This document shows positions 1 through 64,000 of a stretch of DNA of 64,000 bases, piece after piece. The DNA lies in contig DYEU01000032.1 of assembly GCA_020725555.1 (NCBI GenBank), positions 124,001 to 188,000 on the forward strand. The letters run 5' to 3'. Below the pieces are notes generated by a model, which did no database searches, was not told where the DNA came from, and was given only the letters and a program-made list of their open reading frames with translations. Source of the stretch: Desulfatibacillum sp. (GTDB taxonomy: Bacteria; Desulfobacterota; Desulfobacteria; Desulfobacterales; SpSt-501). The position numbers and the translations under genes were made by a program. Within the stretch, counting starts at the first letter, position 1, and each line of letters begins with the position of its first letter.

Positions 1-1052
1 GCGCCCTCGAGGAGGCCAAGGCCGGCCGTTCGAGCTCGCGGCTCGTTCTGCGGGGGGACTTTCTGGAGGTCCTGCTCGGCTTTCCGCGGGAGGTCAGGCT
101 GGTGACCTTCGCCCCGTTGCGCTGGGAGGAGCCCCTCGGCCGGATCTCGGACCCGGTGCTGGGGGTGATCGAAATCGCGCAGGATCTCTCCGAGGACTAT
201 CAGGTGGTGTACCGCTTTCAGATCCTCGTCGTTGTCTCCTGCGCCGTGCTCCTGGGAGGGCTCTTCGTCGTGCTGCTGTTCGTGGTCAAGCGCGGCGAGG
301 CGATCATCGAGAAGCGCGCCGAGGAGCGGCTGCGGCTCAAGGAGCAACTCAACCGCGCCGAGCGGCTCTCCGCCATGGGCGAAATGGCGGCCGGGATCTC
401 CCACGAGATCCGCAACCCCCTGGGCATCATCCGCAGCTCGGCGGAGCTGCTCAAGAAGAAGCTCGCCCGCCTCGACCCGGGCAACAACCTGCCCGAGATC
501 ATCGTCGAGGAGGCCGGCCGCCTGAACGCCATCATCACCGATTTCATCAGCTTCGCCCGGCCCCGCAGCCCCAAGCTCGCCCCCTGCCGGATCGAGGACG
601 TGATCGACCGCAACATCGCCTTCCTGACCCCCCAGATCGCCGAGAGCCGCTGCACGATCGAAAAAACCGTCCTCACCCCGCTGCCCGAGGTCGCGGCCGA
701 CGCCCCGCTCCTGCACCAGAGCTTCCTCAACCTGCTGCTCAACGCCGTGCAGGCCATGCCCAACGGCGGCCGCATCCGCATCATGCTCCAGGCCGACGCC
801 GCCCGCATCCGGGTGGACATCGAAGACGAGGGCCCGGGCATCCCCGAAGAGCTCAAGGAAAAGATCTGGGATCCCTTTTTCACCACCAAGGAAAAGGGCA
901 GCGGCCTGGGGCTGGGCATCGTGCGCAACATCATCGAGGCCCACGGGGGGGGCATCCGCATCGAAAACCGCGAAAGCGGCGGTGCGCGCGTGACCGTGGA
1001 GCTGCCGGTCCGGCCCGCCGAGCCCGCAGGGGACGCATGGAAACCATCCTGA
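1..1052 (+). CDS. Sensor histidine kinase, 3' part (5' end outside window)
   Basis: C-terminal 349 codons of a two-component sensor kinase; the open frame runs back to the first bases of the window with no start, so the N-terminus is missing. A membrane helix is encoded at about 222-292. It is followed by a short linker, then an H-box (GISHEIRNPLG) with the phosphorylated His codon near 402. The N-box reads NLLLNAVQAMP, the G1 box DEGPGIPE, the F box DPFFTTK and the G2 box GSGLGLGIV, so the HisKA plus HATPase_c core is complete. The residues before the helix are probably the end of a periplasmic sensor domain. It overlaps the next gene by 16 bp, so the two are almost certainly cognate partners. 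The stimulus cannot be judged from this fragment. Confidence 0.93.
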   Translation, partial: ALEEAKAGRSSSRLVLRGDFLEVLLGFPREVRLVTFAPLRWEEPLGRISDPVLGVIEIAQDLSEDYQVVYRFQILVVVSCAVLLGGLFVVLLFVVKRGEAIIEKRAEERLRLKEQLNRAERLSAMGEMAAGISHEIRNPLGIIRSSAELLKKKLARLDPGNNLPEIIVEEAGRLNAIITDFISFARPRSPKLAPCRIEDVIDRNIAFLTPQIAESRCTIEKTVLTPLPEVAADAPLLHQSFLNLLLNAVQAMPNGGRIRIMLQADAARIRVDIEDEGPGIPEELKEKIWDPFFTTKEKGSGLGLGIVRNIIEAHGGGIRIENRESGGARVTVELPVRPAEPAGDAWKPS

Positions 1053-2416
1053 TCGTCGACGACGAGAAGAACTATCTCCTCGTGCTGAGCGCCGTCCTCG
1101 AGGAGGAGGGCTACGAGGTGCTGACCGCGGTCAGCGGGGCCGAGGCGCTCGAGGTCCTGGCCTCCTCCGAGCCCGATCTCGTGCTCACCGACATGAAGAT
1201 GCCCGGCATGGACGGCATCGAGCTCCTCGAGCGCATCAAGGCCCGCGACCCCGACCTGCCGGTCATCATGATGACGGCCCACGGCACCGTGGACAAGGCG
1301 GTCGAGGCGATGCAGAAGGGGGCCTACACCTATCTCCTCAAGCCCTTCGACAACGAGCGCCTCATCCTCTACGTGCGCAAGGCCATCTCGCTCTTCCAGG
1401 TGATCCAGGAGAACCGCCGGCTGCGGCGGGCCATGCAGTCGCAGTACCGCTTCGGGCAGCTCATCGGCAAAAGCCGCTCCATGCAGGCCGTGTTCGACAC
1501 CGTGGAGAAGGTCGCCCCGAGCGGGGCGACGGTGCTGATCGAGGGCGAAAGCGGCACCGGAAAAGAGCTCGTCGCCAAGGCCATCCATTTCAACAGCCCG
1601 CGGCGCGACAAGCCCTTCGTCGCCGTGAGCTGCTCGGCGCTGGCCGAGACGCTGCTCGAAAGCGAGCTCTTCGGCCACGAGAAGGGGGCCTTCACGGGCG
1701 CGGTGGCGACCCGCAAGGGCCGCTTCGAGCTCGCCCACGGCGGGACCCTCTTCCTGGACGAGATCGGCGAGCTCTCGGCGGGGCTGCAAGTGAAGCTGCT
1801 GCGCGTGCTCCAGGAGCGGAGCTTCGAGCGCGTGGGCGGAACGCGGCCGATCACGGTCGACATCCGGCTGATCGCGGCCACCAACCGCAACCTGAAGGAG
1901 GAGGTCGCGCGCGGCCGCTTCCGGGAGGACCTCTTCTTCCGCCTGAACGTGGTGCACATCGTGCTGCCGCCGCTCCGCGAGCGCCGCGAGGACATCCGCC
2001 TCCTGGTCAACCACTTCCTCGAAAAATACGCCGCCGAGCGCAAGTCCGGCGTGCCCGTCAAGGGGCTCTCCCCCGAGGTGGAGCGGCTCTTCTACGAGTA
2101 CGACTGGCCGGGAAACGTGCGCGAGCTCGAAAACGTCATCGAGCGCGTCATGGTCCTGTGCCCGCGGGAGATCGTCACCCCCGCCGACCTGCCCGCCGAT
2201 TTCGCGCAAAGCAGCGCCAACCTGCTGCAGCTCGGCATCCCGAAGGACGCCCGGCTCTACGAGACCCTCGAGGCGGTGGAGAAGGCGATGATCGAGCGGG
2301 CGCTGCGGCTGTGCCACAACGTCCAGGCGCACGCCGCCGAGCTGCTGGGCATCACCCGCAGCGGCTTGAACCAGAAGATCCGGCGCTACGGCCTGGAGGC
2401 CGGCCCGAAATCGTGA
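1037..2416 (+). CDS. Sigma-54-dependent response regulator, NtrC family
   Basis: 459 residues with the three-part NtrC architecture. The receiver domain (1-120) has the acidic pair DD at 8-9, phospho-acceptor Asp52 (LTDMKMPG) and Lys102 (LKPF). The AAA+ domain has Walker A GESGTGKE at 170-177, the sigma-54 contact loop GAFTGA at 217-222 and a LFLDEIGEL Walker B. A Fis-type helix-turn-helix lies at about 415-455. It activates sigma-54 RNA polymerase after phosphorylation by the kinase encoded just upstream, with which it overlaps. ATG at 1037 is the natural start because the receiver begins there. Target promoters are not identifiable here. Confidence 0.96.
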   Translation: METILIVDDEKNYLLVLSAVLEEEGYEVLTAVSGAEALEVLASSEPDLVLTDMKMPGMDGIELLERIKARDPDLPVIMMTAHGTVDKAVEAMQKGAYTYLLKPFDNERLILYVRKAISLFQVIQENRRLRRAMQSQYRFGQLIGKSRSMQAVFDTVEKVAPSGATVLIEGESGTGKELVAKAIHFNSPRRDKPFVAVSCSALAETLLESELFGHEKGAFTGAVATRKGRFELAHGGTLFLDEIGELSAGLQVKLLRVLQERSFERVGGTRPITVDIRLIAATNRNLKEEVARGRFREDLFFRLNVVHIVLPPLRERREDIRLLVNHFLEKYAAERKSGVPVKGLSPEVERLFYEYDWPGNVRELENVIERVMVLCPREIVTPADLPADFAQSSANLLQLGIPKDARLYETLEAVEKAMIERALRLCHNVQAHAAELLGITRSGLNQKIRRYGLEAGPKS

Positions 2417-2449
2417 GGCCCGGCCCGAGGGGGAGGGACGCCGCGGCCT

Positions 2450-3130
2450 TCAGCCCGCAAGGCGCGCGCGGACCGGGCCGGCGTACCAGGAATCGGGGTG
2501 CTCGCGGAGCAGCCGCTCGAAGAAACCCTTCCCCTTTTCCGCCTGCCCCTGGGCGAGGCAGAGATCCCCCAGGTGGAAGAGAATCTCCTCCTGCAGCGAC
2601 CCCTGCGCGAGGGGGAGCGCCTGCTCGAAGCGCTCGATCGCCGCGGCCGCCTCCCCGAGCGCGAGGTGGCAGTGGGCGATGCTCTTCAGCAGCTGCAGCC
2701 GGAGGGTGTGGGGCTCGGGGAAGTCGCCGAGCGCCGCGCGGTAGATCTCAAGCGCCCGGCGCGTCTCGCCCGCCTCGAAGAGGAGATCGGCGTAGAGGAT
2801 GCGCGCCAGGCGGCCGCCTTGCCGGCGGCCGTGGTCAGTGATCAGGCGTTCGAGGTCCCCCGCCGCCGCCCGAAGCGCCTCAGCCGGCTTGCCTGCGGCT
2901 TCGGCCCGTTCCAGCGCCCGCGAGAGAAGCGAGACCGCCTGGGCTTCCTGCCGATTTTCCCAGGCCCGCCATCCCGACACGAGCACCGCGACCGCGAGGG
3001 CGACCGCCGCCGCCAGGCGCAGCTCGCGCTTGTGCGCCGCGACCCAGGCGAGCGCCTTGCCCGTGGTCGTCAGAAACTCGTCGGGTTCCTTGAGCAGCTC
3101 CTTGCGGCTTTTCTTCTGCACGGCAGCCAC
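2450..3130 (-). CDS. Membrane-anchored tetratricopeptide repeat protein
   Basis: 226 residues. A charged N-terminus is followed by one membrane helix at about 37-54 (LAAAVALAVAVLVSGW). The rest is a predicted periplasmic alpha-helical domain with TPR-like repeats (ALEIYRAALGDFPEPH, AIERFEQALPLAQ, GKGFFERLLREHPDS). The topology resembles YfgM-type TPR proteins, which act as chaperone-associated or scaffold factors, but the specific partner is unknown. The GTG start at 3130 is chosen because GAGGAGG sits 8-9 bases upstream inside the end of the preceding gene. Any longer frame reads into the adenosine kinase gene out of frame. It lies 4 bases after that gene's stop, so both probably share one transcript. 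Confidence 0.72.
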   Translation of the reverse strand: MAAVQKKSRKELLKEPDEFLTTTGKALAWVAAHKRELRLAAAVALAVAVLVSGWRAWENRQEAQAVSLLSRALERAEAAGKPAEALRAAAGDLERLITDHGRRQGGRLARILYADLLFEAGETRRALEIYRAALGDFPEPHTLRLQLLKSIAHCHLALGEAAAAIERFEQALPLAQGSLQEEILFHLGDLCLAQGQAEKGKGFFERLLREHPDSWYAGPVRARLAG

Positions 3131-3134
3131 GGCG

Positions 3135-4205
3135 TCAGCCCTCCTCGGTCTCTTGGCCCGCCCCGGCGCGGGGGGTCGGGGGGGAGAGGTTGGTTGCGGC
3201 CGCCGGCGAACCGGCGCCCAGGGATTCCACGATGCGCCGGATCCGCCGCCAGCCTTCCTCGGGAATGGAGGCCCCCAGCACCTGGCAGACCTCGTAGCCG
3301 CAGGCCGACCCGATCGCCCCGCACTCGGGGAGGGGGCGGTCGCGGACCAGCCCGTAGAGAAAGCCCGCGGCCCACAGGTCGCCCGCACCGGTGGTGTCGA
3401 GCGCGCGGCCGTCCCCCCGGGCCGGCACGGCATGGGTCTCGGCGCCGGCGGCGATCAGGCTGCCGCGGGCGCCGAGCTTGACCACGGCCACCTCCACCTC
3501 GCCCCGCAGCGCCTCGAGGGCGCGGCCGGGGTCGGCCTCGCTGGTGTAAGCGCGGGACTCGTCCTCGTTGGCGAGCAGGATGTCCACGTAGTCGCGCACG
3601 AGGCGGGCGAGTTCCTCCCGCGCCGCCGCGACGACGTTGTGGCTGGCGAGATCGAGCGAGATGCGCGCCCCGGCGTCCCGGGCCGCCTCGAGGGCCCGGC
3701 GGATCAACGCCGGGTTGTAGAGCAGATAGCCCTCGATGTGCACGATCGCCGCATCGGCGAAGAGCTCGGGTGCGATCTCCTCGGGCCGGGCCTCGGCGGC
3801 GGCGCCGAGGAACGTGAACATGGAGCGCTGGGCGTCGGGGGTGACGACCGAAAGCACGCGGCCGGTCGGCTTCTCCGAGCCGAAAAGCCGGGGTTCCACC
3901 CGGTTTTCCCTGAGCGCCCGCTCGAGAAAATCCCCCATCCGGCCCCGGCCGCGCTTGCCGACGAAACGCGCCCTCCCCCCCAGCCGGGCGACACCGACCG
4001 CCGTGTTGCAGGCCGACCCGCCGGGAACGACCGCCGGGGGCTCGGGGAGGCGGGAAACCGTCCGCTCGATCACCTCGCGCTCGACATAAATCATCCCGCC
4101 CTTGACGCCGCCGGAGGAGGCGAGAAATCCCTCGTCCGCCCGGGCCAGGATGTCGACCAGCGCCGAGCCCACGGTGACGATCGTGTCGCGTCTGTCCGTT
4201 CCCAT
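3135..4205 (-). CDS. PfkB-family sugar/adenosine kinase
   Basis: 356 residues, full length for a ribokinase/PfkB-fold kinase. The N-terminal nucleoside/sugar-binding motif reads GGSACNTAVGVARLGG (62-77). The C-terminal anion-hole and catalytic signature is DTTGAGDLWAAGF, with catalytic Asp276. The arrangement is closest to the adenosine kinase-like branch (COG0524) common in Desulfobacterota and alphaproteobacteria, but substrate cannot be fixed from motifs alone. It would transfer the gamma-phosphate of ATP to a sugar hydroxyl in the cytoplasm. The last 20 residues are low-complexity and Pro/Ala rich. It is followed 4 bp later by the TPR protein gene. Confidence 0.88.
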   Translation of the reverse strand: MGTDRRDTIVTVGSALVDILARADEGFLASSGGVKGGMIYVEREVIERTVSRLPEPPAVVPGGSACNTAVGVARLGGRARFVGKRGRGRMGDFLERALRENRVEPRLFGSEKPTGRVLSVVTPDAQRSMFTFLGAAAEARPEEIAPELFADAAIVHIEGYLLYNPALIRRALEAARDAGARISLDLASHNVVAAAREELARLVRDYVDILLANEDESRAYTSEADPGRALEALRGEVEVAVVKLGARGSLIAAGAETHAVPARGDGRALDTTGAGDLWAAGFLYGLVRDRPLPECGAIGSACGYEVCQVLGASIPEEGWRRIRRIVESLGAGSPAAATNLSPPTPRAGAGQETEEG

Positions 4206-4238
4206 CGTGCCTGCCGCCCGTGAGCGAAGCGCCGTCTC

Positions 4239-4676
4239 TTACCACACCAGGCTGTCGTGGATCCAGCCCCGATCGCCGTCGGCGTGTTCGACCTGGATCC
4301 AGCGGCCCTCGCGGCGCAACACCTTGAAGGGGACCCCCTTGTCCACCCGCCCGAGGACCGCGTGCTCGGTCCCCGGGCCGCTGCGCAGCTGGCAGCCGTT
4401 CTGGCGGGTGATCACCGTCGGCGTCTTGTCCACCAGCGATTTGTGGACCCAGCCGGTGTCGCCCTCGTAGTCGCGGAAGCGCACCCAGACGCCGGAGGTC
4501 TCCAGAACCTCGATCGGGTGATATTTTTCAATCTTCCAGAGCACATCCGCCGTGGGCTTGGGCTCGGCGCGCACGTTGGCCTCGGCGGCGCTCACGGCCA
4601 TGCGCTCGGCGGCCGCGAGCGGAAGGGCCGCCCCGAGCAGGAGGAAACCGGCGAACAGGAACCGAACGGCGCGCAT
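4239..4676 (-). CDS. Secreted protein with two bacterial SH3 domains
   Basis: 145 residues: a signal peptide (MRAVRFLFAGFLLLGAALPLAAA) followed by two SH3_3-type repeats, about 25-80 and 85-145. Each ends in a GWVH/GWIH tryptophan motif (DTGWVHKSLV and DRGWIHDSLVW). Such domains usually bind peptidoglycan or mediate periplasmic protein contacts. The ATG at 4676 is preferred over an upstream in-frame start because GAGGAGA lies 8 bases before it and the signal peptide begins there. It sits between the metallophosphatase and PfkB genes on the same strand. No catalytic domain is present. Confidence 0.82.
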   Translation of the reverse strand: MRAVRFLFAGFLLLGAALPLAAAERMAVSAAEANVRAEPKPTADVLWKIEKYHPIEVLETSGVWVRFRDYEGDTGWVHKSLVDKTPTVITRQNGCQLRSGPGTEHAVLGRVDKGVPFKVLRREGRWIQVEHADGDRGWIHDSLVW

Positions 4677-4689
4677 ATCCGGGGTCTCC

Positions 4690-5334
4690 TCACGCGTGGA
4701 TGAAGCGTTCCTCGGGAAGCTGCAGGCAGGTGAGCTTGTTGCCGTAAACGGCCCCCGTGTCAATGCCGATCTTGTTGTCCTCGACCAGCGGCTCTTCGAA
4801 GGGGGTGTGGCCGAAGACGACGCGCTTGCCGAAGGGGCGCCGCTCGGAGAGAAACTCCTCGCGGATCCAGAGCAGGTCCTCGGCTCTTTGGCGCGGGAGG
4901 GGCAGGCCGTGCCGCATCCCGGCGTGGACGAAGAGGTAGTCCTCGGTCTCGTAGAAGAGCCGCAGGGACTCGAAAAAACGCCGGTGTTCGTCCGGGACGG
5001 GCGGGCCGGCCGCCGCGGGGGCGCGGCGCAGGTAGCTCTCGAGCGTCTGCCGGCCGCCGTTGTAGAGATAGGTGAGCCGGTCGCGGCCCTCGAGGTACTC
5101 GAGGAGCATCGCTTCGTGATTTCCCTTGAGAAAGACGACGTCGGGGTGCCGCCGGCCGAGGGCGATCAGGTGCTCGACGACCTCGAAGGAGTCGGGCCCG
5201 CGATCGATGTAATCGCCGAGGAACACGAGCCGGTCCCGCCCCCAGGCGATGGGGATCCGCTCCAGCAGCCGGCACAGGGCCTCGTAGCAGCCGTGGATGT
5301 CGCCGACCGCGAAAATGCGGCCTTCGTCGGTCAT
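4690..5334 (-). CDS. PPP-family metallophosphatase (ApaH/PrpE-like)
   Basis: 214 residues carrying the calcineurin-like signature series GDIHGCYEAL, GDYIDRGPDS and GNHEAM, then later His ligands HAGM and FGHTPFEEP. These are the two-metal site residues of Ser/Thr or diadenosine-tetraphosphate phosphatases (COG0639). The ATG at 5334 overlaps the TGA of the upstream radical SAM gene (ATGA) and has GAGGGGG upstream. A GTG three codons earlier is less likely. Substrate could be a phosphoprotein or a dinucleoside polyphosphate; motifs alone do not separate these. A housekeeping role in the cytoplasm is likely. Confidence 0.87.
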   Translation of the reverse strand: MTDEGRIFAVGDIHGCYEALCRLLERIPIAWGRDRLVFLGDYIDRGPDSFEVVEHLIALGRRHPDVVFLKGNHEAMLLEYLEGRDRLTYLYNGGRQTLESYLRRAPAAAGPPVPDEHRRFFESLRLFYETEDYLFVHAGMRHGLPLPRQRAEDLLWIREEFLSERRPFGKRVVFGHTPFEEPLVEDNKIGIDTGAVYGNKLTCLQLPEERFIHA

Positions 5335-6257
5335 GGCCGCCACCCCCTCGCCGCCAGCCGGTCAAGCCGGGTGATGCCCTCGGCCTGCGCCTCCTCCACC
5401 GCCCGCCGGAACTCGGCGACGGAGACGGGCCGCTCGAGCCCCTCGATCTCGGAGGCGCGGCCGCAGGGCCGGTACTGGGACATGAGGTTCACGTAGGTCC
5501 GGGGGGAGATCTCGCGGGCGATGAAGCGCATGACCTCCCTCGTCCCGGCAAGCCCGCCGGGGAGCACGAGGTGACGCACGATCAGGCCGCGCCGGGCGAT
5601 CCCGCGCTCGTCGAGCACGAGATCCCCCACCTGCCGGTGCATCTCCTTCAGGGCGGCGCGAGCCACCTCGGGGTAGTCGGGGGCCTGGCAGCTGCGGCGG
5701 GCGACCTCGGGGTCCCAGAACTTGAAGTCGGGCATGTAGATGTCGACGATCCCCTCGAGCAGCGCCAGCGTCTCGGGCAGATCGTAGCCGCCCGTGTTGA
5801 AGACCAGGGGCACCTCGAGGCCCCGGTCGGCCGCAAGCGCGACCGCGGCGAGGATCTGGGGGACGACGTGGGAGGGGGTCACGAAGTTGATGTTGTGGCA
5901 GCCCATCGCCTGCAGCGCAAGCAAGACCCCGGCGAGCCGCTCGTCGGAGACTTCCTCGCCTTCGTTTCCGTGGCTGATCTCGAAGTTCTGGCAGAAGAGG
6001 CAGAAGAGGTTGCAGGACGAAAAAAAGACCGTCCCCGAGCCCCGCTCGCCGACGAGGGGGGCCTCTTCGCCGAAATGGGGGTGGGCGCTCGCCACGCGCG
6101 CGTTGCGCCCGGTGCGGCAGAAGCCGCGTTCGCCCGCCCGGCGGTCGACCCCGCAGCGGCGCGGGCAGAGGCGGCAGTCGGCGAGCCGCTCCAGGGCCTC
6201 CGCGGCCCGGCGGGCGAGCCGTCCGTCCTGGAGGGCGATGCGGTAGGCGGCTTCCAC
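5331..6257 (-). CDS. Radical SAM protein, PflA-like (COG1313)
   Basis: 308 residues. The radical SAM cluster motif is Cys82-x3-Cys86-x2-Cys89 (CNLFCLFC), followed by a PflA-like barrel with FNTGGYD and DIYMPDFKFW. An N-terminal Cys-rich segment (C28-x2-C31-x3-C35 with C47) matches the extra cysteine arrangement of the COG1313 family, often annotated as putative pyruvate formate-lyase activating enzyme. No glycyl-radical enzyme is visible in the window, so the true client is unknown. It reductively cleaves SAM in the cytoplasm. Its stop overlaps the start of the metallophosphatase. Confidence 0.88.
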   Translation of the reverse strand: MEAAYRIALQDGRLARRAAEALERLADCRLCPRRCGVDRRAGERGFCRTGRNARVASAHPHFGEEAPLVGERGSGTVFFSSCNLFCLFCQNFEISHGNEGEEVSDERLAGVLLALQAMGCHNINFVTPSHVVPQILAAVALAADRGLEVPLVFNTGGYDLPETLALLEGIVDIYMPDFKFWDPEVARRSCQAPDYPEVARAALKEMHRQVGDLVLDERGIARRGLIVRHLVLPGGLAGTREVMRFIAREISPRTYVNLMSQYRPCGRASEIEGLERPVSVAEFRRAVEEAQAEGITRLDRLAARGWRP

Positions 6258-6278
6258 GCGCTTCTCCGATCGGCCCGG

Positions 6279-6956
6279 TTACTCCGCGGGCTCGACCAGG
6301 ATTTTCTGGGCCAGCCCGCGGCCGAGCACCAGGCGCCGCTCGCCGGCCGAGACGGCCATCTGGCCCTGACCCGCGTTGGTGAGCACTTCGATCCGGTCTC
6401 CGGGGCGCAGCCCCATCGCGAGCAGCCGCACCCGCACGGCGGTCCCGCCGGTGATCTCGCTCACCCGGAGCCGCTCGCCCGCCTTGGCGTTCACCAGCGG
6501 CAGGCGCTTTTCCCGCTCGCGCAGGCAATCGGCGCAGAGGCCGTAGAGCTCCATGCGGTGCCGCAGCAGGTGAAAGCCGTGGCGGGAGGCGACCTCGACC
6601 TGACGGCGTTCCAGCCGCTCGTCGGTGAACTCGAGGATGCGCCGGCATTTCAGGCAGACCATGTGGTCGTGGTGGTCGCCCAGGTGCCGGTGCTCGTAGC
6701 GCACGACCCCGTTGTCGAAGCGGCCCGGGCGGGCGAAGCCCCAGCGGCTGAGGAGCTTCAGGGTCTCGCGCACGAAGTCGACGGGAAGCCGCACCCCGCG
6801 TTCGGCGAGCAGCTGGGCGAGCTCCTCGGCGGTCAGGTGCCGCTCGACGGACAAGAAGCCCTCGAGCACCCGCAGGTGGTCCTCGGGGCGCTCCACCCGC
6901 TCCTCTTCAAAGAGCTTCTTGAACTGGTCTTTCTCCTGCTCGTGGAGCCGGGTCAT
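6279..6956 (-). CDS. Fur-family repressor fused to a C-terminal FeoA domain
   Basis: 225 residues. Residues 1-150 form a Fur-type regulator: winged helix at about 20-85, then the metal-binding stretch with HLGDHHDH (91-98) and the two CxxC pairs Cys101/104 and Cys141/144 of a structural zinc site. Residues 155-225 are an FeoA/SH3-like domain (GTAVRVRLLAMGLRPGDRIEV, split at residue 181 by a Met-Gly turn). DtxR/IdeR repressors carry such a domain, but Fur proteins normally do not. The likely role is iron- or metal-dependent repression. ATG 6956 is chosen as the first Met before the Fur fold; no strong Shine-Dalgarno is visible. It lies 25 bp after the FmdB gene. Confidence 0.86.
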   Translation of the reverse strand: MTRLHEQEKDQFKKLFEEERVERPEDHLRVLEGFLSVERHLTAEELAQLLAERGVRLPVDFVRETLKLLSRWGFARPGRFDNGVVRYEHRHLGDHHDHMVCLKCRRILEFTDERLERRQVEVASRHGFHLLRHRMELYGLCADCLREREKRLPLVNAKAGERLRVSEITGGTAVRVRLLAMGLRPGDRIEVLTNAGQGQMAVSAGERRLVLGRGLAQKILVEPAE

Positions 6957-6981
6957 GGCGGGGCGTGCGGGCGGCGCGTGA

Positions 6982-7227
6982 TCAGCGGGAGTGCCCGGGG
7001 AGGTCCCAGGTGGTGCAGGAGCCGGCCGAACAGGAGCGGGTGCGCCGCGTGGGGGACTCCCCGGCATCGCCGGAGGAGCCGCCGATCACGCTGGCGCAGC
7101 TGAGGACACGCTCGAACTCCTCGGAGCCGCATTTCGGGCAGCGGGTCTCGAGGGTCTCCTCGCGGGTCAGCACCAGGATCTCGAAGCAGTCGTTGCAGCG
7201 GGTGCAGCGAAACTCGTAGATGGGCAT
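6982..7227 (-). CDS. FmdB-family zinc ribbon protein
   Basis: 81 residues beginning MPIYEFRCTRCNDCFE, with CxxC knuckles at CTRC and CPKC and the GSEEFERVLS segment that defines the FmdB/CxxC_CXXC_SSSS putative regulatory family. These small proteins occur next to metabolic and metal-related genes. Their biochemical role is unproven, and they were first described beside formamidase and methylotrophy genes. The C-terminal third is low-complexity and Ser/Arg rich. It is first in the minus-strand run with the Fur-FeoA gene and has its own candidate promoter just upstream. Confidence 0.85.
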   Translation of the reverse strand: MPIYEFRCTRCNDCFEILVLTREETLETRCPKCGSEEFERVLSCASVIGGSSGDAGESPTRRTRSCSAGSCTTWDLPGHSR

Positions 7228-7261
7228 AACCGGTTTTCCTCACAGGATTTTCGATCTTCGA

Positions 7262-7290
7262 AGTATTTCCCAGATCCCCCATCCTGTCAA
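7262..7290 (-). promoter_or_regulatory. Candidate sigma-70 promoter for the FmdB/Fur-FeoA run
   Basis: On the minus strand a perfect TTGACA (complement of 7285-7290) is followed after 17 bases by AATACT (7262-7267), a 4/6 match to the -10 consensus. Predicted initiation is about 25-30 bases before the FmdB start. A CTTCGAAG palindrome (7255-7262) touches the -10 and could be an operator, possibly for the encoded Fur-type repressor; that part is inference. Confidence 0.5.
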
Positions 7291-7309
7291 GCGGTCCTCG
7301 CCCCTGCCC

Positions 7310-7337
7310 GTGACAGCCGGCCGAAAATGGCTACACT
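7310..7337 (+). promoter_or_regulatory. Candidate sigma-70 promoter giving a leaderless transcript
   Basis: GTGACA (7310-7315), a 16-base spacer and TACACT (7332-7337). The ATG of the next gene at 7344 starts only 6 bases after the -10, where transcription itself would begin, and no Shine-Dalgarno sequence lies upstream. If the promoter is used, the mRNA is leaderless. Confidence 0.4.
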
Positions 7338-7343
7338 ACGGCC

Positions 7344-8543
7344 ATGTCCAAAAGTCTGCCTCCCGCGGCCGAAGAGCGCCTGCGCCCCGCCGCGCAGGCC
7401 CGCTGGTTCGGCGGCATCCACGAGATCGACCGCGAGCGCTGGGATGCGCTCGCACTGCCGCTGGAGACGCCCTTCCTCGAGTGGGACTGGCTTCGGCTGC
7501 TGGAGTCTTCGGGAAGTGTGGGGCCCGCGGCCGGCTGGATTCCCTGCCATTTGACCCTCTGGGAGGACGGACGCCTCCTCGCCGCCGCGCCCCTCTACAT
7601 CAAGCTCCACAGCGAGGGCGAATTCGTCTTCGACCGTCTCTGGGCCGAAGCCGCCCGGCGCCTGGGCCGCCGCTATTACCCCAAGCTCGTCGGGATGAGC
7701 CCCTTTACGCCGATGATCGGCTACCGTTTCCTGACGGCGCCGGGCGAGGGGTCGGCGGCGCTCGGCCTGCGGCTTGCGGCGGAGATCGAGCGCTTCTGCT
7801 GCCGGGCGGGCCTCTCCGGGTCGGCCTTCCACTTCGTCGATCCGGCCTGGGGAGAGGAGATGGGGGCGGCCGGCTACCGCGGCTGGGTTCACCAGAGTTT
7901 TCTCTGGGAAAACGAGGGCTACGGCGACCTGGAAGCCTTTCTCGCGCGGTTCACCTCCGCCCGGCGCCGCCTGATCCGCCGGGAGCGCAGGGCCCTGCGC
8001 GAGCAGGGCATCCTCACGCGGATGATCCCCGGCGAGCGCCTTCCCCCCGAGCTCTACGGCCGGATGTGGGATTTCTACGCGGCCACCAACGACCGCTTCG
8101 GCCCCTGGGGCTGCCGCTACCTGACGCGGAGTTTTTTCCTGGGGCTCGCCGAACGGTTCGCCCGCCGGCTCGTCTTCTCGGTCGCTTGCGCCGCGGGCCG
8201 CGAGGAAGACCCCCTGGGGATGGCGCTCCTGGTGCGCAAGGGGGAGCGTCTCTACGGCCGGTACTGGGGATGCCGCGAAGAGATCCGCTACCTGCACTTT
8301 GAGACCTGCTACTACCGGCCGATCGAATGGGCGATCGCCGAGGGGGTGCGCTTCTTCGACCCCGGGATGGGCGGGGAACACAAGATGCTGCGGGGGTTTC
8401 GCTCGGTTCCCAACCGCAGCCTGCACCGCTTCGTCGACCCGGTCCTCCAGGGGCTGCTCGAACGGCATCTCCCCGCGGTCAACGAGCTCGAGCTCGAGGC
8501 CATCGGCGAGTTGAACGCCCAGGTCCCCTTCCGGCGGGGGTAG
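7344..8543 (+). CDS. GNAT-fold protein of the DUF482/COG3146 family
   Basis: 399 residues, typical length for COG3146 (DUF482), a double-GNAT fold related to FemAB-type aminoacyl/acyl transferases and sometimes labelled peptidoglycan biosynthesis/recognition. Recognisable blocks are ETPFLEWDWLRLLE near the N-terminus, FVDPAWGEEM in the middle, and YWGCREEIRYLHFETCYY followed by FFDPGMGGEHKMLRGF at the C-terminus. No membrane segment or signal is seen. Substrate is unknown. It is a single gene flanked by divergent FmdB and convergent DUF3568 genes, read from a possible leaderless promoter. Confidence 0.85.
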   Translation: MSKSLPPAAEERLRPAAQARWFGGIHEIDRERWDALALPLETPFLEWDWLRLLESSGSVGPAAGWIPCHLTLWEDGRLLAAAPLYIKLHSEGEFVFDRLWAEAARRLGRRYYPKLVGMSPFTPMIGYRFLTAPGEGSAALGLRLAAEIERFCCRAGLSGSAFHFVDPAWGEEMGAAGYRGWVHQSFLWENEGYGDLEAFLARFTSARRRLIRRERRALREQGILTRMIPGERLPPELYGRMWDFYAATNDRFGPWGCRYLTRSFFLGLAERFARRLVFSVACAAGREEDPLGMALLVRKGERLYGRYWGCREEIRYLHFETCYYRPIEWAIAEGVRFFDPGMGGEHKMLRGFRSVPNRSLHRFVDPVLQGLLERHLPAVNELELEAIGELNAQVPFRRG

Positions 8544-8582
8544 GGCCGGCCGGGGAGGGGCCGGGAGCGGCCCGGCAGGGCT

Positions 8583-8975
8583 TCAGAGGCGGCGGAGCAG
8601 AAAGTCGTGAAACTGCTCCGAGAGGTCGCGGTTCCAGTAGCCCACCGTGCCGGTCCGCACGGCCACCTCGGTTGCCTCGAGGCCGAGGATGCGCAGGCGG
8701 ATTGTGACCGGCGTGCCGTCGCGGCGGCGGGTCTCGAGGATCAATTGCTCGCCGCGGCTTGTGCGCGAATCGATCGGCATCCCCAGATCCTCGAGGAGCT
8801 GCGTGCAGGCGTTGAGCACGGCGGCGTAGGGTGCGGGGTAGCTGCGGATGAGCTCCCCTTGGATGTAGGAGTAGGCGCCGGCGCCGGCCCCGGCCCCGAC
8901 GACCACGGCGGCGCACCCGCTGGCGAGGAAAGAGGCGCAGAGGACCGCGGACAACCCGCGGCGGATTCGGTCCAT
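8583..8975 (-). CDS. DUF3568 lipoprotein
   Basis: 130 residues with a lipoprotein signal: MDRIRRGLSAVLCASF then the lipobox LASGC, with the lipidated Cys near residue 21. It continues with a Gly/Ala hinge (VVVGAGAGAGAYSYIQGEL), then a beta-rich domain with the family pattern of Tyr-Pro-Ala-Pro plus LEDLGMPIDSRTS. DUF3568 proteins are small, probably outer-membrane-anchored proteins common in Geobacter and Desulfovibrio relatives; function is unknown. The ATG at 8975 is chosen because it begins the signal peptide. The upstream extension is out-of-character Arg/Pro coding. Confidence 0.82.
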   Translation of the reverse strand: MDRIRRGLSAVLCASFLASGCAAVVVGAGAGAGAYSYIQGELIRSYPAPYAAVLNACTQLLEDLGMPIDSRTSRGEQLILETRRRDGTPVTIRLRILGLEATEVAVRTGTVGYWNRDLSEQFHDFLLRRL

Positions 8976-9022
8976 GGCTCGGCTCCCGCGCGGAAGGGGT
9001 GAGGGACGTTCTTCCGCGGCCG

Positions 9023-9050
9023 AGCCTACCATGCCGCCGGCTGCAGTCAA
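9023..9050 (-). promoter_or_regulatory. Candidate promoter for the DUF3568 lipoprotein
   Basis: TTGACT (complement of 9045-9050), a 16-base spacer, then TAGGCT (complement of 9023-9028). Its -35 box forms an inverted repeat with the -35 box of the divergent promoter 10 bases away. Confidence 0.35.
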
Positions 9051-9059
9051 GGGGCGCGG

Positions 9060-9089
9060 TTGACTTGCACGCCGCCGGCGTCGTAAACA
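9060..9089 (+). promoter_or_regulatory. Candidate promoter for the DUF2333 gene
   Basis: TTGACT (9060-9065), an 18-base spacer and TAAACA (9084-9089), with the DUF2333 start at 9126. It is back-to-back with the promoter of the divergent lipoprotein gene. Confidence 0.35.
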
Positions 9090-9125
9090 ACCGTTGCGAC
9101 CCTCACGATGCAAGGATCCCCGCCC

Positions 9126-10097
9126 ATGGAAGCCCAGCCGCCCGTCGCCCCCACCCGCTCCACCCGCCTGCTTCGCGGCCTGGTGAAGGTGCTGCTCGCC
9201 CTGCTGTTGATCTGGCCGCTCACGCTGGGCGTCGTCTATCTCGTCAACGAAACCTACACGGCGCTCGACCCCACCCGCTTTCCGCTTTCCTCCTCCCGGG
9301 TGGAGCGCCTCCTCGCGGCCCTCCCCGCCGATCCGACCGAACCCCAGAAAGGGGCGACGCTCGCGCTCGCCATGGTCAACCGCCTCGAGGAGGAGCTCGA
9401 CTCGCGGCTGGGGTGGTCGGTGAACGACCTGTGGCTCTCACCCACCCGCTGGCTCGACAACCGCGCCAACCGCCAGCGCGGGGTGATCTTCGCGACCCGC
9501 ATGCTGACCGCGTTTTTCGCCACCCACCTCGCCAAGTACGGCACCGTGGACGCCGAAAACGAGTGGCTCAAGGAGGCGCGCGAAAAGCGCTTCGCCTTCA
9601 CCGAGGACAGCTGGTGGCTGCCCTCGAGCGAAAGCGAGTTCCGCAAGGGGATCGATCTCGTCCGTCGCTACACGAACGGGCTGAGGGACGGCAAGAGCGT
9701 CTACAACGTCCGCACCGACGACGTCTACAACCTCCTCGTCTACATTCTGGGGCCCCAGTTTCTCGACCAGCCGCTCGGCCTCCTCGTCCAGGCGACGGAG
9801 CAGGTGCCCTACACCGAGCTGGACGACCGCATCTATTACACGCAGGGCGTGGTTCTCGTGCTGCGGGATTTCCTGCACGCCTTCGCGCGCCTCTATCCCT
9901 GGATCGGCGAAAAGGGGGGCGGGGAAAACCTCAAGATCGCCTTTCAGGAAATGGAGCGCATCTGCACCTTCGACCCGCTGGTCGTGCTCCGCGGCCGCCA
10001 CGACTCGATCATGGCCGACCATCGCGGCAAGATGGCGAGCTACCTGATCAGCATGCGCGAGCGGCTGAACGACCTCGCGCAGTCGATCCGCCGCTGA
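9126..10097 (+). CDS. DUF2333 family inner-membrane protein
   Basis: 323 residues. One N-terminal membrane helix (about 19-41, VLLALLLIWPLTLGVVYLV) precedes a long soluble, presumably periplasmic, alpha-helical domain. The domain has conserved blocks GWSVNDLWLSPTRWLDNRANRQ (split here by the Leu-Ser turn) and YYTQGVVLVLRDFL. This is the DUF2333 pattern known from gamma- and deltaproteobacteria; no activity has been assigned. ATG 9126 has AAGGA 9 bases upstream, so it is preferred over an ATG six codons earlier that overlaps that Shine-Dalgarno sequence. It heads a short run with the DMT protein and lipoprotein genes. Confidence 0.86.
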   Translation: MEAQPPVAPTRSTRLLRGLVKVLLALLLIWPLTLGVVYLVNETYTALDPTRFPLSSSRVERLLAALPADPTEPQKGATLALAMVNRLEEELDSRLGWSVNDLWLSPTRWLDNRANRQRGVIFATRMLTAFFATHLAKYGTVDAENEWLKEAREKRFAFTEDSWWLPSSESEFRKGIDLVRRYTNGLRDGKSVYNVRTDDVYNLLVYILGPQFLDQPLGLLVQATEQVPYTELDDRIYYTQGVVLVLRDFLHAFARLYPWIGEKGGGENLKIAFQEMERICTFDPLVVLRGRHDSIMADHRGKMASYLISMRERLNDLAQSIRR

Positions 10098-10119
10098 TCC
10101 CCAAGGAGGCCCCCGGCGC

Positions 10120-10560
10120 ATGGATTCCTGGCTCGTCGTCGGGGCGGTCGCGGCCGCGGGCGGGGCCGCGACCGCGTTGCAGGCCCACTTCATGGGGCTG
10201 CTCGACCGCGCGGGCGGGACGCTGGAGAGCGTCTTCGTCACCTACTTCAGCGGCGGCCTGGTGATCGGCCTCGTGTTCCTGCTGTTGCGGGCGGGAAGCC
10301 TTCTGCCCGCGGGGGGGGCGCCGTGGTATGCCTACGGCTCGGGGCTGCTCGGGCTGGTCATTGTGGCCGCCCTCTCCTACAGCACGCCGCGGCTGGGGCT
10401 GGTGGCGGCCTTCACGATCTTCGTAGCGGCGCAGTTCGCCTTAGGGGCCGTCCTGGATCATTTCGGCTGGCTGGGGGCCCCGGTCAAGCCGCTCGGCCCG
10501 GGCCGCCTGGCCGGACTCCTCCTCCTGCTCGGCGGGGTGTGGCTGATCGTGCGCGGATGA
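10120..10560 (+). CDS. Small DMT-superfamily membrane protein (YdcZ/DUF606-like)
   Basis: 146 residues with four to five predicted membrane helices and the half-size DMT architecture of the YdcZ/DUF606 family. The helices are near 5-27, 38-58, 70-92, 93-112 and 122-143. The family usually acts as homo- or heterodimeric pairs of short proteins, but only one copy is present here. Transported substrate is unknown. Its TGA overlaps the ATG of the next lipoprotein (ATGA), so the two are translationally coupled. Confidence 0.78.
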   Translation: MDSWLVVGAVAAAGGAATALQAHFMGLLDRAGGTLESVFVTYFSGGLVIGLVFLLLRAGSLLPAGGAPWYAYGSGLLGLVIVAALSYSTPRLGLVAAFTIFVAAQFALGAVLDHFGWLGAPVKPLGPGRLAGLLLLLGGVWLIVRG

Positions 10561-11282
10561 TCGGCCGGCGCCTCCTCGCCCTCGGCCTGGCGGCGGCCCT
10601 CCTCGCCGCCTGTGCCGCCCCCCCGCCGCCGCGGGTCATGCCCCCGGCCGGCACCGATCCGACGGCGCCGGAGCCCTGCTGGGGGGCTCTCCGTTTCCGC
10701 TTCGCCTGGCCGCCGGGCGGGGATCCCGCCTGGCACCTCGACCTGCTTTTCGCCGACCGGGTCCTCCGGCCGATCCTGGAGCGGGAGGCCCGCGGGATCC
10801 TCCTGTGGCGGCTGCACCGCCGCGCGGTGCGCGACGGCGCCGGCCACCAGCTGAGCCTGCTGTTTTTCGCCGATCCCGGCACCGCGCGGCGCGTCCTCGC
10901 GGCCGCGGCCGCCCACCCCCTCGTCGCCCGCGCCCGCGAGGCGGGCCGCCTGACCGAGTTCCTCGCGGAGCAGACCGCCTCCGCCCGCCTTGCGGACACC
11001 AGCGACCCCTCCTGGCCCGAGGTCCTGCGCGCCGCCTGGCCGCACTACATCGCGGGGGCAAGCCGCATGTGGCTCGAGCTCGTCCACGCCTTCTCCCCGC
11101 CCGGGGAGCCTTGCGGCGCCGCGGAAGACCTCGACCTCCTGGAACGCGGCTACCGGGAAACCGCCGCCCGGCTCGACGCCCTCTGGCAGGAGGAGGGGCT
11201 GCACGCCTTTCTCCACCACCTCAACGCCCTCTTCGGCTACGCGCCGATTGTGGTCATCGAGGAGCGGCGGCTCAGGTTCTGA
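10557..11282 (+). CDS. Putative lipoprotein, unrecognised
   Basis: 241 residues. A lipoprotein signal (MIGRRLLALGLAAALLAACA, lipobox LLAAC) is followed by a Pro-rich linker and a mostly helical domain with conserved-looking aromatic runs (WHLDLLFADRVLRPILE, WPHYIAGASRMWLEL, FLHHLNALFGYAPI). I do not recognise the family. The start overlaps the stop of the DMT gene. It is probably an outer- or inner-membrane-anchored periplasmic protein; any link to the small DMT protein is only by position. Confidence 0.7.
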   Translation: MIGRRLLALGLAAALLAACAAPPPPRVMPPAGTDPTAPEPCWGALRFRFAWPPGGDPAWHLDLLFADRVLRPILEREARGILLWRLHRRAVRDGAGHQLSLLFFADPGTARRVLAAAAAHPLVARAREAGRLTEFLAEQTASARLADTSDPSWPEVLRAAWPHYIAGASRMWLELVHAFSPPGEPCGAAEDLDLLERGYRETAARLDALWQEEGLHAFLHHLNALFGYAPIVVIEERRLRF

Positions 11283-11406
11283 CGCCCGCACGGCCGGAGC
11301 GGTTGAAGGCGGGGAGCCGCTGCGGTATCTTTCGGCAAACGGCCGCCGGCGGACGCCCGCCGCCCGGTCAGGCGCCATCCCCGCCGGGGGATGGGAGGAG
11401 GACCCC

Positions 11407-11901
11407 ATGAGACGGACGTGCATCCCCTGGGCCGTAGCTGCGGGAGCGGCGGTTCTTTTGGCCTTCGGCGCCGCGCTGGCGCCCGCACAGGAGGACCCCG
11501 CCCGGAAAGGGTGGGGCCGGGAGGACCCCTACAACAAGCTCTACAACCCCCGGGAGATCGAGAAGTTCAAGGCGCGGGTCGTCCGGGTGTTCGAGACGGT
11601 GCCCATGCCGGGCATGTCGCCCGCCACCGCGCTCGAGGTGCGCGAAGGGAACCAGACCCTGGTCGTCCATCTCTGCCCGGTCTGGTTCGCCTCCCCCGGC
11701 CAGGTGGGCGTGCGGCCGGGGGATGCGGTTTCGATCCGGGGAGCCTGGGCCGAGATCGGCGGCAAGGATGTCTTTCTCGCCGCCAAGGTGAAGAAAGGCG
11801 ACACCTACGAGTTCAAGGCCCGCCTGACGCGGGACGGCACCCCCCTGTGGACGCTTACGCCCGAGGAACTCGCCCGCGAGCGAGCCAAGAGCGACGATTG
11901 A
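11407..11901 (+). CDS. Exported protein, possible OB-fold
   Basis: 164 residues with a signal peptide (MRRTCIPWAVAAGAAVLLAF, cleavage near ALAPAQ) and a beta-rich domain: FKARVVRVFETVPM, ALEVREGNQTLVVHLCP, VGVRPGDAVSIRGAW, KDVFLAAKVKKGD. The strand pattern and the VRPGDAVSIRG turn resemble small periplasmic OB-fold proteins, but I cannot name the family. ATG 11407 has GGGAGGAGG upstream, a strong ribosome-binding site. The long frame that continues upstream is a shadow of the preceding gene. Confidence 0.72.
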   Translation: MRRTCIPWAVAAGAAVLLAFGAALAPAQEDPARKGWGREDPYNKLYNPREIEKFKARVVRVFETVPMPGMSPATALEVREGNQTLVVHLCPVWFASPGQVGVRPGDAVSIRGAWAEIGGKDVFLAAKVKKGDTYEFKARLTRDGTPLWTLTPEELARERAKSDD

Positions 11902-11936
11902 GCCCCTCGCCGGCCGACGGAAGGACGCCCCCCGCG

Positions 11937-12485
11937 ATGACCCCCGCCGCTCCCCCGCCGCCCGTCATCTCCATCGTCGGGCGCTCCCGCTCGGGGAAGA
12001 CCACCCTGATCGAAAAGCTCATCCCGGAGCTCGTGCGCCGCGGCTACCGCATCGGCACGATCAAGCACACCCACCACGAGGTGCGCTCCGACCGCGAGGG
12101 CAAGGACTCCGCGCGACACCGCGCCGCGGGTGCGCATACGGTGGTGCTCGCCTCGGAGGGCGAGATCGCCCTTTTCCGCAACGCCGCCGCGCCCCGCCTG
12201 GAGCCGCTGCTGCGCTACTTCGACGACGTGGACCTGGTGATCACCGAAGGCTACAAGCGGGAAGCGCGGCCCAAGATCGAGGTCCTCCGCCGCGCCGTCG
12301 GGGAAAGCGAGCTCCTGTGCGCAAACGACCCCCTGCTCGTCGCCGTGGCCGCCGACGGGCCGGTCGCGGCGCCGGTGCCGGTGTTTTCCCTGGACGACGC
12401 CGCGGGCCTCGCCGGGTTCATCGTCGAGCGCTTTTTAGGCTCCCGCGCCGCCGACCGCACCCCGCCCGAGGACACCGCACGATGA
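11937..12485 (+). CDS. mobB: Molybdopterin-guanine dinucleotide biosynthesis adaptor MobB
   Basis: 182 residues. P-loop GRSRSGKTT near the N-terminus (about 16-24), then GTIKHTHHE and DLVITEGYKRE, the MobB signatures. MobB is a GTP-binding adaptor that assists MobA in forming molybdopterin guanine dinucleotide for formate dehydrogenases and related oxidoreductases. None of those enzymes lies in this window. The start at 11937 follows GGAAGGA. The final ATGA overlap with the downstream PAS/sigma-54 regulator is suggestive of regulation of molybdoenzymes, which is inference. Confidence 0.88.
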   Translation: MTPAAPPPPVISIVGRSRSGKTTLIEKLIPELVRRGYRIGTIKHTHHEVRSDREGKDSARHRAAGAHTVVLASEGEIALFRNAAAPRLEPLLRYFDDVDLVITEGYKREARPKIEVLRRAVGESELLCANDPLLVAVAADGPVAAPVPVFSLDDAAGLAGFIVERFLGSRAADRTPPEDTAR

Positions 12486-13825
12486 ACGGCGCCCCGCTCG
12501 CATCGATCTTCTGCCGCCCGGACAACCTGGAACTCGTGCTCGACAACCTGCAGGAGGGCATCATCGCCCATGACCCGGAGCGCCGCATCTTCTTCTTCAA
12601 CCGCGAGGCCGAGCGCATCACCGGCTACGCCCGCGCCGAGGTCCTCGGCCGGGACTGCCACGAGGCGTTCGGCGCGCCCTTCTGCGGGGGGCACTGCTCG
12701 TTCTGCGAGCGCCCCGCGTCCGTCCCGCAGATCCCCGACTACACGACGACCATCACGACGCGCAACGGCGAGAGCCGCAGGATCGAGATGCGCATCACCT
12801 GCATGCAGGGCCCGGACGGCGCCCTCGGCGGGGTTCTCGCCTGCTTTCGGGACGTGACGGATCTGCTGAGCCTGCGGATGAAGGCCGGCGAGCCGGTCCG
12901 CTGCGGCGACCTGATCGGCCGCGATCACAAGATGCTCAGCGTCTTCGAGCAGATCCGCGATGTGGCGGCCTACGACTTCCCGGTGCACATCTCGGGGGAG
13001 ACCGGGACCGGAAAGGAGCTCGTGGCCCAGGCGATCCACAACGAGAGCCCCCGCGCCGGGGCGCCCTTCGTGCCTATCAATTGCGGGGCCCTCCCCGAGA
13101 GCCTGATCGAATCGGAGCTCTTCGGGCACGTGAAGGGGGCCTTTTCCGGGGCGGTGCGCGACCGCCGCGGCCGCTTCGAGATCGCCGACGGGGGGACGGT
13201 GTTTCTGGACGAGGTGGCGGAGCTTTCGCCGGCGATGCAGGTGAAGCTGTTGCGCTTCCTGCAGGAGGGGCGCTTCGAGCGCGTGGGGGGCGAGGAAACC
13301 GTCTCCGTGAACGTGCGCATCCTCAGCGCCACCAACCGCTCGCTCAAGAAGGAGGTGGAGCGGCGGCGTTTCCGCGAGGACCTCTTCTACCGCCTGAACG
13401 TCATCCCCATCCGGCTCCCGCCGCTGCGCGAGCGCAAGAACGACATCCCGCTCTTGATCGATCATTTCCTGCGGGAGGCCGCCGCGCGCTACGGCCGCGA
13501 GGTGCCGCGGCTCTCGCACCGCGCGCTCGCCGTGATGCTCGACTACCGCTGGCCGGGAAACGTGCGCGAGCTGCAGAACGCCGTCCAGTTCGCCTTCGTC
13601 CAGTGCGAGGGCCGGCGCATCGAGCCGGAACACCTCCCGCTCGAGCTCCGGCAGGCGGCCGCCCTCTGCCCGCGGCGCGGGCCGCAGCGCAAGCTCGCCC
13701 CGGAGGCCGTGGCCCGCGCCCTCGAGCAGACGGGGGGGAACAAGGCGAAGGCGGCGAAACTCCTGGGGGTGGGGCGCGCGACCCTCTACCGCTTCCTCGG
13801 CGAGCACCCCGAGTTCACCGCGTGA
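12482..13825 (+). CDS. PAS-domain sigma-54-dependent activator with Cys-rich sensor
   Basis: 447 residues. The PAS domain (about 14-128) carries four cysteines, Cys59, Cys68, Cys72 and Cys75 (CGGHCSFC), which could bind an Fe-S cluster or another metal. The AAA+ domain has Walker A GETGTGKE (172-179) and Walker B VFLDEVAEL. The sigma-54 loop reads GAFSGA (219-224) instead of GAFTGA. The C-terminal Fis helix-turn-helix ends NKAKAAKLLGVGRATLYRFL. There is no receiver domain, so it senses its signal directly, plausibly redox. It is coupled to mobB by ATGA. Its 3' end overlaps the convergent CO dehydrogenase partner gene by 11 bp. Confidence 0.93.
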   Translation: MNGAPLASIFCRPDNLELVLDNLQEGIIAHDPERRIFFFNREAERITGYARAEVLGRDCHEAFGAPFCGGHCSFCERPASVPQIPDYTTTITTRNGESRRIEMRITCMQGPDGALGGVLACFRDVTDLLSLRMKAGEPVRCGDLIGRDHKMLSVFEQIRDVAAYDFPVHISGETGTGKELVAQAIHNESPRAGAPFVPINCGALPESLIESELFGHVKGAFSGAVRDRRGRFEIADGGTVFLDEVAELSPAMQVKLLRFLQEGRFERVGGEETVSVNVRILSATNRSLKKEVERRRFREDLFYRLNVIPIRLPPLRERKNDIPLLIDHFLREAAARYGREVPRLSHRALAVMLDYRWPGNVRELQNAVQFAFVQCEGRRIEPEHLPLELRQAAALCPRRGPQRKLAPEAVARALEQTGGNKAKAAKLLGVGRATLYRFLGEHPEFTA

Positions 13826-14168
13826 GGCCGAGCTCGGCCTTGAGCCACGCCTTCACCCGCTCGTCGGGGGCGTAGACCCCTTTCAGCTCGCAGACTTCCT
13901 TCTCGAAACGCTCCGGCAGCTCGAAGCAGGCGAGCTCCTCGGCCTGCTCGGAGTTGCGCCGGATCAGGTAGATGCGGTAGGGCCGGTTCCAGCAGTTCAC
14001 CACGAAGTAGGTCGTGTAGTCGCCCTTGGAGCGGATCACGTAACCGTCGCCGCGCGCCCAGTTGTTCCCCCACTCGAGGTAGAGCCGCACCGCCTCCTCC
14101 GGGGTCATCTCCCAGTGGATCTCCTCGATCAGGTCGGGCCGTCGTTTCAGCTCTTCCAGACTGAGCAT
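13815..14168 (-). CDS. Small protein downstream of CO dehydrogenase
   Basis: 117 residues, soluble and acidic. It opens with MLSLEELKRRPDLIEEIHWEM and then has VRLYLEWGNNWARGD, a YFVVNCWNRPYRIYLIRR strand pair and a C-terminal helix. It resembles, from memory, the DVU0772-type family of sulfate reducers; that assignment is tentative and gives no function. It follows cooS by 77 bp on the same strand and is the only other gene in that unit, so a role in CO metabolism or its control is possible. It overlaps the convergent regulator by 11 bp. Confidence 0.72.
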   Translation of the reverse strand: MLSLEELKRRPDLIEEIHWEMTPEEAVRLYLEWGNNWARGDGYVIRSKGDYTTYFVVNCWNRPYRIYLIRRNSEQAEELACFELPERFEKEVCELKGVYAPDERVKAWLKAELGLTR

Positions 14169-14245
14169 CCCGTCCTCCGGAAAAAGGCCGGGGCGCCCGC
14201 GAGGGGGCGCCCCGGAGATGTCGCCGCGGGATAGCCGGCCGCTTC

Positions 14246-16237
14246 TCAGGCGGCCGCATCCAGCTTGCGGCGGTCGGCCATGGACATGAGCTGGCGCTCG
14301 CGTGCCTTGTCGATGCCCAGCGCCTTGCGCTTCTTGTCGATGTGCTCGATCATCATGCGGGCCATCTCGTGGGGATCGGTGGCGAAGCCCCATTTCCCCA
14401 TGCCCATCTTCTCGAGCTCCTCGAAGAGGTGCTTGTGGAACTTCGTCCCCTCGACGATCGGGAAGGTGACGCCGAAGACGGTGAAGACGCCCGAGGCGAC
14501 GAAGTACTGGCCGATCGAGATCGCTTTCTCGCTCATATACTCGGGCGCGGCCCCGGCGACCGGCAAATCGGCGATGCTGTTGCCCAGCCCGCCGGTCTTC
14601 ACCATCTCGGAGGCGGCGATCAGGATGCGGCTGTTGTCCACGCAGGAGCCGATGCCGAGCACCGGCGGCATGCCGACCGTTTCGCAGACCTCCTTCAGGC
14701 CGGGCCCGGCGAGGTAGGCCGCCTCGGGGGTCGTCAGCCCGGCCTTGGTGAGGGCGATCTGCGAGCAGCCGGTCTGGAGCACGAGGACGTCGTTCTTGAT
14801 CAGCTCCTTGACGAGCTCGACGTGCACCCAGTCCTGCTTGACCCGCGGGTTGGTGCAGCCGACGACGCCGGCCACCCCGCGGATGCGGCCGTTGATGATG
14901 TTGTCGTTCAAGGGCACGTAGGAGCCGCGGAAGCTGCCGCCCAGCATGTAGTTGATGTACTCGTGGGAAAACCCGTGGACACCCGCGTTTTTGATCTTGG
15001 GGATGTCGATCTTGGCCGTCCTCGTCTTGAAGCGGCCGATCGCCTGGAGCACCACCTCGTCGGTGCACTCCTTGGGCGCGTGCTCGTGGAACTCGATGTG
15101 CAGGGCTCCCTCGATGCGGCAGCGGGGGTTGGTCGTGATGAGCTTCGTGCCGTAGCACTCGGCCACCTTGACCAGCCCCTGCTTGATGCACTGGACGTCC
15201 ACGCACATCGCGTCGACCGCGCCGGTGACGAGGATCGCCTCGGTGGACATGAAGTTGCCGGCGTGCGGGATGCCGTGGCGGACCAGCACCTCGGCCCCGG
15301 AGCAGCACATGCCGCAGAGGTTGATCCCCTTGGCGCCCGCCGCCCTGGCGGCCTCGATGAGGGTGGGTTCGTTCACCGACTCGATCATCGACTCGAAGAG
15401 GTTGGGCTCGTGGCCGTGGACGATGATGTTGACGTGGTCCTCCTTCAGGACCCCCATGTTCACCTCGATCGCCACCGGGGTCGGGATCCCGAAGAGGATG
15501 TCGGAGATCTCGGTCGCCACCATCGAGCCGCCCCAGCCGTCGGCGAGCGCCGTGCGGCTGAACTGCCGGGTGATGTTCTCGTAGTCCTGGTCGACCCCCA
15601 TGTGGGTGCGGTGCATGAGCTCCATGATCTCGCGCATGGCCCCCCGCGGGACGAGGCCGTACTTGCGCCAGGTCTCGAGCGTCTTCGGGGGCACGCGCTG
15701 GGCGAAGGGGATCTCGCCCTCGACCTGGGTGTAGGTGCGCTCGAGTTCCTCGTAGAGGTCCTTGGCGATGTCCATCATCTCGCGGCCTTCGGTTTCGATG
15801 CCGATCGATTGGGCGACCGCCTCGAGCTTCTGGGGGTTCTTGATGCGGTAGTCGGTGATGCGGCCGTGCACGACTTCGCGGAAGAGGTCGAGCATGCTCA
15901 TCCCGTGGTCGGTGTGGGCGGCGCACCCCGAGGCGACGAAACGGGCGAAGTTGCGCGCCTGGATGGTGTCGATCGTCGCCCCGCAGACGCCGACCTTGGA
16001 ATAGGGGTCCTTGGCGTTGAGGCGGCAGGGCCCCATGAAGCAGTGCTTGCAGCAGGCCGATTCGGCGCCGATCGGGCAGGCCTTCATGCTGTGGGCGCGC
16101 TCGAAGGCGGTCTCGATCCCGTCCTCGCGCGCCTTGGCGAGCATGCGGGCCGTGGCTTCGCAGGTGGTGAACTCCTTGGGATCGGGCAGATCCTTGGTTT
16201 CTTTCTTCTTGATCAGCTCCTTTTTCTCTTCCGCCAT
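14246..16237 (-). CDS. cooS: Anaerobic Ni-Fe carbon monoxide dehydrogenase catalytic subunit
   Basis: 663 residues, full length for monofunctional CODH. The spacing Cys54-x7-Cys62-Cys63-x2-Cys66-x4-Cys71-x13-Cys85 exactly matches the D- and B-cluster ligands of CooS. C-cluster features follow: SGCAAHTDHG with the His ligand, NLCGMCCSGAEVL, VVGCTNPR, QTGCSQIA and GIGSCVDNSR. The enzyme oxidises CO to CO2 with ferredoxin-type acceptors in the cytoplasm. The ATG at 16237 has GGGAGG 7-8 bases upstream, whereas a longer frame reads through non-coding leader. No cooC maturation ATPase, CooF ferredoxin, hydrogenase or acetyl-CoA synthase gene is in the window. Confidence 0.97.
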   Translation of the reverse strand: MAEEKKELIKKKETKDLPDPKEFTTCEATARMLAKAREDGIETAFERAHSMKACPIGAESACCKHCFMGPCRLNAKDPYSKVGVCGATIDTIQARNFARFVASGCAAHTDHGMSMLDLFREVVHGRITDYRIKNPQKLEAVAQSIGIETEGREMMDIAKDLYEELERTYTQVEGEIPFAQRVPPKTLETWRKYGLVPRGAMREIMELMHRTHMGVDQDYENITRQFSRTALADGWGGSMVATEISDILFGIPTPVAIEVNMGVLKEDHVNIIVHGHEPNLFESMIESVNEPTLIEAARAAGAKGINLCGMCCSGAEVLVRHGIPHAGNFMSTEAILVTGAVDAMCVDVQCIKQGLVKVAECYGTKLITTNPRCRIEGALHIEFHEHAPKECTDEVVLQAIGRFKTRTAKIDIPKIKNAGVHGFSHEYINYMLGGSFRGSYVPLNDNIINGRIRGVAGVVGCTNPRVKQDWVHVELVKELIKNDVLVLQTGCSQIALTKAGLTTPEAAYLAGPGLKEVCETVGMPPVLGIGSCVDNSRILIAASEMVKTGGLGNSIADLPVAGAAPEYMSEKAISIGQYFVASGVFTVFGVTFPIVEGTKFHKHLFEELEKMGMGKWGFATDPHEMARMMIEHIDKKRKALGIDKARERQLMSMADRRKLDAAA

Positions 16238-16351
16238 GGAACATCCTCCCTTCGTGGAAAGGCTGGGCTCGGATTTGAGGGGAATTCCCCGGGAGGGGAA
16301 GGCCGGTCGACCCGACGGCCGCGGCGCTTCGAGCGCACACGATCCCACTTC

Positions 16352-16380
16352 CGCTTACGGGAAAACACCACCCTTGTCAA
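16352..16380 (-). promoter_or_regulatory. Candidate promoter of cooS
   Basis: On the minus strand a perfect TTGACA (complement of 16375-16380) is followed by a 17-base spacer and TAAGCG (16352-16357), a weak -10. It is about 115 bp before the cooS start. A weak -10 could indicate activator dependence. A 12-bp palindrome GGGGAATTCCCC (16279-16290) lies between promoter and gene. Confidence 0.35.
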
Positions 16381-16490
16381 GATCCCGCGGCCGAAGACGC
16401 CTTGCATCCCGGGCGCCGATGGGGTAGTCCTGGGGCACCTCCCTTCCCGGACCGGAAAGGGGGGAAAACGCCCCACCCAAGGAGCGACCC

Positions 16491-16784
16491 ATGACGGAAC
16501 CCGACCCCAAGCCGGCCGCGGGGGAAAAGACCACCCCCCCGGTCAAGATCTATTCCCTGAGCACCTGCAGCCACTGCAAGGCGACCAAGAAGCTCCTCGG
16601 CGAATGCACGGTGCAGTACGAGTTCGTGGACGTCGATCTGCTCGAAGGCGAGGAGCGCCGGGCGATCATCGAGGATGTGAAGAAGTTCAACCCGCGCTGC
16701 TCCTTTCCCACGGTGATCATCGGCGACAAGGTGATCGTCGGCTACAAGGAAAAGGAGATCAAGGAGGCGCTCGGCCTGGAATGA
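16491..16784 (+). CDS. Glutaredoxin-like thiol-disulfide protein
   Basis: 97 residues. A short polar N-terminal tail precedes a single thioredoxin fold with active site CSHC (in YSLSTCSHCKATKKLL) and the cis-Pro loop FPTVIIGDKVIVGYKEKEI. It is close to NrdH/glutaredoxin-like proteins rather than glutathione-dependent Grx. ATG 16491 follows AAGGAGC. Its last codons overlap the FTR catalytic-subunit gene (ATGA), so its electron donor is probably that FTR-like protein and ultimately ferredoxin. Confidence 0.88.
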   Translation: MTEPDPKPAAGEKTTPPVKIYSLSTCSHCKATKKLLGECTVQYEFVDVDLLEGEERRAIIEDVKKFNPRCSFPTVIIGDKVIVGYKEKEIKEALGLE

Positions 16785-17113
16785 ACGCGGAAGAACTCTA
16801 CGAGACGATGCGCAAGGTCCAGGAGCCGAAGGGCTACTACTTCAACCGCGACCGCGAGCGGGTCTTCGAGCTGCTCGAGGCGCTGCTCCTGAACAAGAAG
16901 CGCTACGGCTACCCGGGGTGCCCCTGCCGCCTGCTCTGCGGGGACCGGGAGAAGGACCGCGACATCATCTGCCCCTGCGTCTACAGTGTCGCCGACATCG
17001 CCGAGTACGGCAGCTGCTACTGCAACCTCTACGTCTCCCGGGAATGGAACGAGGGCAAGATCCCCCGCGTCTACGTCCCGGAGCGGCGGCCGCCCGAGAA
17101 AATGACCTTCTGA
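16781..17113 (+). CDS. Ferredoxin:thioredoxin reductase catalytic subunit-like protein
   Basis: 110 residues matching the FTR catalytic (beta) chain: CPC, CPC and a final CYC motif that hold the [4Fe-4S] cluster and redox disulfide. Order and context (GYPGCPCRLL, ICPCVYSVADIAEYGSCYCN) fit. The spacings differ from plant FTR: 14 residues between the CPC pairs and 12 to CYC. No variable subunit gene is present, as usual for anaerobes. It would use ferredoxin electrons to reduce a disulfide partner, most likely the glutaredoxin encoded immediately upstream. Confidence 0.88.
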   Translation: MNAEELYETMRKVQEPKGYYFNRDRERVFELLEALLLNKKRYGYPGCPCRLLCGDREKDRDIICPCVYSVADIAEYGSCYCNLYVSREWNEGKIPRVYVPERRPPEKMTF

Positions 17114-17188
17114 GCGGGGCGGCCGCAAGCGTGCGCGGGCCGTTCTCCACCCGGGGCCGGGCCGCGGCGCGCCGCGCCCCCCCCTCGG

Positions 17189-18412
17189 CTAACCGAACTC
17201 GTCGTAGGCGATCATCTCCCGGTCCACCCCCAGGCTCTCCAGCATGCGCTCGGTCGCCCGCAGCATGGGCGGCGGCCCGCAGAGGTAGTACTCGATCTCG
17301 GTCGGGTCCTCGTGCCGGCTGAGGTAGAGGTCGTGGGCGACCTGGTGGATGAAGCCCACCGGCCCGTCCCAGCGGTCCTCCGGCAGGGGGTCGGAGAGGG
17401 CGACGGTGTAGCGGAAGTTGGGGAAGCGGCGGGCGAGCTCGCGGAATTCCTCGTCGTAGAGCATCTCCGAGCGCGACCGGGCGCCGTACCAGAAGGTGAT
17501 CTTCCGCCCGGTCTGGACACGCAGCAGCTGATCGAGGATGTGGCTGCGCATGGGGGCCATCCCGGCCCCGCCGGCGATGAAGCACATCTCGCGCTGGGTC
17601 TCCTTGATGAAAAACTCCCCGAAGGGCCCGCTCAGGACCACCCGGTCCCCCGGTTTGAGGCTGAAGACGTAGGAGGAGCCGACCCCCGGCGGGACCTCCC
17701 CCCCGGCCCCGGGCGGCGGGGTGGCGATGCGGATCGTGAAGCGGAGCAGCTCCTCCGAGGGGGTGTTCGCCATGGAGTAGGCGCGGAAGACGGGCTCCTC
17801 GGTCCTGGCGACGAGGCTCCACAGCTTGTAGCGGTCCCACATGGAGCGGTAGGTCTCGGGGATGCGGAATTCCTTGAAGGAGGCGTGGTAGGGCGGGATG
17901 TCGATCTGGACGTAGGCGCCGGACTTGAACTCGAGCTTCTGCCCCGGGTCGAGCCGGAGGACCAGCTCTTTAATGAAAGTGGCGATGTTTTCGTTCGAGA
18001 CGACCGTCGCCGTGTACTTCTTGATCTGGAAGATCTCCTCCGGGATGCGGATCCGCATGTCCTCCTTCACCTTGAGCTGGCAGGCGATGCGGATTCCTTC
18101 CCGGCGCTGCTTGCGGTTCAGGTGGGCGAGCTCGGTGGGCAGGATGTCGCGGCCGCCCGCCTCGACCTTGCACTTGCACAGGCCGCAGGAGCCCCCGCCG
18201 CCGCACCCGGAGGGAAGAAAGATGCCCTTCTCGGCGAGCGCGGCGAGCAGCGTGCGGCCGGAGGGCACGCGGATCGCCCGCGAGGGGTCGTCGTTGATCA
18301 CGATCGTGCGCTCGCCCTTCTGGACGACGCGCGCCTCGACCAGGAGCAGCGCCGCCACGAGGACGAGCAGGACGCCCGCGAAAACCGCCGCGCTGAGGAG
18401 ATACTCGTTCAT
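17189..18412 (-). CDS. nqrF: Na+-translocating NADH:quinone reductase subunit F
   Basis: 407 residues, the normal length. An N-terminal membrane helix (4-26) is followed by a ferredoxin-like [2Fe-2S] domain (CGGGGSCGLCKCKV plus the distal Cys in RIACQLKV). The FAD domain has RAYSMANTPSE, and the NADH domain has GGAGMAPMRSHI and a C-terminal CGPPPM. It is the NADH entry point of the complex. It is last in the nqrABCDEF operon on the minus strand; no nqrM or apbE follows it. Confidence 0.97.
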   Translation of the reverse strand: MNEYLLSAAVFAGVLLVLVAALLLVEARVVQKGERTIVINDDPSRAIRVPSGRTLLAALAEKGIFLPSGCGGGGSCGLCKCKVEAGGRDILPTELAHLNRKQRREGIRIACQLKVKEDMRIRIPEEIFQIKKYTATVVSNENIATFIKELVLRLDPGQKLEFKSGAYVQIDIPPYHASFKEFRIPETYRSMWDRYKLWSLVARTEEPVFRAYSMANTPSEELLRFTIRIATPPPGAGGEVPPGVGSSYVFSLKPGDRVVLSGPFGEFFIKETQREMCFIAGGAGMAPMRSHILDQLLRVQTGRKITFWYGARSRSEMLYDEEFRELARRFPNFRYTVALSDPLPEDRWDGPVGFIHQVAHDLYLSRHEDPTEIEYYLCGPPPMLRATERMLESLGVDREMIAYDEFG

Positions 18413-18419
18413 CGGCCCC

Positions 18420-19028
18420 TCAAAGCGAGATCCCCGCGAAGAGCATGAAGCCGATCGCGATCAGTCCCGTGGTGATCATGCTGATCCCGAAGCCCTGCAA
18501 GCCGCGGGGCACGAGGGCGTAGCGCAGCTTCTTCTGGATCGCCGCCATAGCGACGATCGCCAGGCACCAGCCCACCCCCGAGCCCGTGCCGTAGACGAGG
18601 GTCTCGGCGAAGGAATAATTTCTCTCCACCATGAAGAGCGAGGCGCCCAGGATCGCGCAGTTGACGGTGATGAGCGGGAGGTAGACGCCGAGCGCCGTGT
18701 AGAGCGCGGGCGAGTAACGGTCGATCACCATCTCGATCGCCTGGACGATGGCCGCGATCTGGGCGATGAAGACGATGAGCTTGAGGAAACTCAAGTTCGC
18801 CCCCGGCAGCCCGGCCCAGGCGAGGGCGCCGGGGGCAAGGAGGCCGTGGTAGATGAGCCAGTTCACCGGGGTGGTGAGGGCCATCACGAACACGACCGCC
18901 ACCCCGAGGCCCGCCGCCGTGGCGAGGTTCCGCGAAACCGCGAGAAAAGAGCACATCCCGAGAAAATAGGAAAGCAGGATGTTGCCCACGAAGACGGAGT
19001 TGAGGGCGAGGCCGATCAGGTTTTCCAC
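18420..19028 (-). CDS. nqrE: Na+-translocating NADH:quinone reductase subunit E
   Basis: 202 residues, six membrane helices, with the two conserved half-channel cysteines in LGMCSFLAV and TVNCAILGA that hold the intramembrane iron centre shared with NqrD. The GTG start at 19028 is chosen because it gives the typical N-terminus ([16 protein letters not shown]) and lies 2 bases after the nqrD stop with GAGAGGAAG upstream. A longer frame would read into nqrD out of frame. Confidence 0.95.
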
Positions 19029-19030
19029 GC

Positions 19031-19678
19031 CTACTTCCTCTCCAGGAGGGTGTGTTCCAGCCAGACGAACAGCCCGATCATGATGAAGGCCCCGGGCGCG
19101 AGCACGAGCAAGCCGTTGTTCACGTAGCCCGCGCGGTAGAAGGCCTCGGGGATCACGGTTGCGCCGAAGAGCTTGCCGGAGCCCAGCAGCTCGCGGAAAA
19201 AGGCGACCCCCAGCAGGACCGAGGAGTAGCCCACGCCGTTCGCCAGCCCGTCGAGAAAGGCCTGCCCCGGCGGGTGGTTGAGGGCGTAGGCCTCGGAGCG
19301 GCCGAGCACGATGCAGTTGGTGATGATGAGGCCGACGAAGACCGAGAGCTGCTTGCTCACGTCGAAGAGAAAGGCCTTCAGGAGCTCGTCGGCCAGGATC
19401 ACGAGGGTGGCGATCACCGCCACCTGGACGATGATGCGGATGTTGCGCGGGATCGCCTTGCGCAGAAGCGACACCGCGAGGCTCGAGCCGGCGGTCACCC
19501 CGGTCAGGGCGAGGCTCATCACGAGCGCGGTCTCGAGCTGCACGGTGACGGCGAGCGAGGAGCAGATCCCCAGGATCTGCTTGGAGATGGGGTTCGCCCG
19601 CCAGAGCGCTTTCACGATCTCCTTGTAAGCGGCCGTGCGCCGCACGGCGGCCCACGGCCTGGCGGCGGCGGTGGTCAT
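19031..19678 (-). CDS. nqrD: Na+-translocating NADH:quinone reductase subunit D
   Basis: 215 residues with six predicted helices. Iron-centre cysteines lie in LGICSSLAV and ITNCIVLGR, paralogous to those of NqrE. ATG 19678 has AAAGGAG 8-9 bases upstream; a GTG three codons earlier would overlap that site. The order A-B-C-D-E-F and the short intergenic distances show a single operon. Confidence 0.95.
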
Positions 19679-19694
19679 CGACGGCACTCCTTTC

Positions 19695-20429
19695 TCAGGG
19701 CCGCGCGGGAGGCAGCGTTTTCTCCCACTCGGCGATCTGGTTGCGCCGGAAGCGGATGGAGACCGGCTCGTAGCGGCTCAGGGAGTCGCGGATGCCGGCG
19801 GTGAGAAACCGGCCGGTCATCGTCGCCCCGCTGATCCCGTCCACGTAGTGCGGCCGCTTGGACTCGGGGACCCCCTCCTCGACCTTGCCCTTGGCGATCG
19901 CCACCGAGACGAAGGTCCCCTCCCGCGTGGCGATCTTCTTCCCCACCCAGTTGCGGCGGAACCACTCCTTTTCGATCTCGCCCCCCAGCCCGGGGGTCTC
20001 CGCGTGACGGGTCACGGCAAAGCCCTTGACCGTCTGCCCGTCGCGGTCGATCGCGAGGTAGGCCTGGATCGGGCCCCACAGCCCCCGGGAGTCGATGGGG
20101 ACGATGTAGCCGCGGACCTCGCCCTCCTCCTGGATCAGGTAGAGGGGGAGGCCGTCCGGCCGCGCCCTTTCGGCGCCCTCGAGGATCCGGCCCTCCGGGT
20201 CGACCCTCAGCTCCCGGATCCGGCCGGCGTAGAGCGCCTCGACCTCCGCCTCCCCGACTTTCCGCCCCGGCTCGATCAGGCCGGCCGCCAGGAGGACGTT
20301 GCGGTGCCGGTCGATGAGGATGTTCCTCTCCTGGTAGGGCCTCAATCCGCTCGAGGCCGCCGTGAGGAGCAGGCTGCAGACCACGCAGAGCACCGCGGTG
20401 AACAGAAGACTCTTGGCGCTACCGGACAT
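19695..20429 (-). CDS. nqrC: Na+-translocating NADH:quinone reductase subunit C
   Basis: 244 residues. One N-terminal membrane helix (about 8-28) and a periplasmic FMN-binding domain carrying GISGATMTGR, whose Thr is the covalent FMN attachment site. PGLGGEIE precedes it as in the family. It overlaps nqrB by 11 bp. Flavinylation needs ApbE, which must be encoded elsewhere. Confidence 0.96.
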   Translation of the reverse strand: MSGSAKSLLFTAVLCVVCSLLLTAASSGLRPYQERNILIDRHRNVLLAAGLIEPGRKVGEAEVEALYAGRIRELRVDPEGRILEGAERARPDGLPLYLIQEEGEVRGYIVPIDSRGLWGPIQAYLAIDRDGQTVKGFAVTRHAETPGLGGEIEKEWFRRNWVGKKIATREGTFVSVAIAKGKVEEGVPESKRPHYVDGISGATMTGRFLTAGIRDSLSRYEPVSIRFRRNQIAEWEKTLPPARP

Positions 20430-21603
20430 GGGAAAGCCGTCGTTTCAGCCGCCGGCGAAGCTCGAGATCGTCGAGCAGCGGGGCAAAGCAGTTCATGAAC
20501 AGGATGGCGATTCCGATCCCCTCGGGGAACGCGGGGTTGAACACCCGGATGAGCACCGTCAGGGCGCCGATGAAGAACCCGTAGGCGACGCGCGCGCGGG
20601 GCAGCGCGGGCGCCGAGACCGGGTCGGTCGTCATGTAGGCGATGCCGAAGGCGGCCCCGCCGACCAGCAGGTGGAGCCAAGGATCGAGCAGCAGGTAGGG
20701 CGCCGCCCCCGGCCCGGCCAGGAGCCGAATGGCGGCCGCCGTGCCGAGAACGCCAAGGAGGTCGCCCGCGATGATGCGCCAGTCGGCCACCCCGACCGTG
20801 ATCAGGAACAGCGCCCCCACGAGGCAAAGCAGCGTCGAGGAGGCGCCGATCGCGTCCGGGTAGAGGCCGAGAAACAGGGTCCAGAGGTCGTAGCCGGCCT
20901 CCGCCCAGGCCTGCGGGATGCCGCCGCTCTCGGTCAGCGCGGCAAGCGACAGCGGTGTGGCCGCGGTGAAGGCGTCGACGGGGGCGGCGCGGCCCGGCAG
21001 CAAGAGCGTCCAGACCGCGTCCCCCGAGGTCTGCGCGGGGTAGGCGAAATACAGGAAGGCGCGGCCCGTCAGGGCGGGGTTGAGGAAATTGCGTCCTGTG
21101 CCGCCGAAGATCTCCTTGCCGATGACGATGCCGAAGGAGATCCCCAGGGCGACCTGCCACAGGGGCTGGGTCGGGGGGAGGGTGAGGGGGAAGAGGGCGC
21201 AGCTCACGAAGAGCCCCTCGCTGATCTCGTGCTTGCGCACGGTGGCGAAGAGCGCCTCCCAGAAGTAGCCCACGGCGTAGGTGACGACCACCATGGGAAC
21301 GACCGCCTTCAGGCCGACGGCGATCACGGAGCCGAACTCCGGCGGGAGCCCCGCCGCGCGGTGGGCCTGGTAGCCCACGTTGAAGACCCCGAAGGCGTAG
21401 TGGGGCACCAGGGCCACGATCACGAGAAACATGTAGCGCTTGACGTCCAGGGTGTCGCGCACCTGGGGGGCGGCCGCGGTGACGGCGGCCGGGGCGAAGA
21501 ACACCGACTCGATGTTCTCGTAGAGGAACCCGAAGCGCGCCAAGCGGCCCCCGGGCTCGAAGTGGTGCCGATGGGTATCGAAAAAACGCCGCACGGGGTT
21601 CAT
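20419..21603 (-). CDS. nqrB: Na+-translocating NADH:quinone reductase subunit B
   Basis: 394 residues, about ten membrane helices. FTAATPLS corresponds to the covalent FMN-accepting Thr motif, and GGTGRNFLNPALTGRAFL and MTTDPVSAP are strongly conserved. NqrB binds quinone and riboflavin and forms much of the Na+ path. The start lies 7 bp downstream of the nqrA stop. Confidence 0.96.
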   Translation of the reverse strand: MNPVRRFFDTHRHHFEPGGRLARFGFLYENIESVFFAPAAVTAAAPQVRDTLDVKRYMFLVIVALVPHYAFGVFNVGYQAHRAAGLPPEFGSVIAVGLKAVVPMVVVTYAVGYFWEALFATVRKHEISEGLFVSCALFPLTLPPTQPLWQVALGISFGIVIGKEIFGGTGRNFLNPALTGRAFLYFAYPAQTSGDAVWTLLLPGRAAPVDAFTAATPLSLAALTESGGIPQAWAEAGYDLWTLFLGLYPDAIGASSTLLCLVGALFLITVGVADWRIIAGDLLGVLGTAAAIRLLAGPGAAPYLLLDPWLHLLVGGAAFGIAYMTTDPVSAPALPRARVAYGFFIGALTVLIRVFNPAFPEGIGIAILFMNCFAPLLDDLELRRRLKRRLSHVR

Positions 21604-21609
21604 CGCCGC

Positions 21610-22962
21610 TCAGTCCATCTCCGCGCGAAAGGCTTCTTTCGCCTGCCGCAGGGCCTGCAGGAGCTCGATCTTGGAGGGGCAGACGAGCGAGCAGAGCCCG
21701 CATTCGACGCAGTCGAGAAGGCCGTGGGCAAGCGCCTCCTCGGTCTCCCCGGCGAGCACCGCCTTGTAGGTGAGCTGGGGCAGGATGTCCACCGGGCAGA
21801 CCCGGGCGCAGAAGGCGCATTGGATGCAGGCGCGGATCCCGCCGTGGCGGTTGCAGTCCATGGGGTAGGAGGCCGCCGGGTGCCAGGAGGAAAGGAAGGC
21901 GCGGGAATAGCTCGGTTTGCGACGGCCGGGAAGCATCCACTCGAGGAACCCCCCGGGGCGGGCGCCCTCGGGAAGAAGCGTGAGCGCCTCCTCCGGCAGT
22001 GCCAGGAAAGAATCGGCCGAAGCGGCCGTTCCGGTGAGCACCCCGCCCGCCACATAGCGCAGCGGCTCGCCGGAAACCTCCCGGCCGGCGGCCAGCTCGG
22101 CGAGGGGTGCGCCGAGGCGCACCTCCAGGTGGCCCGGCGGGGAGGCGCCGGGTCCGCCCAGGGCGATGACGCGTCGGGTCGGGTGGCGGCCCTCCTGCAG
22201 GAACTCGGCGATCAGCAGCAGGTCCGGCCCCGCGACCATCCAGGCGGCGCGCTCCTCGGGCCGGCCGAGCCTGCGGTAGAGGAGCACGCCCGGATCGTGG
22301 GCGGGGTAGCGCCCCGCGACCACGCAGGAGAGCAGGGGGGCCACCTCGGCGATCGTCTCCGCCCCCCCGGCGCAGGCGGTCACGACCGGCGGCCGTCCGG
22401 TCAGCCGTTCGAGAACGCGGAGCCCGAAGCGCAGCCGCTCGAGCCGGCCCGCGAGGTAGACCCGGGGGTCGGGGTGGAAGGGTTCGAGGTTGTCGAGGAA
22501 GACCACCACGGCGGGCGGCCGCCGGTCGAGGGCCGGGGGTTCGCGGAAGGGAAGCTCGCGGATGAGGCTCCAGAGGCCGCCCGCAACGATCCGCCGGCCG
22601 AGCTCCGCGGGGTCGATCGCCTGGAGATCCGCCTCGTCGAGCCGCGGGAACTCCTCCGCCTCTTCCTCCTCGTCGAGGTCGATCACGACCTCTTGCAGGC
22701 GGCGGCGCGGGCCGAAATTCACGGCGCTCACGCACCCGCCGCCGGGGGAGAGAAAGCGCAGCTCCGGCCGGCGCTTGTCGGCGAAGAGAAGCGAGCCGAT
22801 CTTCACGCGGTCGCCGGGCTTGACGGCAAGGCGCGGCTTGAGAAACGGCAGCCGGCCGGCGACGGCCGCCACCCGGCGGGGGGCGGCGGGGGTGTCAAGC
22901 GTCGCGGCGGGCCTTCCGCCGATCCGCAGCGTGAAGCCGTTTTTTGCGTGCAGGCGGTCCAT
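21610..22962 (-). CDS. nqrA: NqrA-like subunit retaining two [4Fe-4S] ferredoxin motifs
   Basis: 450 residues in the nqrA position. The N-terminal barrel-sandwich domain begins NGFTLRIGGRPAA. A middle NqrA/RnfC-like region includes FLSPGGGCVSAV, and then an SLBB-type segment. Unlike textbook NqrA, the C-terminus has two complete ferredoxin motifs: Cys379-x2-Cys382-x2-Cys385-x3-Cys389-Pro and Cys418-x2-Cys421-x2-Cys424-x3-Cys428-Pro. They flank LPQLTYKAVLAGETEEA, which corresponds to the LPTLLxRDLLAGDT segment of NqrA. This is what an RnfC-like ancestor would have. The start is set at ATG 22962 by N-terminal similarity; no strong Shine-Dalgarno is seen. Confidence 0.9.
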   Translation of the reverse strand: MDRLHAKNGFTLRIGGRPAATLDTPAAPRRVAAVAGRLPFLKPRLAVKPGDRVKIGSLLFADKRRPELRFLSPGGGCVSAVNFGPRRRLQEVVIDLDEEEEAEEFPRLDEADLQAIDPAELGRRIVAGGLWSLIRELPFREPPALDRRPPAVVVFLDNLEPFHPDPRVYLAGRLERLRFGLRVLERLTGRPPVVTACAGGAETIAEVAPLLSCVVAGRYPAHDPGVLLYRRLGRPEERAAWMVAGPDLLLIAEFLQEGRHPTRRVIALGGPGASPPGHLEVRLGAPLAELAAGREVSGEPLRYVAGGVLTGTAASADSFLALPEEALTLLPEGARPGGFLEWMLPGRRKPSYSRAFLSSWHPAASYPMDCNRHGGIRACIQCAFCARVCPVDILPQLTYKAVLAGETEEALAHGLLDCVECGLCSLVCPSKIELLQALRQAKEAFRAEMD

Positions 22963-23038
22963 GGCGCAGGCTTCGACGCCGGCCCCATGGAATGGGAGAA
23001 ATCCCCTCCCGTGGACGCCGCGGCGAAGCCGAAGCGTC

Positions 23039-23067
23039 TTTCTACCAGACGGCCGACCCGCTTGCAA
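23039..23067 (-). promoter_or_regulatory. Candidate promoter of the nqr operon
   Basis: TTGCAA (23062-23067), a 17-base spacer and TAGAAA (complement of 23039-23044) on the minus strand, about 77 bp before nqrA. Both boxes match 4/6. The divergent citrate synthase gene begins at 23216. Confidence 0.35.
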
Positions 23068-23215
23068 CTCCCGCGGCAAGGGCCGCCGGGCCTTGACTTT
23101 TGCCCGCGCAATGAAGATGTAAACGTAGCCTTGCGGCAATACGGTTGACCGGCCCTTTTGCCGGCCGGCTGCCTCGATGCGGGGGAACCCACCGAAATAC
23201 CGGCAGGGGGAAGGC

Positions 23216-24403
23216 ATGGTCGAAGACTGCAAGATGCCGATGGACACGGGGTTGCGCGGCGTCGTCGTCGCCAGCACGCGGATCGGCGAAGTGGACGGCA
23301 AGAACGGGCGGCTGCTCTACCGCGGCTACCGCATCCAGGACCTCGCCCAGGCGACCTACGAGGAGGTCGCCCACCTGCTGCTCCTCGAGCGGCTGCCCTC
23401 GCGGCCGGAGCTCGAGCGCTTCGCGGAGGAGATCCGGGCCTTGCGCGAGGTACCGCCGGCGCTGCTCGAGGCCCTGAGGACCCGTCCGGCGGACGCCCAC
23501 CCCATGGACGTCCTGCAGGCCGCAACAGCCATGCTCGGCCATCACGACCCCGACACCCGCGAGGCAAGCCGCGAGGCCGCCCTGCGCATGGCCAAGCGGC
23601 TGATCGCGCGCTTTCCGACCGTGGTCGCCGCCTGGCACCGCATCCGCAGCGGCGAGCCGGTCATCCCGCCCTCGAGCCGCCTCGGCCACGCCGCCAACTT
23701 CCTCTACATGCTGAGCGGCGCGGAGCCCGACCCGGAATTCGCCCGGGCGCTCGACATCGCGCTCGTGCTCCACGCCGAGCACGCCTTCAACGCCTCGACC
23801 TTCGCCGCGCGCGAGGTCGCCTCCACCCAGGCCCACATGTACGCCGCGACGGCGGCCGCGGTCGGCTCGCTCTCCGGGCCGCTCCACGGCGGGGCGAACG
23901 CCCGGGTGATGCAGATGCTGCTGGCGGTCGAGCGGCCCGAGCGGGCGCGGGCCTACGTGGAGGCGGAGCTCGAGGCGGGTCGCAAGATCTTCGGGCTGGG
24001 CCATGCGGTCTACGACGTCGACGACCCCCGGGCGCACATCCTCGCCCCGCTTTCGCGAACGCTGGGCGAGAAGCGCGGCGATCTCCGCTGGTACGAGCTG
24101 TCGCGCGAGATCGAGGCCGCCGCCAAGGAGGTCTTCCGCCGGCGCAAGAACGCCGACATCCCGGTGAACGTCGACTTCTACAGCGCCTCCCTCTACCACT
24201 ACCTGGGGATCCCGATCGACCTCTTCACCCCGGTCTTCGCCATCTCCAGGGTCGCCGGCTGGACCGCCCACATCATCGAGGAGCAATTCGCCGGCGCGGC
24301 CCCCAAGGCCGTGCTCTACCGGCCCGAGTCCCGCTACGTCGGCGACTACTGCGGCCCCGCGGAGTGCGCTTTCGTGCCGCTCGAAGAGCGGGCCCCGGCC
24401 TGA
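23216..24403 (+). CDS. Citrate synthase / 2-methylcitrate synthase family
   Basis: 395 residues, short prokaryotic citrate synthase type. The three catalytic residues are present: His in GPLHGGANARV, His in GLGHAVYDVDDPRA and Asp in NVDFYSASLYH. It condenses acetyl-CoA (or propionyl-CoA) with oxaloacetate; motifs do not exclude methylcitrate synthase, but no prp genes are nearby. ATG 23216 is preferred (AGGGGGAAGG upstream) over an ATG 13 codons earlier. It is divergent from nqr and starts a long plus-strand gene run. Confidence 0.93.
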   Translation: MVEDCKMPMDTGLRGVVVASTRIGEVDGKNGRLLYRGYRIQDLAQATYEEVAHLLLLERLPSRPELERFAEEIRALREVPPALLEALRTRPADAHPMDVLQAATAMLGHHDPDTREASREAALRMAKRLIARFPTVVAAWHRIRSGEPVIPPSSRLGHAANFLYMLSGAEPDPEFARALDIALVLHAEHAFNASTFAAREVASTQAHMYAATAAAVGSLSGPLHGGANARVMQMLLAVERPERARAYVEAELEAGRKIFGLGHAVYDVDDPRAHILAPLSRTLGEKRGDLRWYELSREIEAAAKEVFRRRKNADIPVNVDFYSASLYHYLGIPIDLFTPVFAISRVAGWTAHIIEEQFAGAAPKAVLYRPESRYVGDYCGPAECAFVPLEERAPA

Positions 24404-24465
24404 GCGCCGCCCGGCCGGACCCCGAAACCCGTCGGCGGGGGCCGCAAGGCCGAAAGGAGGAGGTC

Positions 24466-25377
24466 GTGGAGATCGCGGTCGTCGGAGCGACGGGATTCGT
24501 CGGCGCCCCGCTCGTCCGCCACCTGCACGAGCGAGGCCACCGCGTGACCGCCATCGCCCGGGGCGCCCGGGCCGCCGCGGCCGACCTGCCGGCCGCCGCG
24601 TTCGTCTCCGCCGACGTGACGGCCGCCGGGGCCTGGCAGGAGGTGGTCGGCCGCGCGGAGGCCGTGATCCATCTCGCCGGCCGCTCGATCGCCGGCCGCT
24701 GGAGCCGGCAGGCCAAAGAAGAAATCCGCGCCAGCCGCATCGAAAGCACGCGCCGCGTGGTGGAGGCCCTGGCCGGCGGCCGCTGCCGCGTGCTCCTCCA
24801 CGCCTCCGGGGTCGGCTACTACGGCGACCGCGGGGACGATCCGCTGACCGAGGAGGAGCCCCCGGGCCGGGGCTTTCTCGCCGAGCTCGCCCGCGACTGG
24901 GAAGAGGCGGCGCAAGGCGCGGCGGATCAGGGGGTGCGCGTCGCGGCGATGCGCTTCGGGGTCGTCCTGGGAAGCGACGGCGGCGCCCTCGGGCGCATGG
25001 TGCCGGCCTTCCGCGCGTTTCTGGGGGGGCCTCTCGGTAGCGGGCGCCAGTGGTTTTCCTGGATCCACATCGCGGATCTGCTCGCCGCGGTCTCCTTCCT
25101 GCTCGATGTCCCCGCGCTCTCCGGCCCCGTCAATTGCTGCGCCCCCGAACCGGTCACCCAGCGCGACTTCGCCGCCGCCCTGGGCCGCGTGCTCGGGCGG
25201 CCGAGCTCCCTTCCCGCCCCGGCGTTCGCCCTGCGGCTCGCCATGGGGGAGGCGGCCGACCTCCTGCTCGCCAGCCAGCGGGCGATCCCGCGGCGGCTGC
25301 TGGACCACGGCTTCCGGTTCCGCTACCCGGCCCTCGCGCAGGCCCTCGAGGAGCTGCTCGGCGGGAGAGCGGCCTGA
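24466..25377 (+). CDS. TIGR01777-type SDR epimerase (NAD(P)-binding)
   Basis: 303 residues, extended SDR fold. The N-terminal dinucleotide motif is VGATGFVGAPL. The family-specific HLAGRSIAGRWSRQAKEEIR segment and SGVGYYGDRGD contain the active Tyr. The mid-domain FSWIHIADL and a C-terminal DUF1731-like tail follow (LLASQRAIPRRLLDHGFRF). The GTG start at 24466 follows AAAGGAGGAGG. E. coli YfcH/SulA-inhibitor-like proteins belong here; substrate is unknown. Confidence 0.88.
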   Translation: MEIAVVGATGFVGAPLVRHLHERGHRVTAIARGARAAAADLPAAAFVSADVTAAGAWQEVVGRAEAVIHLAGRSIAGRWSRQAKEEIRASRIESTRRVVEALAGGRCRVLLHASGVGYYGDRGDDPLTEEEPPGRGFLAELARDWEEAAQGAADQGVRVAAMRFGVVLGSDGGALGRMVPAFRAFLGGPLGSGRQWFSWIHIADLLAAVSFLLDVPALSGPVNCCAPEPVTQRDFAAALGRVLGRPSSLPAPAFALRLAMGEAADLLLASQRAIPRRLLDHGFRFRYPALAQALEELLGGRAA

Positions 25378-25418
25378 AGCGCCCGGCCTTCCCGCGCCGG
25401 ACCGAAAGCGAGCCGATC

Positions 25419-25955
25419 ATGGAAGACGACAGCCGCCGCTTTCTTCTCGAGCTCCGGGAACAGACCGGCGGGGATCCCGCCCGGTCGGTTTCCCTCTACG
25501 AGGTCGGCCGGGTTCTGGGCTGGGAGCGCCCGCAGGCGCTGAACGCCGCCCAGGATCTCATGGCCGCCGGGCTCGTCGAGATCCGCTCGCTCTCGGGGGC
25601 GATCGCCATCAGCCCCGCGGGGGTGAGCGCCGCCGAAGGCGAGCTCCGCGCGGCCGCGCCCGCAGCACCCCCGCTCCGGCTCGGCCGGGGGCCCGTTTTG
25701 GAGGAGGGGGTCCGGCGGAGGCTCCCCGCCGTGCTGGAGGAGATCCGCGGCGCCGCCGGCGCGGCGGCCGCGGGCCCGGCGGAGGCGCTGCGCCGCGAGC
25801 TCGAAGCCGACCTGCAGACGATCGCGGCCCAGCTCGCCTCGCCGCGCCCCAAGACCGCCGTGGTCCGGGAGACCCTGCGGTCGATCGCCGAAACCCTGGC
25901 CGGGACCGCCGGGGAGGGGCTTGCGGCCCGGCTGCGCTCCATGCTCGAGGACTGA
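25419..25955 (+). CDS. Hypothetical protein with N-terminal winged-helix-like segment
   Basis: 178 residues. Residues 1-75 (VSLYEVGRVLGWERPQALNAAQ, broken by the Gly-Trp turn, then GLVEIRSLSGAIAISPAG) look like a winged helix. The remainder is Ala-rich helical sequence, possibly coiled. I do not recognise the family. ATG 25419 starts the compact domain. It sits between the epimerase and exonuclease III genes with short gaps, so it is probably co-transcribed. Confidence 0.6.
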   Translation: MEDDSRRFLLELREQTGGDPARSVSLYEVGRVLGWERPQALNAAQDLMAAGLVEIRSLSGAIAISPAGVSAAEGELRAAAPAAPPLRLGRGPVLEEGVRRRLPAVLEEIRGAAGAAAAGPAEALRRELEADLQTIAAQLASPRPKTAVVRETLRSIAETLAGTAGEGLAARLRSMLED

Positions 25956-25970
25956 AGGGGGCGTCCGCCG

Positions 25971-26768
25971 ATGCCGCAACGAACGCGGAAGCGCTGGAAG
26001 ATCGTTTCCTGGAACGTGAACGGCCTGCGCGCCGCCCTGCAGAAGGGGTTCGTCCCAAGCGCCCTCCGGCTCGAGGCCGACGTCCTGTGTATTCAGGAGA
26101 CGAAGCTCCCGCCCGGCGGGGCGGCGGAGGAGATGGCGCGGATTCCGGGCTACGAGACGATCTGGGCCCACTGCACGGCGAAGCGGGGCTACAGCGGGGT
26201 CGCGACCTACACGCGCATCCCGCCCCTTTCCGCCCGCAGCGGGTTCGGCGTGGAGCGCTTCGACCGCGAGGGCCGCGTGATCGAGACCGATTTCGGCGAT
26301 TTCCTGCTCTTCAACGTCTACTTCCCGAACGGCCAGGCCGGGCCGGAGCGGCTGCAGTACAAGCTCGACTTCTACGAGGCGTTCTTCGATCACGCCGAGG
26401 GCCTGCGCCGCCGCGGCCGCCGGGTCGTCGTCTGCGGCGACTTCAACACCGCCCACAACGAAATCGACCTCGCCAACCCCAAGGCGAACGAACACTATTC
26501 CGGCTTCCTGCGGGTCGAACGCGACTGGCTCGACCGCATCGTGGCCCGCGGTTGGGTGGACACCTTCCGGCACCTCCACCCCGACACCGTGCAATACTCG
26601 TGGTGGACCTACCGCTTCCGCGCCCGCGAGCGGAACATCGGCTGGCGCATCGATTATTTCTTCGTCGGCCGCGAGCTGATCGAGGAGGGGAGGGTGCGGG
26701 AAGCCTTCATCGACCCCTCGGTGGCGGGGTCGGACCACTGCCCCGTCGGGCTCGTGCTCGAGTTCTGA
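25971..26768 (+). CDS. xth: Exodeoxyribonuclease III
   Basis: 265 residues, AP endonuclease/exonuclease III family. Motifs are SWNVNGLRA, CIQETKLP with the metal Glu, VFNVYFPNGQ-like FNVYFPNG, CGDFNTAHNEIDL with catalytic Asp/Asn, YSWWTYRF, and the terminal SDHCPVGL with catalytic Asp-His. It acts in base-excision repair by cutting abasic sites and removing 3' blocking groups. It starts 16 bp after the preceding gene. Confidence 0.95.
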   Translation: MPQRTRKRWKIVSWNVNGLRAALQKGFVPSALRLEADVLCIQETKLPPGGAAEEMARIPGYETIWAHCTAKRGYSGVATYTRIPPLSARSGFGVERFDREGRVIETDFGDFLLFNVYFPNGQAGPERLQYKLDFYEAFFDHAEGLRRRGRRVVVCGDFNTAHNEIDLANPKANEHYSGFLRVERDWLDRIVARGWVDTFRHLHPDTVQYSWWTYRFRARERNIGWRIDYFFVGRELIEEGRVREAFIDPSVAGSDHCPVGLVLEF

Positions 26769-26784
26769 GCCGAGGGGAGGCCGC

Positions 26785-27408
26785 GTGGACCCGGACCGCA
26801 TCGTCGCCGTTTTCGGCAGCCCGCGCCGCCGCGGCAACACGGCCACGCTGCTCGAAGCCGCCGTGGAGGGGGCCCTCTCCGCCGGGGCGCGCGTCGATCG
26901 CCTGGTCCTGCGCGACCTCAAGATCGCCCCCTGCCTGGAGATCTACGGCTGCCGCGTCGACGGGGAATGCCGCATCCGCGACGACTTCCAGGCCGCCCGC
27001 GACCGGATCCTGGAGGCGGGGGGCATCATGCTCGCCTCGCCCATCTTCTACTACGCGGTGAGCGCGCAGGTGAAGATCCTGATGGACCGCTGTCATTCCC
27101 TCTGGGTGAAGCGCCGCTGGGTGGAGAAGGCGGAGGCGGCCGGACCGCGGCCCCGGCGCCGGGGCCTCTTCGTCGCCGCCGGGGCCACGCGGGGGCGGCG
27201 GCTCTTCGAAGGGGCGCTCTTGAGCGTGCGCTGCTTCTTCGATACGCTGGACTGCGATCTCTGGAAGAGCCTTCTCTACCGCGAACTCGAGCACGAGGGC
27301 GAGGCGGCCGCGCGGCCCGAGCTCCTCGCCGAGGCCCGCCGGGCCGGGGCCGAGCTCGCCCGCCTCCTCCGGGAGACCGCCCCGGCGGGGGACGAAACCG
27401 GCCGCTGA
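26785..27408 (+). CDS. NADPH-dependent FMN reductase-like iron-sulfur flavoprotein
   Basis: 207 residues, flavodoxin-like fold. The N-terminal phosphate-binding loop is GSPRRRGNTATLLEAA. CLEIYGCRVDGEC corresponds to the Cys cluster region of iron-sulfur flavoproteins, and the FMN-contact SPIFYYAVSAQVKILMDR follows. It starts with GTG at 26785 after GGGGAGG. Probable cytosolic flavin-dependent oxidoreductase of unknown partner. Only three cysteines are near the cluster site, so Fe-S binding is uncertain. Confidence 0.85.
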   Translation: MDPDRIVAVFGSPRRRGNTATLLEAAVEGALSAGARVDRLVLRDLKIAPCLEIYGCRVDGECRIRDDFQAARDRILEAGGIMLASPIFYYAVSAQVKILMDRCHSLWVKRRWVEKAEAAGPRPRRRGLFVAAGATRGRRLFEGALLSVRCFFDTLDCDLWKSLLYRELEHEGEAAARPELLAEARRAGAELARLLRETAPAGDETGR

Positions 27409-27421
27409 ACGACCCGGAGCC

Positions 27422-28303
27422 ATGGACCTCTCCTTCGAACCGATCGGCATCGAACGCCAGGACGAATACCTCGCGCGGCTCGCCCGCTGCCCCCAGCCCG
27501 CCTCCGACTACAGCTTCATCAACCTCTGGGCGTGGGCGGAGGAATACGGCCTGGAGTGGGCCTGGGAGGGGGAGCTCGTCTGGCTCCGGCAGCGGATCCC
27601 CGCGGAGGCCTTCTGGGCCCCCGTCGGGGACTGGGAGGCCGTGGACTGGGATAAACGGCGGGACGCTCTGCGCGCGGCCGGAAGCTTCCACCGCGTCCCC
27701 GAGCGGCTATCCTCCCTCTGGCAGGCGGCCTTCGGGGAAGGCCTCACGGTCACCCCCCAGCGCGGCCACTGGGATTACCTCTACGATTTCCGCGACCTCG
27801 TCGAGCTCCCCGGCAACCGCTACCACGCCAAGAAGAACCTGCTGCAGCAGTTTCTGCGCACCTACACCTTCCAGTACACCGACTTCGGGCCGCGGACCAT
27901 CGAGCACGCGATGGCCATGCAGGAGGACTGGTGCACCTGGCGCGACTGCGAGTCCTCGGAGCTGCTCGCCGCCGAAAACCGCGCCATTCTGCGGGTCCTT
28001 CGCCACTGGGAGGCGCTGCGCCGCATCCGCGGGGGGGCGCTCTTCGTCGAGGGCCTGATCGTCGCCTACACGATCGCCGAGCCGCTCACCCCCGAGACGA
28101 TGCTCATCCATTTCGAAAAGGGCTGCCCCGCCTACAAGGGCGCCTACCAGGCGATTCACCAGATGTTTCTCGCCCACGCGGGCGACGGCTTCCGCCGGGT
28201 CAATCGCGAGCAGGACCTCGACAGCGAGGGCCTGCGCAAGGCGAAACTCTCCTACCACCCGGTCGAGTTCCTCAAGAAATCCCGGGTCGTGTTCCGGGCG
28301 TAA
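27422..28303 (+). CDS. DUF2156 (phosphatidylglycerol lysyltransferase C-terminal domain-like) protein
   Basis: 293 residues, soluble, dual GNAT-like fold. Typical DUF2156 motifs are SDYSFINLWAW, YLYDFRDLVELPGNRYHAK (KK follows) and INREQDLDSEGLRKAKLSYHP. Stand-alone DUF2156 proteins lack the membrane part of MprF and have no firm assigned substrate; aminoacyl transfer is a family-based guess. It lies 17 bp ahead of the serine acetyltransferase gene. Confidence 0.87.
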   Translation: MDLSFEPIGIERQDEYLARLARCPQPASDYSFINLWAWAEEYGLEWAWEGELVWLRQRIPAEAFWAPVGDWEAVDWDKRRDALRAAGSFHRVPERLSSLWQAAFGEGLTVTPQRGHWDYLYDFRDLVELPGNRYHAKKNLLQQFLRTYTFQYTDFGPRTIEHAMAMQEDWCTWRDCESSELLAAENRAILRVLRHWEALRRIRGGALFVEGLIVAYTIAEPLTPETMLIHFEKGCPAYKGAYQAIHQMFLAHAGDGFRRVNREQDLDSEGLRKAKLSYHPVEFLKKSRVVFRA

Positions 28304-28319
28304 CGCCGCAAGGAGCGTC

Positions 28320-29300
28320 ATGGATTCGCGTCCGCATCCCGTTGACCGCTGCAAGGCCGAGGCGGCCGCCGCCTCCGATGCGCGCTCGCGGCTTCCCGCC
28401 GTGGCCGAGGCGATCATCGAGAGCTGCGCCGAGACGGCCTGCTACACGCACATCGACTACGAGCCCATCCCTTCGCGCGAAAAGGTCGTCGAGGTCATCG
28501 AGCGCCTGCGCGCGCTCCTCTTCCCCGGCTATTTCAGCCGCGAGAAGATCGACCCCGTCACCCTGCGCTACACCCTGGGGCGGGCCGTGACCGAGGCCTA
28601 CGACCTGCTCTCCGAGCAGATCTGCCACGGCATCCGCCACGACTGCCAGCGCTACGGCCAGGCGTGCAGCGACTGCGAGCAACGCGGCCGGGAGATCGCC
28701 TTCGAGCTGTTGTGCGGCCTCCCGGAGCTGCGGCGAAGGCTCGCGGCCGACGTCCGGGCGACCTACGAGGGCGACCCCGCCGCGCACAGCCACGACGAAA
28801 TCATCTTCAGCTACCCCGGGATCTACGCGCTCTCGGTCTACCGCGTCGCGCACCGCCTCTTCGAGCTCGGGGTCCCGCTTCTGCCGCGGATCATGACCGA
28901 ATACGCCCACAGCGTCACCGGGATCGACATCCACCCCGGCGCCGAGATCGGGGAAAGCTTCGTCATCGACCACGGCACGGGCGTCGTGATCGGCGAGACC
29001 ACCCGCATTGGGGACCGCGTGCGCATCTACCAGGGGGTCACCCTGGGGGCGCTCTCGCTGCCGCGCGACGCCGGGGAACGGTTCCGCGGCCGCAAGCGGC
29101 ACCCGACGATCGAAGACGACGTGATCATCTACTCGGGGGCGACCATCCTGGGGGGGGAGACCGTGATCGGCGCCCGCTCGGTGATCGGCGGCAACGTCTG
29201 GTTGACCGCATCCGTCCCCCCGGACACGATGGTCGTGATGGAAAGCCCCCGGCTCATCTACAAAACGCGTTCGCCGGGGGAGGAAAGGAAGACGCCATGA
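28320..29300 (+). CDS. epsC: Serine O-acetyltransferase (EpsC type)
   Basis: 326 residues. An N-terminal helical domain (1-165) has conserved cysteines (CSDCEQRG). It is followed by a left-handed beta-helix acetyltransferase domain with [20 protein letters not shown] (two hexapeptide turns), [19 protein letters not shown] and [17 protein letters not shown]. It makes O-acetylserine from serine and acetyl-CoA. The long N-terminal domain is that of EpsC-type enzymes rather than E. coli CysE. It overlaps cysK by ATGA, giving a two-step cysteine pathway. Confidence 0.93.
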
Positions 29301-30220
29301 GGTATTTCACCGCCGTCGAGGCGACGATCGGCCGCACCCCGCTCGTCCGCCTGAACCGCATCGCCGCCGGGCTGCCGGCCCGCATCCTCGCCAAGCTCGA
29401 GTTCTTCAACCCCTTGGGCAGCGTAAAGGACCGCATCGCCGCCGCCATGATCCGCGCGGCCGAGCGCGAGGGCCGGATCGGGCCGGAGACCCTCATCGTC
29501 GAGCCCACCAGCGGCAACACGGGCATCGCGCTCGCCTTCGTCTGCGCCGCCCGGGGGTACCGGCTGACGCTCACCATGCCGGAGACGATGAGCCTCGAGC
29601 GCAGAAAGCTCCTGGTCCACCTCGGCGCCGAGCTCGTCCTCACCCCCGGCGCCCAGGGCATGGCCGGGGCCATCGAAAAGGCGCGCGAGATCCTCGCCGC
29701 CGAAAAGAACGCCTACATGCCCGACCAGTTCGCCAACCCCGCCAACCCGCAGATCCACCGGGAGACCACCGCCGAGGAGATCTGGCACGACACCGAGGGC
29801 CGCGCGGACATCCTCGTGGCCGGCGTCGGCACCGGCGGCACGATCACCGGGGTCGGCCAGGTGATGAAGGCGCGCAAGCCCGGGTTCCGCGTGATCGCCG
29901 TCGAGCCGGCCGCCTCGCCCGTGCTCTCGGGCGGGAAGAAAGGGCCCCACAAGATCCAGGGGATCGGTGCGGGCTTCGTCCCGCAGGTGCTCGACCGCGC
30001 CGTCATCGACGAGGTGATGACCGTGAGCGACGAGGACGCCTTCGCCACGGCGCGGGCCCTCGCCCGGCAGGAGGGGATCCTCTGCGGCATCTCCTCCGGC
30101 GCCGCCGCCTGGGCGGCCCTTGAGGTCGCCCGGCGCCCCGAGGCGGCCGGCCGGATGATCGTCGTGATTCTCGCGAGCACGGGCGAGCGCTACATCTCGA
30201 CCGAACTGTTCCGCTCCTGA
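29297..30220 (+). CDS. cysK: Cysteine synthase A
   Basis: 307 residues, fold-type II PLP enzyme. The PLP lysine is in [11 protein letters not shown], the substrate loop is [10 protein letters not shown], the PLP phosphate loop is [12 protein letters not shown] and the C-terminal binding site is GISSGAA. It converts O-acetylserine plus sulfide to cysteine. It is coupled to epsC and followed by a strong hairpin likely to terminate the run that starts at citrate synthase or nearer. Confidence 0.96.
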
Positions 30221-30227
30221 GCCCGCA

Positions 30228-30268
30228 CCCCCCCGGCCGGGGCGCGATCCGGCCCGGGGGGCGTTTCC
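30228..30268 (+). terminator. Likely terminator hairpin after cysK
   Basis: A GC stem of 13 positions with one mismatch pairs 30228-30240 (CCCCCCCGGCCGG) with 30249-30261, loop GGCGCGAT. CGTTTCCC follows directly and a CCTTTTTTCC tract lies 18-25 bases further. The U-tract is weak and offset, so efficiency is uncertain. Confidence 0.45.
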
Positions 30269-30303
30269 CTCGCCCCGCCTTTTTTCCCACCGGGATCAAG
30301 GTT

Positions 30304-31287
30304 TTGAAAAAAAAGCCGAAAACCTCTACCGGCGGCCCCGCCGCGGCGGACCCTGCCGCGGCGGCCGGGCGCTTTGGCGAAAACCTCACCGGAATGCTTA
30401 TGGAACCCTTCGACGCCGCGGGGCTCGTCGGGACACGGGTCGGCAGCGCCACCCTGCTTGCGGAACTGGCGCGCGGCTCGATGGGCATCGTCTTTGCGGC
30501 CTTCCAGCACACCCTCAAGCGCCGCATCGCCGTCAAGGTGCTGCCGGACGCGCTCGCCGACGAGGAGAGCTCCCGGCTTTTCATCCAGGAGGCGGAGGCC
30601 GCGGCGGGGCTCGCCCACCCGCACATCGTCCCGATCTACGAGATCGGGCGGGAGCCCGGGTTTCACTGGTTCAGCATGCAGCTGATCGAGGGCGAGTCGC
30701 TCGACCGGCGCTTGAAACGCCTCGCCGCCAACCCCGTCCCGGGCCGGCGGCTCTTGCCGACGGGGGAGGCCCTGCAGCTCATGCAGCGCGTTCTCGCCGC
30801 CCTCGACTACGCCCACGGCCGCGGGGTCGTCCATCGCGACGTGAAGCCGGCCAACATCCTGGTCGCCTCCGGCTCCGCGCTGCCGGTGCTCACCGATTTC
30901 GGCATCGCCGCCCTCCGCTCCCCCGGCGGCGACGCCCTGAAGACGCCGCGCGGCAGCCCGCTCTACATGGCGCCCGAGCAGATTCTCCACCCCGCGGCGG
31001 ACGAACGGGTCGACGTCTATGCCGCGGGCGTGCTCCTCTTTCGCCTTCTCGTGCCCGGGCTCCCCCTCGTGGCGCACCGCTCGACGGAAGAGCTGCTCGT
31101 CGCCAAGTCCTCGGGGAAGCCGGTGTTCACCCGGCGGCCAAGCGAGGTGAACCCCCGCCTGCACCGGGACATGGACGACCTGATCGCGCAGGCGACGGCC
31201 TTTCGCCCCGCGGAGCGCTTCTCCAGCTGCCGCCACTTCGCCGAGGCGCTGGCGCGCTACGAACGCCGTCACGGAGGATCCGGCTGA
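30304..31287 (+). CDS. Soluble Ser/Thr protein kinase (Hanks type)
   Basis: 327 residues from a TTG start. The kinase domain spans about 50-320: Gly-rich loop ARGSMGIVFAAF, Lys78 in IAVKVLP, catalytic HRDVKPAN (177-184), DFG (198-200) and GSPLYMAPEQ. All catalytic residues are intact. No membrane segment or PASTA domain is present. The start is uncertain: in-frame ATG codons at 30394 and 30400 lie just before the kinase fold, and the TTG has only AAGG close by. It is followed by a degenerate-GGDEF protein and an FHA protein that may be phospho-partners. Confidence 0.88.
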   Translation: MKKKPKTSTGGPAAADPAAAAGRFGENLTGMLMEPFDAAGLVGTRVGSATLLAELARGSMGIVFAAFQHTLKRRIAVKVLPDALADEESSRLFIQEAEAAAGLAHPHIVPIYEIGREPGFHWFSMQLIEGESLDRRLKRLAANPVPGRRLLPTGEALQLMQRVLAALDYAHGRGVVHRDVKPANILVASGSALPVLTDFGIAALRSPGGDALKTPRGSPLYMAPEQILHPAADERVDVYAAGVLLFRLLVPGLPLVAHRSTEELLVAKSSGKPVFTRRPSEVNPRLHRDMDDLIAQATAFRPAERFSSCRHFAEALARYERRHGGSG

Positions 31288-31288
31288 C

Positions 31289-33460
31289 ATGCCCCGGGCC
31301 GAGGCGATCAAGAAAGGCACCCACCAGGCGGGCAAGGCCTTCGTCCTCCTCTTCAACCGCGTCTCCATGTACGGACCGGGGCATCCCTTCTCGGAGCAGG
31401 CGGTGGGCGATTTCCATGCCGCCATCGGCCGGTTGCTCGAGAACACCGCGCCCGTGGTCGTGATCTATGACCGCGAGCAGTTCTTCCTCGAGGACGAGCC
31501 GATCGACCCCAACCTCAACACCTTCAAGATGGCGGCCCATTTCAAGAAGGCGGCCGTCACCTCGATCTCGATCGAACGAGGGCTCGAGCTCCCGGAGCTC
31601 AAGGCCTTCGTCGAAATTTTCCTCGACCCCCGCGGCTACCCCACCGCCGAGGCGATGCGGCAGGCGGCCGCGGCGCGGGGGGTGCGCCGCATCCGGATCA
31701 ACCACGTCTTCTTCCGCAAGGTGACCGAAGACGAGCGGATCGTGGAGCAGTCGCACGCCGCCGCGGCCGAGGCGGCCGTTCAGGAGCTGGACGGCCGCCG
31801 CCGGGCCGAGGAGGCCCTCGGGATGATCGCCGGCAAGCTGATCGCCGACGAACTCGGGGGCGCCCTGACCGTGCGCGAGCTGATCGCCGACCCGCGCTCC
31901 GTGGCCGGCCGGCTGCTCGCCCCGCCGGCGGCGCAAGGGGAGGGGGCGGCCGCGGCGGCCGACCCCGGGGCGACGCTGGCGGCACGCTTTGCGGCCCTGG
32001 GCGCCTTCGTCCGCGAGAGCGCCCGCGGCGCCGACGCCCCGCCGCTCTCCGAGCTCGCCCAGGCCCTGCTCCAGGTGAAATGCGAGTTGCGCGAGACCCT
32101 GGAAGCCGGCCGCATTTTCGGCCTGGAGCCCGATCGGCGGGAGGGGGTGCTCCGCGAGGCGGAGTCGGTGACCGACGCCGTGATCCTCGATCTCGTGCGC
32201 CTCGAGTACCGCCGCGGGGAGACCTCCGCCGAGCGGCTGGCCTTCGTCCTGGAGCGGCTGCTGCCCGACCCGGAGGATCTGCGGCGCTTGCTTCCCCGGA
32301 TCCGCGACGCGCTGCTCGCCGAAGGGATGGCCCCCGAGGTCTTCGCGCACCTGGCCCGGCTGCTGGTCCGGGGGCGCAAGAACGCCGAGCTTCTGTCCGC
32401 GGTGGAGCGCGAGGCGCAGGCGATCGGGGCCGAGGGGGCGGACCTCGTCGAGCGCTGGATCGCCGACCCCGCGGCGTTCACCCAGGTGCTCTACCTCGCG
32501 GCCGAAATCCAGAAGGAGTCCGGCAGCCCCGAGCCCCTCTCGCGGATCCTGGTCGATCACCTGGAGCGGCTTCTCCCCGGGACGATGCGCCCCCGGCCGG
32601 GGGAGGGGGCGGGCGAAGCCGAGGACCGCCTGCGCCGCTGGAGTGCCGTGCTCCGGGCCGGTCTGGCCGGCCGCCTGCGGGGCAACGGGGCCGACCCGGC
32701 CGCGATCGCCGAGTTCGAGGCGCGCATGGCCGAGCGGCTTGAGGCCTCGGTGCGGGCGGTGTGCGCGGAAATCGCCCGCTCCCGCGGCGGCGCCGCGAAA
32801 GCCGACCCCGGGCCGCGGACGCTCCTTGGCGGCCTCGAGGAAAGCCTGCCCGCGAACCACCCGCTCAAGCCGCTGCTCTCCGGCCTGCGGGCCTCCTTCC
32901 GGCAGAAGGGGCTCGATGAAAACGACGCCGTCCGGATCCTCGCCGAGATGGAAAACGCTCGCCGCGGCGCCCGCTCCGCCGCCCGGCCTCTCGAGGAGAT
33001 CCTCTTCAACCGCCGCCAGACGCGCAGCCTGCTCGAAGTCGAGATGGCGCGGGCCCGGCGCTACGGAACCGACCTCAGCGCGATCGCCTTCTGGCTCTAC
33101 CGGCACGGAAAGCGGGCCGGGGCCGGGCCGGCCGAGGTCTCCTCGGAGGAGACCCTCGCCGCGCTCCGCGCCCTGCGCCGCCACCTGCGCACGACCGACT
33201 GGCTCGGGGTGGTGAAGGGCCGTCTTTTCGTCGCCGTCCTGCCGATGACGAGCTTCCGCGAGGCCCATCTCGCCGCCCGGCGCCTGCTACGGCGGCTTAA
33301 CACGGAGGCGGCCGCGGAGGCCGGGGCCTGCCGCGTCGCCGGTTGCGCGGTGCACTGCGATCCGGCCCGGGTTGCGGACCCCGACGCCTTCATCGCCCTG
33401 CTCGAGAGCGAACAGGCGGAAATGAACCACCGGCTGCGCAACCTGCAGGATTACATGTAG
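31289..33460 (+). CDS. Large helical protein with degenerate GGDEF domain
   Basis: 723 residues. The N-terminal part (about 15-130: VSMYGPGHPFSEQA, PVVVIYDREQFFLEDEPID, ISIERGLELPELKAFVEI) matches the start of delta-proteobacterial HEAT-repeat or signalling proteins. The centre is long helical, probably HEAT-like. The last 150 residues have GGDEF-domain architecture (NRRQTRSLLEVEMARARRYG, then LRTTDWLGVV, FVAVLPMTSFREAHLAARRL). The signature GGDEF is replaced by VKGRLF and the metal Asp is absent, so no cyclase activity is expected. It starts 1 bp after the kinase stop and precedes the FHA gene. Confidence 0.78.
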   Translation: MPRAEAIKKGTHQAGKAFVLLFNRVSMYGPGHPFSEQAVGDFHAAIGRLLENTAPVVVIYDREQFFLEDEPIDPNLNTFKMAAHFKKAAVTSISIERGLELPELKAFVEIFLDPRGYPTAEAMRQAAAARGVRRIRINHVFFRKVTEDERIVEQSHAAAAEAAVQELDGRRRAEEALGMIAGKLIADELGGALTVRELIADPRSVAGRLLAPPAAQGEGAAAAADPGATLAARFAALGAFVRESARGADAPPLSELAQALLQVKCELRETLEAGRIFGLEPDRREGVLREAESVTDAVILDLVRLEYRRGETSAERLAFVLERLLPDPEDLRRLLPRIRDALLAEGMAPEVFAHLARLLVRGRKNAELLSAVEREAQAIGAEGADLVERWIADPAAFTQVLYLAAEIQKESGSPEPLSRILVDHLERLLPGTMRPRPGEGAGEAEDRLRRWSAVLRAGLAGRLRGNGADPAAIAEFEARMAERLEASVRAVCAEIARSRGGAAKADPGPRTLLGGLEESLPANHPLKPLLSGLRASFRQKGLDENDAVRILAEMENARRGARSAARPLEEILFNRRQTRSLLEVEMARARRYGTDLSAIAFWLYRHGKRAGAGPAEVSSEETLAALRALRRHLRTTDWLGVVKGRLFVAVLPMTSFREAHLAARRLLRRLNTEAAAEAGACRVAGCAVHCDPARVADPDAFIALLESEQAEMNHRLRNLQDYM

Positions 33461-33474
33461 GGGAGGAGGGGCCG

Positions 33475-34185
33475 ATGGCCGTGCTGGTGCTCCGCTACCG
33501 GGACCGGGTGCTCGAACGCTTTCCGATCGGGGTGGGGGATACCTTCTTCATCGGCCGCGAAGAAGGCAGCGACATCGTGATCGACAACCTCGCCGTCTCC
33601 TTCCGCCACGCCAAGATCGAGGCGATCGGCGACGATTTCCTGCTGATCGATCTCAAGAGCGAAAACGGCACCTTCGTGAACGGCGAGCCGATCCGGGCCC
33701 ACTGGCTCGAAGACGGCGACGAGATCACGATCGGCAAGCACGCGATCTCCTTCCAGAACCCGCGCCGCCAGGCCCCGATCGAGGCCCCCGCCCCGTCGAT
33801 CGTCGAGACCATGCCGATGGACACGGCGGCCTTCCGCGAGCTGCTGCGCCGCAACCGGCGGCCGCTGCCCCGCCGGACGGGGGGAGAGCCCGGCCCCTTT
33901 CCCCTGCTCACCGTCCTGCGGGGGCCGCGCCGCGAGGTGCGCCTCACCGACCGCCCCTTCCGCATCGGCGGCGACCCCACGGCCGATCTCGTGCTCCGCG
34001 GCTGGTTCGTGCCGCCGGTCGCGGCGGTCATCAACCGCGAGGAGGACGGCTGGCACCTCACCCCGGCGGCCCGCTGGCCGCGCGTCCGCGTGAACGGGGA
34101 GGCGCTCCGCGCGCCGCGACGGCTGCTGCGGCTCGACGTGATCACGATCGGCCGCCTGGCCCTCCAGTACCGCCACTCGGCCTGA
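33475..34185 (+). CDS. Protein with two FHA domains
   Basis: 236 residues. The first FHA domain (about 1-95) has FIGREEGSDIVIDN, a SFRHAKIE strand and ENGTFVNGEPI, near-canonical except Ser-Phe-Arg-His for the usual Ser-Arg-xx-His. A linker follows, then a second, divergent FHA-like domain (FRIGGDPTADLVLRGWFVPP, RVRVNGEALRAP). FHA domains bind phosphothreonine peptides. Placement right after the kinase and degenerate-GGDEF genes suggests a phosphorylation-dependent module. ATG 33475 follows GGGAGGAGG. Confidence 0.86.
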   Translation: MAVLVLRYRDRVLERFPIGVGDTFFIGREEGSDIVIDNLAVSFRHAKIEAIGDDFLLIDLKSENGTFVNGEPIRAHWLEDGDEITIGKHAISFQNPRRQAPIEAPAPSIVETMPMDTAAFRELLRRNRRPLPRRTGGEPGPFPLLTVLRGPRREVRLTDRPFRIGGDPTADLVLRGWFVPPVAAVINREEDGWHLTPAARWPRVRVNGEALRAPRRLLRLDVITIGRLALQYRHSA

Positions 34186-34213
34186 CCGCATCCGGCCCGC
34201 GCCCCGCCGCGGC

Positions 34214-34243
34214 TTGACAGAGAGGAGCGCCGAGCCTTACGGT
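34214..34243 (+). promoter_or_regulatory. Candidate promoter of the metal permease gene
   Basis: Perfect TTGACA (34214-34219), an 18-base spacer and TACGGT (34238-34243). The predicted leader of about 105 bases contains a strong hairpin (34305-34326, CCGGGGG/CCCCCGG) just before the ribosome-binding site of the gene at 34355. Confidence 0.4.
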
Positions 34244-34354
34244 TGAGGCGTGTGCCGACGGCTGCAGGGGGCCTTCCCGCGCGATTCATGAAGAGCAAGG
34301 CGCGCCGGGGGTGGCCCGGCCCCCGGGCTTCGGGCGCCCGGAAGGGGAAGCCTC

Positions 34355-35524
34355 GTGGAAACGCTCGCGGACATCCTGGGTGCGGCGGGGGAGATCCTGC
34401 TTGATTCCTCCCCCTACGTCCTCTTCGGCCTCTTCGTGAGCGGCCTCCTCCATGCCTTTCTCGACCCGCGCTCGATCGCCCGCCACCTCGGCCGCGGCCG
34501 CATCGGCTCGGTCGTCAAGGCGGCCGCCCTCGGCGTCCCGTTGCCGCTCTGCAGCTGCGGGGTCCTCCCGGCGGCCGTTTCCCTGCGCGCTCAGGGGGCG
34601 ACGCGCGGGGCGACCACGGCCTTTCTGATCTCCACCCCCGAAACCGGCGCCGACTCGATCGCCGTCTCCTGGGCGCTGCTGGATCCCCTGATGACCGTCG
34701 CGCGGCCCGTGGCCGCCTTCTTCACGGCCACGGCGGCGGGGATCGCGGAAAACTTCCTCGGCGGCCGGGACCCCGGCCGGGCGCCGGCGGAGGCCCCCGC
34801 CGCGCCGGGGGATGAGCCCCCGCCAAGACCGGGCGCGGCGGCCGGCCCGGCCCGGAGACTCGGCCGCGGTCTCTCCTATGCGGCGCGGGAGCTGTGGGGG
34901 GATCTCGCCCCCTGGTTTTTCCTCGGGGTTTTCCTCGCCGGAGTGGTCATGGGGCTGATGCCGGAGGATTTCTTCGAGCGGCACATCGGCTCCGGCCTGC
35001 CCGCGATGCTCCTGCTCCTTGCCGCCGGGCTCCCGCTCTATGTCTGCGCCACCGCCTCGACCCCCCTGGCGGCGGCCCTCATCCTGAAGGGGGTGAGCCC
35101 CGGTGCCGCGCTCGTCTTTCTCCTCGCCGGACCGGCGACCAACCTCGCCACGATCACCGTGCTGCTCGCCACGCTGGGCAAACGGGCGACCGCCGTCTAC
35201 CTCGCCGCGATCGTGACCTGCTCGCTTCTCTTCGGGACGCTCGTCGATCTGCTCTACGAGGGGCTCGGCATCTCCGCCCGGGCCGGGATCGGTGCCATGG
35301 CCGAAGGGATCGGCCCGGAGGCCCGGCTCGCCGCCGCGGCCGTTCTTCTCCTGCTGTCGATCCCCCCCCTGGTCCGCCTGGCCGCCGCCGCAGGCCGATC
35401 CCTCATCGGCTTCGCCTCCCGCCGCAGGGGCTCCGCGGGGCCGGCCCCCGCCCCGCGCTGCGCCTGCACCCTGGGCTGCGGGGAACACGCCGCGGGGCGG
35501 GTTCCCGGGAAGCCGCGGCCCTGA
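34355..35524 (+). CDS. SO_0444-type metal efflux permease
   Basis: 389 residues, eight to nine membrane helices in two halves. The first half carries the PLCSCGVLP motif (Cys66, Cys68) and the second LYVCATASTPLAAAL. The Cys-rich tail reads CACTLGCG. This pattern is that of the SO_0444/YraQ-type permease family annotated as Cu/Zn efflux or ArsP-like. The metal is not certain from sequence. Start GTG 34355 follows GGAAGGGGAAG. It is a single gene between the FHA module and rplU. Confidence 0.84.
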   Translation: METLADILGAAGEILLDSSPYVLFGLFVSGLLHAFLDPRSIARHLGRGRIGSVVKAAALGVPLPLCSCGVLPAAVSLRAQGATRGATTAFLISTPETGADSIAVSWALLDPLMTVARPVAAFFTATAAGIAENFLGGRDPGRAPAEAPAAPGDEPPPRPGAAAGPARRLGRGLSYAARELWGDLAPWFFLGVFLAGVVMGLMPEDFFERHIGSGLPAMLLLLAAGLPLYVCATASTPLAAALILKGVSPGAALVFLLAGPATNLATITVLLATLGKRATAVYLAAIVTCSLLFGTLVDLLYEGLGISARAGIGAMAEGIGPEARLAAAAVLLLLSIPPLVRLAAAAGRSLIGFASRRRGSAGPAPAPRCACTLGCGEHAAGRVPGKPRP

Positions 35525-35542
35525 CCCACGGCGATTTTTCTG

Positions 35543-35570
35543 TTGACTTTTTTCGTGCTTCATCTAACAT
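35543..35570 (+). promoter_or_regulatory. Promoter of the rplU-rpmA-obgE run
   Basis: TTGACT (35543-35548), a 16-base spacer and TAACAT (35565-35570), in a locally A/T-rich stretch. It gives a leader of about 30 bases before the rplU ribosome-binding site. Confidence 0.55.
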
Positions 35571-35608
35571 TTAACGGTTTTCGAACTACGATCGGCAGGA
35601 GGATGTCG

Positions 35609-35920
35609 ATGTACGCGGTGATCGCCAGCGGCGGGAAACAATATAAGGTGCAGGCCGGGGAGACGCTCCGGGTGGAGAAAATCGTGGGCGAGGTGGGCCA
35701 ACCGATCACCTTCGATCAGGTGCTCCTGGTCGGCGAGGGGGAAAACCTCCGGGTCGGACAACCCCTTGTCGCCGACGCCCGCGTCCAGGCCCGCATCGTC
35801 GAGCAGGACCGGGCGCGCAAGATCCTCGTCTTCAAGTACAAGCGGCGCAAACGCTATCGCCGCAAGCTCGGGCACCGCCAGCCCTACACCGCGGTCCGGA
35901 TCGACGCGATCGAGGCCTGA
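35609..35920 (+). CDS. rplU: 50S ribosomal protein L21
   Basis: 103 residues, exactly the usual L21 length, starting [14 protein letters not shown] and containing [19 protein letters not shown]. The start at 35609 is chosen over an ATG two codons earlier because AGGAGG is then 6 bases away rather than adjacent. It opens the widely conserved rplU-rpmA-obgE order. Confidence 0.97.
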
Positions 35921-36023
35921 AGGGGCCGGAAGGGTTTTCCGGGGCGCATCGCCCCCGTCCATGCCGCGGCCGCCGGTCCCCCCTTTCACGGGCGACGGTG
36001 GGCCGCTCGAGGGAGCATCCACC

Positions 36024-36281
36024 ATGGCACACAAAAAAGCAGCCGGAAGTTCCCGCAACGGCCGTGACAGCGCCGGCCAGCGTCGCGGGGTCAAGATCTT
36101 CGGCGGGCAGTTCGTCCGCGCCGGAAACATCCTCGTGCGCCAGGTCGGCAGCCGTTTCCACGCCGGGGAAAACGTCGGGATCGGCAAGGATTTCACGTTA
36201 TTTGCGAAAATCGACGGCGTCGTCGCCTTTGAGCGCCTGGGCCGCTCCCGCCAGCGAATCAGCGTCTATGCCTCCGAGTGA
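36024..36281 (+). CDS. rpmA: 50S ribosomal protein L27
   Basis: 85 residues with the invariant start [16 protein letters not shown] and a mature-type N-terminus (no Prp-cleaved extension, and no prp gene between L21 and L27). ATG 36024 follows GAGGGAG. Its stop overlaps the GTG start of obgE. The 103-bp gap to rplU holds two tandem hairpins. Confidence 0.97.
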
Positions 36282-37303
36282 AGTTTCTTGACGAAGTCAT
36301 CATAACCGTTCGCTCCGGCGACGGGGGTGGGGGCTGCGTCAGTTTCCGCCGCGAAAAATACGTCCCCCGCGGCGGGCCGGACGGCGGCGACGGCGGAAAG
36401 GGGGGAGACGTGGTCCTCGTTGCCTCTGCGGAGCGCCGGACCCTGTTCCCTTTCCGCTACAAACACGAATTTACCGCCCCCTCCGGGGGCCGCGGCGGAA
36501 GCCGCAACCGCACCGGCGCCCAGGGCGAGGATCTGCTGATCCCGGTGCCGCCCGGGACCATCGTCCGCGACGCCGAAACCGGCGAAGTCCTTCACGATTT
36601 CCATCGCGCAGGCGAGCGCTTCGTCGTCGCCCGCGGCGGACGCGGCGGCAAAGGCAACACCCACTTCAAGTCCTCGACCCACCGCACCCCCCGTTTCGCC
36701 CAGCCGGGCGAGCCCGGCGAGCAGCGCCGGCTCAGGCTCGAGCTCAAGCTGCTGGCCGACGTGGGTCTGATCGGGCTGCCGAACGCGGGCAAATCGACGC
36801 TCCTGCGCGCGATCTCGGCGGCCCGGCCCAAGATCGCCGACTACCCCTTCACCACGCTCGTCCCCCACCTGGGGGTGGTGCATCCGCCGCAGGGGGAGCC
36901 TTTCGTGGCCGCCGACATCCCGGGGCTGATCGCCGGCGCGCATGCCGGAGCGGGCCTCGGCACCCGCTTTCTGCGCCACATCGAGCGCACCCGGCTTCTC
37001 CTCCATGTGATCGACGCCGCGGCGATCGACCCGCAGCGGCCGCTTGCCGCCTTCGAGACCGTGCAGACCGAAATGGCCCTCTTCCATCCCGACCTGGTGC
37101 GCAAGCCGCAGCTGATCGCCCTCAACAAGATGGACCTTCCCGCGGCCGCGGAGGGCGCGCGCGCCTTCCGCGCGGCGCTCCGGGGCCGCGGCGGCATCCA
37201 CCTCATCTCCGCCGCGACCGGCCGGGGCGTGAACCGCCTCGTGGCCGAAACCCGCCGCAGGCTGGAGGGGCTGCTCCATGCACCGGCGAACGAAGCTCGC
37301 TGA
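36278..37303 (+). CDS. obgE: GTPase Obg/CgtA
   Basis: 341 residues. Glycine-rich Obg domain ([28 protein letters not shown]) followed by a G domain with G1 [10 protein letters not shown]3 DIPGLIAGA and G4 NKMD. It lacks a long C-terminal OCT extension. It is a ribosome-assembly and stress GTPase. The GTG start at 36278 overlaps the rpmA stop (GTGA). The end overlaps proB by 26 bp. Confidence 0.97.
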
Positions 37304-38423
37304 GCCCATCCGGCGCCTCGTCGTCAAGGTCGGCAGCCATGTGCTCACCGCGCCGGAAGGGCTGAACGCCGCGGTCATCGACGCCCTGGCCGACCAGATC
37401 GCGGAGATCCTCGGCCGGGGCGTCCAGGTGCTGCTCGTCTCCTCCGGGGCCGTCGCCTCCGGAGTGCGCAAGATCGGGCTGCCGGGGCGGCCCGAGGAGC
37501 TTCCCCGGCGCCAGGCCGCCGCCGCGGTCGGCCAGGCGGGCCTGATCATGGCCTACGAGAAGTCCTTCGAACGCCACCGGCGCCTGGTGGCCCAGATCCT
37601 GCTCACCAGCGAGGACCTGAGCAGCCGCAAGCGCTACCTGAACGCCCGCAACACGCTCAACACGCTTCTCGAGTGGGGCATCCTCCCCATCATCAACGAA
37701 AACGACACCGTCTCGGTGGAGGAGATCCGGCTGGGGGACAACGACAACCTGGCGGCCATGATCACGCTCCTCATGGATGCCGATCTGCTGATCGTCCTGA
37801 GCGACATCGACGGGCTCTACGAGGAGGACCCGCGGCGAAACCCCGCAGCCCGGCTCATCCCCGAGGTGACCTCCGGCCACCGCCAGCTCGAGAAGGCGGC
37901 CGGGAACCTCCCCGGGGAGCTCGGCACCGGCGGCATGCGCAGCAAGCTCGCCGCCGCCCGCAAGGTGAACACGGCCGGCGTGCCGTTTCTCCTCGCCCGC
38001 GGGACGGAGGAAAACGTCCTGCCGCGGCTGCTCGCGGGCGAACCCCTGGGGACCTTCTTCGCCCCGCGGGCCGGGCGCCTGCCGCGCCGCAAGTGCTGGA
38101 TCGCCTTCTCGCTCAAGCCCCGCGGCACCCTCGCCGTCGACGCCGGCGCGGAGAACGCGCTCGTTCGCCGGGGAAAGAGCCTGCTTGCCCGCGGGGTCAC
38201 CGCCGTCCAGGGGGAATTCGCCGTCGGCGCCCCGGTCGCCATCGTGGGCCCCGGCGGCGAAGAGATCGGGATCGGGCTCGTGAACTACAGCGCGGCGGAC
38301 ATCCGCCGCATCCTGGGCCTGCACTCCCGCCACATCCGGCAGGTGCTGGGGGAAAAACCCTACGACGAGGTCATCCACCGCGACAACCTCGCCGTGCTGG
38401 CCGCCCCCGGGGCGGAGGCCTGA
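37278..38423 (+). CDS. proB: Glutamate 5-kinase
   Basis: 381 residues. The amino-acid kinase domain ([54 protein letters not shown]) is followed by a C-terminal PUA domain from about 280. It catalyses the first step of proline synthesis. ATG 37278 has GGAGGGG upstream inside obgE. proA follows 10 bp later. Confidence 0.97.
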
Positions 38424-38433
38424 GGGGGAGACG

Positions 38434-39692
<1,259 letters not shown>

Positions 39693-39696
<4 letters not shown>

Positions 39697-40430
39697 GGGG
39701 CTCCTTGCCGCAGGCCGCCGGGCGCTCTTCTTCCGGCCGCGGCGGCTCCCGCCGCCGGGGGGGCCGCGCGGCACGGCTCGGGCTTTTCGGCGGCACCTTC
39801 AACCCGATCCACGTCGGCCACCTGCGCGCGGCGATCGAGGTGCGGGAGGGCTTCGGGCTGGACGAGGTGATCCTGATCCCGGCGGCGACCCCGCCGCACA
39901 AGCCCGCCGCCGGGCTCGCCCCCGCGTCGGACCGGCTCGCCATGGCGCGGCTGGCGGTCCGCGGGGTCCGCGGCCTCTCCGTGTCGGATGCGGAGATCCG
40001 CCGCGGCGGCCCCTCCTACACCATCGACACCGTGCGGCGCTTTCTGGCCGCCTCGCCGCCCGCCGCGGAGCTCTTTCTCATCGTCGGACTGGATGCCTTT
40101 CTCGAGATCGACACCTGGAAGTCCTACCGCGAGCTCCTCGCCCTCGTGCCCGTGATCGTGATCCCGCGGCCGGCAGCCGCGGGCGGCCCCACGGAGCGGC
40201 GGGCGCTCGGCCGGTTCCTGCGGGCGCGGCTTGCGCGGCGGGCGCGGGAGGTCGCGGGGCAGGGGGCGTTTTGCGCCCCGGGGGTACGCGGCATCCACCT
40301 CTTTCCCGTCACCCCGCTCGACATCTCCAGCCGCCTCATCCGGCAGCTGCTCGCCGCCGGGCGCTCGATCCGCTTTCTCGCCCCCGACGCCGTGGGGCGC
40401 TACATCGAACGCAGAGGATTGTACCGATGA
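39693..40430 (+). CDS. nadD: Nicotinate-nucleotide adenylyltransferase
   Basis: 245 residues. After a 25-residue Arg/Gly/Ser-rich leader come [16 protein letters not shown] (ATP-binding HxGH), IPAATPPHK, and the C-terminal [10 protein letters not shown] (ISSTxIR motif). It makes deamido-NAD from nicotinate mononucleotide. The GTG at 39693 overlaps proA; no later Met or Val gives a shorter plausible start before the fold begins. It overlaps rsfS by ATGA. Confidence 0.94.
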
Positions 40431-40843
40431 GCGAAGACTTCGATCACCGGGTCACTCTCTTCCTCCGCGCGGTGACGGCGAAAAAAGCCCAGGACGTCGT
40501 CGCCCTGGATGTGCGCGGGCTCACCTCGATCGCCGACTGTTTCATTCTCTGCCACGGGACCTCGAGCCGCCAGGTCAACGCGATCGCCGACCACGTGGAA
40601 CGCGAGCTGCGCAAGCGCCGCATTCGGCCGCTGAGCGTGGAAGGGGCTTCCGAGGGGCAATGGGTGCTGCTCGACTACGGGGACGTCGTCGTCCACGTGT
40701 TCTTCGAAAGCACACGGCGGCTCTACGATCTCGAGGGCCTCTGGAGCGATGCCCCGCGGCTGCCGCTGCCCGCGGCGCGCCGCACTCGAGCCCCCGCGCG
40801 CAGGCGGTCCGCCGCGCCGGTCGAACCGCTCGATGGGGAATGA
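40427..40843 (+). CDS. rsfS: Ribosome silencing factor RsfS
   Basis: 138 residues. The core (1-110) has AVTAKKAQDVVALDVRGL, DCFILCHGTSSRQVNAIADH and WVLLDYGDVVVHVFFESTRRLYDLE. The tail is Arg/Pro/Ala rich. It binds L14 and blocks subunit joining in starvation. Coupled to nadD, as in many bacteria. Confidence 0.95.
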   Translation: MSEDFDHRVTLFLRAVTAKKAQDVVALDVRGLTSIADCFILCHGTSSRQVNAIADHVERELRKRRIRPLSVEGASEGQWVLLDYGDVVVHVFFESTRRLYDLEGLWSDAPRLPLPAARRTRAPARRRSAAPVEPLDGE

Positions 40844-40859
40844 GGTGGGGAGGGCTTCC

Positions 40860-41396
40860 ATGAAACCGTTTGGGACGCTCGTCGATGCCGTCACCGGCCG
40901 CACCGTGCCCAACATCGGCCCCGAGGAGAACCGCCAGGCCGTCGAGCGCCTTCTTCTCGGGGAAAAGGGCTACCGCCGCGAGGAGATCGCGGTCGACCAC
41001 CCGATCGAGGTCACGGTGCAAGGCGTCCCCTACCGCTCCCACCTCCACCTGCTCGTGCGGGTGGAGGGCCGGGCCGCCCTGGCCGTGATCTGTGTGGCGG
41101 GCTCCGTGGTTTCCTGGGAGCGCATGGCCGTCGCGGCCGCGCGGCTGGCGGCGGAGACCATCGTACCGCTCGCCGTGGTCTCCGACGGCCGCACGGCGCT
41201 CGTCGTCGATGCCGCAACGGGCGGCCGGATCGGCGAGGGTCTGGAGGCGATTCCCTCGCGGGCCCAATGGCAAGCCCGGTTCGCGGCGGCGCCGCCGGCA
41301 CGGCTCGACCCCGGCCGCAGGGAGCGCGAGGCCCTGGTGTTCCGATCCTACGACTCCGACCGGGTGAACGTGCCGCCCCCGACCGGGAAGCCCTGA
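40860..41396 (+). CDS. Stand-alone HsdR N-terminal-like nuclease-fold protein
   Basis: 178 residues with the type I restriction HsdR_N-like pattern (PEENRQAVERLLLGEKGYRR, then EITVQ-type strands and LLVRVEGRAALAVICVAGS). No helicase or specificity gene is nearby. The usual PD-ExK catalytic Lys is not clear (VICVAGS where a VExK would be), so nuclease activity is doubtful. Such proteins occur near housekeeping genes in deltaproteobacteria and their function is unknown. ATG 40860 follows GGTGGGGAGGG. Confidence 0.72.
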   Translation: MKPFGTLVDAVTGRTVPNIGPEENRQAVERLLLGEKGYRREEIAVDHPIEVTVQGVPYRSHLHLLVRVEGRAALAVICVAGSVVSWERMAVAAARLAAETIVPLAVVSDGRTALVVDAATGGRIGEGLEAIPSRAQWQARFAAAPPARLDPGRREREALVFRSYDSDRVNVPPPTGKP

Positions 41397-41470
41397 GCCG
41401 CGGCGGTCTTGACCACGGGGGCGGCTCTCGGTAGAGAGGACCCAATTTCCGTTCAGGAGGCCGAAGCGCG

Positions 41471-42052
41471 TTGGGCGGATGGGCGCGCGGCGAGGATCGC
41501 TCGTTGCCGGATCCCCGCCGCAGACGACTTTGCAAGCTGGGGCTCTTCGCGGCGGCGGCCTGCCTCTTCCCCGCCGCCGCCCGCGCCGTGACCCGCCCGG
41601 TCGACGCGGCCGACCGCCGTCTCGTCTTCTTCAACACCCACACCGGGGAAACCCTCGAGGCCGTCTACTTCCGCGCCGGCGGCTACGACCCCGCGGCCCT
41701 GCGGGCGATCCATCACATCCTGCGCGACCACCGCTCCGGGTGCGTCCACCCCATCGACCCCGCCCTCCTCGACCTTCTCCACGTCCTGGGGCAGCGCCTG
41801 GGCCGGGATCCCCGCTACGAGGTGATCTCCGGCTACCGTTCGCCGGAGACGAACACCCTCCTGCGCGCCCGGAGCCGGGGGGTCGCCTCGGGCAGCCTGC
41901 ACACCGCCGGCAAGGCGATCGACGTCCGCATCACCGGCCTGCCGTGCCGCACGCTGCGCAACGAGGCCGCGGCGCTCGCCGCCGGCGGGGTCGGCTATTA
42001 CCCCGCCTCGGATTTCGTCCACCTGGATGTCGGCCGCGTCCGCTGCTGGTGA
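41471..42052 (+). CDS. DUF882/YcbK-type murein peptidase, Tat-like signal
   Basis: 193 residues. The N-terminal twin-Arg run RRRRLCKLGLF and hydrophobic segment (AAAACLFPAAARA) suggest Tat export. The catalytic domain has VISGYRSPETN, ASGSLHTAGKAIDVRI with zinc His/Asp, and FVHLDVGRVRCW with the final His, like E. coli MepK (YcbK). It should cut peptide cross-links in the periplasm. The TTG start at 41471 has AGGAGG 10 bases upstream; the start is not certain. It converges on the L,D-transpeptidase gene, whose product makes 3-3 cross-links that MepK cleaves. Confidence 0.87.
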   Translation: MGGWARGEDRSLPDPRRRRLCKLGLFAAAACLFPAAARAVTRPVDAADRRLVFFNTHTGETLEAVYFRAGGYDPAALRAIHHILRDHRSGCVHPIDPALLDLLHVLGQRLGRDPRYEVISGYRSPETNTLLRARSRGVASGSLHTAGKAIDVRITGLPCRTLRNEAAALAAGGVGYYPASDFVHLDVGRVRCW

Positions 42053-42069
42053 GGCCGACGCCGCAGCCC

Positions 42070-43785
42070 TCAGGACGCGCGGGGCGGCCCCTGCCGCAGG
42101 GCGCGGTCAAGGACCGGGTCCCGGCCGTAGAGATCCTCGAAGAAACGAACCGTCCCGTCTTCCTCGACGGCGGCCGTCATGTAGAGCAGATGCAGGGGAA
42201 CGGGCCGTTTCAGCCGCAGCGTGTGCGTCCGGCCGGAGGCGAGCAGCGCCTCGATCCCCTCCGGGGAACCGGCCGGTTCGCCGCGCAGCAGCCAGGAGGC
42301 GAGCTCGAGGGGCTTTTCGATGCGGATGCACCCCGAGCTGAAGCCCCGCCGCGCGCGGGAGAAGAGGGCCTGCGAGGGGGTGTCGTGCAGGTAGACGGCG
42401 AAGGGGTTGGGAAAGAGAAACTTCACCCGGCCGAGATCGTTGTGGGGACCGGGGTCCTTCATCAGCCGGTACCGGAACTCCCGCGCCGACACGGAGGGCC
42501 AGTCGATCTCCGCCGGATCGAGCTCCGCCGCCCCCGGCCCCCAGTGCTCGAAGACGCGGATCTTCTCGCGCCGGAGGTAGCCGGGATCGCGGCGCGCCTT
42601 GGGCAGGATGTCCTCGACGGCGATGCGCCGGGGGATGTTCCAGTCGGGGTTGAGGACGATGCGGTCAAGGCGGCTCGAGAAGACCGGGGTGCGGCGCACC
42701 TCCCGGCCGGCGACGACCCGCATCGAGAGGGCGGCCGCCCCGCCCTCGCTCACGACGAGGTCGAAGCCGGGGATGTTCACGCGGATGTGCGGGTCCCCCA
42801 GCTCGCGCGGGAGCCAGCGCCAGCGCTCCAGGTTGAGCTCGAGACGGCGGATGCGCTGCGCGAGCGTCAGGTTGAGCGCCCGCAGCGTCTGCTTTCCCAG
42901 CCGGCCGTCGGCCTCGAGGCCGTGGCGCTCCTGGAAGCGCCGAAGGGCCCGCTCCAGATCCGCCTCGCCCCCGGCAGCGGCGGCGAGGTCGCCCTCGCGC
43001 CGCAGACGCTCCCGCAGCAGGTCGGCCGCTTCGCCCTCCTCGCCCGGCTGCCAGCGGGCGGAATCGGGGAGGAGGGGGAAAGGACCCGCGGCCTCCAGGG
43101 CGCGGTACCGGCTAAGCGCCCCCCGCAAGCGGCCGTATTCCGGGTGGGGGGAGCGGAACTCCGCCAGGGCCGCAGCGGCATCGCCGCTCCATAACGCTCG
43201 CTCGAGCGCCGGCAGAAACTCGGCCGCGCGTTCGAGGCCCACGACCCACTCGCCGTGCAGCGTCTCGGGGTTCACGCGCCCGGCCCGCAAATGCGAGGCC
43301 AAGAGCAGGAAGGCGTCGGTGAGCAGAAGATCGAGGTCGAGGGTCAGCGCCCCCCCGGCCGGCGCGCCCTCCGCCCGCTGCAGGAGATCCTGCAGCAGAT
43401 CGAAGCGGTAGGCCTGCGGATCCAGGCCCTCCTCCGCGATCCCGCCCAGAAGCCGGACCAGGGACCGTGCGGCCGGAAGCGGCCCCTGCGCATCACTCCA
43501 GGCCGGCTCGAACCCCCGCCGGGCATAGAAGGCGGGGAGAAGCGAAAGGCCGCAGATCATCTCCCCGCGGCAGTCGAGGGCCCCGGCCGCCTGGGCGGCC
43601 TCGACCCGCGCGCGCATTTCACGGGCGGCGGGCGAGCCCTCCGCGGCAAAGGCGAATGCGGCGGAGAGGAAAACGGACAGGGCTGCGGCAAGGAAAAACT
43701 CGACCCTCTCGCCCCGCGGCCGCCCGCCGCCGAGCGCGGGGGCGGCACGCGGCCTGGGTCCCCCAAGCCCCGGGCAGCCGTTCAT
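42070..43785 (-). CDS. L,D-transpeptidase (YcbB/LdtD type)
   Basis: 571 residues. A signal peptide follows a long basic N-region (about 28-47, FFLAAALSVFLSAAFAFA). A scaffold/YcbB-like helical domain comes next. Then a peptidoglycan-binding motif RFQERHGLEADGRLGKQTLRALN (read as two halves around the second Gly) and a YkuD catalytic domain with HDTPSQALFSRARRGFSSGC (catalytic Cys in SGCIR). It forms 3-3 cross-links. ATG 43785 is the best available start, though its ribosome-binding site is weak. The frame upstream is a shadow of the neighbouring gene. Confidence 0.9.
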   Translation of the reverse strand: MNGCPGLGGPRPRAAPALGGGRPRGERVEFFLAAALSVFLSAAFAFAAEGSPAAREMRARVEAAQAAGALDCRGEMICGLSLLPAFYARRGFEPAWSDAQGPLPAARSLVRLLGGIAEEGLDPQAYRFDLLQDLLQRAEGAPAGGALTLDLDLLLTDAFLLLASHLRAGRVNPETLHGEWVVGLERAAEFLPALERALWSGDAAAALAEFRSPHPEYGRLRGALSRYRALEAAGPFPLLPDSARWQPGEEGEAADLLRERLRREGDLAAAAGGEADLERALRRFQERHGLEADGRLGKQTLRALNLTLAQRIRRLELNLERWRWLPRELGDPHIRVNIPGFDLVVSEGGAAALSMRVVAGREVRRTPVFSSRLDRIVLNPDWNIPRRIAVEDILPKARRDPGYLRREKIRVFEHWGPGAAELDPAEIDWPSVSAREFRYRLMKDPGPHNDLGRVKFLFPNPFAVYLHDTPSQALFSRARRGFSSGCIRIEKPLELASWLLRGEPAGSPEGIEALLASGRTHTLRLKRPVPLHLLYMTAAVEEDGTVRFFEDLYGRDPVLDRALRQGPPRAS

Positions 43786-43817
43786 GGGGAGGATCGCTTT
43801 CCGGGCGGGCTTCAGGC

Positions 43818-44492
43818 TCAGGCGCCGGTTACGTCTTTTCCGCAATGCTTGCAGATCTTGGCGCGGCGCTTGATCACCTCGGCGCAGAAGGGGCACTCGC
43901 GGGTGAAATGCCGTTCGTGGATCCGGGCCACGGCCGCATCCACCTGTTTCTGGATCGCCTCGCTCGGGAAATGGAGGCTGCGCAGCGGCTCGATCGCCTC
44001 CACCTCGCCGATGTCGCCGATCATCTCGGCCGCCTTGAGCCGCACGCGGGCGGGTTCGAGCGGGTCGAGAAGCAGCTTCAGCACCCCCGGGCCGTCCTTG
44101 GTGTTGTAGTACTCGGCAAGCAGGTTGAACCCGCGGATGATCGCTTCCTTCTCGGCCTCCTGCCGGGCGAGGACCGACTCGTCGACGATCTGGCCCTTCA
44201 TGCCCATCTCGCTGAAGACCGGCACGCACTCGAACACGTCGGTGCCGGGGTAATTCATGCAGCGGTAGGAGGCGTGGTGGGCGTAGGTTTCCTCGATGTG
44301 TTTCCAGCCCGAGCGGAAGAGCTCGCAGTCGTCGTTGAAACAGACGAAGAGGTAGGGGGTGCCCCAGCCGAGCCCGTCGCCGAAGCGGATGGGCGGCTCT
44401 TCCCAGATGCTCATTTCCGCGCCGCAGTGGGGGCATTTCGGGCGCGGCATGCCCAGGACCTTCTGCAGGACTTCTTCACGACTTTCAAACAT
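43818..44492 (-). CDS. Zinc-ribbon protein with HEAT-like middle
   Basis: 224 residues. The N-terminal CPHCG knuckle (MPRPKCPHCGAEMSIWEEPP) pairs with a later Cys pair, followed by YLFVCFNDDCELFRSGW. The middle helical region (AEYYNTKDGPGVLKLLLDP, ARVRLKAAEMIGDIGEVEAI) resembles HEAT repeats. The C-terminal double-zinc ribbon is CPFCAEVIKRRAKICKHCGK. The architecture is common in Geobacter and Desulfuromonas relatives; function is unknown. ATG 44492 has AGGAA 8 bases upstream. Confidence 0.8.
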   Translation of the reverse strand: MFESREEVLQKVLGMPRPKCPHCGAEMSIWEEPPIRFGDGLGWGTPYLFVCFNDDCELFRSGWKHIEETYAHHASYRCMNYPGTDVFECVPVFSEMGMKGQIVDESVLARQEAEKEAIIRGFNLLAEYYNTKDGPGVLKLLLDPLEPARVRLKAAEMIGDIGEVEAIEPLRSLHFPSEAIQKQVDAAVARIHERHFTRECPFCAEVIKRRAKICKHCGKDVTGA

Positions 44493-44619
44493 GAGTGTTT
44501 CCTGTAAAGTGGAGGTTCGCTGCCGGGGCGATCGCCGCATCGCTCGGCCAAAGTAAGAAAGGGCCGCGCGGATGTCAAACCGGCCGGGGCTCCTGCGCGT
44601 CCCGGCCCCGGGGAAAGAG

Positions 44620-44641
44620 AAAAAAAGCGGCGGGACGCCGC
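44620..44641 (-). terminator. Rho-independent terminator for the 47-residue protein gene
   Basis: Minus-strand sequence GCGGCG-TCC-CGCCGC followed by seven T (complement of the A-run at 44620-44626). The perfect 6-bp GC stem and clean U-tract make this the clearest intrinsic terminator in the window. It lies 77 bp past the stop of the gene at 44718-44861. Confidence 0.8.
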
Positions 44642-44717
44642 CTTGCCTTGCGCCCGCCGCCGTTTCGGTTTCGCGTTCTCCCCGCTTCGCCTCGTCGCCG
44701 CGGGGAAGCAGTCGGGG

Positions 44718-44861
44718 TCAGCTCTCGCGCGTGCAGGCGGAGCTGCAGGACTTCCAGCTCTCCAGGCAGCGCCGGGGGCTGGACGAGGCTTCCAGACACT
44801 CGACGAAACGGGACTCGCAGCGCTTGCTGCAGTCCTTGCGCTCCGCGGCATCGTGTTTCAT
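44718..44861 (-). CDS. 47-residue six-cysteine protein
   Basis: 47 residues starting MKHDAAERKDC. Six cysteines are spaced C-x3-C-x6-C-x9-C-x6-C-x3-C, a mirror-symmetric pattern that suggests a helical hairpin held by disulfides or a metal site. There is no signal peptide or membrane segment. Support for a real gene: GGAGAAGG 4-8 bases before the ATG, codon use like neighbours, and a perfect terminator downstream. I do not recognise the family. The longer in-frame extension upstream lacks a ribosome-binding site and looks non-coding. Confidence 0.72.
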   Translation of the reverse strand: MKHDAAERKDCSKRCESRFVECLEASSSPRRCLESWKSCSSACTRES

Positions 44862-45116
44862 CGTCCTTCTCCTTTCGGCATCGCCCGCCGCGCCGGGCCC
44901 CGCAACGAGGCCGGCTCGGTTGCCATGAACGGGAGCGCGGCCACCGCCCCGCAACACCTTGCGCGGAGAGGATACACCGGGTCTCCCGATCAAGGGTCGG
45001 TTCATGGATCCGGGGCCGGATCCCGATGACCAAAGAATAATTCCTTTTCGCCCGCTGTCATCTCTTCTTTGGGCGGATTGGCGCGTCTGCGGCGTTGCGG
45101 GGGTGCGTCGGGTCCT

Positions 45117-45977
45117 CTACGTGGGCGAGACGACATCGAAAAACGGGTACGGCCCGCGGTATCGCCCCGGCTGCTCGGGGATGGTCCCGACATGGGTGAG
45201 CAGCGTGGGTTCACCCCAGAGATCGGTCCAAACGTGGAGCAGGAAACCGGCCGGTTCCAGGACGAAGACCGACGGGGCTTCCGGTCGCAGGTCGAGATCC
45301 AGCTGCATCCCGATGCCCGGGGCCACCGTGGCGACGGTTCCGCCGAACCGCCGGGAGAAGGCCCGGTGGATGTGCCCGCAGGCGATGCGCTCCACCTGGG
45401 GATGCCGGCGGATGATCCCCGCCAGTTCCTCCCGCCGGATGAAGGGCTCTCCGTCCATGTGCCCGATCCCGGAAGCAAAGGGGGGGTGATGCATGAAGAC
45501 GAGCGTCGGGGCGGAGGGCCGTTCCGCAAGCGCGCGGTCGAGCCATTGGAGACGCCCGGCATTGAGGCCCCCGCCGTGCTCACCGGGGATCACCGTGTCG
45601 ATTCCGATCAGGCGCAAGGAGAATTCTTCGATGCAAAAACACATCGCCCGGCGGCCGCCTGGCTCGATGAACCCTTCGAGGTAGCCGTGGTCGGGGAAGG
45701 CCGCGCGCAGGCGATCCTTATGGTCGTGGTTGCCCGGAACCATGAAAAAAGGCATGGCGAGACCCACAAGGATCCCCCGCAGGACGTCGTAGGAGGAGGA
45801 AGCCCCCTCGTCGACAAGGTCCCCGGTGATCACCACCGCCTGCGGCCGGGGGTCGAGGCGGTTGAGCAGGTCGACCGCTCGCCGCAGGGCGGCGGCCGTG
45901 TCCGCCGCGCCGTAGGCGAGCACGCCGGGGGGTTTGAGGTGGGGATCCGAAATCTGGGCGATCACCGTGGGGGTCAA
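45117..45977 (-). CDS. Icc/CpdA-type metallophosphoesterase
   Basis: 286 residues with the cyclic-nucleotide/glycerophosphodiesterase signature series QISDPHLK, GDLVDEG, GNHDHKD, HHPPF and CGHIHRAF, i.e. all dinuclear metal ligands. It could hydrolyse cAMP, glycerophosphodiesters or other phosphodiesters (GpdQ-like). It follows the ABC transporter genes by 13 bp on the same strand, so imported phosphodiesters or phosphonates are a reasonable guess. The TTG start at 45977 is chosen for TGGAGG 5 bases upstream; a GTG 12 bases earlier is possible. Confidence 0.87.
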   Translation of the reverse strand: MTPTVIAQISDPHLKPPGVLAYGAADTAAALRRAVDLLNRLDPRPQAVVITGDLVDEGASSSYDVLRGILVGLAMPFFMVPGNHDHKDRLRAAFPDHGYLEGFIEPGGRRAMCFCIEEFSLRLIGIDTVIPGEHGGGLNAGRLQWLDRALAERPSAPTLVFMHHPPFASGIGHMDGEPFIRREELAGIIRRHPQVERIACGHIHRAFSRRFGGTVATVAPGIGMQLDLDLRPEAPSVFVLEPAGFLLHVWTDLWGEPTLLTHVGTIPEQPGRYRGPYPFFDVVSPT

Positions 45978-45990
45978 GCGGGCCTCCACA

Positions 45991-47922
45991 TCATGCGTCA
46001 AGGCGCAGCAGGGCGTCGGGTTCCACCACGACCTCCACCCGCTGTCCTTTCCGGAAGCAGCGGTTGCCTGCGGTCTCGATGGTGAGGCCGCCTTCCGCCG
46101 CGCCCTCCAGGAGGAGCCGCGTGCGATCGCCCATGAAGAACGAGGCCGCCACGGTCGCCTGAAGGCCGCCCTGCCCGGGGTCGACCAGCCTTGCGTGCTC
46201 CGGCCGGAAGAAAAGCTCGATCTCCCCGTCGGCCGGGCCGCGGACACGCTCCGGCAGGGGGAGGCTTCCTCCCGGCAGGATCAGCCGGCCCCCCTGGACC
46301 CGCCCCTTCAGCCGGTTGATCGTCCCGATGAACTCGGCCACGAAGCGGGTGCGGGGGGCGAAGTAGATCTCGCGCGGCGTGCCGACCTGGGCGACCCGCG
46401 CGATGTTCATGACGACGATGCGGTCGCCCAGCGCCATGGCCTCGGCCTGATCGTGCGTCACGTAGATCGCCGTGATGCCGAGCGAGCGCAGCAGGCCGTC
46501 GATCTCCACCCGCAGCGCATCCCGCAACTTCGCATCCAGGGCGGTCAACGGTTCATCGAGCAGCAACACCCGGGGCCGGATGGCGATCGCCCGCGCCAGG
46601 GCCACCCGCTGCTTCTGGCCGCCCGAGAGCTGTTCGATCGGCCGGTTGCGCAGCTCGCCGATCTTCATCATCTCCAGCATCTGCGACACGCGCCGGTTGC
46701 GGCGGGCCGTGTCGACGCCGCGCACCTTCAGTCCGTAAGCGATGTTTTCCGCGACGGTCATGTTGGGGAAGAGGGCGTAGCTCTGGAAGACCATGCCGAC
46801 GTTGCGCCTCTCGATCGGGACCTCGGTGACGTCCTCGCCGCCGAAATAGACCCGGCCCCCCGGGTCCGGGCTCTCGAGCCCGGCGATGATGCGCAAGAGG
46901 GTCGTCTTGCCGCAGCCGGAGGGGCCGAGGATCACGACGGTCTCCCCGGCCTCGACGCTCAGGTCGAACGGCTCGAGGGCGCGGGTGCCGTCGGCGAAGG
47001 TCTTCGCGCAGCCCTGCAAACGAAGCGCGGTGCCGGACCCCGTGACCGGTTCGTCGGATCGATCCGCGGCGGACGGAAAAACGGCGCGGCGGTCGGGCAG
47101 TGCCGTGGCGGGGGCGATCGCTTCCATCACGAACGTCCTTGGGCGGGGTTTGGCGACCCACTGCATGGCGACCAAAAGCGGGATGATCATCAGAAAGAAC
47201 ACGATCGTGTAAGCCGAGCCGATCTCGAGGCGCATCGAGGCGTAGCTGTCGGCCAACCCCACCGGCAGGGTCTTGGTCTGCGGGGTGTGCAGCATCCAGG
47301 TCAGGTTGAACTCTCCGATCGAGAGCGTGAACACCATCAACGCCCCCGCCAGGATGCCCGGCACGGCGTTGGGGATCACGATCTGCACGAAGCGCCGCCC
47401 GAAACCAGCCCCCAGGCTGGCTGCCCCCTCCTCGAGGTCCTTGAGCCGGATCGCGTGCATGATCGCGATCACGGAGCGCACCATGAAGGGCAGGGTGAAG
47501 ATCACATGGCCCGCCAGGATGAAGGCCCAGCTCCGCCGGAACGCGGTGAAGGCGCCGTAGTGGACGATCAGGGCGAGCGCGATGGCCAGGCCCGGGACGG
47601 CGAGCGGCGTGACCAGCAGTTCTTCGAAAAGCCGGGTTAAGCGGTTCTGGCGCTTCACCATGGCGTAGGCGGCGGGCACCCCCAGCACGAGGGCGCACGC
47701 CAGGCAGGCGAGCCCGATCAGGATGGAGAGTGCGATCGTCTCCCGGTAGAGGCCCCACACCTTGACGAACCAGCGCAGGGTCAGGCCGCTCTTGACTCCC
47801 ACCATGAAGTTCTCGGTCAGCCCGGCGACGACGGACTGCACCACGGGCACGATCAGGAAACCGCACACCGCCAGGGTCAGGCCGAGCTGCGCGGTGAAGG
47901 CGGGCGAGAATCGACGCTTCAT
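45991..47922 (-). CDS. Fused ABC importer permease and ATP-binding protein
   Basis: 643 residues combining two normally separate subunits. Residues 1-260 form a MetI-type permease with about six helices and an EAA loop (EEGAASLGAGFGRRF, 165-179). A linker of about 40 residues follows. Residues 298-643 form a Fe3+/spermidine-type ATPase: Walker A GPSGCGKTT (333-341), Q-loop VFQSYALF, signature LSGGQKQR, Walker B VLLLDEP, H-loop VTHDQAEA, and a C-terminal TOBE domain (FRPEHARLV). There is no frameshift or stop at the junction. It acts with the permease and solute-binding protein encoded upstream. Confidence 0.93.
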   Translation of the reverse strand: MKRRFSPAFTAQLGLTLAVCGFLIVPVVQSVVAGLTENFMVGVKSGLTLRWFVKVWGLYRETIALSILIGLACLACALVLGVPAAYAMVKRQNRLTRLFEELLVTPLAVPGLAIALALIVHYGAFTAFRRSWAFILAGHVIFTLPFMVRSVIAIMHAIRLKDLEEGAASLGAGFGRRFVQIVIPNAVPGILAGALMVFTLSIGEFNLTWMLHTPQTKTLPVGLADSYASMRLEIGSAYTIVFFLMIIPLLVAMQWVAKPRPRTFVMEAIAPATALPDRRAVFPSAADRSDEPVTGSGTALRLQGCAKTFADGTRALEPFDLSVEAGETVVILGPSGCGKTTLLRIIAGLESPDPGGRVYFGGEDVTEVPIERRNVGMVFQSYALFPNMTVAENIAYGLKVRGVDTARRNRRVSQMLEMMKIGELRNRPIEQLSGGQKQRVALARAIAIRPRVLLLDEPLTALDAKLRDALRVEIDGLLRSLGITAIYVTHDQAEAMALGDRIVVMNIARVAQVGTPREIYFAPRTRFVAEFIGTINRLKGRVQGGRLILPGGSLPLPERVRGPADGEIELFFRPEHARLVDPGQGGLQATVAASFFMGDRTRLLLEGAAEGGLTIETAGNRCFRKGQRVEVVVEPDALLRLDA

Positions 47923-47923
47923 C

Positions 47924-48745
47924 TCAACCCGCCGCGGCGACGGTGTTGCCGGCGACGGCCCGGGCCACGGAAAGCGCCGCCCAGGTGATCGCCCCCAGGA
48001 AGATCGACAGGGCTGCGGCCATGGCGATGTTCGCCATCAAGGTGAACTCGGTGTAGATCACGATCGGGAGCACATCGATGTGGGTGGCCAGCGTGAAGGC
48101 GGTCCCGAAGGCGCCCATGGAGGTCGCAAAGCAGATGGCCCCCGAAGAGATCAGGCCGGGGACGAGCGCCGGGATGAGGACATCGCGGGTCACGCGCCAG
48201 GGCGAGGCGCCCAGGGAGCGCGCGGCCTCCTCCAGGCTGCGGTCCAGCTTCTCGGCCGAGGCCATGAGGGTCGTGATCGTCCGGGGGATGGAAAAGTAGA
48301 GATAGCCGAGGAAGAGGCCGGTCATCGAGTAGGCCAGGACGACCTTGGCGCCGAAGAGGCAGCCGGTGATGTCGCCGATCAGCCCTTGGCGTCCGGCCAG
48401 CAGGATGATCATGAACCCGACCACCACCCCGGGAAAGGCCAGCGGAAAAGTCAGCAGGGACACGAGCAGGCTCCGGCCACGGAACTCGTTTCGCGCTAGG
48501 AACACCCCGCTCACCCCGGAGACGACGAGCGTCACCAGGGTCACGCTGGCCGAGAGGAACACGGTGTAGCCGAGGGTCTCGAGATACCGCGGGGTCGTGA
48601 TGGCGGCGATGTAGATGCCCACCCCGGAGGGGCCTAGGCTCGACTCTACCGCCAAGCGGGCGAGCGGCAACAGGAAAAAGGCCGTGAACACGACGAGGGC
48701 CGGTGTGAACATGGCGGTCAGCAGCAGGGTGTTGCGGTTTTCCAC
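47924..48745 (-). CDS. ABC importer permease (Fe3+/polyamine/phosphonate type)
   Basis: 273 residues, six predicted helices. EAA motif LEEAARSLGASPWRVTRDV, and family block TFPLAFPGVVVGFMI. Pairs with the permease half of the fusion protein. Start GTG 48745 is chosen because GAGGAGATCCCG precedes it; a GTG 12 codons earlier gives only a hydrophilic extension. It begins 178 bp after the solute-binding gene, with a hairpin in between. Confidence 0.9.
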   Translation of the reverse strand: MENRNTLLLTAMFTPALVVFTAFFLLPLARLAVESSLGPSGVGIYIAAITTPRYLETLGYTVFLSASVTLVTLVVSGVSGVFLARNEFRGRSLLVSLLTFPLAFPGVVVGFMIILLAGRQGLIGDITGCLFGAKVVLAYSMTGLFLGYLYFSIPRTITTLMASAEKLDRSLEEAARSLGASPWRVTRDVLIPALVPGLISSGAICFATSMGAFGTAFTLATHIDVLPIVIYTEFTLMANIAMAAALSIFLGAITWAALSVARAVAGNTVAAAG

Positions 48746-48881
48746 CGGGATCTCCTCGGGCGGGCGAGGGGAGCCCTTCACGGCGCTTCCGGCCGCGATG
48801 CGGATGGGGATCTCACCGCGTCGCGTTTCGAAAGCGCCGCGAGGCCTTACACGGTTCGAACCGATAGGAATCGCTTGCCAA

Positions 48882-48899
48882 CCCGGCCGTGAGCCGGGG
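48882..48899 (-). terminator. Intercistronic hairpin, possible attenuator
   Basis: CCCGGC-(TCACG)-GCCGGG on the minus strand, 25 bases after the solute-binding protein stop, followed by TTGGC and no U-run. It could stabilise the upstream mRNA or reduce read-through so that the binding protein is made in excess over the permeases, a known arrangement in ABC operons; here it is inference. Confidence 0.4.
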
Positions 48900-48923
48900 C
48901 GGGCGGCGGAAGTCAGGCCCGCT

Positions 48924-49934
48924 TCAGCGAACCTCGTTCAGGTAACGCTTGCGGAATTCCTCCTGAACATCCGCCATTTTTTTCCAGTCGACGGATTTGG
49001 CCCGGGCGTACTCGGAAGCCGGCAGAAACTTGACGGCCGCCTCCGGGCTCATGGCCGTCGCCCGCACCGGACGCAGGAAGGCGTTCGCCCAGACCGCCTG
49101 TCCCTTGTCGGAGAGGATGAAGTCGAGCGCCTTCTTGCCGTTTACGGCGTTGGGGCCGTTTTTGACCAGGCTCATGACATAGGGCGCAATGAGCGTCCCC
49201 TCGGCGGGGATCAGAAACTCCACGTTGGCCTTGTCCTTGTACTTGGCCCGATAGGCGTTGAAGTCGTAGTCGAACAGGATCGGAATTTCCCCCGAGAGCA
49301 CCCGGGCGTAGGAGGTCTGCTTGGGGACGATCGGCTCGTTCTTCTTGAGCTCCTTGAAGAAGCGGATGGCCGGGTCGAAATTGTCCAAGCCGCCGCCGAG
49401 GGCGATGTTCAGCGCCACCGCCCCGGAATAGCCGACCGCGGCGGACGTCGGGTCCAAATAGCCCACCATCCCCCGGTAATCGGGCTTGAGGAGATCCTTC
49501 CAGGACTTTGGCACGGGCTTTCCGCCGAGGGCGTCCTTGTTTACGAAGAGGCCGAGGGTGCCGGAGTGGATCGTGAACCAGTAGCCTTCAGGGTCCTTGA
49601 GCCCATCCGGAATCTGCTCCCAGAGGGCCGGTTTGTAGGGGGCCACCACGCCGGCCTCCTTGGCCAGGATGCCGAAGGTGACCCCGTAATAGGCGATGTC
49701 GGCGACGGGATGGTTCTTTTCGGCGATCAGCTGGGAGAGGGTTTGTCCGGAGTTCTTGTTGTCATGAGGGATGTCGATGCCCAGGTGATCCTTGATCGCC
49801 TTGAGCTGACTGGCCCAGTCGGCCCATTCGGGCGGGCAGTTGTAGCAAATGGCGGTCTCCGCGGCCCACGCGGCCGCAGGGATGATGCAGGCCGCCAGAA
49901 CAAGCCAAAAAACCCGACGCATGCCGCTTTTCAT
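48924..49934 (-). CDS. ABC transporter solute-binding protein, family 1
   Basis: 336 residues with a signal peptide (MRRVFWLVLAACIIPAAAWA after MKSG). The mature part is a two-lobe type II binding protein: NCPPEWADWASQLKAIKD, NSGQTLSQLIAEKNH, IAYYGVTFGILAKEAGV, TIHSGTLGLFVNKDAL, YLDPTSAAVGYSG, and VLSGEIPILFDYDFN. Closest in style to Fe3+/polyamine/2-aminoethylphosphonate binding proteins; the ligand is not determinable. ATG 49934 has AGGAGG 6 bases upstream. It is the first gene of the operon with the two transporter genes and the phosphoesterase. Confidence 0.92.
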   Translation of the reverse strand: MKSGMRRVFWLVLAACIIPAAAWAAETAICYNCPPEWADWASQLKAIKDHLGIDIPHDNKNSGQTLSQLIAEKNHPVADIAYYGVTFGILAKEAGVVAPYKPALWEQIPDGLKDPEGYWFTIHSGTLGLFVNKDALGGKPVPKSWKDLLKPDYRGMVGYLDPTSAAVGYSGAVALNIALGGGLDNFDPAIRFFKELKKNEPIVPKQTSYARVLSGEIPILFDYDFNAYRAKYKDKANVEFLIPAEGTLIAPYVMSLVKNGPNAVNGKKALDFILSDKGQAVWANAFLRPVRATAMSPEAAVKFLPASEYARAKSVDWKKMADVQEEFRKRYLNEVR

Positions 49935-50568
49935 AAAATGCCTCCTGTTGGGGTGACGTAAAGCTGCCCGGCGTTTCGCTGCCTGCGACACGACAGGCGC
50001 CGCGACCCACCGGCAACGAGTCGGGGTTTTGGACGTCCCGTGTTGCGGGACGTTTAGGGGATGGTTCAAAAACGGTTAGCCGGCGAAAGGGGGCCTGCGT
50101 GACGGTCCCCCGCGAGAAGAGCTTGGCTTCAAGAACCCACGGCAAGGAAGGCCCGAAGTTGAACCGATCTGGCCTGCCGGCAGGGCCGTCCGTTCACGGG
50201 GTGCCGGGAACCCGAAGCGCGCAGCCGGCGCAACCGGACCAAGGACGCCATGCACTCGGCAAGCCTGCCGAGGCCTCCCCTCCCATCCATCAGGCGGGCC
50301 GATCGCAGGGGCCGGGGGGACGGCCGAGGAGTGACGCGATCGGGTTGCAGGGGGGACGAAGGGGCGAAGGCGGGTTGCGGGCCGGCAATCCCGTCGCGGG
50401 GCCTCTTCCCGCCACCCGGAGAAGCTTCTTGACAGGCACTGGCCGCAGGATCAAAATGCGTCCGGCTCGCGGTTGCCCATCCGCCGGGGGGGGACCGCCC
50501 GCCTCTATCAAGCGATCCGTGTTGAGCGCTGTGCCCCGGTTCTTTTTCCGGCCGAAAGGAACCATCCG
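49935..50568. other. Divergent intergenic region (634 bp) between the ABC operon and pckG
   Basis: No convincing gene. Small frames on both strands have no good ribosome-binding site, no recognisable protein pattern, and codon use unlike neighbours. It contains a perfect inverted repeat ACGTCCCG-(TGTTG)-CGGGACGT at 50033-50053, about 100 bp before the solute-binding protein start and possibly in its leader or operator. It also contains the pckG promoter at 50429-50457. Nothing else structured was recognised. Confidence 0.6.
50429..50457 (+). promoter_or_regulatory. Promoter of pckG
   Basis: Perfect TTGACA (50429-50434), a 17-base spacer and CAAAAT (50452-50457, 4/6). It gives a leader of about 105 bases before the pckG start at 50569. 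Confidence 0.5.
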
Positions 50569-52356
50569 ATGAGTTCACCCTGCCGCAACGCCGCTCTCCT
50601 CAAGTGGGTCGATGAATGCGCGCGGCTCTGCCGCCCCGACCGTGTCGTCTGGTGCGACGGGTCCCGCGAGGAATACGATCGCCTCATGGCGGCCATGACC
50701 GCCTCCGGCGCGGCCATCGCCCTCAAGAAAAGACCGCGGAGCCACCTTTTCCGCTCCGACCCGAGCGACGTCGCCCGCGTGGAGGACCGCACCTTCATCA
50801 GCACCCCCTCCCGCGTCGAGGCGGGGCCCACCAACAACTGGATCGCCCCCGATGAGCTCAAGGGGACGATGACCGGTCTCTACCGCGGCTGCATGGAAGG
50901 CCGGACGATGTACGTGATCCCCTTTTCAATGGGGCCGCTCGGCTCGCCGATTTCCCGGTTCGGCGTCGAGATCACCGACAGCCCCTACGTCGTCTGCAAC
51001 ATGCACATCATGACCCGGGTGGGGAGCCGTGTTCTCGAAGCCCTGGGGACGGATGAGGAATTCATCCCCTGCCTGCACTCGATCGGCGCGCCCCTCAAGC
51101 CCGGGCAAAAGGACGTCCCCTGGCCCTGCGCGCCGATGGAGCAGAAATACATCGCTCACTTTCCCGAGGAGAACCTCATCTGGTCCTACGGCTCGGGCTA
51201 CGGCGGAAACGCCCTGCTCGGGAAAAAATGCCTCGCCTTGCGGATCGCCTCGGCGATCGCCCGCCGCGAGGGCTGGATGGCCGAGCACATGCTCATCCTG
51301 CGGCTGACCAGCCCCGAAGGCCGCCGGTTTCACATCACCGGGGCCTTCCCCTCGGCCTGCGGCAAGACCAACCTCGCCATGATCGAGCCCACGATCCCCG
51401 GCTGGAAGGCCGAGTGCCTGGGCGACGACATCGCCTGGATGAAAATCGGCCCGGACGGCCGCCTGTACGCGCTCAACCCCGAAAGCGGCTTTTTCGGCGT
51501 CGCCCCCGGGACCTCCTACGAATCCAACCCGGCGGCGATGGGCACGCTCAAGGAAAACGTCATCTTCACCAATTGCGCCCTGACCGACGAGGGCGACATC
51601 TGGTGGGAAGGGATGGACGGCCCGCCGCCTGCGCACGCGATCGACTGGAAGGGCCGCGATTGGACGCCGGCAAGCCCGACCGAGGCCGCACACCCGAACG
51701 CCCGCTTCACGGCCCCGGCGGCCCAATGCCCGGTGATCTCCCCCGACTGGGAGAAACCCGAGGGGGTGCCGATCGACATCTTCATCTTCGGGGGCCGGAG
51801 AGCCTCCGTCGCCCCGCTCGTCCACGAGGCCTACGACTGGGATCACGGGGTGTTCCTCGGCTCGACCGCGGCCTCCGAGACCACGGCCGCCAACATCGGC
51901 GCGGTCGGAAACCTCCGGCGCGATCCCTTCGCCATGAAGCCCTTCTGCGGCTACAACATGGGCGATTATTTCGCCCACTGGCTGGCGATGGGCGACCGCC
52001 TGGGGAAGAACGCCCCGCGCATCTTCTACGTGAACTGGTTCCGCAAAAGCCCCTCGGGGAAGTTTCTCTGGCCGGGGTACGGGGAGAACAGCCGTGTCCT
52101 GAAATGGATGTGCGAGCGGGTGGCCGGCCGCGTCACGGGCCGGCCGACCCCGATCGGGATCCTGCCCCGGCAAGAGGAACTCGACCTGCAAGGCCTTTCG
52201 CTGCCGCACGACGACCTGGCCGAGCTCCTGCGCGTGGACCCGGCCGCCTGGAAGGCCGAGATCCCCGACATCCAAAAGCACTTCGCCCAGTTCGGCGACC
52301 GCCTGCCCGGCCGGCTGGCCGCGCAGCTCCAGCGCCTGCGCGAACGGCTGGGCTGA
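50569..52356 (+). CDS. pckG: Phosphoenolpyruvate carboxykinase (GTP)
   Basis: 595 residues, full length for the GTP-dependent enzyme. P-loop [14 protein letters not shown] at 258-271 contains the hyper-reactive Cys. Other blocks are [20 protein letters not shown] (20 residues, substrate loop), FIFGGRRAS and [13 protein letters not shown]. It interconverts oxaloacetate and PEP in gluconeogenesis or anaplerosis. ATG 50569 has GAAAGGA upstream. Its own promoter is visible. Confidence 0.97.
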
Positions 52357-52386
52357 AGCCCGGAAAGGCCTGGAGGGGGGATCGGA

Positions 52387-52905
52387 ATGGAAGCGCTCGA
52401 GATCGTCGCCCGCCTGATGGAACTTGCCGCCGTCACCGCCCCGAAGAGCAAGGGGGTGAATTTCGTTCAGACGCGGGTTCTGACCGGAAACGCCCTGCAA
52501 GAGCTCGCCGCCGCCATGGTGCGCTTCGGCGAGCGCACCGGCAAGAAGGACTTCGACCGCGACGCCCGCGGCGTTTCGCGCTCGGGGGCGGTGGTGCTGA
52601 TCGGGCTCAAAGACGCCAAGCCCGTGGGCCTGGATTGCGGCGCCTGCGGGCATCCGGACTGCAAGAGCTTCGAGGCCCAGGCCAAGCGGGAAAAGGAGTT
52701 TTCCGGGCCGGCCTGCGCCTTCCGGCTGCTCGACATGGGAATCGCCCTCGGCTCGGCCGCGAAGACGGCAAGCCTTTTCAACGCCGACAACCGCATCATG
52801 TACCGGATCGGTGCGGTCGCCCGGGACATGAAGCTTGTGGACTGGGATTTCGTGATGGGCATCCCGCTCGCGGCGGAGGGGAAAAACATCTTCTTCGACC
52901 GCTGA
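52387..52905 (+). CDS. DUF2148 ferredoxin-domain protein
   Basis: 172 residues. The cysteine cluster CGACGHPDC (about 85-93) with another Cys in FSGPACAFRLLD (near 117) and DMGIALGSAAKTASLF match the DUF2148 family, typical of anaerobes and predicted to bind an Fe-S cluster. No enzymatic role is established. It follows pckG by 30 bp and is probably co-transcribed. It ends 10 bp from the convergent radical SAM gene. Confidence 0.87.
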   Translation: MEALEIVARLMELAAVTAPKSKGVNFVQTRVLTGNALQELAAAMVRFGERTGKKDFDRDARGVSRSGAVVLIGLKDAKPVGLDCGACGHPDCKSFEAQAKREKEFSGPACAFRLLDMGIALGSAAKTASLFNADNRIMYRIGAVARDMKLVDWDFVMGIPLAAEGKNIFFDR

Positions 52906-52915
52906 GACGCGGCCG

Positions 52916-54052
52916 TCATCCCCGCAGGGGACCGGCGGCGCCGCGGGAGGGGGGAAGCGCGGCCCCCGGCCGGCAGCGCCCACCCACCAAGCCGAAGGCC
53001 CCCAGGCTCTTCGCCAAAAGCCCGCCGAAATGCCCGATCAGGGCGGTGTTGTTGTACCAGCAGCGGCAGCCCCGGCCGTTCGCCAGCCGGCCTCGTTCGC
53101 GCCGGAGGGCCTCCCCGTTCCAGACCGCGGCGAACGATGCGCCGCGGATCGAGCCCACCCGCACGTGCTGTTCGAGGCAGGGGTAGACGTTCCCCCAGGG
53201 GTCGATCCGCGCCATGAGAACCCCGGCGTAACAAGGCCGCTCGGGAACACCCGTTCCCACTTTCAGCGCCTCGATCCAGCGCTGCAGGTAGGGGTCGGCC
53301 GCAAGCGGGGTCCCCCCGAGCTCCCGCGCGAGGACCGCGGGATCCGGCTGGACGGCCTCCGGCTCCATGCCCGTGTAGAAGGCATCGGCGCAGTGGTGCA
53401 GCGGCTGCAGGAGGACGTCCTCCGCCACCCCGGCCCAGCGGCGGTAGAAGGCGCCGACCTCGCCTGCGTTCACCTGCGACACCGTCATGCGCACCCTGAG
53501 GATCGGGAGGCCGTTTGCCCGCGAGGAGAGGAAGGCCTCGATCCCCCCCTCCACCGCGGCGTGGGCGCCCGGCCTCCCCCGCAGGCGGTCGTGGGAGCCG
53601 GGGCTTGTCCCGTCGAGGCTCACGGTGACGCAGCGCGCCCCGCTTGCGGCGATCTCGCGCCGGTAACGGCGGAGCAGCAGGCCGTTGGTGCAGAGGTTGA
53701 CCGAAAGCCCCCGGCCGGCGAAGGCCTCGATGATCTCGAAGATCTCCGGCCGCAGGAGAGGCTCGCCGCCAGCGATCGAAATCTGGTGCGTTCCCAGGCC
53801 GGAGAGCTCCACGGCCAGTGTACGGTAATCGGCAAGCGACAGTTCCCCGCGCCGCGGGTCCCGCCAGCGCTGGCACATGCGGCATTCCAGGTTGCAGCGG
53901 TAGGTGACATCGAGCTCGGCGAGGTAGGGGCCGGCGGGAAGCCGCTCCCCCCGGGAGTCCGCCCGCAGGTTGCGGCAGGCGCCCCACACGGTCCGGGCGA
54001 AGCCGGTCGAGCAGAGGATTTTGCGGTAGGTTCGGAAATTGTGCAGTCTCAT
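52916..54052 (-). CDS. Radical SAM/SPASM-type protein
   Basis: 378 residues. Cluster motif CNLECRMC (Cys-x3-Cys-x2-Cys, near 62-69), then SIAGGEPLLRPE (GGEP), VTVSLDGTSPGSHD and a C-terminal auxiliary cluster region RIDPWGNVYPCLEQ with CRCWYNN, as in SPASM proteins that mature peptides or cofactors. No precursor peptide gene was recognised next to it. ATG 54052 precedes the conserved core; its ribosome-binding site is weak. It is convergent with the DUF2148 gene. Confidence 0.87.
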   Translation of the reverse strand: MRLHNFRTYRKILCSTGFARTVWGACRNLRADSRGERLPAGPYLAELDVTYRCNLECRMCQRWRDPRRGELSLADYRTLAVELSGLGTHQISIAGGEPLLRPEIFEIIEAFAGRGLSVNLCTNGLLLRRYRREIAASGARCVTVSLDGTSPGSHDRLRGRPGAHAAVEGGIEAFLSSRANGLPILRVRMTVSQVNAGEVGAFYRRWAGVAEDVLLQPLHHCADAFYTGMEPEAVQPDPAVLARELGGTPLAADPYLQRWIEALKVGTGVPERPCYAGVLMARIDPWGNVYPCLEQHVRVGSIRGASFAAVWNGEALRRERGRLANGRGCRCWYNNTALIGHFGGLLAKSLGAFGLVGGRCRPGAALPPSRGAAGPLRG

Positions 54053-54119
54053 CCGCCGGCGTTCCGTGCGGGACGTCGTTCTTCCGCTTCTTGGTAAGCT
54101 ACCCATCCCCGCGTGAAAA

Positions 54120-54854
54120 TCAACTCTGCTCCCCGGGGCCGATAGCCTCGAAAGATCCGGGAGCCAGCCCGGCGTGCACCCAGCGGATGAGGGTGAGCGC
54201 ATCGTAGACGGGGCGCCCCGTCGCCTCGCGCACCGCCGCCGCGTAGGGCGGCAGATTGGCGCACTCGAAAAGCAGGGCGCGGATCTCCGGGTCGGCGGCG
54301 CAGAGGCGTCGGCTGCGTTCCACGACCTCGCGGCAGACGCCCGCGGGATCGATCCGGCCGCTTCCGGAGAAGATCGCCTCATGGAAGCAGGGCGCGTCCT
54401 GGAGGCCGCAGAGGCTCACCCGCTCGGGCGATCCTCCCGCAAGGCGCAGGTGCTCGGGGAGAAGATGTTCGGAATCGGCGGTAACCACCCCGATCCGACC
54501 GCGCGGACCCAGGGCGCGCTCGATCAACGGAAGCTGGAGCAGGCTTGAGGTGAAAACCGGCACCGGGAGAGCGCCGGCGAGCTCGCGCTGAAAGAGGATC
54601 ATGAACCCGCAGGTGGTCCCCAAGGCCTGGACCCCTTGCCGCACGAGCCGGAGACCGGCCTCGACGAAGGGTGCCACGATTCCCGGGTCCCGCTCCCGGA
54701 TCAACCGCGCGAGGCCCGCCCCGCGGACGGTCTCGAAGAGCACCGGAAAGGGGTAGCTCGCCGGGTTTCCGGCATCGCCCGGGATACGTCGGATCACGGC
54801 ATCCATTTTCAGGATCCCGATTCTGGCGGCTCCGTCCGGTCTCGTTTCCTCCAT
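54120..54854 (-). CDS. Aspartate/glutamate racemase-family protein
   Basis: 244 residues. Two candidate catalytic cysteines in conserved contexts, GTTCGFMILFQ and LLFECANLPPYA, with a middle VVTADSEHLLPEHL segment. This is the Asp/Glu/hydantoin racemase fold; the exact substrate (aspartate, glutamate, hydantoin or a maleate-type acid) is open. It lies beside the TAXI TRAP and dehydrogenase operon on the opposite strand and could act on the same or a related amino acid. The start at ATG 54854 includes a short polar tail. Confidence 0.84.
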   Translation of the reverse strand: MEETRPDGAARIGILKMDAVIRRIPGDAGNPASYPFPVLFETVRGAGLARLIRERDPGIVAPFVEAGLRLVRQGVQALGTTCGFMILFQRELAGALPVPVFTSSLLQLPLIERALGPRGRIGVVTADSEHLLPEHLRLAGGSPERVSLCGLQDAPCFHEAIFSGSGRIDPAGVCREVVERSRRLCAADPEIRALLFECANLPPYAAAVREATGRPVYDALTLIRWVHAGLAPGSFEAIGPGEQS

Positions 54855-54968
54855 GCCCCGTGTTTACCACCGCGCGCAAGGCCGTGGCAACGGCTCCGGG
54901 TTTTCAAGCGGCCCAATGCGGATCGAGCCTCTGGCGCAAGTCGCCTCTTCCTCCATATCGCCGATCTC

Positions 54969-55000
54969 GGCTGCGGCCTCTTCCTCAAAAGGCCGCAGCC
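54969..55000. repeat. Perfect 11-bp inverted repeat
   Basis: GGCTGCGGCCT (54969-54979), 10-base loop, AGGCCGCAGCC (54990-55000). There is no T-run on either side, so it is not a typical terminator. It may be a cruciform or RNA hairpin with a regulatory role, or a remnant of a mobile element end; neither can be decided here. Confidence 0.8.
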
Positions 55001-55352
55001 CGTGATCCTTGGAAAACGTTGGGCTGGGCTTTTTGCTTGCCTACTCCTATATGGCAGAAATTCGACTTCGTCACTTCCGTGAGCGTCGACTTCCTTGCCC
55101 ATATCTCAAACACCCTGCTCCGAAACCATAGCGATTGCACGGAACCCGGTTGAATCATTTCGAGTTGTCATGGCCGCAAAAGGGCGCATCGGAAATTTTT
55201 AACCCGCCGAATCTACTTGCAATGACCCGCTTTCGAGTTTCCCGCGAAAAGCGATGAGATCCGATCTGGTTTGGCGTTGGTTTTCCGGGATGGCCCATTT
55301 CGAAGAGTGCGTTGCAACCGAAAGGCCGGGCCACGAGCGCAGCGGATATCCC

Positions 55353-55381
55353 TTGACAGCCCTCATGGCCGGGGCTATGGG
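55353..55381 (+). promoter_or_regulatory. Candidate promoter of the TRAP-dehydrogenase operon
   Basis: Perfect TTGACA (55353-55358), a 17-base spacer and TATGGG (55376-55381). It predicts a leader of about 75 bases before the binding protein gene at 55463. Confidence 0.5.
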
Positions 55382-55462
55382 CAATCCGTTTGCAATTCCA
55401 CGACATCGGGGGGCTCGGTGTGCGCTTCTCCTGCCCCCCCAACCCCATCCCGGAGGTGCAGC

Positions 55463-56443
55463 ATGAGACATCGCCCGACGCTGTTCGCCCTCATCGCATC
55501 CCTCACCCTGGCCGTGGCGGTCCCGGCCGGCGCCCAGCAGGTGACCCTCACCTGGACGGCGGGGGGGGCCGGAGGCGGCTGGTATGCCATCGCCGGCGGC
55601 CTGGCCACGATCATCAACGAGGCCGAGCCCAACATCGTGATCAAGGTCGTGCCGGGAGGGGGCCTGCAGAACCCGGCCATGGTCGCGAGCAAGGGGGCCG
55701 AAATCGGCTGGGGGCTTCCGTTTCTGAACGCGGCGGCCTACCGCGGCATGGCGCCCTTCGAAAAGCCGCTGGAAGAGCTCCGGGCGCTTGCGGGCGGCAT
55801 GAGCATGAACTACTTCCACTTCTACGTGGACGCGGACTCGCCGCTCAACACGATGGACGAAATCTTCGGGCAGAAGAAAAAGCTGCGCCTGGCCATCTCC
55901 CAGGCGGGGAGCTCCGACACCTGGGTGCTCGAGCGCGTGCTCGAGGCCTACAAGACGAGCATCCCCGACCTCGAGAAGGCGGGCTTCACCTTCCTGCGCG
56001 GCAACTACGCCTTCCAGGCGAACCAGTTCAAGGACAAGAACGCGGACGGGGTCTTCACCTTCCTCGCCATCCCCGGGGCGGCCGTGATCGAGGCCTCGGT
56101 CGGACGCCGCCTGAAGCTGATCGACTTCTCCCCGACGGCGCTCAAGCACCTCGAGCAGTTCGGCATCACCGCGGGGAAGATCCCCGCCGGCACCTACGAA
56201 AAGGCGGCCAACACGAAGGACGTGGTGACGGCGACCGCCGGCTCGGTCATCACCGTGCACAAGGACATGAGCGAGGATCTCGCCTACCGCATCACCAAGG
56301 CCTTCAACGACAACTACCTCAAGGCGCGCAAGGTCCACGCCAGCATGGAGCCCTACGAGCCCAAGGACGGCCCGACCGGTTGCGGGATCCCCCTCCATCC
56401 CGGCGCGGTCAAGTACTACAAGGAAAAGGGGCTCCTGAAGTAG
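55463..56443 (+). CDS. TAXI-family TRAP solute-binding protein
   Basis: 326 residues: signal peptide (MRHRPTLFALIASLTLAVAV, cleavage near PAGAQ) and a TAXI-type domain with TWTAGGAGGGWYAIAGGLA, VVPGGGLQNPAMV, SPLNTMDEIFGQ, and the family block TKAFNDNYLKARKVH. TAXI proteins feed tripartite ATP-independent transporters; ligands include glutamate and other carboxylates in the few studied cases. ATG 55463 has CGGAGG 7 bases upstream. First gene of a six-gene operon. Confidence 0.94.
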   Translation: MRHRPTLFALIASLTLAVAVPAGAQQVTLTWTAGGAGGGWYAIAGGLATIINEAEPNIVIKVVPGGGLQNPAMVASKGAEIGWGLPFLNAAAYRGMAPFEKPLEELRALAGGMSMNYFHFYVDADSPLNTMDEIFGQKKKLRLAISQAGSSDTWVLERVLEAYKTSIPDLEKAGFTFLRGNYAFQANQFKDKNADGVFTFLAIPGAAVIEASVGRRLKLIDFSPTALKHLEQFGITAGKIPAGTYEKAANTKDVVTATAGSVITVHKDMSEDLAYRITKAFNDNYLKARKVHASMEPYEPKDGPTGCGIPLHPGAVKYYKEKGLLK

Positions 56444-56447
56444 GCCC

Positions 56448-58346
56448 ATGCGGCAGCTCTCGCTTCCCTGGAAGATCCCCATCCTTGCGGTCGCCGTGAT
56501 CGCGGGACTGTTTCACTATTACTGTGCGGGGTTCGGCTCCCCCGAACCCCGCACCTTCCGGGGACTGCACCTGGCGATGCTGCTGCCCTTCGTCTTTCTG
56601 CTCTTCCCGGCGCGCAAGGGGTCGCCGGCGACGCGTCCGAGCCTCCCCGATCTTCTCGCCGCGGCGATCAGCCTGGCCGCCTCGCTCTACACCGTCTTCC
56701 ACGCCGGCCGCCTGAACCTGCGCTTCGTGGGCTTCCACCCCGTGCGGACCGAAGAGATCGTCCTGGGGGGGCTGCTGGCGCTCGCCTCGATCGAGGCCTG
56801 CCGGCGATCCATTTCCAAGTGGTTCGCCGCGACCGTGGCCTTGGTCCTTTTCTATCTCCTGACCTGCCAGCACTGGCCGTGGCTTTTCCACTACAAGGCC
56901 TTCACCCTGGACCGGGCGGTCGAGATCCTCTACCTGCCGAACGACGAGGGCATGTTCGGCTTCCTCATGGGGATCTCGGCGGATATCCTCTACATCTACA
57001 TCCTCTTCGCCGCGGTGCTCATCCGCACCGGCGCCGGCGACTACCTCATCGAGTTCGCCAGCTGGGCCGCGGGCTGGGCGCACGGCGGGGCCGCCAAAAT
57101 CGCGGTCATCTCCTCCGCCCTCTACGGCACGGTCTCGGGCTCGACGGTCGCCAACGTCTACGCGACGGGGTCCTTCACGATCCCGATGATGAAAAAAAGC
57201 GGCTACACCCCCAAGCAGGCCGCGGCGATCGAGTCGGTCGCGGGGGTGGGGGGCCAGATCATGCCGCCCATCATGGGCGCGGGCTCCTTCATCATGTCCG
57301 AGGTCACCGGGATCCCCTATTTCACGATCATCAAGACGGCCGTCATCCCGGCGTTGCTCTACTACCTCGGCGTCTTCCTGATGGTCCATCTGATCGCCCG
57401 CAAGCGGGGCATCCCGCCGATCGAAAAAAGCGCCCGGCCGCCGTTCCGATCGTTGTGGCGGCGAAGCTATTTCTTCCTGCCCTTCGTCCTGGTCGTCCTG
57501 TTGCTCGCCTGGGGTTACTCGCCCGCCAAGGCCGCCTTTCACACGATTTGGGTGATCGTGCTCTTGAGCTTTCTCGACCGCAAGACCTGGCTCACCCCGG
57601 CGAAGCTTCTCGAGACCTTCTTCGGCGCGCTGGTGAACTGCAGCCTGATCGCCGCCGTGCTCGCGGGCTCGGGCATGGTGGTGGGGGTGCTGACCCGCAC
57701 GGGGGTCGCTCTCGCCTTCGGCTCGATCCTCGTGTCGCTTTCCTTCGACTCGCTTCTCCTGATGCTTTTTCTCGTCTTTCTCGTGATCAGCATCCTCGGC
57801 ACCGGCATCCCGACCACCCCCGCCTACATCATCGCCGTCACCGTCGGCTCCTATGCCCTCTCCAAGTTCGGGGTGAGCCCGCTGGCGGCGCACCTCTTCG
57901 TTTTCTACTACGCCGTGCTCGCCGATCTCACCCCGCCCGACGCGGTCACCTCCTTCGCCGCGGCGAACATCGCCGGCGCCGAGCCCATGGCGACCGGCAT
58001 CGAGGGCTTCCGCCTGGGGCTCGCCGGATTCCTCGTCCCCTTCGCCTTCGTCTTCCAGCCCGGGCTGCTCCTCGTGGGCAGCTGGGGGGAGATCCTGTTC
58101 AGCCTGGCGCTCACCGTCTTCGGGGTGGTCTGCCTCGCCGCGGGCGTGATCGGCCATTTCTTCACGCCGATTCCGCCGCTCTTGCGGGCGGTGCTCATGG
58201 CGGCGGCGGGGCTGCTCGTCTTTTCCGCGCAGTCGCTCGAGGCGATCGGCCTCGCGGCGGGCGGCGCCGTCCTCGGCTGGTCGTTTCTGCGCCGCCGCAG
58301 CTTCCGCGCCGCCGGGGCGGATCCCTTGCCGGAGAACACCGCGTGA
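56448..58346 (+). CDS. TRAP transporter fused small/large permease (TAXI type)
   Basis: 632 residues with about 16-18 predicted helices. The N-terminal four-helix part corresponds to DctQ. The rest is DctM-like with the diagnostic SGSTVANVYATGSFTIPMM (19 residues), PPIMGAGSFIMSE and GTGIPTTPAYIIAV blocks. It uses a Na+ or H+ gradient for uptake with the binding protein upstream. Its stop overlaps the GTG of the oxidoreductase gene (GTGA), tying transport to catabolism. Confidence 0.95.
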   Translation: MRQLSLPWKIPILAVAVIAGLFHYYCAGFGSPEPRTFRGLHLAMLLPFVFLLFPARKGSPATRPSLPDLLAAAISLAASLYTVFHAGRLNLRFVGFHPVRTEEIVLGGLLALASIEACRRSISKWFAATVALVLFYLLTCQHWPWLFHYKAFTLDRAVEILYLPNDEGMFGFLMGISADILYIYILFAAVLIRTGAGDYLIEFASWAAGWAHGGAAKIAVISSALYGTVSGSTVANVYATGSFTIPMMKKSGYTPKQAAAIESVAGVGGQIMPPIMGAGSFIMSEVTGIPYFTIIKTAVIPALLYYLGVFLMVHLIARKRGIPPIEKSARPPFRSLWRRSYFFLPFVLVVLLLAWGYSPAKAAFHTIWVIVLLSFLDRKTWLTPAKLLETFFGALVNCSLIAAVLAGSGMVVGVLTRTGVALAFGSILVSLSFDSLLLMLFLVFLVISILGTGIPTTPAYIIAVTVGSYALSKFGVSPLAAHLFVFYYAVLADLTPPDAVTSFAAANIAGAEPMATGIEGFRLGLAGFLVPFAFVFQPGLLLVGSWGEILFSLALTVFGVVCLAAGVIGHFFTPIPPLLRAVLMAAAGLLVFSAQSLEAIGLAAGGAVLGWSFLRRRSFRAAGADPLPENTA

Positions 58347-59506
58347 ACGAAACGGCGGCGGATGTCGCAATCGTCGGGGCCGGGGTCATCGGCGCCGCCA
58401 TCGCCTTTTATCTCACCCGGCGCGGGATCCGGCCGCTGGTGATCGAAAAGGAGGACCCCGCCGCGGGAAGCTCGGGCGCCTGCGACGGGCTGGTCTTTCT
58501 CCAATCCAAGAAGCCCGGCCTGCATCTCGAGCTCGCAATAGAGAGCCGCCGCCGCTTCGAGGAGCTCGCGCAGGTCCTCGGGCCCGAAATCGAGTTTCGG
58601 CCCTCGGGCGGCCTGTGCCTCATCGAAAACGAGGACGAGCTTGCGGCCCTGGGGCGCTCGATCGCGGCGCAGCGGGCAGGCGGGCTTCCCGTCGAGCTGA
58701 TCGCCGGCGAGGAGGTGCGGCGCCTCGAGCCGCTCGTTTCGGAGCGGATCCTCGCCGCGGGGTTTTCGCCTCTCGACGCCCAGGTGAACCCCTACGCCCT
58801 CACCTTCGCCCTGCTCCGGGCGGCGCGCGCGGGGGGTGCTCGCCTGTTGGGCGGCGAGCCGGTCGTGGGGATCGAGACCGCCGCGGGCCGCGTGCGGGCG
58901 GTCCGCACCCCGCGCCGCAGGATCGCCGTCCCCATCGTGGTCAACGCGGCCGGCGCGCACGCCCCGGAGATCGGCCGCCTGGCGGGGGTGGAGGTCCCCA
59001 TCACCCCGCGGCGCGGTCAGCTCCTGGTCACGGCGGCCCGGCCGCCGCTTCTCCGCCACGGGCTGATCTCGGCGCGCTACATCGCCGCCAAGTTCAACCC
59101 GGAGCTCGCCCGCTCGGGGGAGATGGGCTTTTCGCTCGAGCAGGCCGAAAGCGGAAATCTCCTCATCGGCTCGACCCGCGAATTCGCGGGCTACGACCGC
59201 CGGACCTCCTTCGAGGGCATCCGCGCCGTCGCCCGGCGCGTTCTTCCCGTTTTCCCCGCCCTCGCCTCGCTTCCCGTGATCCGGACCTTCGCCGGCCTGC
59301 GACCCTACACCCCCGACGGGCTTCCCATTCTCGGGCCGGTCGCCTCCATGGAGGGGTTCCTCATGGCCGCCGGCCACGAGGGCGACGGCATCGCCTTGTC
59401 GGCGATCACCGGCGAGATGCTCGCCGCACACATCGCCGGCGACAGCCCGCGGTTCCCGCTCGAGCCCTTCCGGCTGGAGCGGTTTTCGACGGCGGAGGCC
59501 GCATGA
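58343..59506 (+). CDS. FAD-dependent amino/imino-acid dehydrogenase subunit (DAO fold, HcnC-like)
   Basis: 387 residues. N-terminal dinucleotide motif VGAGVIGAAIAFYLTRRG, then GSSGACDGLVF and a C-terminal TFAGLRPYTPDGLPILG with the DAO-family closing motif AAGHEGDGIALSAITGEM (18 residues). It would oxidise the C-N bond of an amino or imino acid. As in HcnC, sarcosine oxidase beta or D-hydroxyproline dehydrogenase beta, it is encoded with a small [2Fe-2S] and a second FAD subunit. GTG start by overlap. Confidence 0.9.
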   Translation: MNETAADVAIVGAGVIGAAIAFYLTRRGIRPLVIEKEDPAAGSSGACDGLVFLQSKKPGLHLELAIESRRRFEELAQVLGPEIEFRPSGGLCLIENEDELAALGRSIAAQRAGGLPVELIAGEEVRRLEPLVSERILAAGFSPLDAQVNPYALTFALLRAARAGGARLLGGEPVVGIETAAGRVRAVRTPRRRIAVPIVVNAAGAHAPEIGRLAGVEVPITPRRGQLLVTAARPPLLRHGLISARYIAAKFNPELARSGEMGFSLEQAESGNLLIGSTREFAGYDRRTSFEGIRAVARRVLPVFPALASLPVIRTFAGLRPYTPDGLPILGPVASMEGFLMAAGHEGDGIALSAITGEMLAAHIAGDSPRFPLEPFRLERFSTAEAA

Positions 59507-59787
59507 GCGGAAGACGCCTGCCCTACCCCGCCCGCGGGGCGCCGGTTGCGATCCGCCTGAACGGGAGGCCGGTCACCGCCTTCGCCGGGGAAACGGTCTT
59601 CGCCGTACTCTGTCATGAGGGGGTCTTCGCCCTGCGCCGCGGCGGACCGGGGCGGCCGCCGCGCGGGGCGCTCTGCGGCATGGGCGTCTGCCAGGAGTGC
59701 CGGGTCACGATCGACGGCACCCCCGACCGCCGCGCCTGCATGACGCTCGTGGCCGAGGGCATGGAGATCGAAACCGATGGCCGCTGA
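59503..59787 (+). CDS. Small [2Fe-2S] subunit (HcnA-like)
   Basis: 94 residues. VAIRLNGRPVTAFAGETV strand pair, then CGMGVCQECRVTIDG and a distal RRACM Cys, the four ligands of a plant-type [2Fe-2S] cluster as in HcnA or the small subunits of opine and hydroxyproline dehydrogenases. It overlaps both neighbours (ATGA upstream, 11 bp downstream), so subunit stoichiometry is probably coupled. Confidence 0.9.
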   Translation: MSGRRLPYPARGAPVAIRLNGRPVTAFAGETVFAVLCHEGVFALRRGGPGRPPRGALCGMGVCQECRVTIDGTPDRRACMTLVAEGMEIETDGR

Positions 59788-61174
59788 GCGCTTTGAGATC
59801 GCGATCGCGGGCGGCGGCCCGGCCGGCATCGCCTGCGCCGCGGTTCTCGCGCAAGCGGGGGTCCCCGGCCTGTTGATCGACGAGCACCCCCGGCTGGGCG
59901 GCCCCGGCCTCCGCGACGCGGCCGGGGCCTTCTCCCCCTTCGCCCCGGCCTGGGCCCGGACGGTGAGGGCCATCCGGAGCCTCAAGAAAGAGGCCCTCAC
60001 CGTGCTCCCCCGAACCGGGCTGATCGGGATCGAGCCCGGCCCCCGCCTGCTCCTTGCCCCGGAGGAGGGCGGCCTGCGGGAAATCGCGTGCCGCCGGCTG
60101 GTGATCGCGACCGGGGCGCGCGAGCGCTTTCTCCCCTTTCCCGGCTGGACGCTGCCGGGGGTGATCGCGACCGGGGCCGTCCAGATGTTGCTCAAGCAGG
60201 GGATCCTGCCGGCCGCGGATTTCGTGGTCGGCGGGGCGGGCCCTTTTCTCCTGGCCGTCGCCGCGGATATCGTCCGGCGGGGGGGGCGCGTGCGTGCGCT
60301 CGCAAACGAAAGCCGGCTCGCCGATCTCCTCCCCCCGCCGGGGCTCCTCGCGGGGCAGGGGGTGAAAATTCTCGACGGGCTGCTCCGCACGCTCCGGGTC
60401 CTTGTTTCCGGGACACGGATCGCGCACGGCACGCGCCTGCTCGAGGCCCGGGGCGCGGGGCGCCTGCAGGCCGTGGTCACCGCCCGCGTGGACAAGAGCG
60501 GCCGCCATCTTCCCGGAACCGAGCGGGTCGTCCCCGCCGCGCTGCTGGCCATGGGGTTCGGCTTCACGGCGAACATCGAGCCCGCCCAACTCGCCGGCTG
60601 CCCGCTCTTCTTCGAGGACACCCTCGGCGGCTGGCTCGTGCAAACGGACGAGTCCCTGAGAACCGGTGTCGAGGGCATCTACGCGGCGGGCGAGGTCACG
60701 GGCGTCGGCGGGGCGGAAAAATCGCTCCTCGAGGGGCGGCTTGCCGGCCTGGCGATCCTCGAGGAGATGGGGCGCCTCGACGCCGCGGGGCGAGGCGAAA
60801 TCACCCGGCTGCAACGCAAGCGCAAGGCGCTTCTTTCCTTCGGCCGCTGGTTCAACCGGCCATCGCGCTTTGCGGCCGCCTGCCGCACGAACTGGTTCGC
60901 CTCGCTCCCCGATGAGCTCACGATCTGCCGCTGCGAGGAAGTGCGCCTGAGGGACATCCGCCGGACGCTCGCCGCCGGCTGCCGCACACCGGCCGGCATC
61001 AAGAAGGCGACCCGCTGCGGCATGGGCGTCTGCCAGGGGAACACCTGCAAGGGGATCCTGCAAGAGGTGGTCGCGGCCCTTACCGGGGGGCCTCCCGGGG
61101 GGTTTCCGCCGCCCTCAGTGCGCGCTCCCCTCAGGCCCGTGGACCTGGGCCTGCTCGGCGGGGATACCGTCTGA
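59777..61174 (+). CDS. FAD/NAD-binding subunit with C-terminal BFD-like [2Fe-2S] domain (HcnB-like)
   Basis: 465 residues. First dinucleotide motif GGGPAGIACAAVLAQAG, second GGAGPFLLAVAADIVRRGG, and a YAAGEVTGVGGAEKSLLEG flavin motif. The C-terminal Cys set CRCEEVRLRD plus RCGMGVCQGNTC is a BFD-type [2Fe-2S] domain. It matches HcnB, OoxA or the alpha subunit of D-hydroxyproline dehydrogenase. With the two preceding genes it forms a three-subunit heteromeric dehydrogenase that passes electrons to the quinone or a carrier; the substrate is undetermined. Confidence 0.92.
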   Translation: MAAERFEIAIAGGGPAGIACAAVLAQAGVPGLLIDEHPRLGGPGLRDAAGAFSPFAPAWARTVRAIRSLKKEALTVLPRTGLIGIEPGPRLLLAPEEGGLREIACRRLVIATGARERFLPFPGWTLPGVIATGAVQMLLKQGILPAADFVVGGAGPFLLAVAADIVRRGGRVRALANESRLADLLPPPGLLAGQGVKILDGLLRTLRVLVSGTRIAHGTRLLEARGAGRLQAVVTARVDKSGRHLPGTERVVPAALLAMGFGFTANIEPAQLAGCPLFFEDTLGGWLVQTDESLRTGVEGIYAAGEVTGVGGAEKSLLEGRLAGLAILEEMGRLDAAGRGEITRLQRKRKALLSFGRWFNRPSRFAAACRTNWFASLPDELTICRCEEVRLRDIRRTLAAGCRTPAGIKKATRCGMGVCQGNTCKGILQEVVAALTGGPPGGFPPPSVRAPLRPVDLGLLGGDTV

Positions 61175-61176
61175 CC

Positions 61177-62049
61177 GTGGAGTTTTCCGCCCCCAAACCC
61201 GCGCGCCTGGACCGGCCGGTAGCAGGAGGCCTCTGGGTGCTTCTCTCGGCACTCCTCTTCGCCGGCGTCGGCGCGCTCGTCAAGGCGGCCTCGGCCGAGC
61301 TCCCCTCCGAGGTCGTGGTCTTTTTCCGCAACGCCGTGGCCATGGCCTTTTTGCTGCCCTGGCTGATGCTGCGCGAGCGGGGCCTGAGCCTGCGGACCTC
61401 CTGCCTGCATCTCCATCTGCTCCGCTCCGCGGCGGGGCTCGGGGCGATGTATTGCTTTTTCTGGACCCTCAAAACCATGCGCCTCGCCGACGCGACACTT
61501 CTCTGCTACACCCAGCCCATCTTCATCCCGCTCATCGAGCGCCTCTGGCTGCGGGAGCCCGTTCCGCGCCCGACCGTCGCCGCGGTGCTGCTCGGCTTCG
61601 GCGGGATCGCCTTCGTCCTCAAGCCGGGATCCGGGCTCTTCCAGCCCGCCGGCCTGGTCGGCCTGGCGGGCGGGGCGCTCGTCGCCTTGGCCATGGTGGG
61701 GATCCGGCGCATGACGGAGACCGAACCCGTCCCCCGCGTCGTCTTCTACTTCACGACCTTCAGCACGCTCGTCTCGGCCGTCCCGCTCGCCTGGGCATGG
61801 GAGACGCCCGGGGGGACGGCGCTCGCGGCGCTCGCGGGGATCGGGGGGCTGGCGATCATCGCCCAGATGTGCCTGACCCGGGGCTACAGCCTCGCCCCCG
61901 CCGGCCAGGTCGGCCCCTTCAACTACGCAAACGTGCTTTTCGCCGCCCTGCTCGGCTGGGTCTTCTGGGGCGAAAGGCTCGATCTGCTGACCGCCGTGGG
62001 GGCGGCGATCACCTGCGCGGCGGGGGTCATCGCCCTGCGGCGGCGCTGA
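61177..62049 (+). CDS. EamA-family (DMT) transporter
   Basis: 290 residues, ten predicted helices in two EamA repeats. Typical features are VVVFFRNAVAMAFLLPWLM, the first-repeat end DATLLCYTQPIFIPLIERLW (20 residues) and PAGQVGPFNYANVLFAALLG in the second. Often an exporter of amino acids or metabolites. GTG 61177 is 2 bp after the dehydrogenase stop, so it belongs to the operon and may export a product or prevent overload. Confidence 0.9.
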   Translation: MEFSAPKPARLDRPVAGGLWVLLSALLFAGVGALVKAASAELPSEVVVFFRNAVAMAFLLPWLMLRERGLSLRTSCLHLHLLRSAAGLGAMYCFFWTLKTMRLADATLLCYTQPIFIPLIERLWLREPVPRPTVAAVLLGFGGIAFVLKPGSGLFQPAGLVGLAGGALVALAMVGIRRMTETEPVPRVVFYFTTFSTLVSAVPLAWAWETPGGTALAALAGIGGLAIIAQMCLTRGYSLAPAGQVGPFNYANVLFAALLGWVFWGERLDLLTAVGAAITCAAGVIALRRR

Positions 62050-62344
62050 ACCCGAAACGGGCTGACCGCGACGGACCCTCGAGGCTCGAGGAGGGAGCTC
62101 TGAACCCGGAAACCCCGTCCCGCCCGTGACGGGAATCGTCGGCTGCCCCCCCCGGTCAGGCTGATGCCCCCCTTCCGTGAGTGAGGCTGCGCCCCCGCAA
62201 TCGTCGCACGCCTTGGCGGACAGGCGGATCCCTTTCTTTCCCCAGCCGGACCAGGGCCTGCCGGCGAAGGGGAAGAGGGGGCCCTTCGCCCCCCGCGGCA
62301 GGGCCGTTGATGTTTTCCCGTCTTTTCGCTACATAGAGGGCGTT
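62050..62344. other. Intergenic region upstream of the fluoride riboswitch (295 bp)
   Basis: No supported gene. CCTCGAG-G-CTCGAGG (near 62080-62095) is a short inverted repeat and a GC-rich hairpin (GGGGG...CCCCC) lies near 62276-62294, without a U-tract. The 3' end holds the promoter for the riboswitch RNA. Confidence 0.5.
62307..62335 (+). promoter_or_regulatory. Promoter of the fluoride riboswitch transcript
   Basis: TTGATG (62307-62312), an exactly 17-base spacer and TACATA (62330-62335). Predicted start at about 62342, only a few bases before the aptamer, as expected for a riboswitch at the 5' end of its RNA. Confidence 0.5.
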
Positions 62345-62400
62345 CGGGGATGGAGTCCCCCGCGAAACCGCCGCCCGCCCGGCGGCTGATGACTCCTGGC
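62345..62400 (+). promoter_or_regulatory. Fluoride riboswitch aptamer (crcB motif)
   Basis: All elements of the crcB/fluoride aptamer are present and superimpose on the Thermotoga petrophila RNA. Stem 1 is CGGGG (62345-62349) with CCCCG (62358-62362), closing an 8-base loop AUGGAGUC. AAAC (62365-62368) plus one base follow. Stem 2 is GCCGCC (62370-62375) with GGCGGC (62381-62386), then UGAUG (62387-62391). The long-range pseudoknot pairs GGAGU (62352-62356) with ACUCC (62392-62396), 5 perfect pairs. The only departure is UGGC where UAC is usual after the pseudoknot. The pseudoknot pair differs in sequence from known examples yet stays complementary, which is strong evidence. Confidence 0.9.
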
Positions 62401-62462
62401 AAAGAGGATCCCCCGCAGCCTGTTTCTTTCGCGAACGGCCTGTGCCGGAGAAGGATCCCATG
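62401..62462 (+). promoter_or_regulatory. Probable expression platform of the fluoride riboswitch
   Basis: CAGCC (62416-62420) can pair with GGCUG of the aptamer (62384-62388), destroying aptamer stem 2. It is directly followed by UGUUUCUUUC, so a ligand-free terminator is possible. Alternatively GGAUCC at 62406-62411 can pair with GGAUCC at 62453-62458, masking the AAGG before an ATG at 62460. Which switch operates is not decidable by eye. Confidence 0.4.
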
Positions 62463-62639
62463 CGCAGCCCGCCGCTTTTCCCGAACGCACCCGCTTCGCC
62501 TTCCCGCACAGCCCCGGGGCCTCCGCCTTTCCCGACCCCGCCCCCGCGCAAGCGGCGCAGCGCCCTGAAGGCCCTCGCTGCGAGAGGCCGCCGGGCCGCT
62601 CGTGCCGGCACACCCTCGAACCCGAAGGAGGAACCCGCC

Positions 62640-62918
62640 ATGCAGGAAACCCACGACGACGTCATCCGAGAAAAGAAGCTGCCGCGCGTCGGCGACGTGG
62701 TGAGAAGCCGCAGGCACGGCACCCTCTGGCGCGTAATCGAAAAGAAGGAGGTCTACCAGAGCACGGCCGACGGCACCCGGCTCGTGCCCGCCATCTACCT
62801 CTGTTTCTGGAAAATCGCCAAGGACCGCCCGCCGGGGTACGGCCAGATGCTGGGCTACGCCTACACCCTGCAGGACAACACCTTCGAGGCCAACTGGGAG
62901 CGGGTCAACAACGGTTGA
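62640..62918 (+). CDS. Unrecognised small protein downstream of the fluoride riboswitch
   Basis: 92 residues, soluble, rich in charged and aromatic residues: LPRVGDVVRSRRHGTLWRVIE, broken by its turn Gly, then YQSTADGTRLVPAIYLCFW and GYGQMLGYAYTLQDNTFEANW. A compact beta-barrel, perhaps SH3-like, is plausible. It is not CrcB/FluC, a CLC-F antiporter or any usual fluoride-switch client I know. ATG 62640 has AAGGAGG 8 bases upstream. An in-frame ATG at 62460, with GGAGAAGG upstream, would add 60 Pro/Arg/Ala-rich residues; that stretch has more A/T third positions and looks less coding. Confidence 0.75.
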   Translation: MQETHDDVIREKKLPRVGDVVRSRRHGTLWRVIEKKEVYQSTADGTRLVPAIYLCFWKIAKDRPPGYGQMLGYAYTLQDNTFEANWERVNNG

Positions 62919-63137
62919 CGGGAGGGAAGGAAGGTGTGCCGCCCGGGGAAGAGGCGCTTGCCGCCGCTTCGGGTGGCTTGGCCCCCGTAGGGGAAACCGG
63001 CGCGGGGCGCGCCGCGGCCTGACGGGGCCCCTCGCGGGAGCAGGTCGCGCCCCGCAGGGTCGGACGATCGACTCTCTGGCGTCCAGGGAGGCTGCCGGGG
63101 AAGCGTGGAGCCAATTCCCCGGCCGCAGGAGCGGGGT

Positions 63138-63581
63138 TCACAGAGTCTTGCCCGTCGCGCGCGGCTCCTTGCGCGGCCCTGCCGCGGCGGCCGCCTTGCG
63201 CACCGCCGGGGCGGGGTGTCCTTGCAGAAGGGTCAGGGCCGCTTCCTTTTGGGGTCCGCCGGGAAGTTTCCGGAGCGCGGCCACGATCTCGCGGGCGAGA
63301 ACGATATCCGTCGGGTGCTCGAGGGCACAGCGGGCGAGGGGGACGGCGGCCTTGAGATCCCCCCGATTGCCCAGGCTGATGACCGCCGCCATCTGGACCT
63401 CGCGGATGGGGTGAGAGAGCGCATGGATGAGTCGCTCGCGGTAGTCATGGCCTGCGGTCCAGAGCGCCGCATCGCAGCCGCAAGCGGGGCAGGGGCCGGA
63501 TGGGGAGGGCCGTCGGGCAAAACAGGCCGGGCAGAAGAAGCGGACCATGCGGCGATCGACGTGCGGGGGCGGTGGCCCCAT
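63138..63581 (-). CDS. Zinc-ribbon protein with HEAT-like repeats
   Basis: 147 residues. The N-terminal double CxxC (FFCPACFARRPS, CPACGCDAAL) is followed by short helical repeats (HPIREVQMAAVISLGNRGD, DIVLAREIVAALRKLPGG, APAVRKAAAAAG). It resembles the larger zinc-ribbon/HEAT protein at 43818-44492 but in compact form. Function is unknown. It follows the dynamin-like gene by 10 bp on the same strand. The start at 63581 is not strongly supported; an in-frame ATG 11 codons later is possible. Confidence 0.7.
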   Translation of the reverse strand: MGPPPPHVDRRMVRFFCPACFARRPSPSGPCPACGCDAALWTAGHDYRERLIHALSHPIREVQMAAVISLGNRGDLKAAVPLARCALEHPTDIVLAREIVAALRKLPGGPQKEAALTLLQGHPAPAVRKAAAAAGPRKEPRATGKTL

Positions 63582-63591
63582 TCCGGCACGA

Positions 63592-64000
63592 TCACAGCGA
63601 CTCGGCCATCTGGCGGTATTCCGCCAAGCGGCTGCGGATCCGCTCGATGGCCGAGAGGCGCTCGTCGAGATGGGAGAGGGTCGCCGACACCTCGGTTTCG
63701 CTGCGGTCCTTCAGGGCGACCGCGCGCTGCAGGGCCTCGCGGATGGTGGAGAGGGTGAGATCGGCTTTCTCGTCGAGCGATTTCTGGAATTTGCGGGTGG
63801 TCTCCTCGATGCGGCGGACGAGATCGTAGCGGACCCGGCCGCAGTGCCGCTCGAAGATCTCCCGCGCCATCGCCTTGATCCGCCGCAGGATCAGGCCGCG
63901 GGTGACGAAAAGCGGCATCGCGGAGCGAAAGCCCAGGCGGATCAGCCCGAGCGCGTCGGGGTCGTCCTTGAGGAGGAAGTAGAAATCGCTGCGGTTGGTC
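63592..64000 (-). CDS. C-terminus of a dynamin-family GTPase-like protein (5' end outside window)
   Basis: 136 codons of an open frame that continues past the window end. The segment begins NRSDFYFLLKDDPDALG and LIRLGFRSAMPLFVTRGLIL, then long amphipathic helices with KFQKSLDEKADLTLSTIREA and heptad-like spacing. This matches the C-terminal helical stalk of bacterial dynamin-family proteins. The GTPase domain itself is not in view, so the identity is a judgement from the tail only. An internal ATG at 63918 is not the real start. Confidence 0.7.
   Translation of the reverse strand, partial: TNRSDFYFLLKDDPDALGLIRLGFRSAMPLFVTRGLILRRIKAMAREIFERHCGRVRYDLVRRIEETTRKFQKSLDEKADLTLSTIREALQRAVALKDRSETEVSATLSHLDERLSAIERIRSRLAEYRQMAESL

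What the first reader, a model, noticed from the sequence alone, without database searches (positions are those of the whole stretch)
21610..22962. NqrA that keeps two [4Fe-4S] ferredoxin motifs
In Vibrio-type NqrA the corresponding C-terminus has lost most cysteines. Here both CxxCxxCxxxCP motifs are intact around the LPQLTYKAVLAGE segment, in an otherwise normal nqrABCDEF operon with NqrF rather than RnfB. It could be an evolutionary intermediate between Rnf and Nqr, or an Nqr able to exchange electrons with ferredoxin.
Basis: partly seen in the sequence, partly recalled or inferred. Interest (0 to 1): 0.75.

Follow-up and report, generated by a model that had tools for sequence, protein, structure and literature searches.

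The report
Sodium pump with extra iron-sulfur wire
A whole order of sulfate-reducing bacteria carries a version of the Na+-pumping respiratory enzyme NQR whose A subunit, elsewhere cofactor-free, keeps the two iron-sulfur cluster sites of its RNF ancestor, which records how one pump turned into the other and suggests a second electron route that can be tested.

Summary
The window (a Desulfobacterales sulfate reducer) has a complete nqrABCDEF operon. NqrA (450 aa) has eight cysteines in two CxxCxxCxxxC motifs that align without gaps with the cluster ligands of RnfC. NqrB-F match Vibrio cholerae NQR at the cofactor positions inspected. It is not a one-off: all eight cysteines are invariant in 78 of 78 aligned sequences and present in 40 of 40 further loci checked; only 5 of 186 NqrA-positive genomes of the order show canonical-type scores. 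The Fe-S segment is the most conserved part of this NqrA (82% against 57%). The RnfC FMN loop is gone. Trees of the membrane core, and of NqrA without the Fe-S domain, place this clade as sister to the sampled cofactor-free NQRs. A rarer Rnf/Nqr hybrid (2 of 395 phylum genomes) with both motifs plus an NqrF branches just outside. So clusters were inherited from RNF, survived NqrF recruitment, and were lost in the canonical branch. I found no description in the library searched; published accounts call NqrA cofactor-free. Function is inferred: a one-electron port between NqrB riboflavin and a soluble carrier, probably ferredoxin-like. Direction and partner are unproven.

The parts
21610..22962 (-). 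nqrA, 450 aa, Fe-S type (NqrA domains plus C-terminal dicluster ferredoxin domain)
21796..21828 (-). first [4Fe-4S] motif, C379-x2-C382-x2-C385-x3-C389
21679..21711 (-). second [4Fe-4S] motif, C418-x2-C421-x2-C424-x3-C428
20419..21603 (-). nqrB, with the N-terminal extension that bears the quinone site in V. cholerae
19695..20429 (-). nqrC, covalent-FMN motif SGAT kept
19031..19687 (-). nqrD, both intramembrane Fe-S cysteines kept
18420..19034 (-). nqrE, both intramembrane Fe-S cysteines kept (start codon approximate)
17189..18412 (-). nqrF, TM helix + 2Fe-2S + FAD/NADH domain; no rnfB
16781..17113 (+). neighbour: ferredoxin-thioredoxin reductase beta chain, convergent (18 of 31 testable loci)
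14246..16348 (-). neighbour: anaerobic CO dehydrogenase catalytic subunit (13 of 31 testable loci)
23177..24403 (+). neighbour: citrate synthase, divergent (26 of 40 testable loci)

Best explanation
This is a variant Na+-NQR of Desulfobacterales that keeps the two [4Fe-4S] clusters of the RNF output subunit in NqrA. SHOWN by sequence: the cluster ligands are intact and strictly conserved, the RnfC FMN loop is gone, NqrF and the quinone-type NqrB are present, and the clade is sister to the sampled cofactor-free NQRs. INFERRED: electrons follow the usual NQR path (NADH, NqrF FAD and 2Fe-2S, NqrD/E 2Fe-2S, NqrC FMN, NqrB FMN, NqrB riboflavin) and menaquinone is reduced at NqrB. Riboflavin is also in contact with the proximal NqrA cluster, as RnfD riboflavin is with RnfC (11.7 A in C. 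tetanomorphum Rnf, PMC9588780). With no FMN or NAD site beyond, the distal cluster meets a soluble one-electron carrier, most likely ferredoxin-like, so NqrA is a side port of the pump. The port may run outward, or inward from reduced ferredoxin towards menaquinone; direction is not settled. Cluster binding and ancestral retention about 0.9; the side port about 0.45.
For: Eight cysteines at exact RnfC spacing, gapless over 68 residues to 7zc6_C; invariant in 78 of 78; the motif in 125 of 137 NqrA-like ORFs of fetched loci, the 12 others being canonical or frameshifted, and in 40 of 40 more. Fe-S segment 374-432 has mean majority identity 0.815 against 0.573 for residues 1-356. NqrB-F cofactor motifs kept. 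Trees: Fe-S clade 100/99, canonical 93/84, hybrid outside at 100/100; NqrB-C-D-E-F 100/100 and 98/95; NqrA residues 1-356 100/98 and 99/94. Vestigial cysteines in canonical NqrA. Model pLDDT 90.2, best folds NqrA (Z 43) then RnfC (Z 28). Fe-S-only RnfC without the FMN loop is common in the same phylum, so an FMN-less Fe-S output subunit occurs in a sister pump. Neighbours FTR beta and CO dehydrogenase are ferredoxin-linked enzymes.
Against: No spectroscopy, no structure of this complex, no measured activity. No conserved partner gene inside the operon; the ferredoxin-linked neighbours are convergent or separate and not universal (18 of 31, 13 of 31). Invariant R377, K400 and K431 are shared with, or K/R in, canonical NqrA, so they give no sign of a ferredoxin docking patch. 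The AU tests do not reject the Fe-S clade being sister to Bacteroidota NQR alone (p 0.26) or to the other canonical NQRs alone (p 0.078). NqrB may suffice for menaquinone reduction, which would leave the clusters with another role.
Confidence: 0.6

Rival explanations
1. Electron reservoir: the two NqrA clusters only store electrons next to riboflavin, so that one-electron riboflavin can deliver two electrons to low-potential menaquinone, with no outside partner.
For: No partner gene in the operon; FMN and NAD site lost; NqrB quinone-site extension kept.
Against: Canonical NQRs of menaquinone users (Bacteroidota) do without the clusters (menaquinone use seen in the PMC10739449 abstract). A mere buffer would not obviously need two clusters reaching into the cytoplasm.
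Confidence: 0.27
2. Structural clusters: they hold the NqrA C-terminal domain on NqrB and carry no catalytic electrons.
For: Canonical NqrA has the same overall fold without clusters and is thought to stabilise NqrB/NqrF (PMC12174285, passages).
Against: Canonical NqrA shows that the fold needs no clusters; conservation is concentrated in the cluster domain.
Confidence: 0.1
3. Secondary gain: a canonical NqrA acquired its C-terminal ferredoxin domain from rnfC by recombination.
For: rnf and nqr coexist in the same genome, so material was at hand; AU tests leave some room on the tree.
Against: The Fe-S domain alone forms its own clade (99/91), not nested in the local RnfCs (only 70 columns); canonical NqrA has remnants of motif 2; the hybrid outside both clades has the clusters.
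Confidence: 0.04
4. RNF-like enzyme mislabelled: NqrA here works as RnfC and reduces NAD+ through FMN.
For: C-terminal domain scores as RnfC.
Against: The G-x-GG-A-x-FPT FMN loop is absent and the NqrA-type sequence stands in its place; no RnfB in the operon; NqrF present.
Confidence: 0.03

Closest known systems
Na+-NQR of Vibrio cholerae (e.g. PDB 7xk3, 8a1u)
   Same: Operon order nqrABCDEF; NqrB-F cofactor motifs; overall NqrA fold (TM-score 0.88, Z 43)
   Different: V. cholerae NqrA has no redox cofactor: motif 1 lost, motif 2 reduced to two cysteines; the present NqrA has both motifs intact
RNF complex, RnfC subunit (C. tetanomorphum 7zc6, A. woodii 9eri, A. vinelandii 8ahx)
   Same: C-terminal dicluster domain, eight cysteines at the same spacing, gapless alignment
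   Different: No FMN loop, NqrA-type N-terminal and middle domains, NqrF in place of RnfB
Rnf2-type RNF of Desulfobacteraceae (RnfC without NAD/FMN domain; described in PMC5109826 passages, and PMC11887813 passages)
   Same: Fe-S-only output subunit without FMN loop, acceptor unknown
   Different: Belongs to RNF with a large RnfB; the present complex is NQR with NqrF and a quinone-type NqrB
Rnf/Nqr hybrid operon of family f96 (loci L174, L175; found here)
   Same: Fe-S-bearing A subunit together with an NqrF (over the curated nqrF cut-off) and an extended NqrB-like subunit
   Different: A subunit scores below both the rnfC and nqrA cut-offs and keeps a degenerate FMN-loop segment

Membership tests
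Na+-NQR complex | operon of six genes nqrABCDEF with NqrF and without RnfB | tested here: met
   NqrB, C, D, E and F each above the curated cut-off
Na+-NQR complex | 2Fe-2S, FAD and NADH domains in NqrF; FMN-Thr motif in NqrC; intramembrane Fe-S cysteines in NqrD/E; quinone-site extension in NqrB | tested here: met
   (sequence motifs only)
Na+-NQR complex | Na+-dependent NADH:quinone oxidoreductase activity | not testable with these tools
   no experiment
canonical NqrA (TIGR01936 equivalog) | score at or above the curated cut-off | tested here: not met
   248.7 bits against 321.05; NF003761 366.2 against 450
canonical NqrA (TIGR01936 equivalog) | NqrA domain architecture | tested here: met
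   PF05896, PF24836, PF11973 above cut-off; fold Z 43 to 8a1y_A
canonical NqrA (TIGR01936 equivalog) | no redox cofactor (as stated in PMC4014512 and PMC12174285) | tested here: not met
   two complete [4Fe-4S] motifs; cofactor itself not measured
RnfC / RNF | C-terminal two-cluster ferredoxin domain | tested here: met
RnfC / RNF | FMN-binding loop GxGGAxFPT | tested here: not met
   absent, replaced by NqrA-type sequence
RnfC / RNF | RnfB in the operon | tested here: not met
   nqrF in its place
RnfC / RNF | core subunits branch with RNF | tested here: not met
   branch with NQR at 100/100

The most novel reading that the evidence does not exclude
NQR began as an NADH-driven Na+ pump whose outlet was the two-cluster A subunit inherited from RNF; quinone reduction at NqrB was added while the clusters still worked, and Desulfobacterales still run this three-way pump, exchanging electrons between NADH, menaquinone and a ferredoxin-class carrier. 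The family f96 hybrids are a still earlier stage. Cofactor-free NQR is the derived, simplified form.
Probability: 0.33. Interest if true: 0.86.

Novelty: new variant of a known kind. Interest (0 to 1): 0.72.

Why it matters
The published scheme (PMC4014512, passages) has RnfB lost first, RnfC then losing its function and its cysteines, and NqrF recruited next. Here are living complexes in which NqrF is present and the clusters are intact and strictly kept, so the order of events is different: NqrF came in before the clusters went. It also questions the general statement that NqrA has no redox role, since the cluster domain is the most constrained part of NqrA in a dominant order of marine sulfate reducers. 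If the clusters carry electrons, these bacteria have a direct link between the NADH/menaquinone Na+ pump and a cytosolic carrier pool, a missing piece of their energy budget, and the old question of what NqrA is for becomes testable by comparison of the two forms.

Tried and rejected
Rejected: chance motif; sequencing or single-genome artefact; RnfC mislabelled as NqrA; recent transfer of the Fe-S domain from local rnfC. Tried without result: a partner gene inside the operon; NqrM in the own genome, no hit, but no control genome rang either, so this shows nothing; cluster geometry, because model coordinates were not at hand. Searches contained short place-holder stretches of no use.

Rows dropped before counts: of 80 named loci, L117, L127 (frameshifted) and L134 (truncated N-terminus) were left out of alignment A2; rows entered A2 only if the eight-cysteine motif was present, so its invariance says nothing about how often the motif is lost (the tallies do). 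The 40 loci were picked by me from the listed non-canonical rows. The 137 ORFs include repeats of the same place (for example L001/L024/L039, L007/L033) and the two f96 hybrids. L171, L173 and L086 were left out of the core trees, L184 and L195 also out of the careful one.

Full report
WHAT IS THERE. The window lies in a 3.6-Mb genome (G000:C30) with dsrA and ApbE; its closest named relatives are uncultured Desulfobacterales, so it is a sulfate reducer of that order. On the minus strand nqrA-nqrB-nqrC-nqrD-nqrE-nqrF run from 22962 to 17189. NqrB, C, D, E and F exceed their curated NCBIfam cut-offs; NqrA does not (248.7 against 321.05 bits), although its NqrA domains are found above the Pfam cut-offs, followed by 4Fe-4S dicluster models.

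THE EIGHT CYSTEINES. C379, C382, C385, C389 and C418, C421, C424, C428 form two CxxCxxCxxxC motifs. Residues 378-445 align without gaps with solved RnfC (7zc6_C, E 3.5e-15), whereas V. cholerae NqrA has none of motif 1 and two cysteines of motif 2. AlphaFold2 gives a confident model (mean pLDDT 90.2, 71-86 in the C-terminal blocks) whose best structural matches are V. cholerae NqrA (Z 43.3) and then RnfC (Z about 28).

HOW COMMON. Over 335 genomes of the order (at least 80% complete) 186 have an NqrA at E <= 1e-40; only five show canonical-type scores above 500 bits, all listed others being at or under 329 bits. At sequence level: 23 of the 25 NqrA loci L003-L027 have all eight cysteines, one is canonical and one frameshifted; 125 of 137 NqrA-like ORFs in all loci fetched by then (repeats included), the 12 others being canonical or frameshifted; and 40 of 40 further loci chosen from the non-canonical rows. 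Two genomes, G008 and G620, hold a canonical copy as well as a second NqrA; for G620 the second was read and has the eight cysteines (L236). In a sample of 297 genomes of the phylum, outside the order, one Fe-S form (G133, 8% contamination) and four canonical ones were seen among strong NqrA hits. I could not scan other phyla evenly.

CONSTRAINT. In 78 aligned sequences the eight cysteines are 8 of 30 invariant columns. Mean majority identity is 0.815 in residues 374-432, 0.573 in 1-356 and about 0.55 on either side of the Fe-S segment. So the cluster domain is the best kept part. This is the reverse of what has been said of NqrA in general, namely that it is the variable subunit under relaxed constraint (PMC4014512, passages).

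THE REST OF THE COMPLEX. NqrB keeps the N-terminal extension of quinone-reducing NQR, NqrC the SGAT motif, NqrD and NqrE their membrane Fe-S cysteines, NqrF the 2Fe-2S, FAD and NADH parts. In subunit A the RnfC loop GxGGAxFPT is absent; the NqrA-type GGLW..R.LPFR stands there, and the NqrA-type stretch RPG..K.SYSR.FLS before the Fe-S domain is present and missing from RnfC. Subunit A is thus NqrA for residues 1-373 and RnfC-like in the Fe-S domain.

PHYLOGENY. Core tree (NqrB+D+E, RNF as root): RNF, then the f96 hybrids (branch to the rest of NQR 100/100), then Fe-S NQR (100/99) and canonical NQR (93/84) as sisters. NqrB-C-D-E-F rooted on one hybrid: 100/100 and 98/95 (the hybrid is a long branch). 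NqrA residues 1-356, without the trait: 100/98 and 99/94. Against a firm claim: the AU test does not reject Fe-S NQR with Bacteroidota alone (p 0.26) nor with the other canonical NQRs alone (p 0.078); canonical plus hybrid is rejected (p 9e-11). With RnfC and the hybrid both bearing clusters and canonical NqrA bearing decayed motif 2 (LC.FVC.GK and its further decayed forms), retention is favoured over regain on any of these trees. The Fe-S domain by itself forms its own clade (99/91, 70 columns), not inside the RnfCs of the phylum.

THE HYBRID. G135 and G100 (family f96) have an operon of a 487-aa subunit A (221 bits to rnfC, cut-off 246; 97 to nqrA, cut-off 321), an extended NqrB-like subunit, C, D and, in G135, E and an NqrF above the nqrF cut-off (311 against 295 bits); the G100 contig ends after D. 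Subunit A has both Fe-S motifs, the NqrA-type SYSR..LS stretch and a degenerate FMN loop. It was found in 2 of 395 genomes of the phylum.

MECHANISM. In C. tetanomorphum Rnf the electron passes from RnfD riboflavin to the near RnfC cluster over 11.7 A, then to the second cluster and FMN (PMC9588780, passages). Here the FMN is gone. Riboflavin can still pass electrons to menaquinone at NqrB and, if the geometry holds, to the NqrA clusters. My choice is that the clusters are a side port to a soluble one-electron carrier, likely ferredoxin-like. Supporting, weakly: FMN-less Fe-S RnfC is common in the phylum (15 of 21 phylum RnfCs examined, besides the own genome's, lack the loop by a loose pattern) and is described as Rnf2 with an unknown acceptor (PMC5109826, passages; PMC11887813, passages); the neighbouring genes include ferredoxin-thioredoxin reductase beta (18 of 31 testable loci) and CO dehydrogenase (13 of 31). 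These neighbours are not in the operon and are not universal. Direction is open: as riboflavin of NQR works near the quinone (recalled, no call), inward flow from reduced ferredoxin to menaquinone would be downhill but would bypass the pump; outward flow to ferredoxin would cost energy. A reservoir role is the main rival.

LITERATURE. Ten sources were met in listings or passages; the ones read by passage on NqrA (PMC4014512, PMC12174285, PMC9588780, PMC10643135) state or imply a cofactor-free NqrA. PMC4014512 saw Desulfobacteraceae sequences at the base of its NQR trees, called the position anomalous and read it as transfer from Chlorobi. PMC2702500, PMC4046663, PMC5109826, PMC10052568 and PMC11887813 (passages) mention Nqr in such bacteria without its cysteines. 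No paper describing Fe-S motifs in NqrA turned up in searches; the library is open-access only, and one relevant review was not held.

Noticed in passing
L175 2143-7621 (-), L174 893-4722 (+): Rnf/Nqr hybrid operon: Fe-S-bearing RnfC/NqrA-like subunit with an NqrF-like reductase; multihaem cytochrome genes on both sides in L175.
   Followed up: partly
L195 / L002 (own genome, C12): The same genome has an rnf locus whose RnfC lacks the FMN loop but keeps the eight cysteines; most RnfCs sampled in the phylum are alike.
   Followed up: partly
window 14246-17113: CO dehydrogenase catalytic gene and a convergent ferredoxin-thioredoxin reductase beta gene downstream of nqrF; a glutaredoxin-like gene follows in 17 of 31 related loci.
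   Followed up: partly
upstream of nqrA in related loci: An oxidative-stress island (PerR-like regulator 23 of 40, desulfoferrodoxin 14 of 40, rubrerythrin 11 of 40) next to citrate synthase.
   Followed up: no
L065, L086, L092: L065 (a complete chromosome) shows nqrAB only and L086 and L092 nqrABC only, with room for more; assembly error or split operon not decided.
   Followed up: no
G000: No NqrM (PF04400) hit although NQR needs it in other bacteria (recalled); the search had no ringing control.
   Followed up: no
L171, L173: Alphaproteobacterial plasmid operons named NQR with a short NqrB (about 250 aa) and a 416-421-aa NqrA without Fe-S motifs.
   Followed up: no
L198-L208: In family f35 motif 2 often reads DCCRC or DCCQC, an extra cysteine beside the first ligand.
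   Followed up: no

Follow-up and report, generated by a model that had tools for sequence, protein, structure and literature searches.

The 64,000-nt stretch of DNA analyzed here (the window; G000:C30:124001-188000) contains a complete fluoride riboswitch whose client gene most likely encodes a 92-residue protein, and relatives of this protein form what, judging from their gene neighborhoods, is a recurring fluoride regulon across the Desulfobacterota. The first-pass annotation had ventured that the protein may be a new fluoride-response protein. This is now well supported, both by the repeated placement of the family behind aptamers and by a match to the Rfam model RF01734 above threshold; a role as accessory to an antiporter or a GTPase is an inference. 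The small protein is in our view a good candidate for a hitherto unknown protein of fluoride defence, and the gene family is very probably part of a true fluoride response. Accounts of fluoride defence usually center on export through FluC or CLC-F, with a few metabolic helpers added. Across the whole phylum considered here, an unnamed small family and dynamin-like GTPases are repeatedly found under a fluoride switch, and the riboswitch link gives a functional handle on a family that has no annotation.

The annotation had called a complete fluoride riboswitch and suggested the RF01734 covariance model as a check. Rfam cmscan gave a match at 62337-62405 (+) of 45.8 bits (E 1.7e-9; gathering threshold 34) that spans the whole model, positions 1-64 of 64, and is the sole Rfam match in the window; a genome-wide RF01734 search recovered the same aptamer. 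Model R1 matches it too, but this aptamer is part of the set from which R1 was built. The structural details also held: both stems, the AAAC and UGAUG joints and a covarying pseudoknot are present, the last with up to 6 bp rather than the 5 originally counted. In eight related aptamers from the same genome and its order pairing is complete in both pseudoknot and P1, compensatory changes occur in two of the six pseudoknot pairs and two of the four P1 pairs, and the set has a higher covariation score than any of 500 shuffles or any slid version. A chance aptamer is ruled out by the E-value and by four further RF01734 sites in the genome. A promoter had also been placed just 5' of the aptamer; since a consensus scan found no sigma-70 promoter upstream of the aptamer, this amounts to a weak resemblance only. 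As an RNA, this aptamer adds a new member to an established riboswitch class whose members are ON switches, and it looks functional, fluoride binding and the resulting change in expression being inferred.

Table 1. Features of the small-gene locus and its neighbors (window positions unless a contig or locus is named)
Feature	Position	Strand	Basis or remark
Fluoride riboswitch aptamer, full length	62337-62405	+	RF01734 cmscan
P1	62346-62349/62358-62361	+	Aptamer stem
Pseudoknot 5' strand GGAGUC, in P1 loop	62352-62357	+	Pairs with 62391-62396
P3	62370-62375/62381-62386	+	Aptamer stem
Pseudoknot 3' strand GACUCC	62391-62396	+	Covariation; CUCC (62393-62396) alternatively pairable with GGAG 62447-62450
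GGAG within possible Shine-Dalgarno GGAGAAGG for in-frame ATG 62460	62447-62450	+	Leader fold; hypothetical
Shine-Dalgarno AAGGAGG, 8 nt before ATG 62640	62625-62631	+	Sequence
Small SH3-like protein (P0001), 92 aa, riboswitch client	62640-62918	+	Translation; GC3 coding signature from here
HEAT-repeat protein with N-terminal cysteine-rich stretch	63138-63581	-	HEAT_2 E 1.9e-8; downstream of GTPase
Dynamin-like GTPase (591 aa), 3' part	63592-64000	-	Dynamin_N E 2e-28
Fluoride riboswitch of the GTPase	C30:189397-189461 (L006:5398-5462)	-	41.9 bits; directly before GTPase

Does the client protein have 92 residues or 152, both of which had been left possible? Codon-position GC is flat over 62460-62639 (0.72/0.78/0.78) and strongly coding in the core from 62640 (0.60/0.40/0.90), homologs from the same genus start aligning at MQETH (62640), and the AAGGAGG-N8-ATG arrangement at this start occurs once in the window against 0.08 expected by chance. 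These three observations favor the shorter form and speak against the longer one, so that the gene of the riboswitch is most likely the 92-residue frame and its leader runs for about 235 nt between the aptamer and ATG 62640.

The gene is single-copy in its genome. Its product was described in the annotation as unrecognized and as none of the usual fluoride clients, which agrees with the absence of any match in Pfam, NCBIfam or PDB sequences. Eighteen aligned members share the invariant residues P15, G18, W30, E34, E37, PAI50-52, W57, G66, G68, Y75, F82 and W86; members beyond this alignment were found by profile. An AlphaFold2 model from the 18-row alignment (pLDDT 89.7) predicts a short helix and a small beta barrel of SH3-like type, the fold of the CarD N-terminal domain, EF-P domain I, KOW and Tudor, but Foldseek gave no match under E 0.001 and there is no significant sequence match to such proteins. 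VIA-align against the PDB gave Z of about 5-6 and rmsd of 2.4-3.4 over 52-68 residues, a strength common for small barrels. Since the matches listed are tied small barrels, no function was drawn from them, and the modeled resemblance would show a common fold only. A phage or defence gene was rejected, as there were no relatives in viral contigs, no PADLOC match and no significant PHROGs match.

CPA antiporters of about 490 residues that occur in other families of the order carry the domain of the small protein as a C-terminal tail. In a class sample of 389 genomes RF01734 lies 1.26-1.35 kb upstream of the domain, just before the antiporter, in 15 of 45 fused genes (one further fused gene has a riboswitch 3.2 kb away with a GTPase between), and upstream of only two of 25 standalone genes, namely our own and one other. 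Among named loci from across the phylum, which were picked by protein similarity and not by riboswitch, an aptamer is directly upstream of 14 of 31 fused genes, within 450 nt upstream of 11 of 67 standalone genes (our own included) and within 4.5 kb of 26 of the 67. The link of standalone genes to riboswitches is thus much stronger in the named genomes than in the class sample. The search for such motifs upstream of homologs, proposed in the annotation as a further check, accordingly came out in its favor: ten other standalone genes are preceded on their own strand by an aptamer at a distance of 49-413 nt. Those at L053, L074, L086, L087, L088, L090 and L100 are above the Rfam threshold; for the aptamers of L057 and L064 the only support is model R1 (33-38 bits), and for that of L098 a weak R1 match (15.8 bits). 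At 13 loci the small gene is second after a GTPase gene (gap 14-213 nt), all behind a riboswitch, and on the L053 contig three riboswitches in a row precede a GTPase, a tailed antiporter and the small protein. At L087, L088 and L090 a hairpin takes in the pseudoknot 3' strand and leads into a long U-run, some 50 nt ahead of the small gene; as read from their sequences, these leaders are textbook transcriptional ON switches acting directly on the small-protein family. In the phylum sample RF01734 occurs in 36 of the 43 domain-bearing genomes where 16.7 would be expected (hypergeometric 2e-10, uncorrected for phylogeny).

The genome of the window has five RF01734 sites. Three of them lie within 5.5 kb at the window's end, one each ahead of the small gene, the dynamin-like GTPase and an antiporter of Kef type (Na_H_Exchanger E 1e-30). 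The annotation's statement that the small gene is the only one downstream is therefore right for the + strand but misses two more fluoride riboswitches no more than 5.5 kb past the window edge; the small gene is not isolated and belongs to a fluoride island. A relative from the same genus (G003) has this island too, with GTPase and antiporter 88% identical at the protein level and each with its riboswitch, and it keeps the HEAT-repeat gene beside the GTPase; it is without the small gene at the syntenic place.

No PF02537 (CrcB/FluC) match was found in the window's genome, whose single CLC has the sequence GREGP and not the GREGT/V that marks fluoride CLCs. This genome is rated 100% complete and has five fluoride riboswitches and no recognized fluoride exporter. 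The presence of five riboswitches without FluC or a recognizable CLC-F points to an unexplored, membrane-centered arm of fluoride tolerance, which could be tested directly in a cultured relative, Desulfoferrobacter suflitae DRH4, where (L048) a riboswitch is followed by an operon of GTPase and small protein. A search (run without a positive control) found no tailed-type CPA1 antiporter in the genome, so any partner of the small protein in trans would be the Kef-type antiporter or the GTPase.

Other genes around these sites deserve mention. Elsewhere in the genome (G000:C1; L007:4666-6180 and 11379-12293, both -) two further riboswitches precede apparently broken genes, an enolase fragment and a Kef antiporter fragment; two MutS-like ATPases are encoded beside them, and the whole may be a second fluoride island in decay. 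Next to the island in the window's contig (L006:10940-17974) are genes for an ArsR-type regulator, an ArsM-like methyltransferase, an ArsP-like permease and an ACR3-like protein, all named from sequence only; a ChrB_N protein is encoded inside the island and with these neighbors makes up a toxic-ion resistance cluster.

The phylogeny of the domain (100 rows, 97 columns, with many forks unresolved) complicates the picture. All standalone proteins but one fall in a single clade; the fluoride clade (29 rows, support 99/99) has 19 members behind riboswitches. Our protein is outside the fluoride clade and nests among copies from its own genus (100/96, plus inner supported branches) that have no RF01734 upstream in the available sequence and sit in other contexts; at L026-L033, for instance, they are flanked by sensor kinase/response regulator genes on one side and UspA genes on the other, which suggests a broader stress role. 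It follows that the family is not only about fluoride, and that our copy either gained its riboswitch separately or belongs to a group whose other members lost theirs. Could it then be a general stress protein of a UspA- and two-component-linked family, captured by a nearby fluoride aptamer and without a fluoride-specific role? The neighborhoods and nesting just described would fit, as would the 83.6% identity over 55 nt between the aptamer core and the Kef riboswitch of G003. Against this, the family recurs behind fluoride riboswitches in many places, eight changes between the states with and without riboswitch being needed even if only well-supported branches are counted, and the domain is also the fused tail of riboswitch-controlled antiporters; we think the capture of a general stress protein unlikely.

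The leader raises a different doubt, since the switch could be a relic, an intact aptamer with no working expression platform and a small gene expressed regardless of fluoride. Folding of the small gene's leader showed no clear terminator overlapping the pseudoknot strand, only a weak competing hairpin without a U-run, and its MFE folds are ambiguous. In the same genome, by contrast, the GTPase riboswitch has a 14-bp terminator hairpin over the pseudoknot strand followed by UUUUGUUU, and the Kef riboswitch also has a terminator. (Terminator-like matches at 62295, 5' of the aptamer, and at 62681 on the - strand are at chance level only.) The distance from aptamer to start and the lack of the small gene at the syntenic place in G003 also agree with a relic. 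However, the aptamer matches the entire family model, and the fold does contain one competing pairing, the only one found, between the CUCC of the pseudoknot and the downstream GGAG; this would hide GGAGAAGG before ATG 62460, and the GGAG may, hypothetically, compete for the pseudoknot strand. That pairing is also the basis for reviving the 152-residue form, which would start at ATG 62460 with a Pro/Arg-rich N-terminal extension and be under a translational switch in which the pseudoknot strand serves as anti-Shine-Dalgarno. The frame is indeed open from 62460 and GGAGAAGG lies 5 nt upstream, but the flat codon-position GC, the MQETH starts of the homologs and the far better Shine-Dalgarno before 62640 all oppose it. 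A translational switch for the longer form, an unusual platform and a relic are all possible for this leader; of the two rival readings that it allows we consider the relic quite improbable and the longer protein very improbable. Because of the riboswitch-free clade mates and the missing overlapping terminator, fluoride regulation of the copy in the window is inferred and not shown, and we hold it to be probable.

Our preferred reading is that the fluoride riboswitch drives a small cytosolic SH3-like protein of a recurring regulon that helps a GTPase or an antiporter, and as a whole we rate it somewhat above an even chance. It is established that HF enters the cell, dissociates, acidifies the cytosol and poisons enzymes (PMC11139923). 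On the proposed mechanism, HF would enter and dissociate, fluoride would bind the RNA, and more of the small protein would be made. The protein would then stand in for the antiporter's regulatory tail in detached form, serve the dynamin-like GTPase as an adaptor at the inner membrane, or do both, and its action would help to restore proton homeostasis and membrane integrity under fluoride stress. A domain that occurs both as part of antiporters and, in different species, as a free protein is likely to be regulatory or an adaptor, and joint induction of its free form and the GTPase would point to an inner-membrane action on antiporter, GTPase or both. There are no physical interaction data, and the accessory role itself is an inference that we put forward tentatively, at rather less than even. 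A bolder version, that the small protein, the GTPase and a CPA antiporter with or without tail make up one fluoride-induced membrane-protection module in which the small protein couples GTPase to antiporter, seems to us somewhat unlikely; if true, the module would protect cells without, or on top of, any fluoride exporter.

How do these elements compare with known systems? Like other RF01734 riboswitches, ours is complete in stems and pseudoknot and its sister sites in the genome have the classic hairpin or terminator over the pseudoknot strand; it differs in its leader and in having a client that is not among the published ones found. Na+/H+ antiporters are known riboswitch clients, the commonest published after exporters, and have been linked to HF acidification (PMC11139923, citing Baker 2012). 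In many Desulfobacterota such riboswitch-controlled antiporters carry the domain of the small protein as their C-terminal tail, but here the domain stands alone with its own riboswitch, and the genome's Kef-type antiporter has no tail. The client gene, having no Pfam match, encodes neither a FluC/CrcB nor a CLC-F exporter. The partner GTPase resembles bacterial dynamin-like proteins such as LeoA and DynA (LeoA model E 1.5e-23), from which it differs in being under fluoride riboswitches. We found no link between dynamins and fluoride riboswitches in the literature searched, and no published mention of the client family or its tie to the GTPase, the full client list of Baker 2012 being outside the comparison; within these sources both appear to be new.

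Reading of 83 riboswitch sites in the class sample, in which clients were assigned by BLAST to reference genes from these loci and counts are therefore approximate, puts the dynamin-like GTPase first with 21 sites, followed by CrcB (17, one site being counted as both), tailed antiporters (14, with three more antiporters lacking a visible tail) and Kef-type antiporters (8). Most of the remaining sites precede enolase, MutS, CLC or a formate-hydrogenlyase-like subunit, where CLC and the subunit were identified by reading the sequence. It is of note that at L086, L087, L088, L090, L098 and L100 a gene of about 593-615 aa follows the riboswitch-controlled small gene; in those scanned (L087, L088 and L100) it is formate-tetrahydrofolate ligase, maybe a fluoride client on the same transcript. 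Finally, fluoride riboswitches come in divergent pairs at L078, L086, L088, L090, L094 and L100, about 70-150 nt apart and driving genes on both strands, often an antiporter on one side and a GTPase or the small protein on the other.
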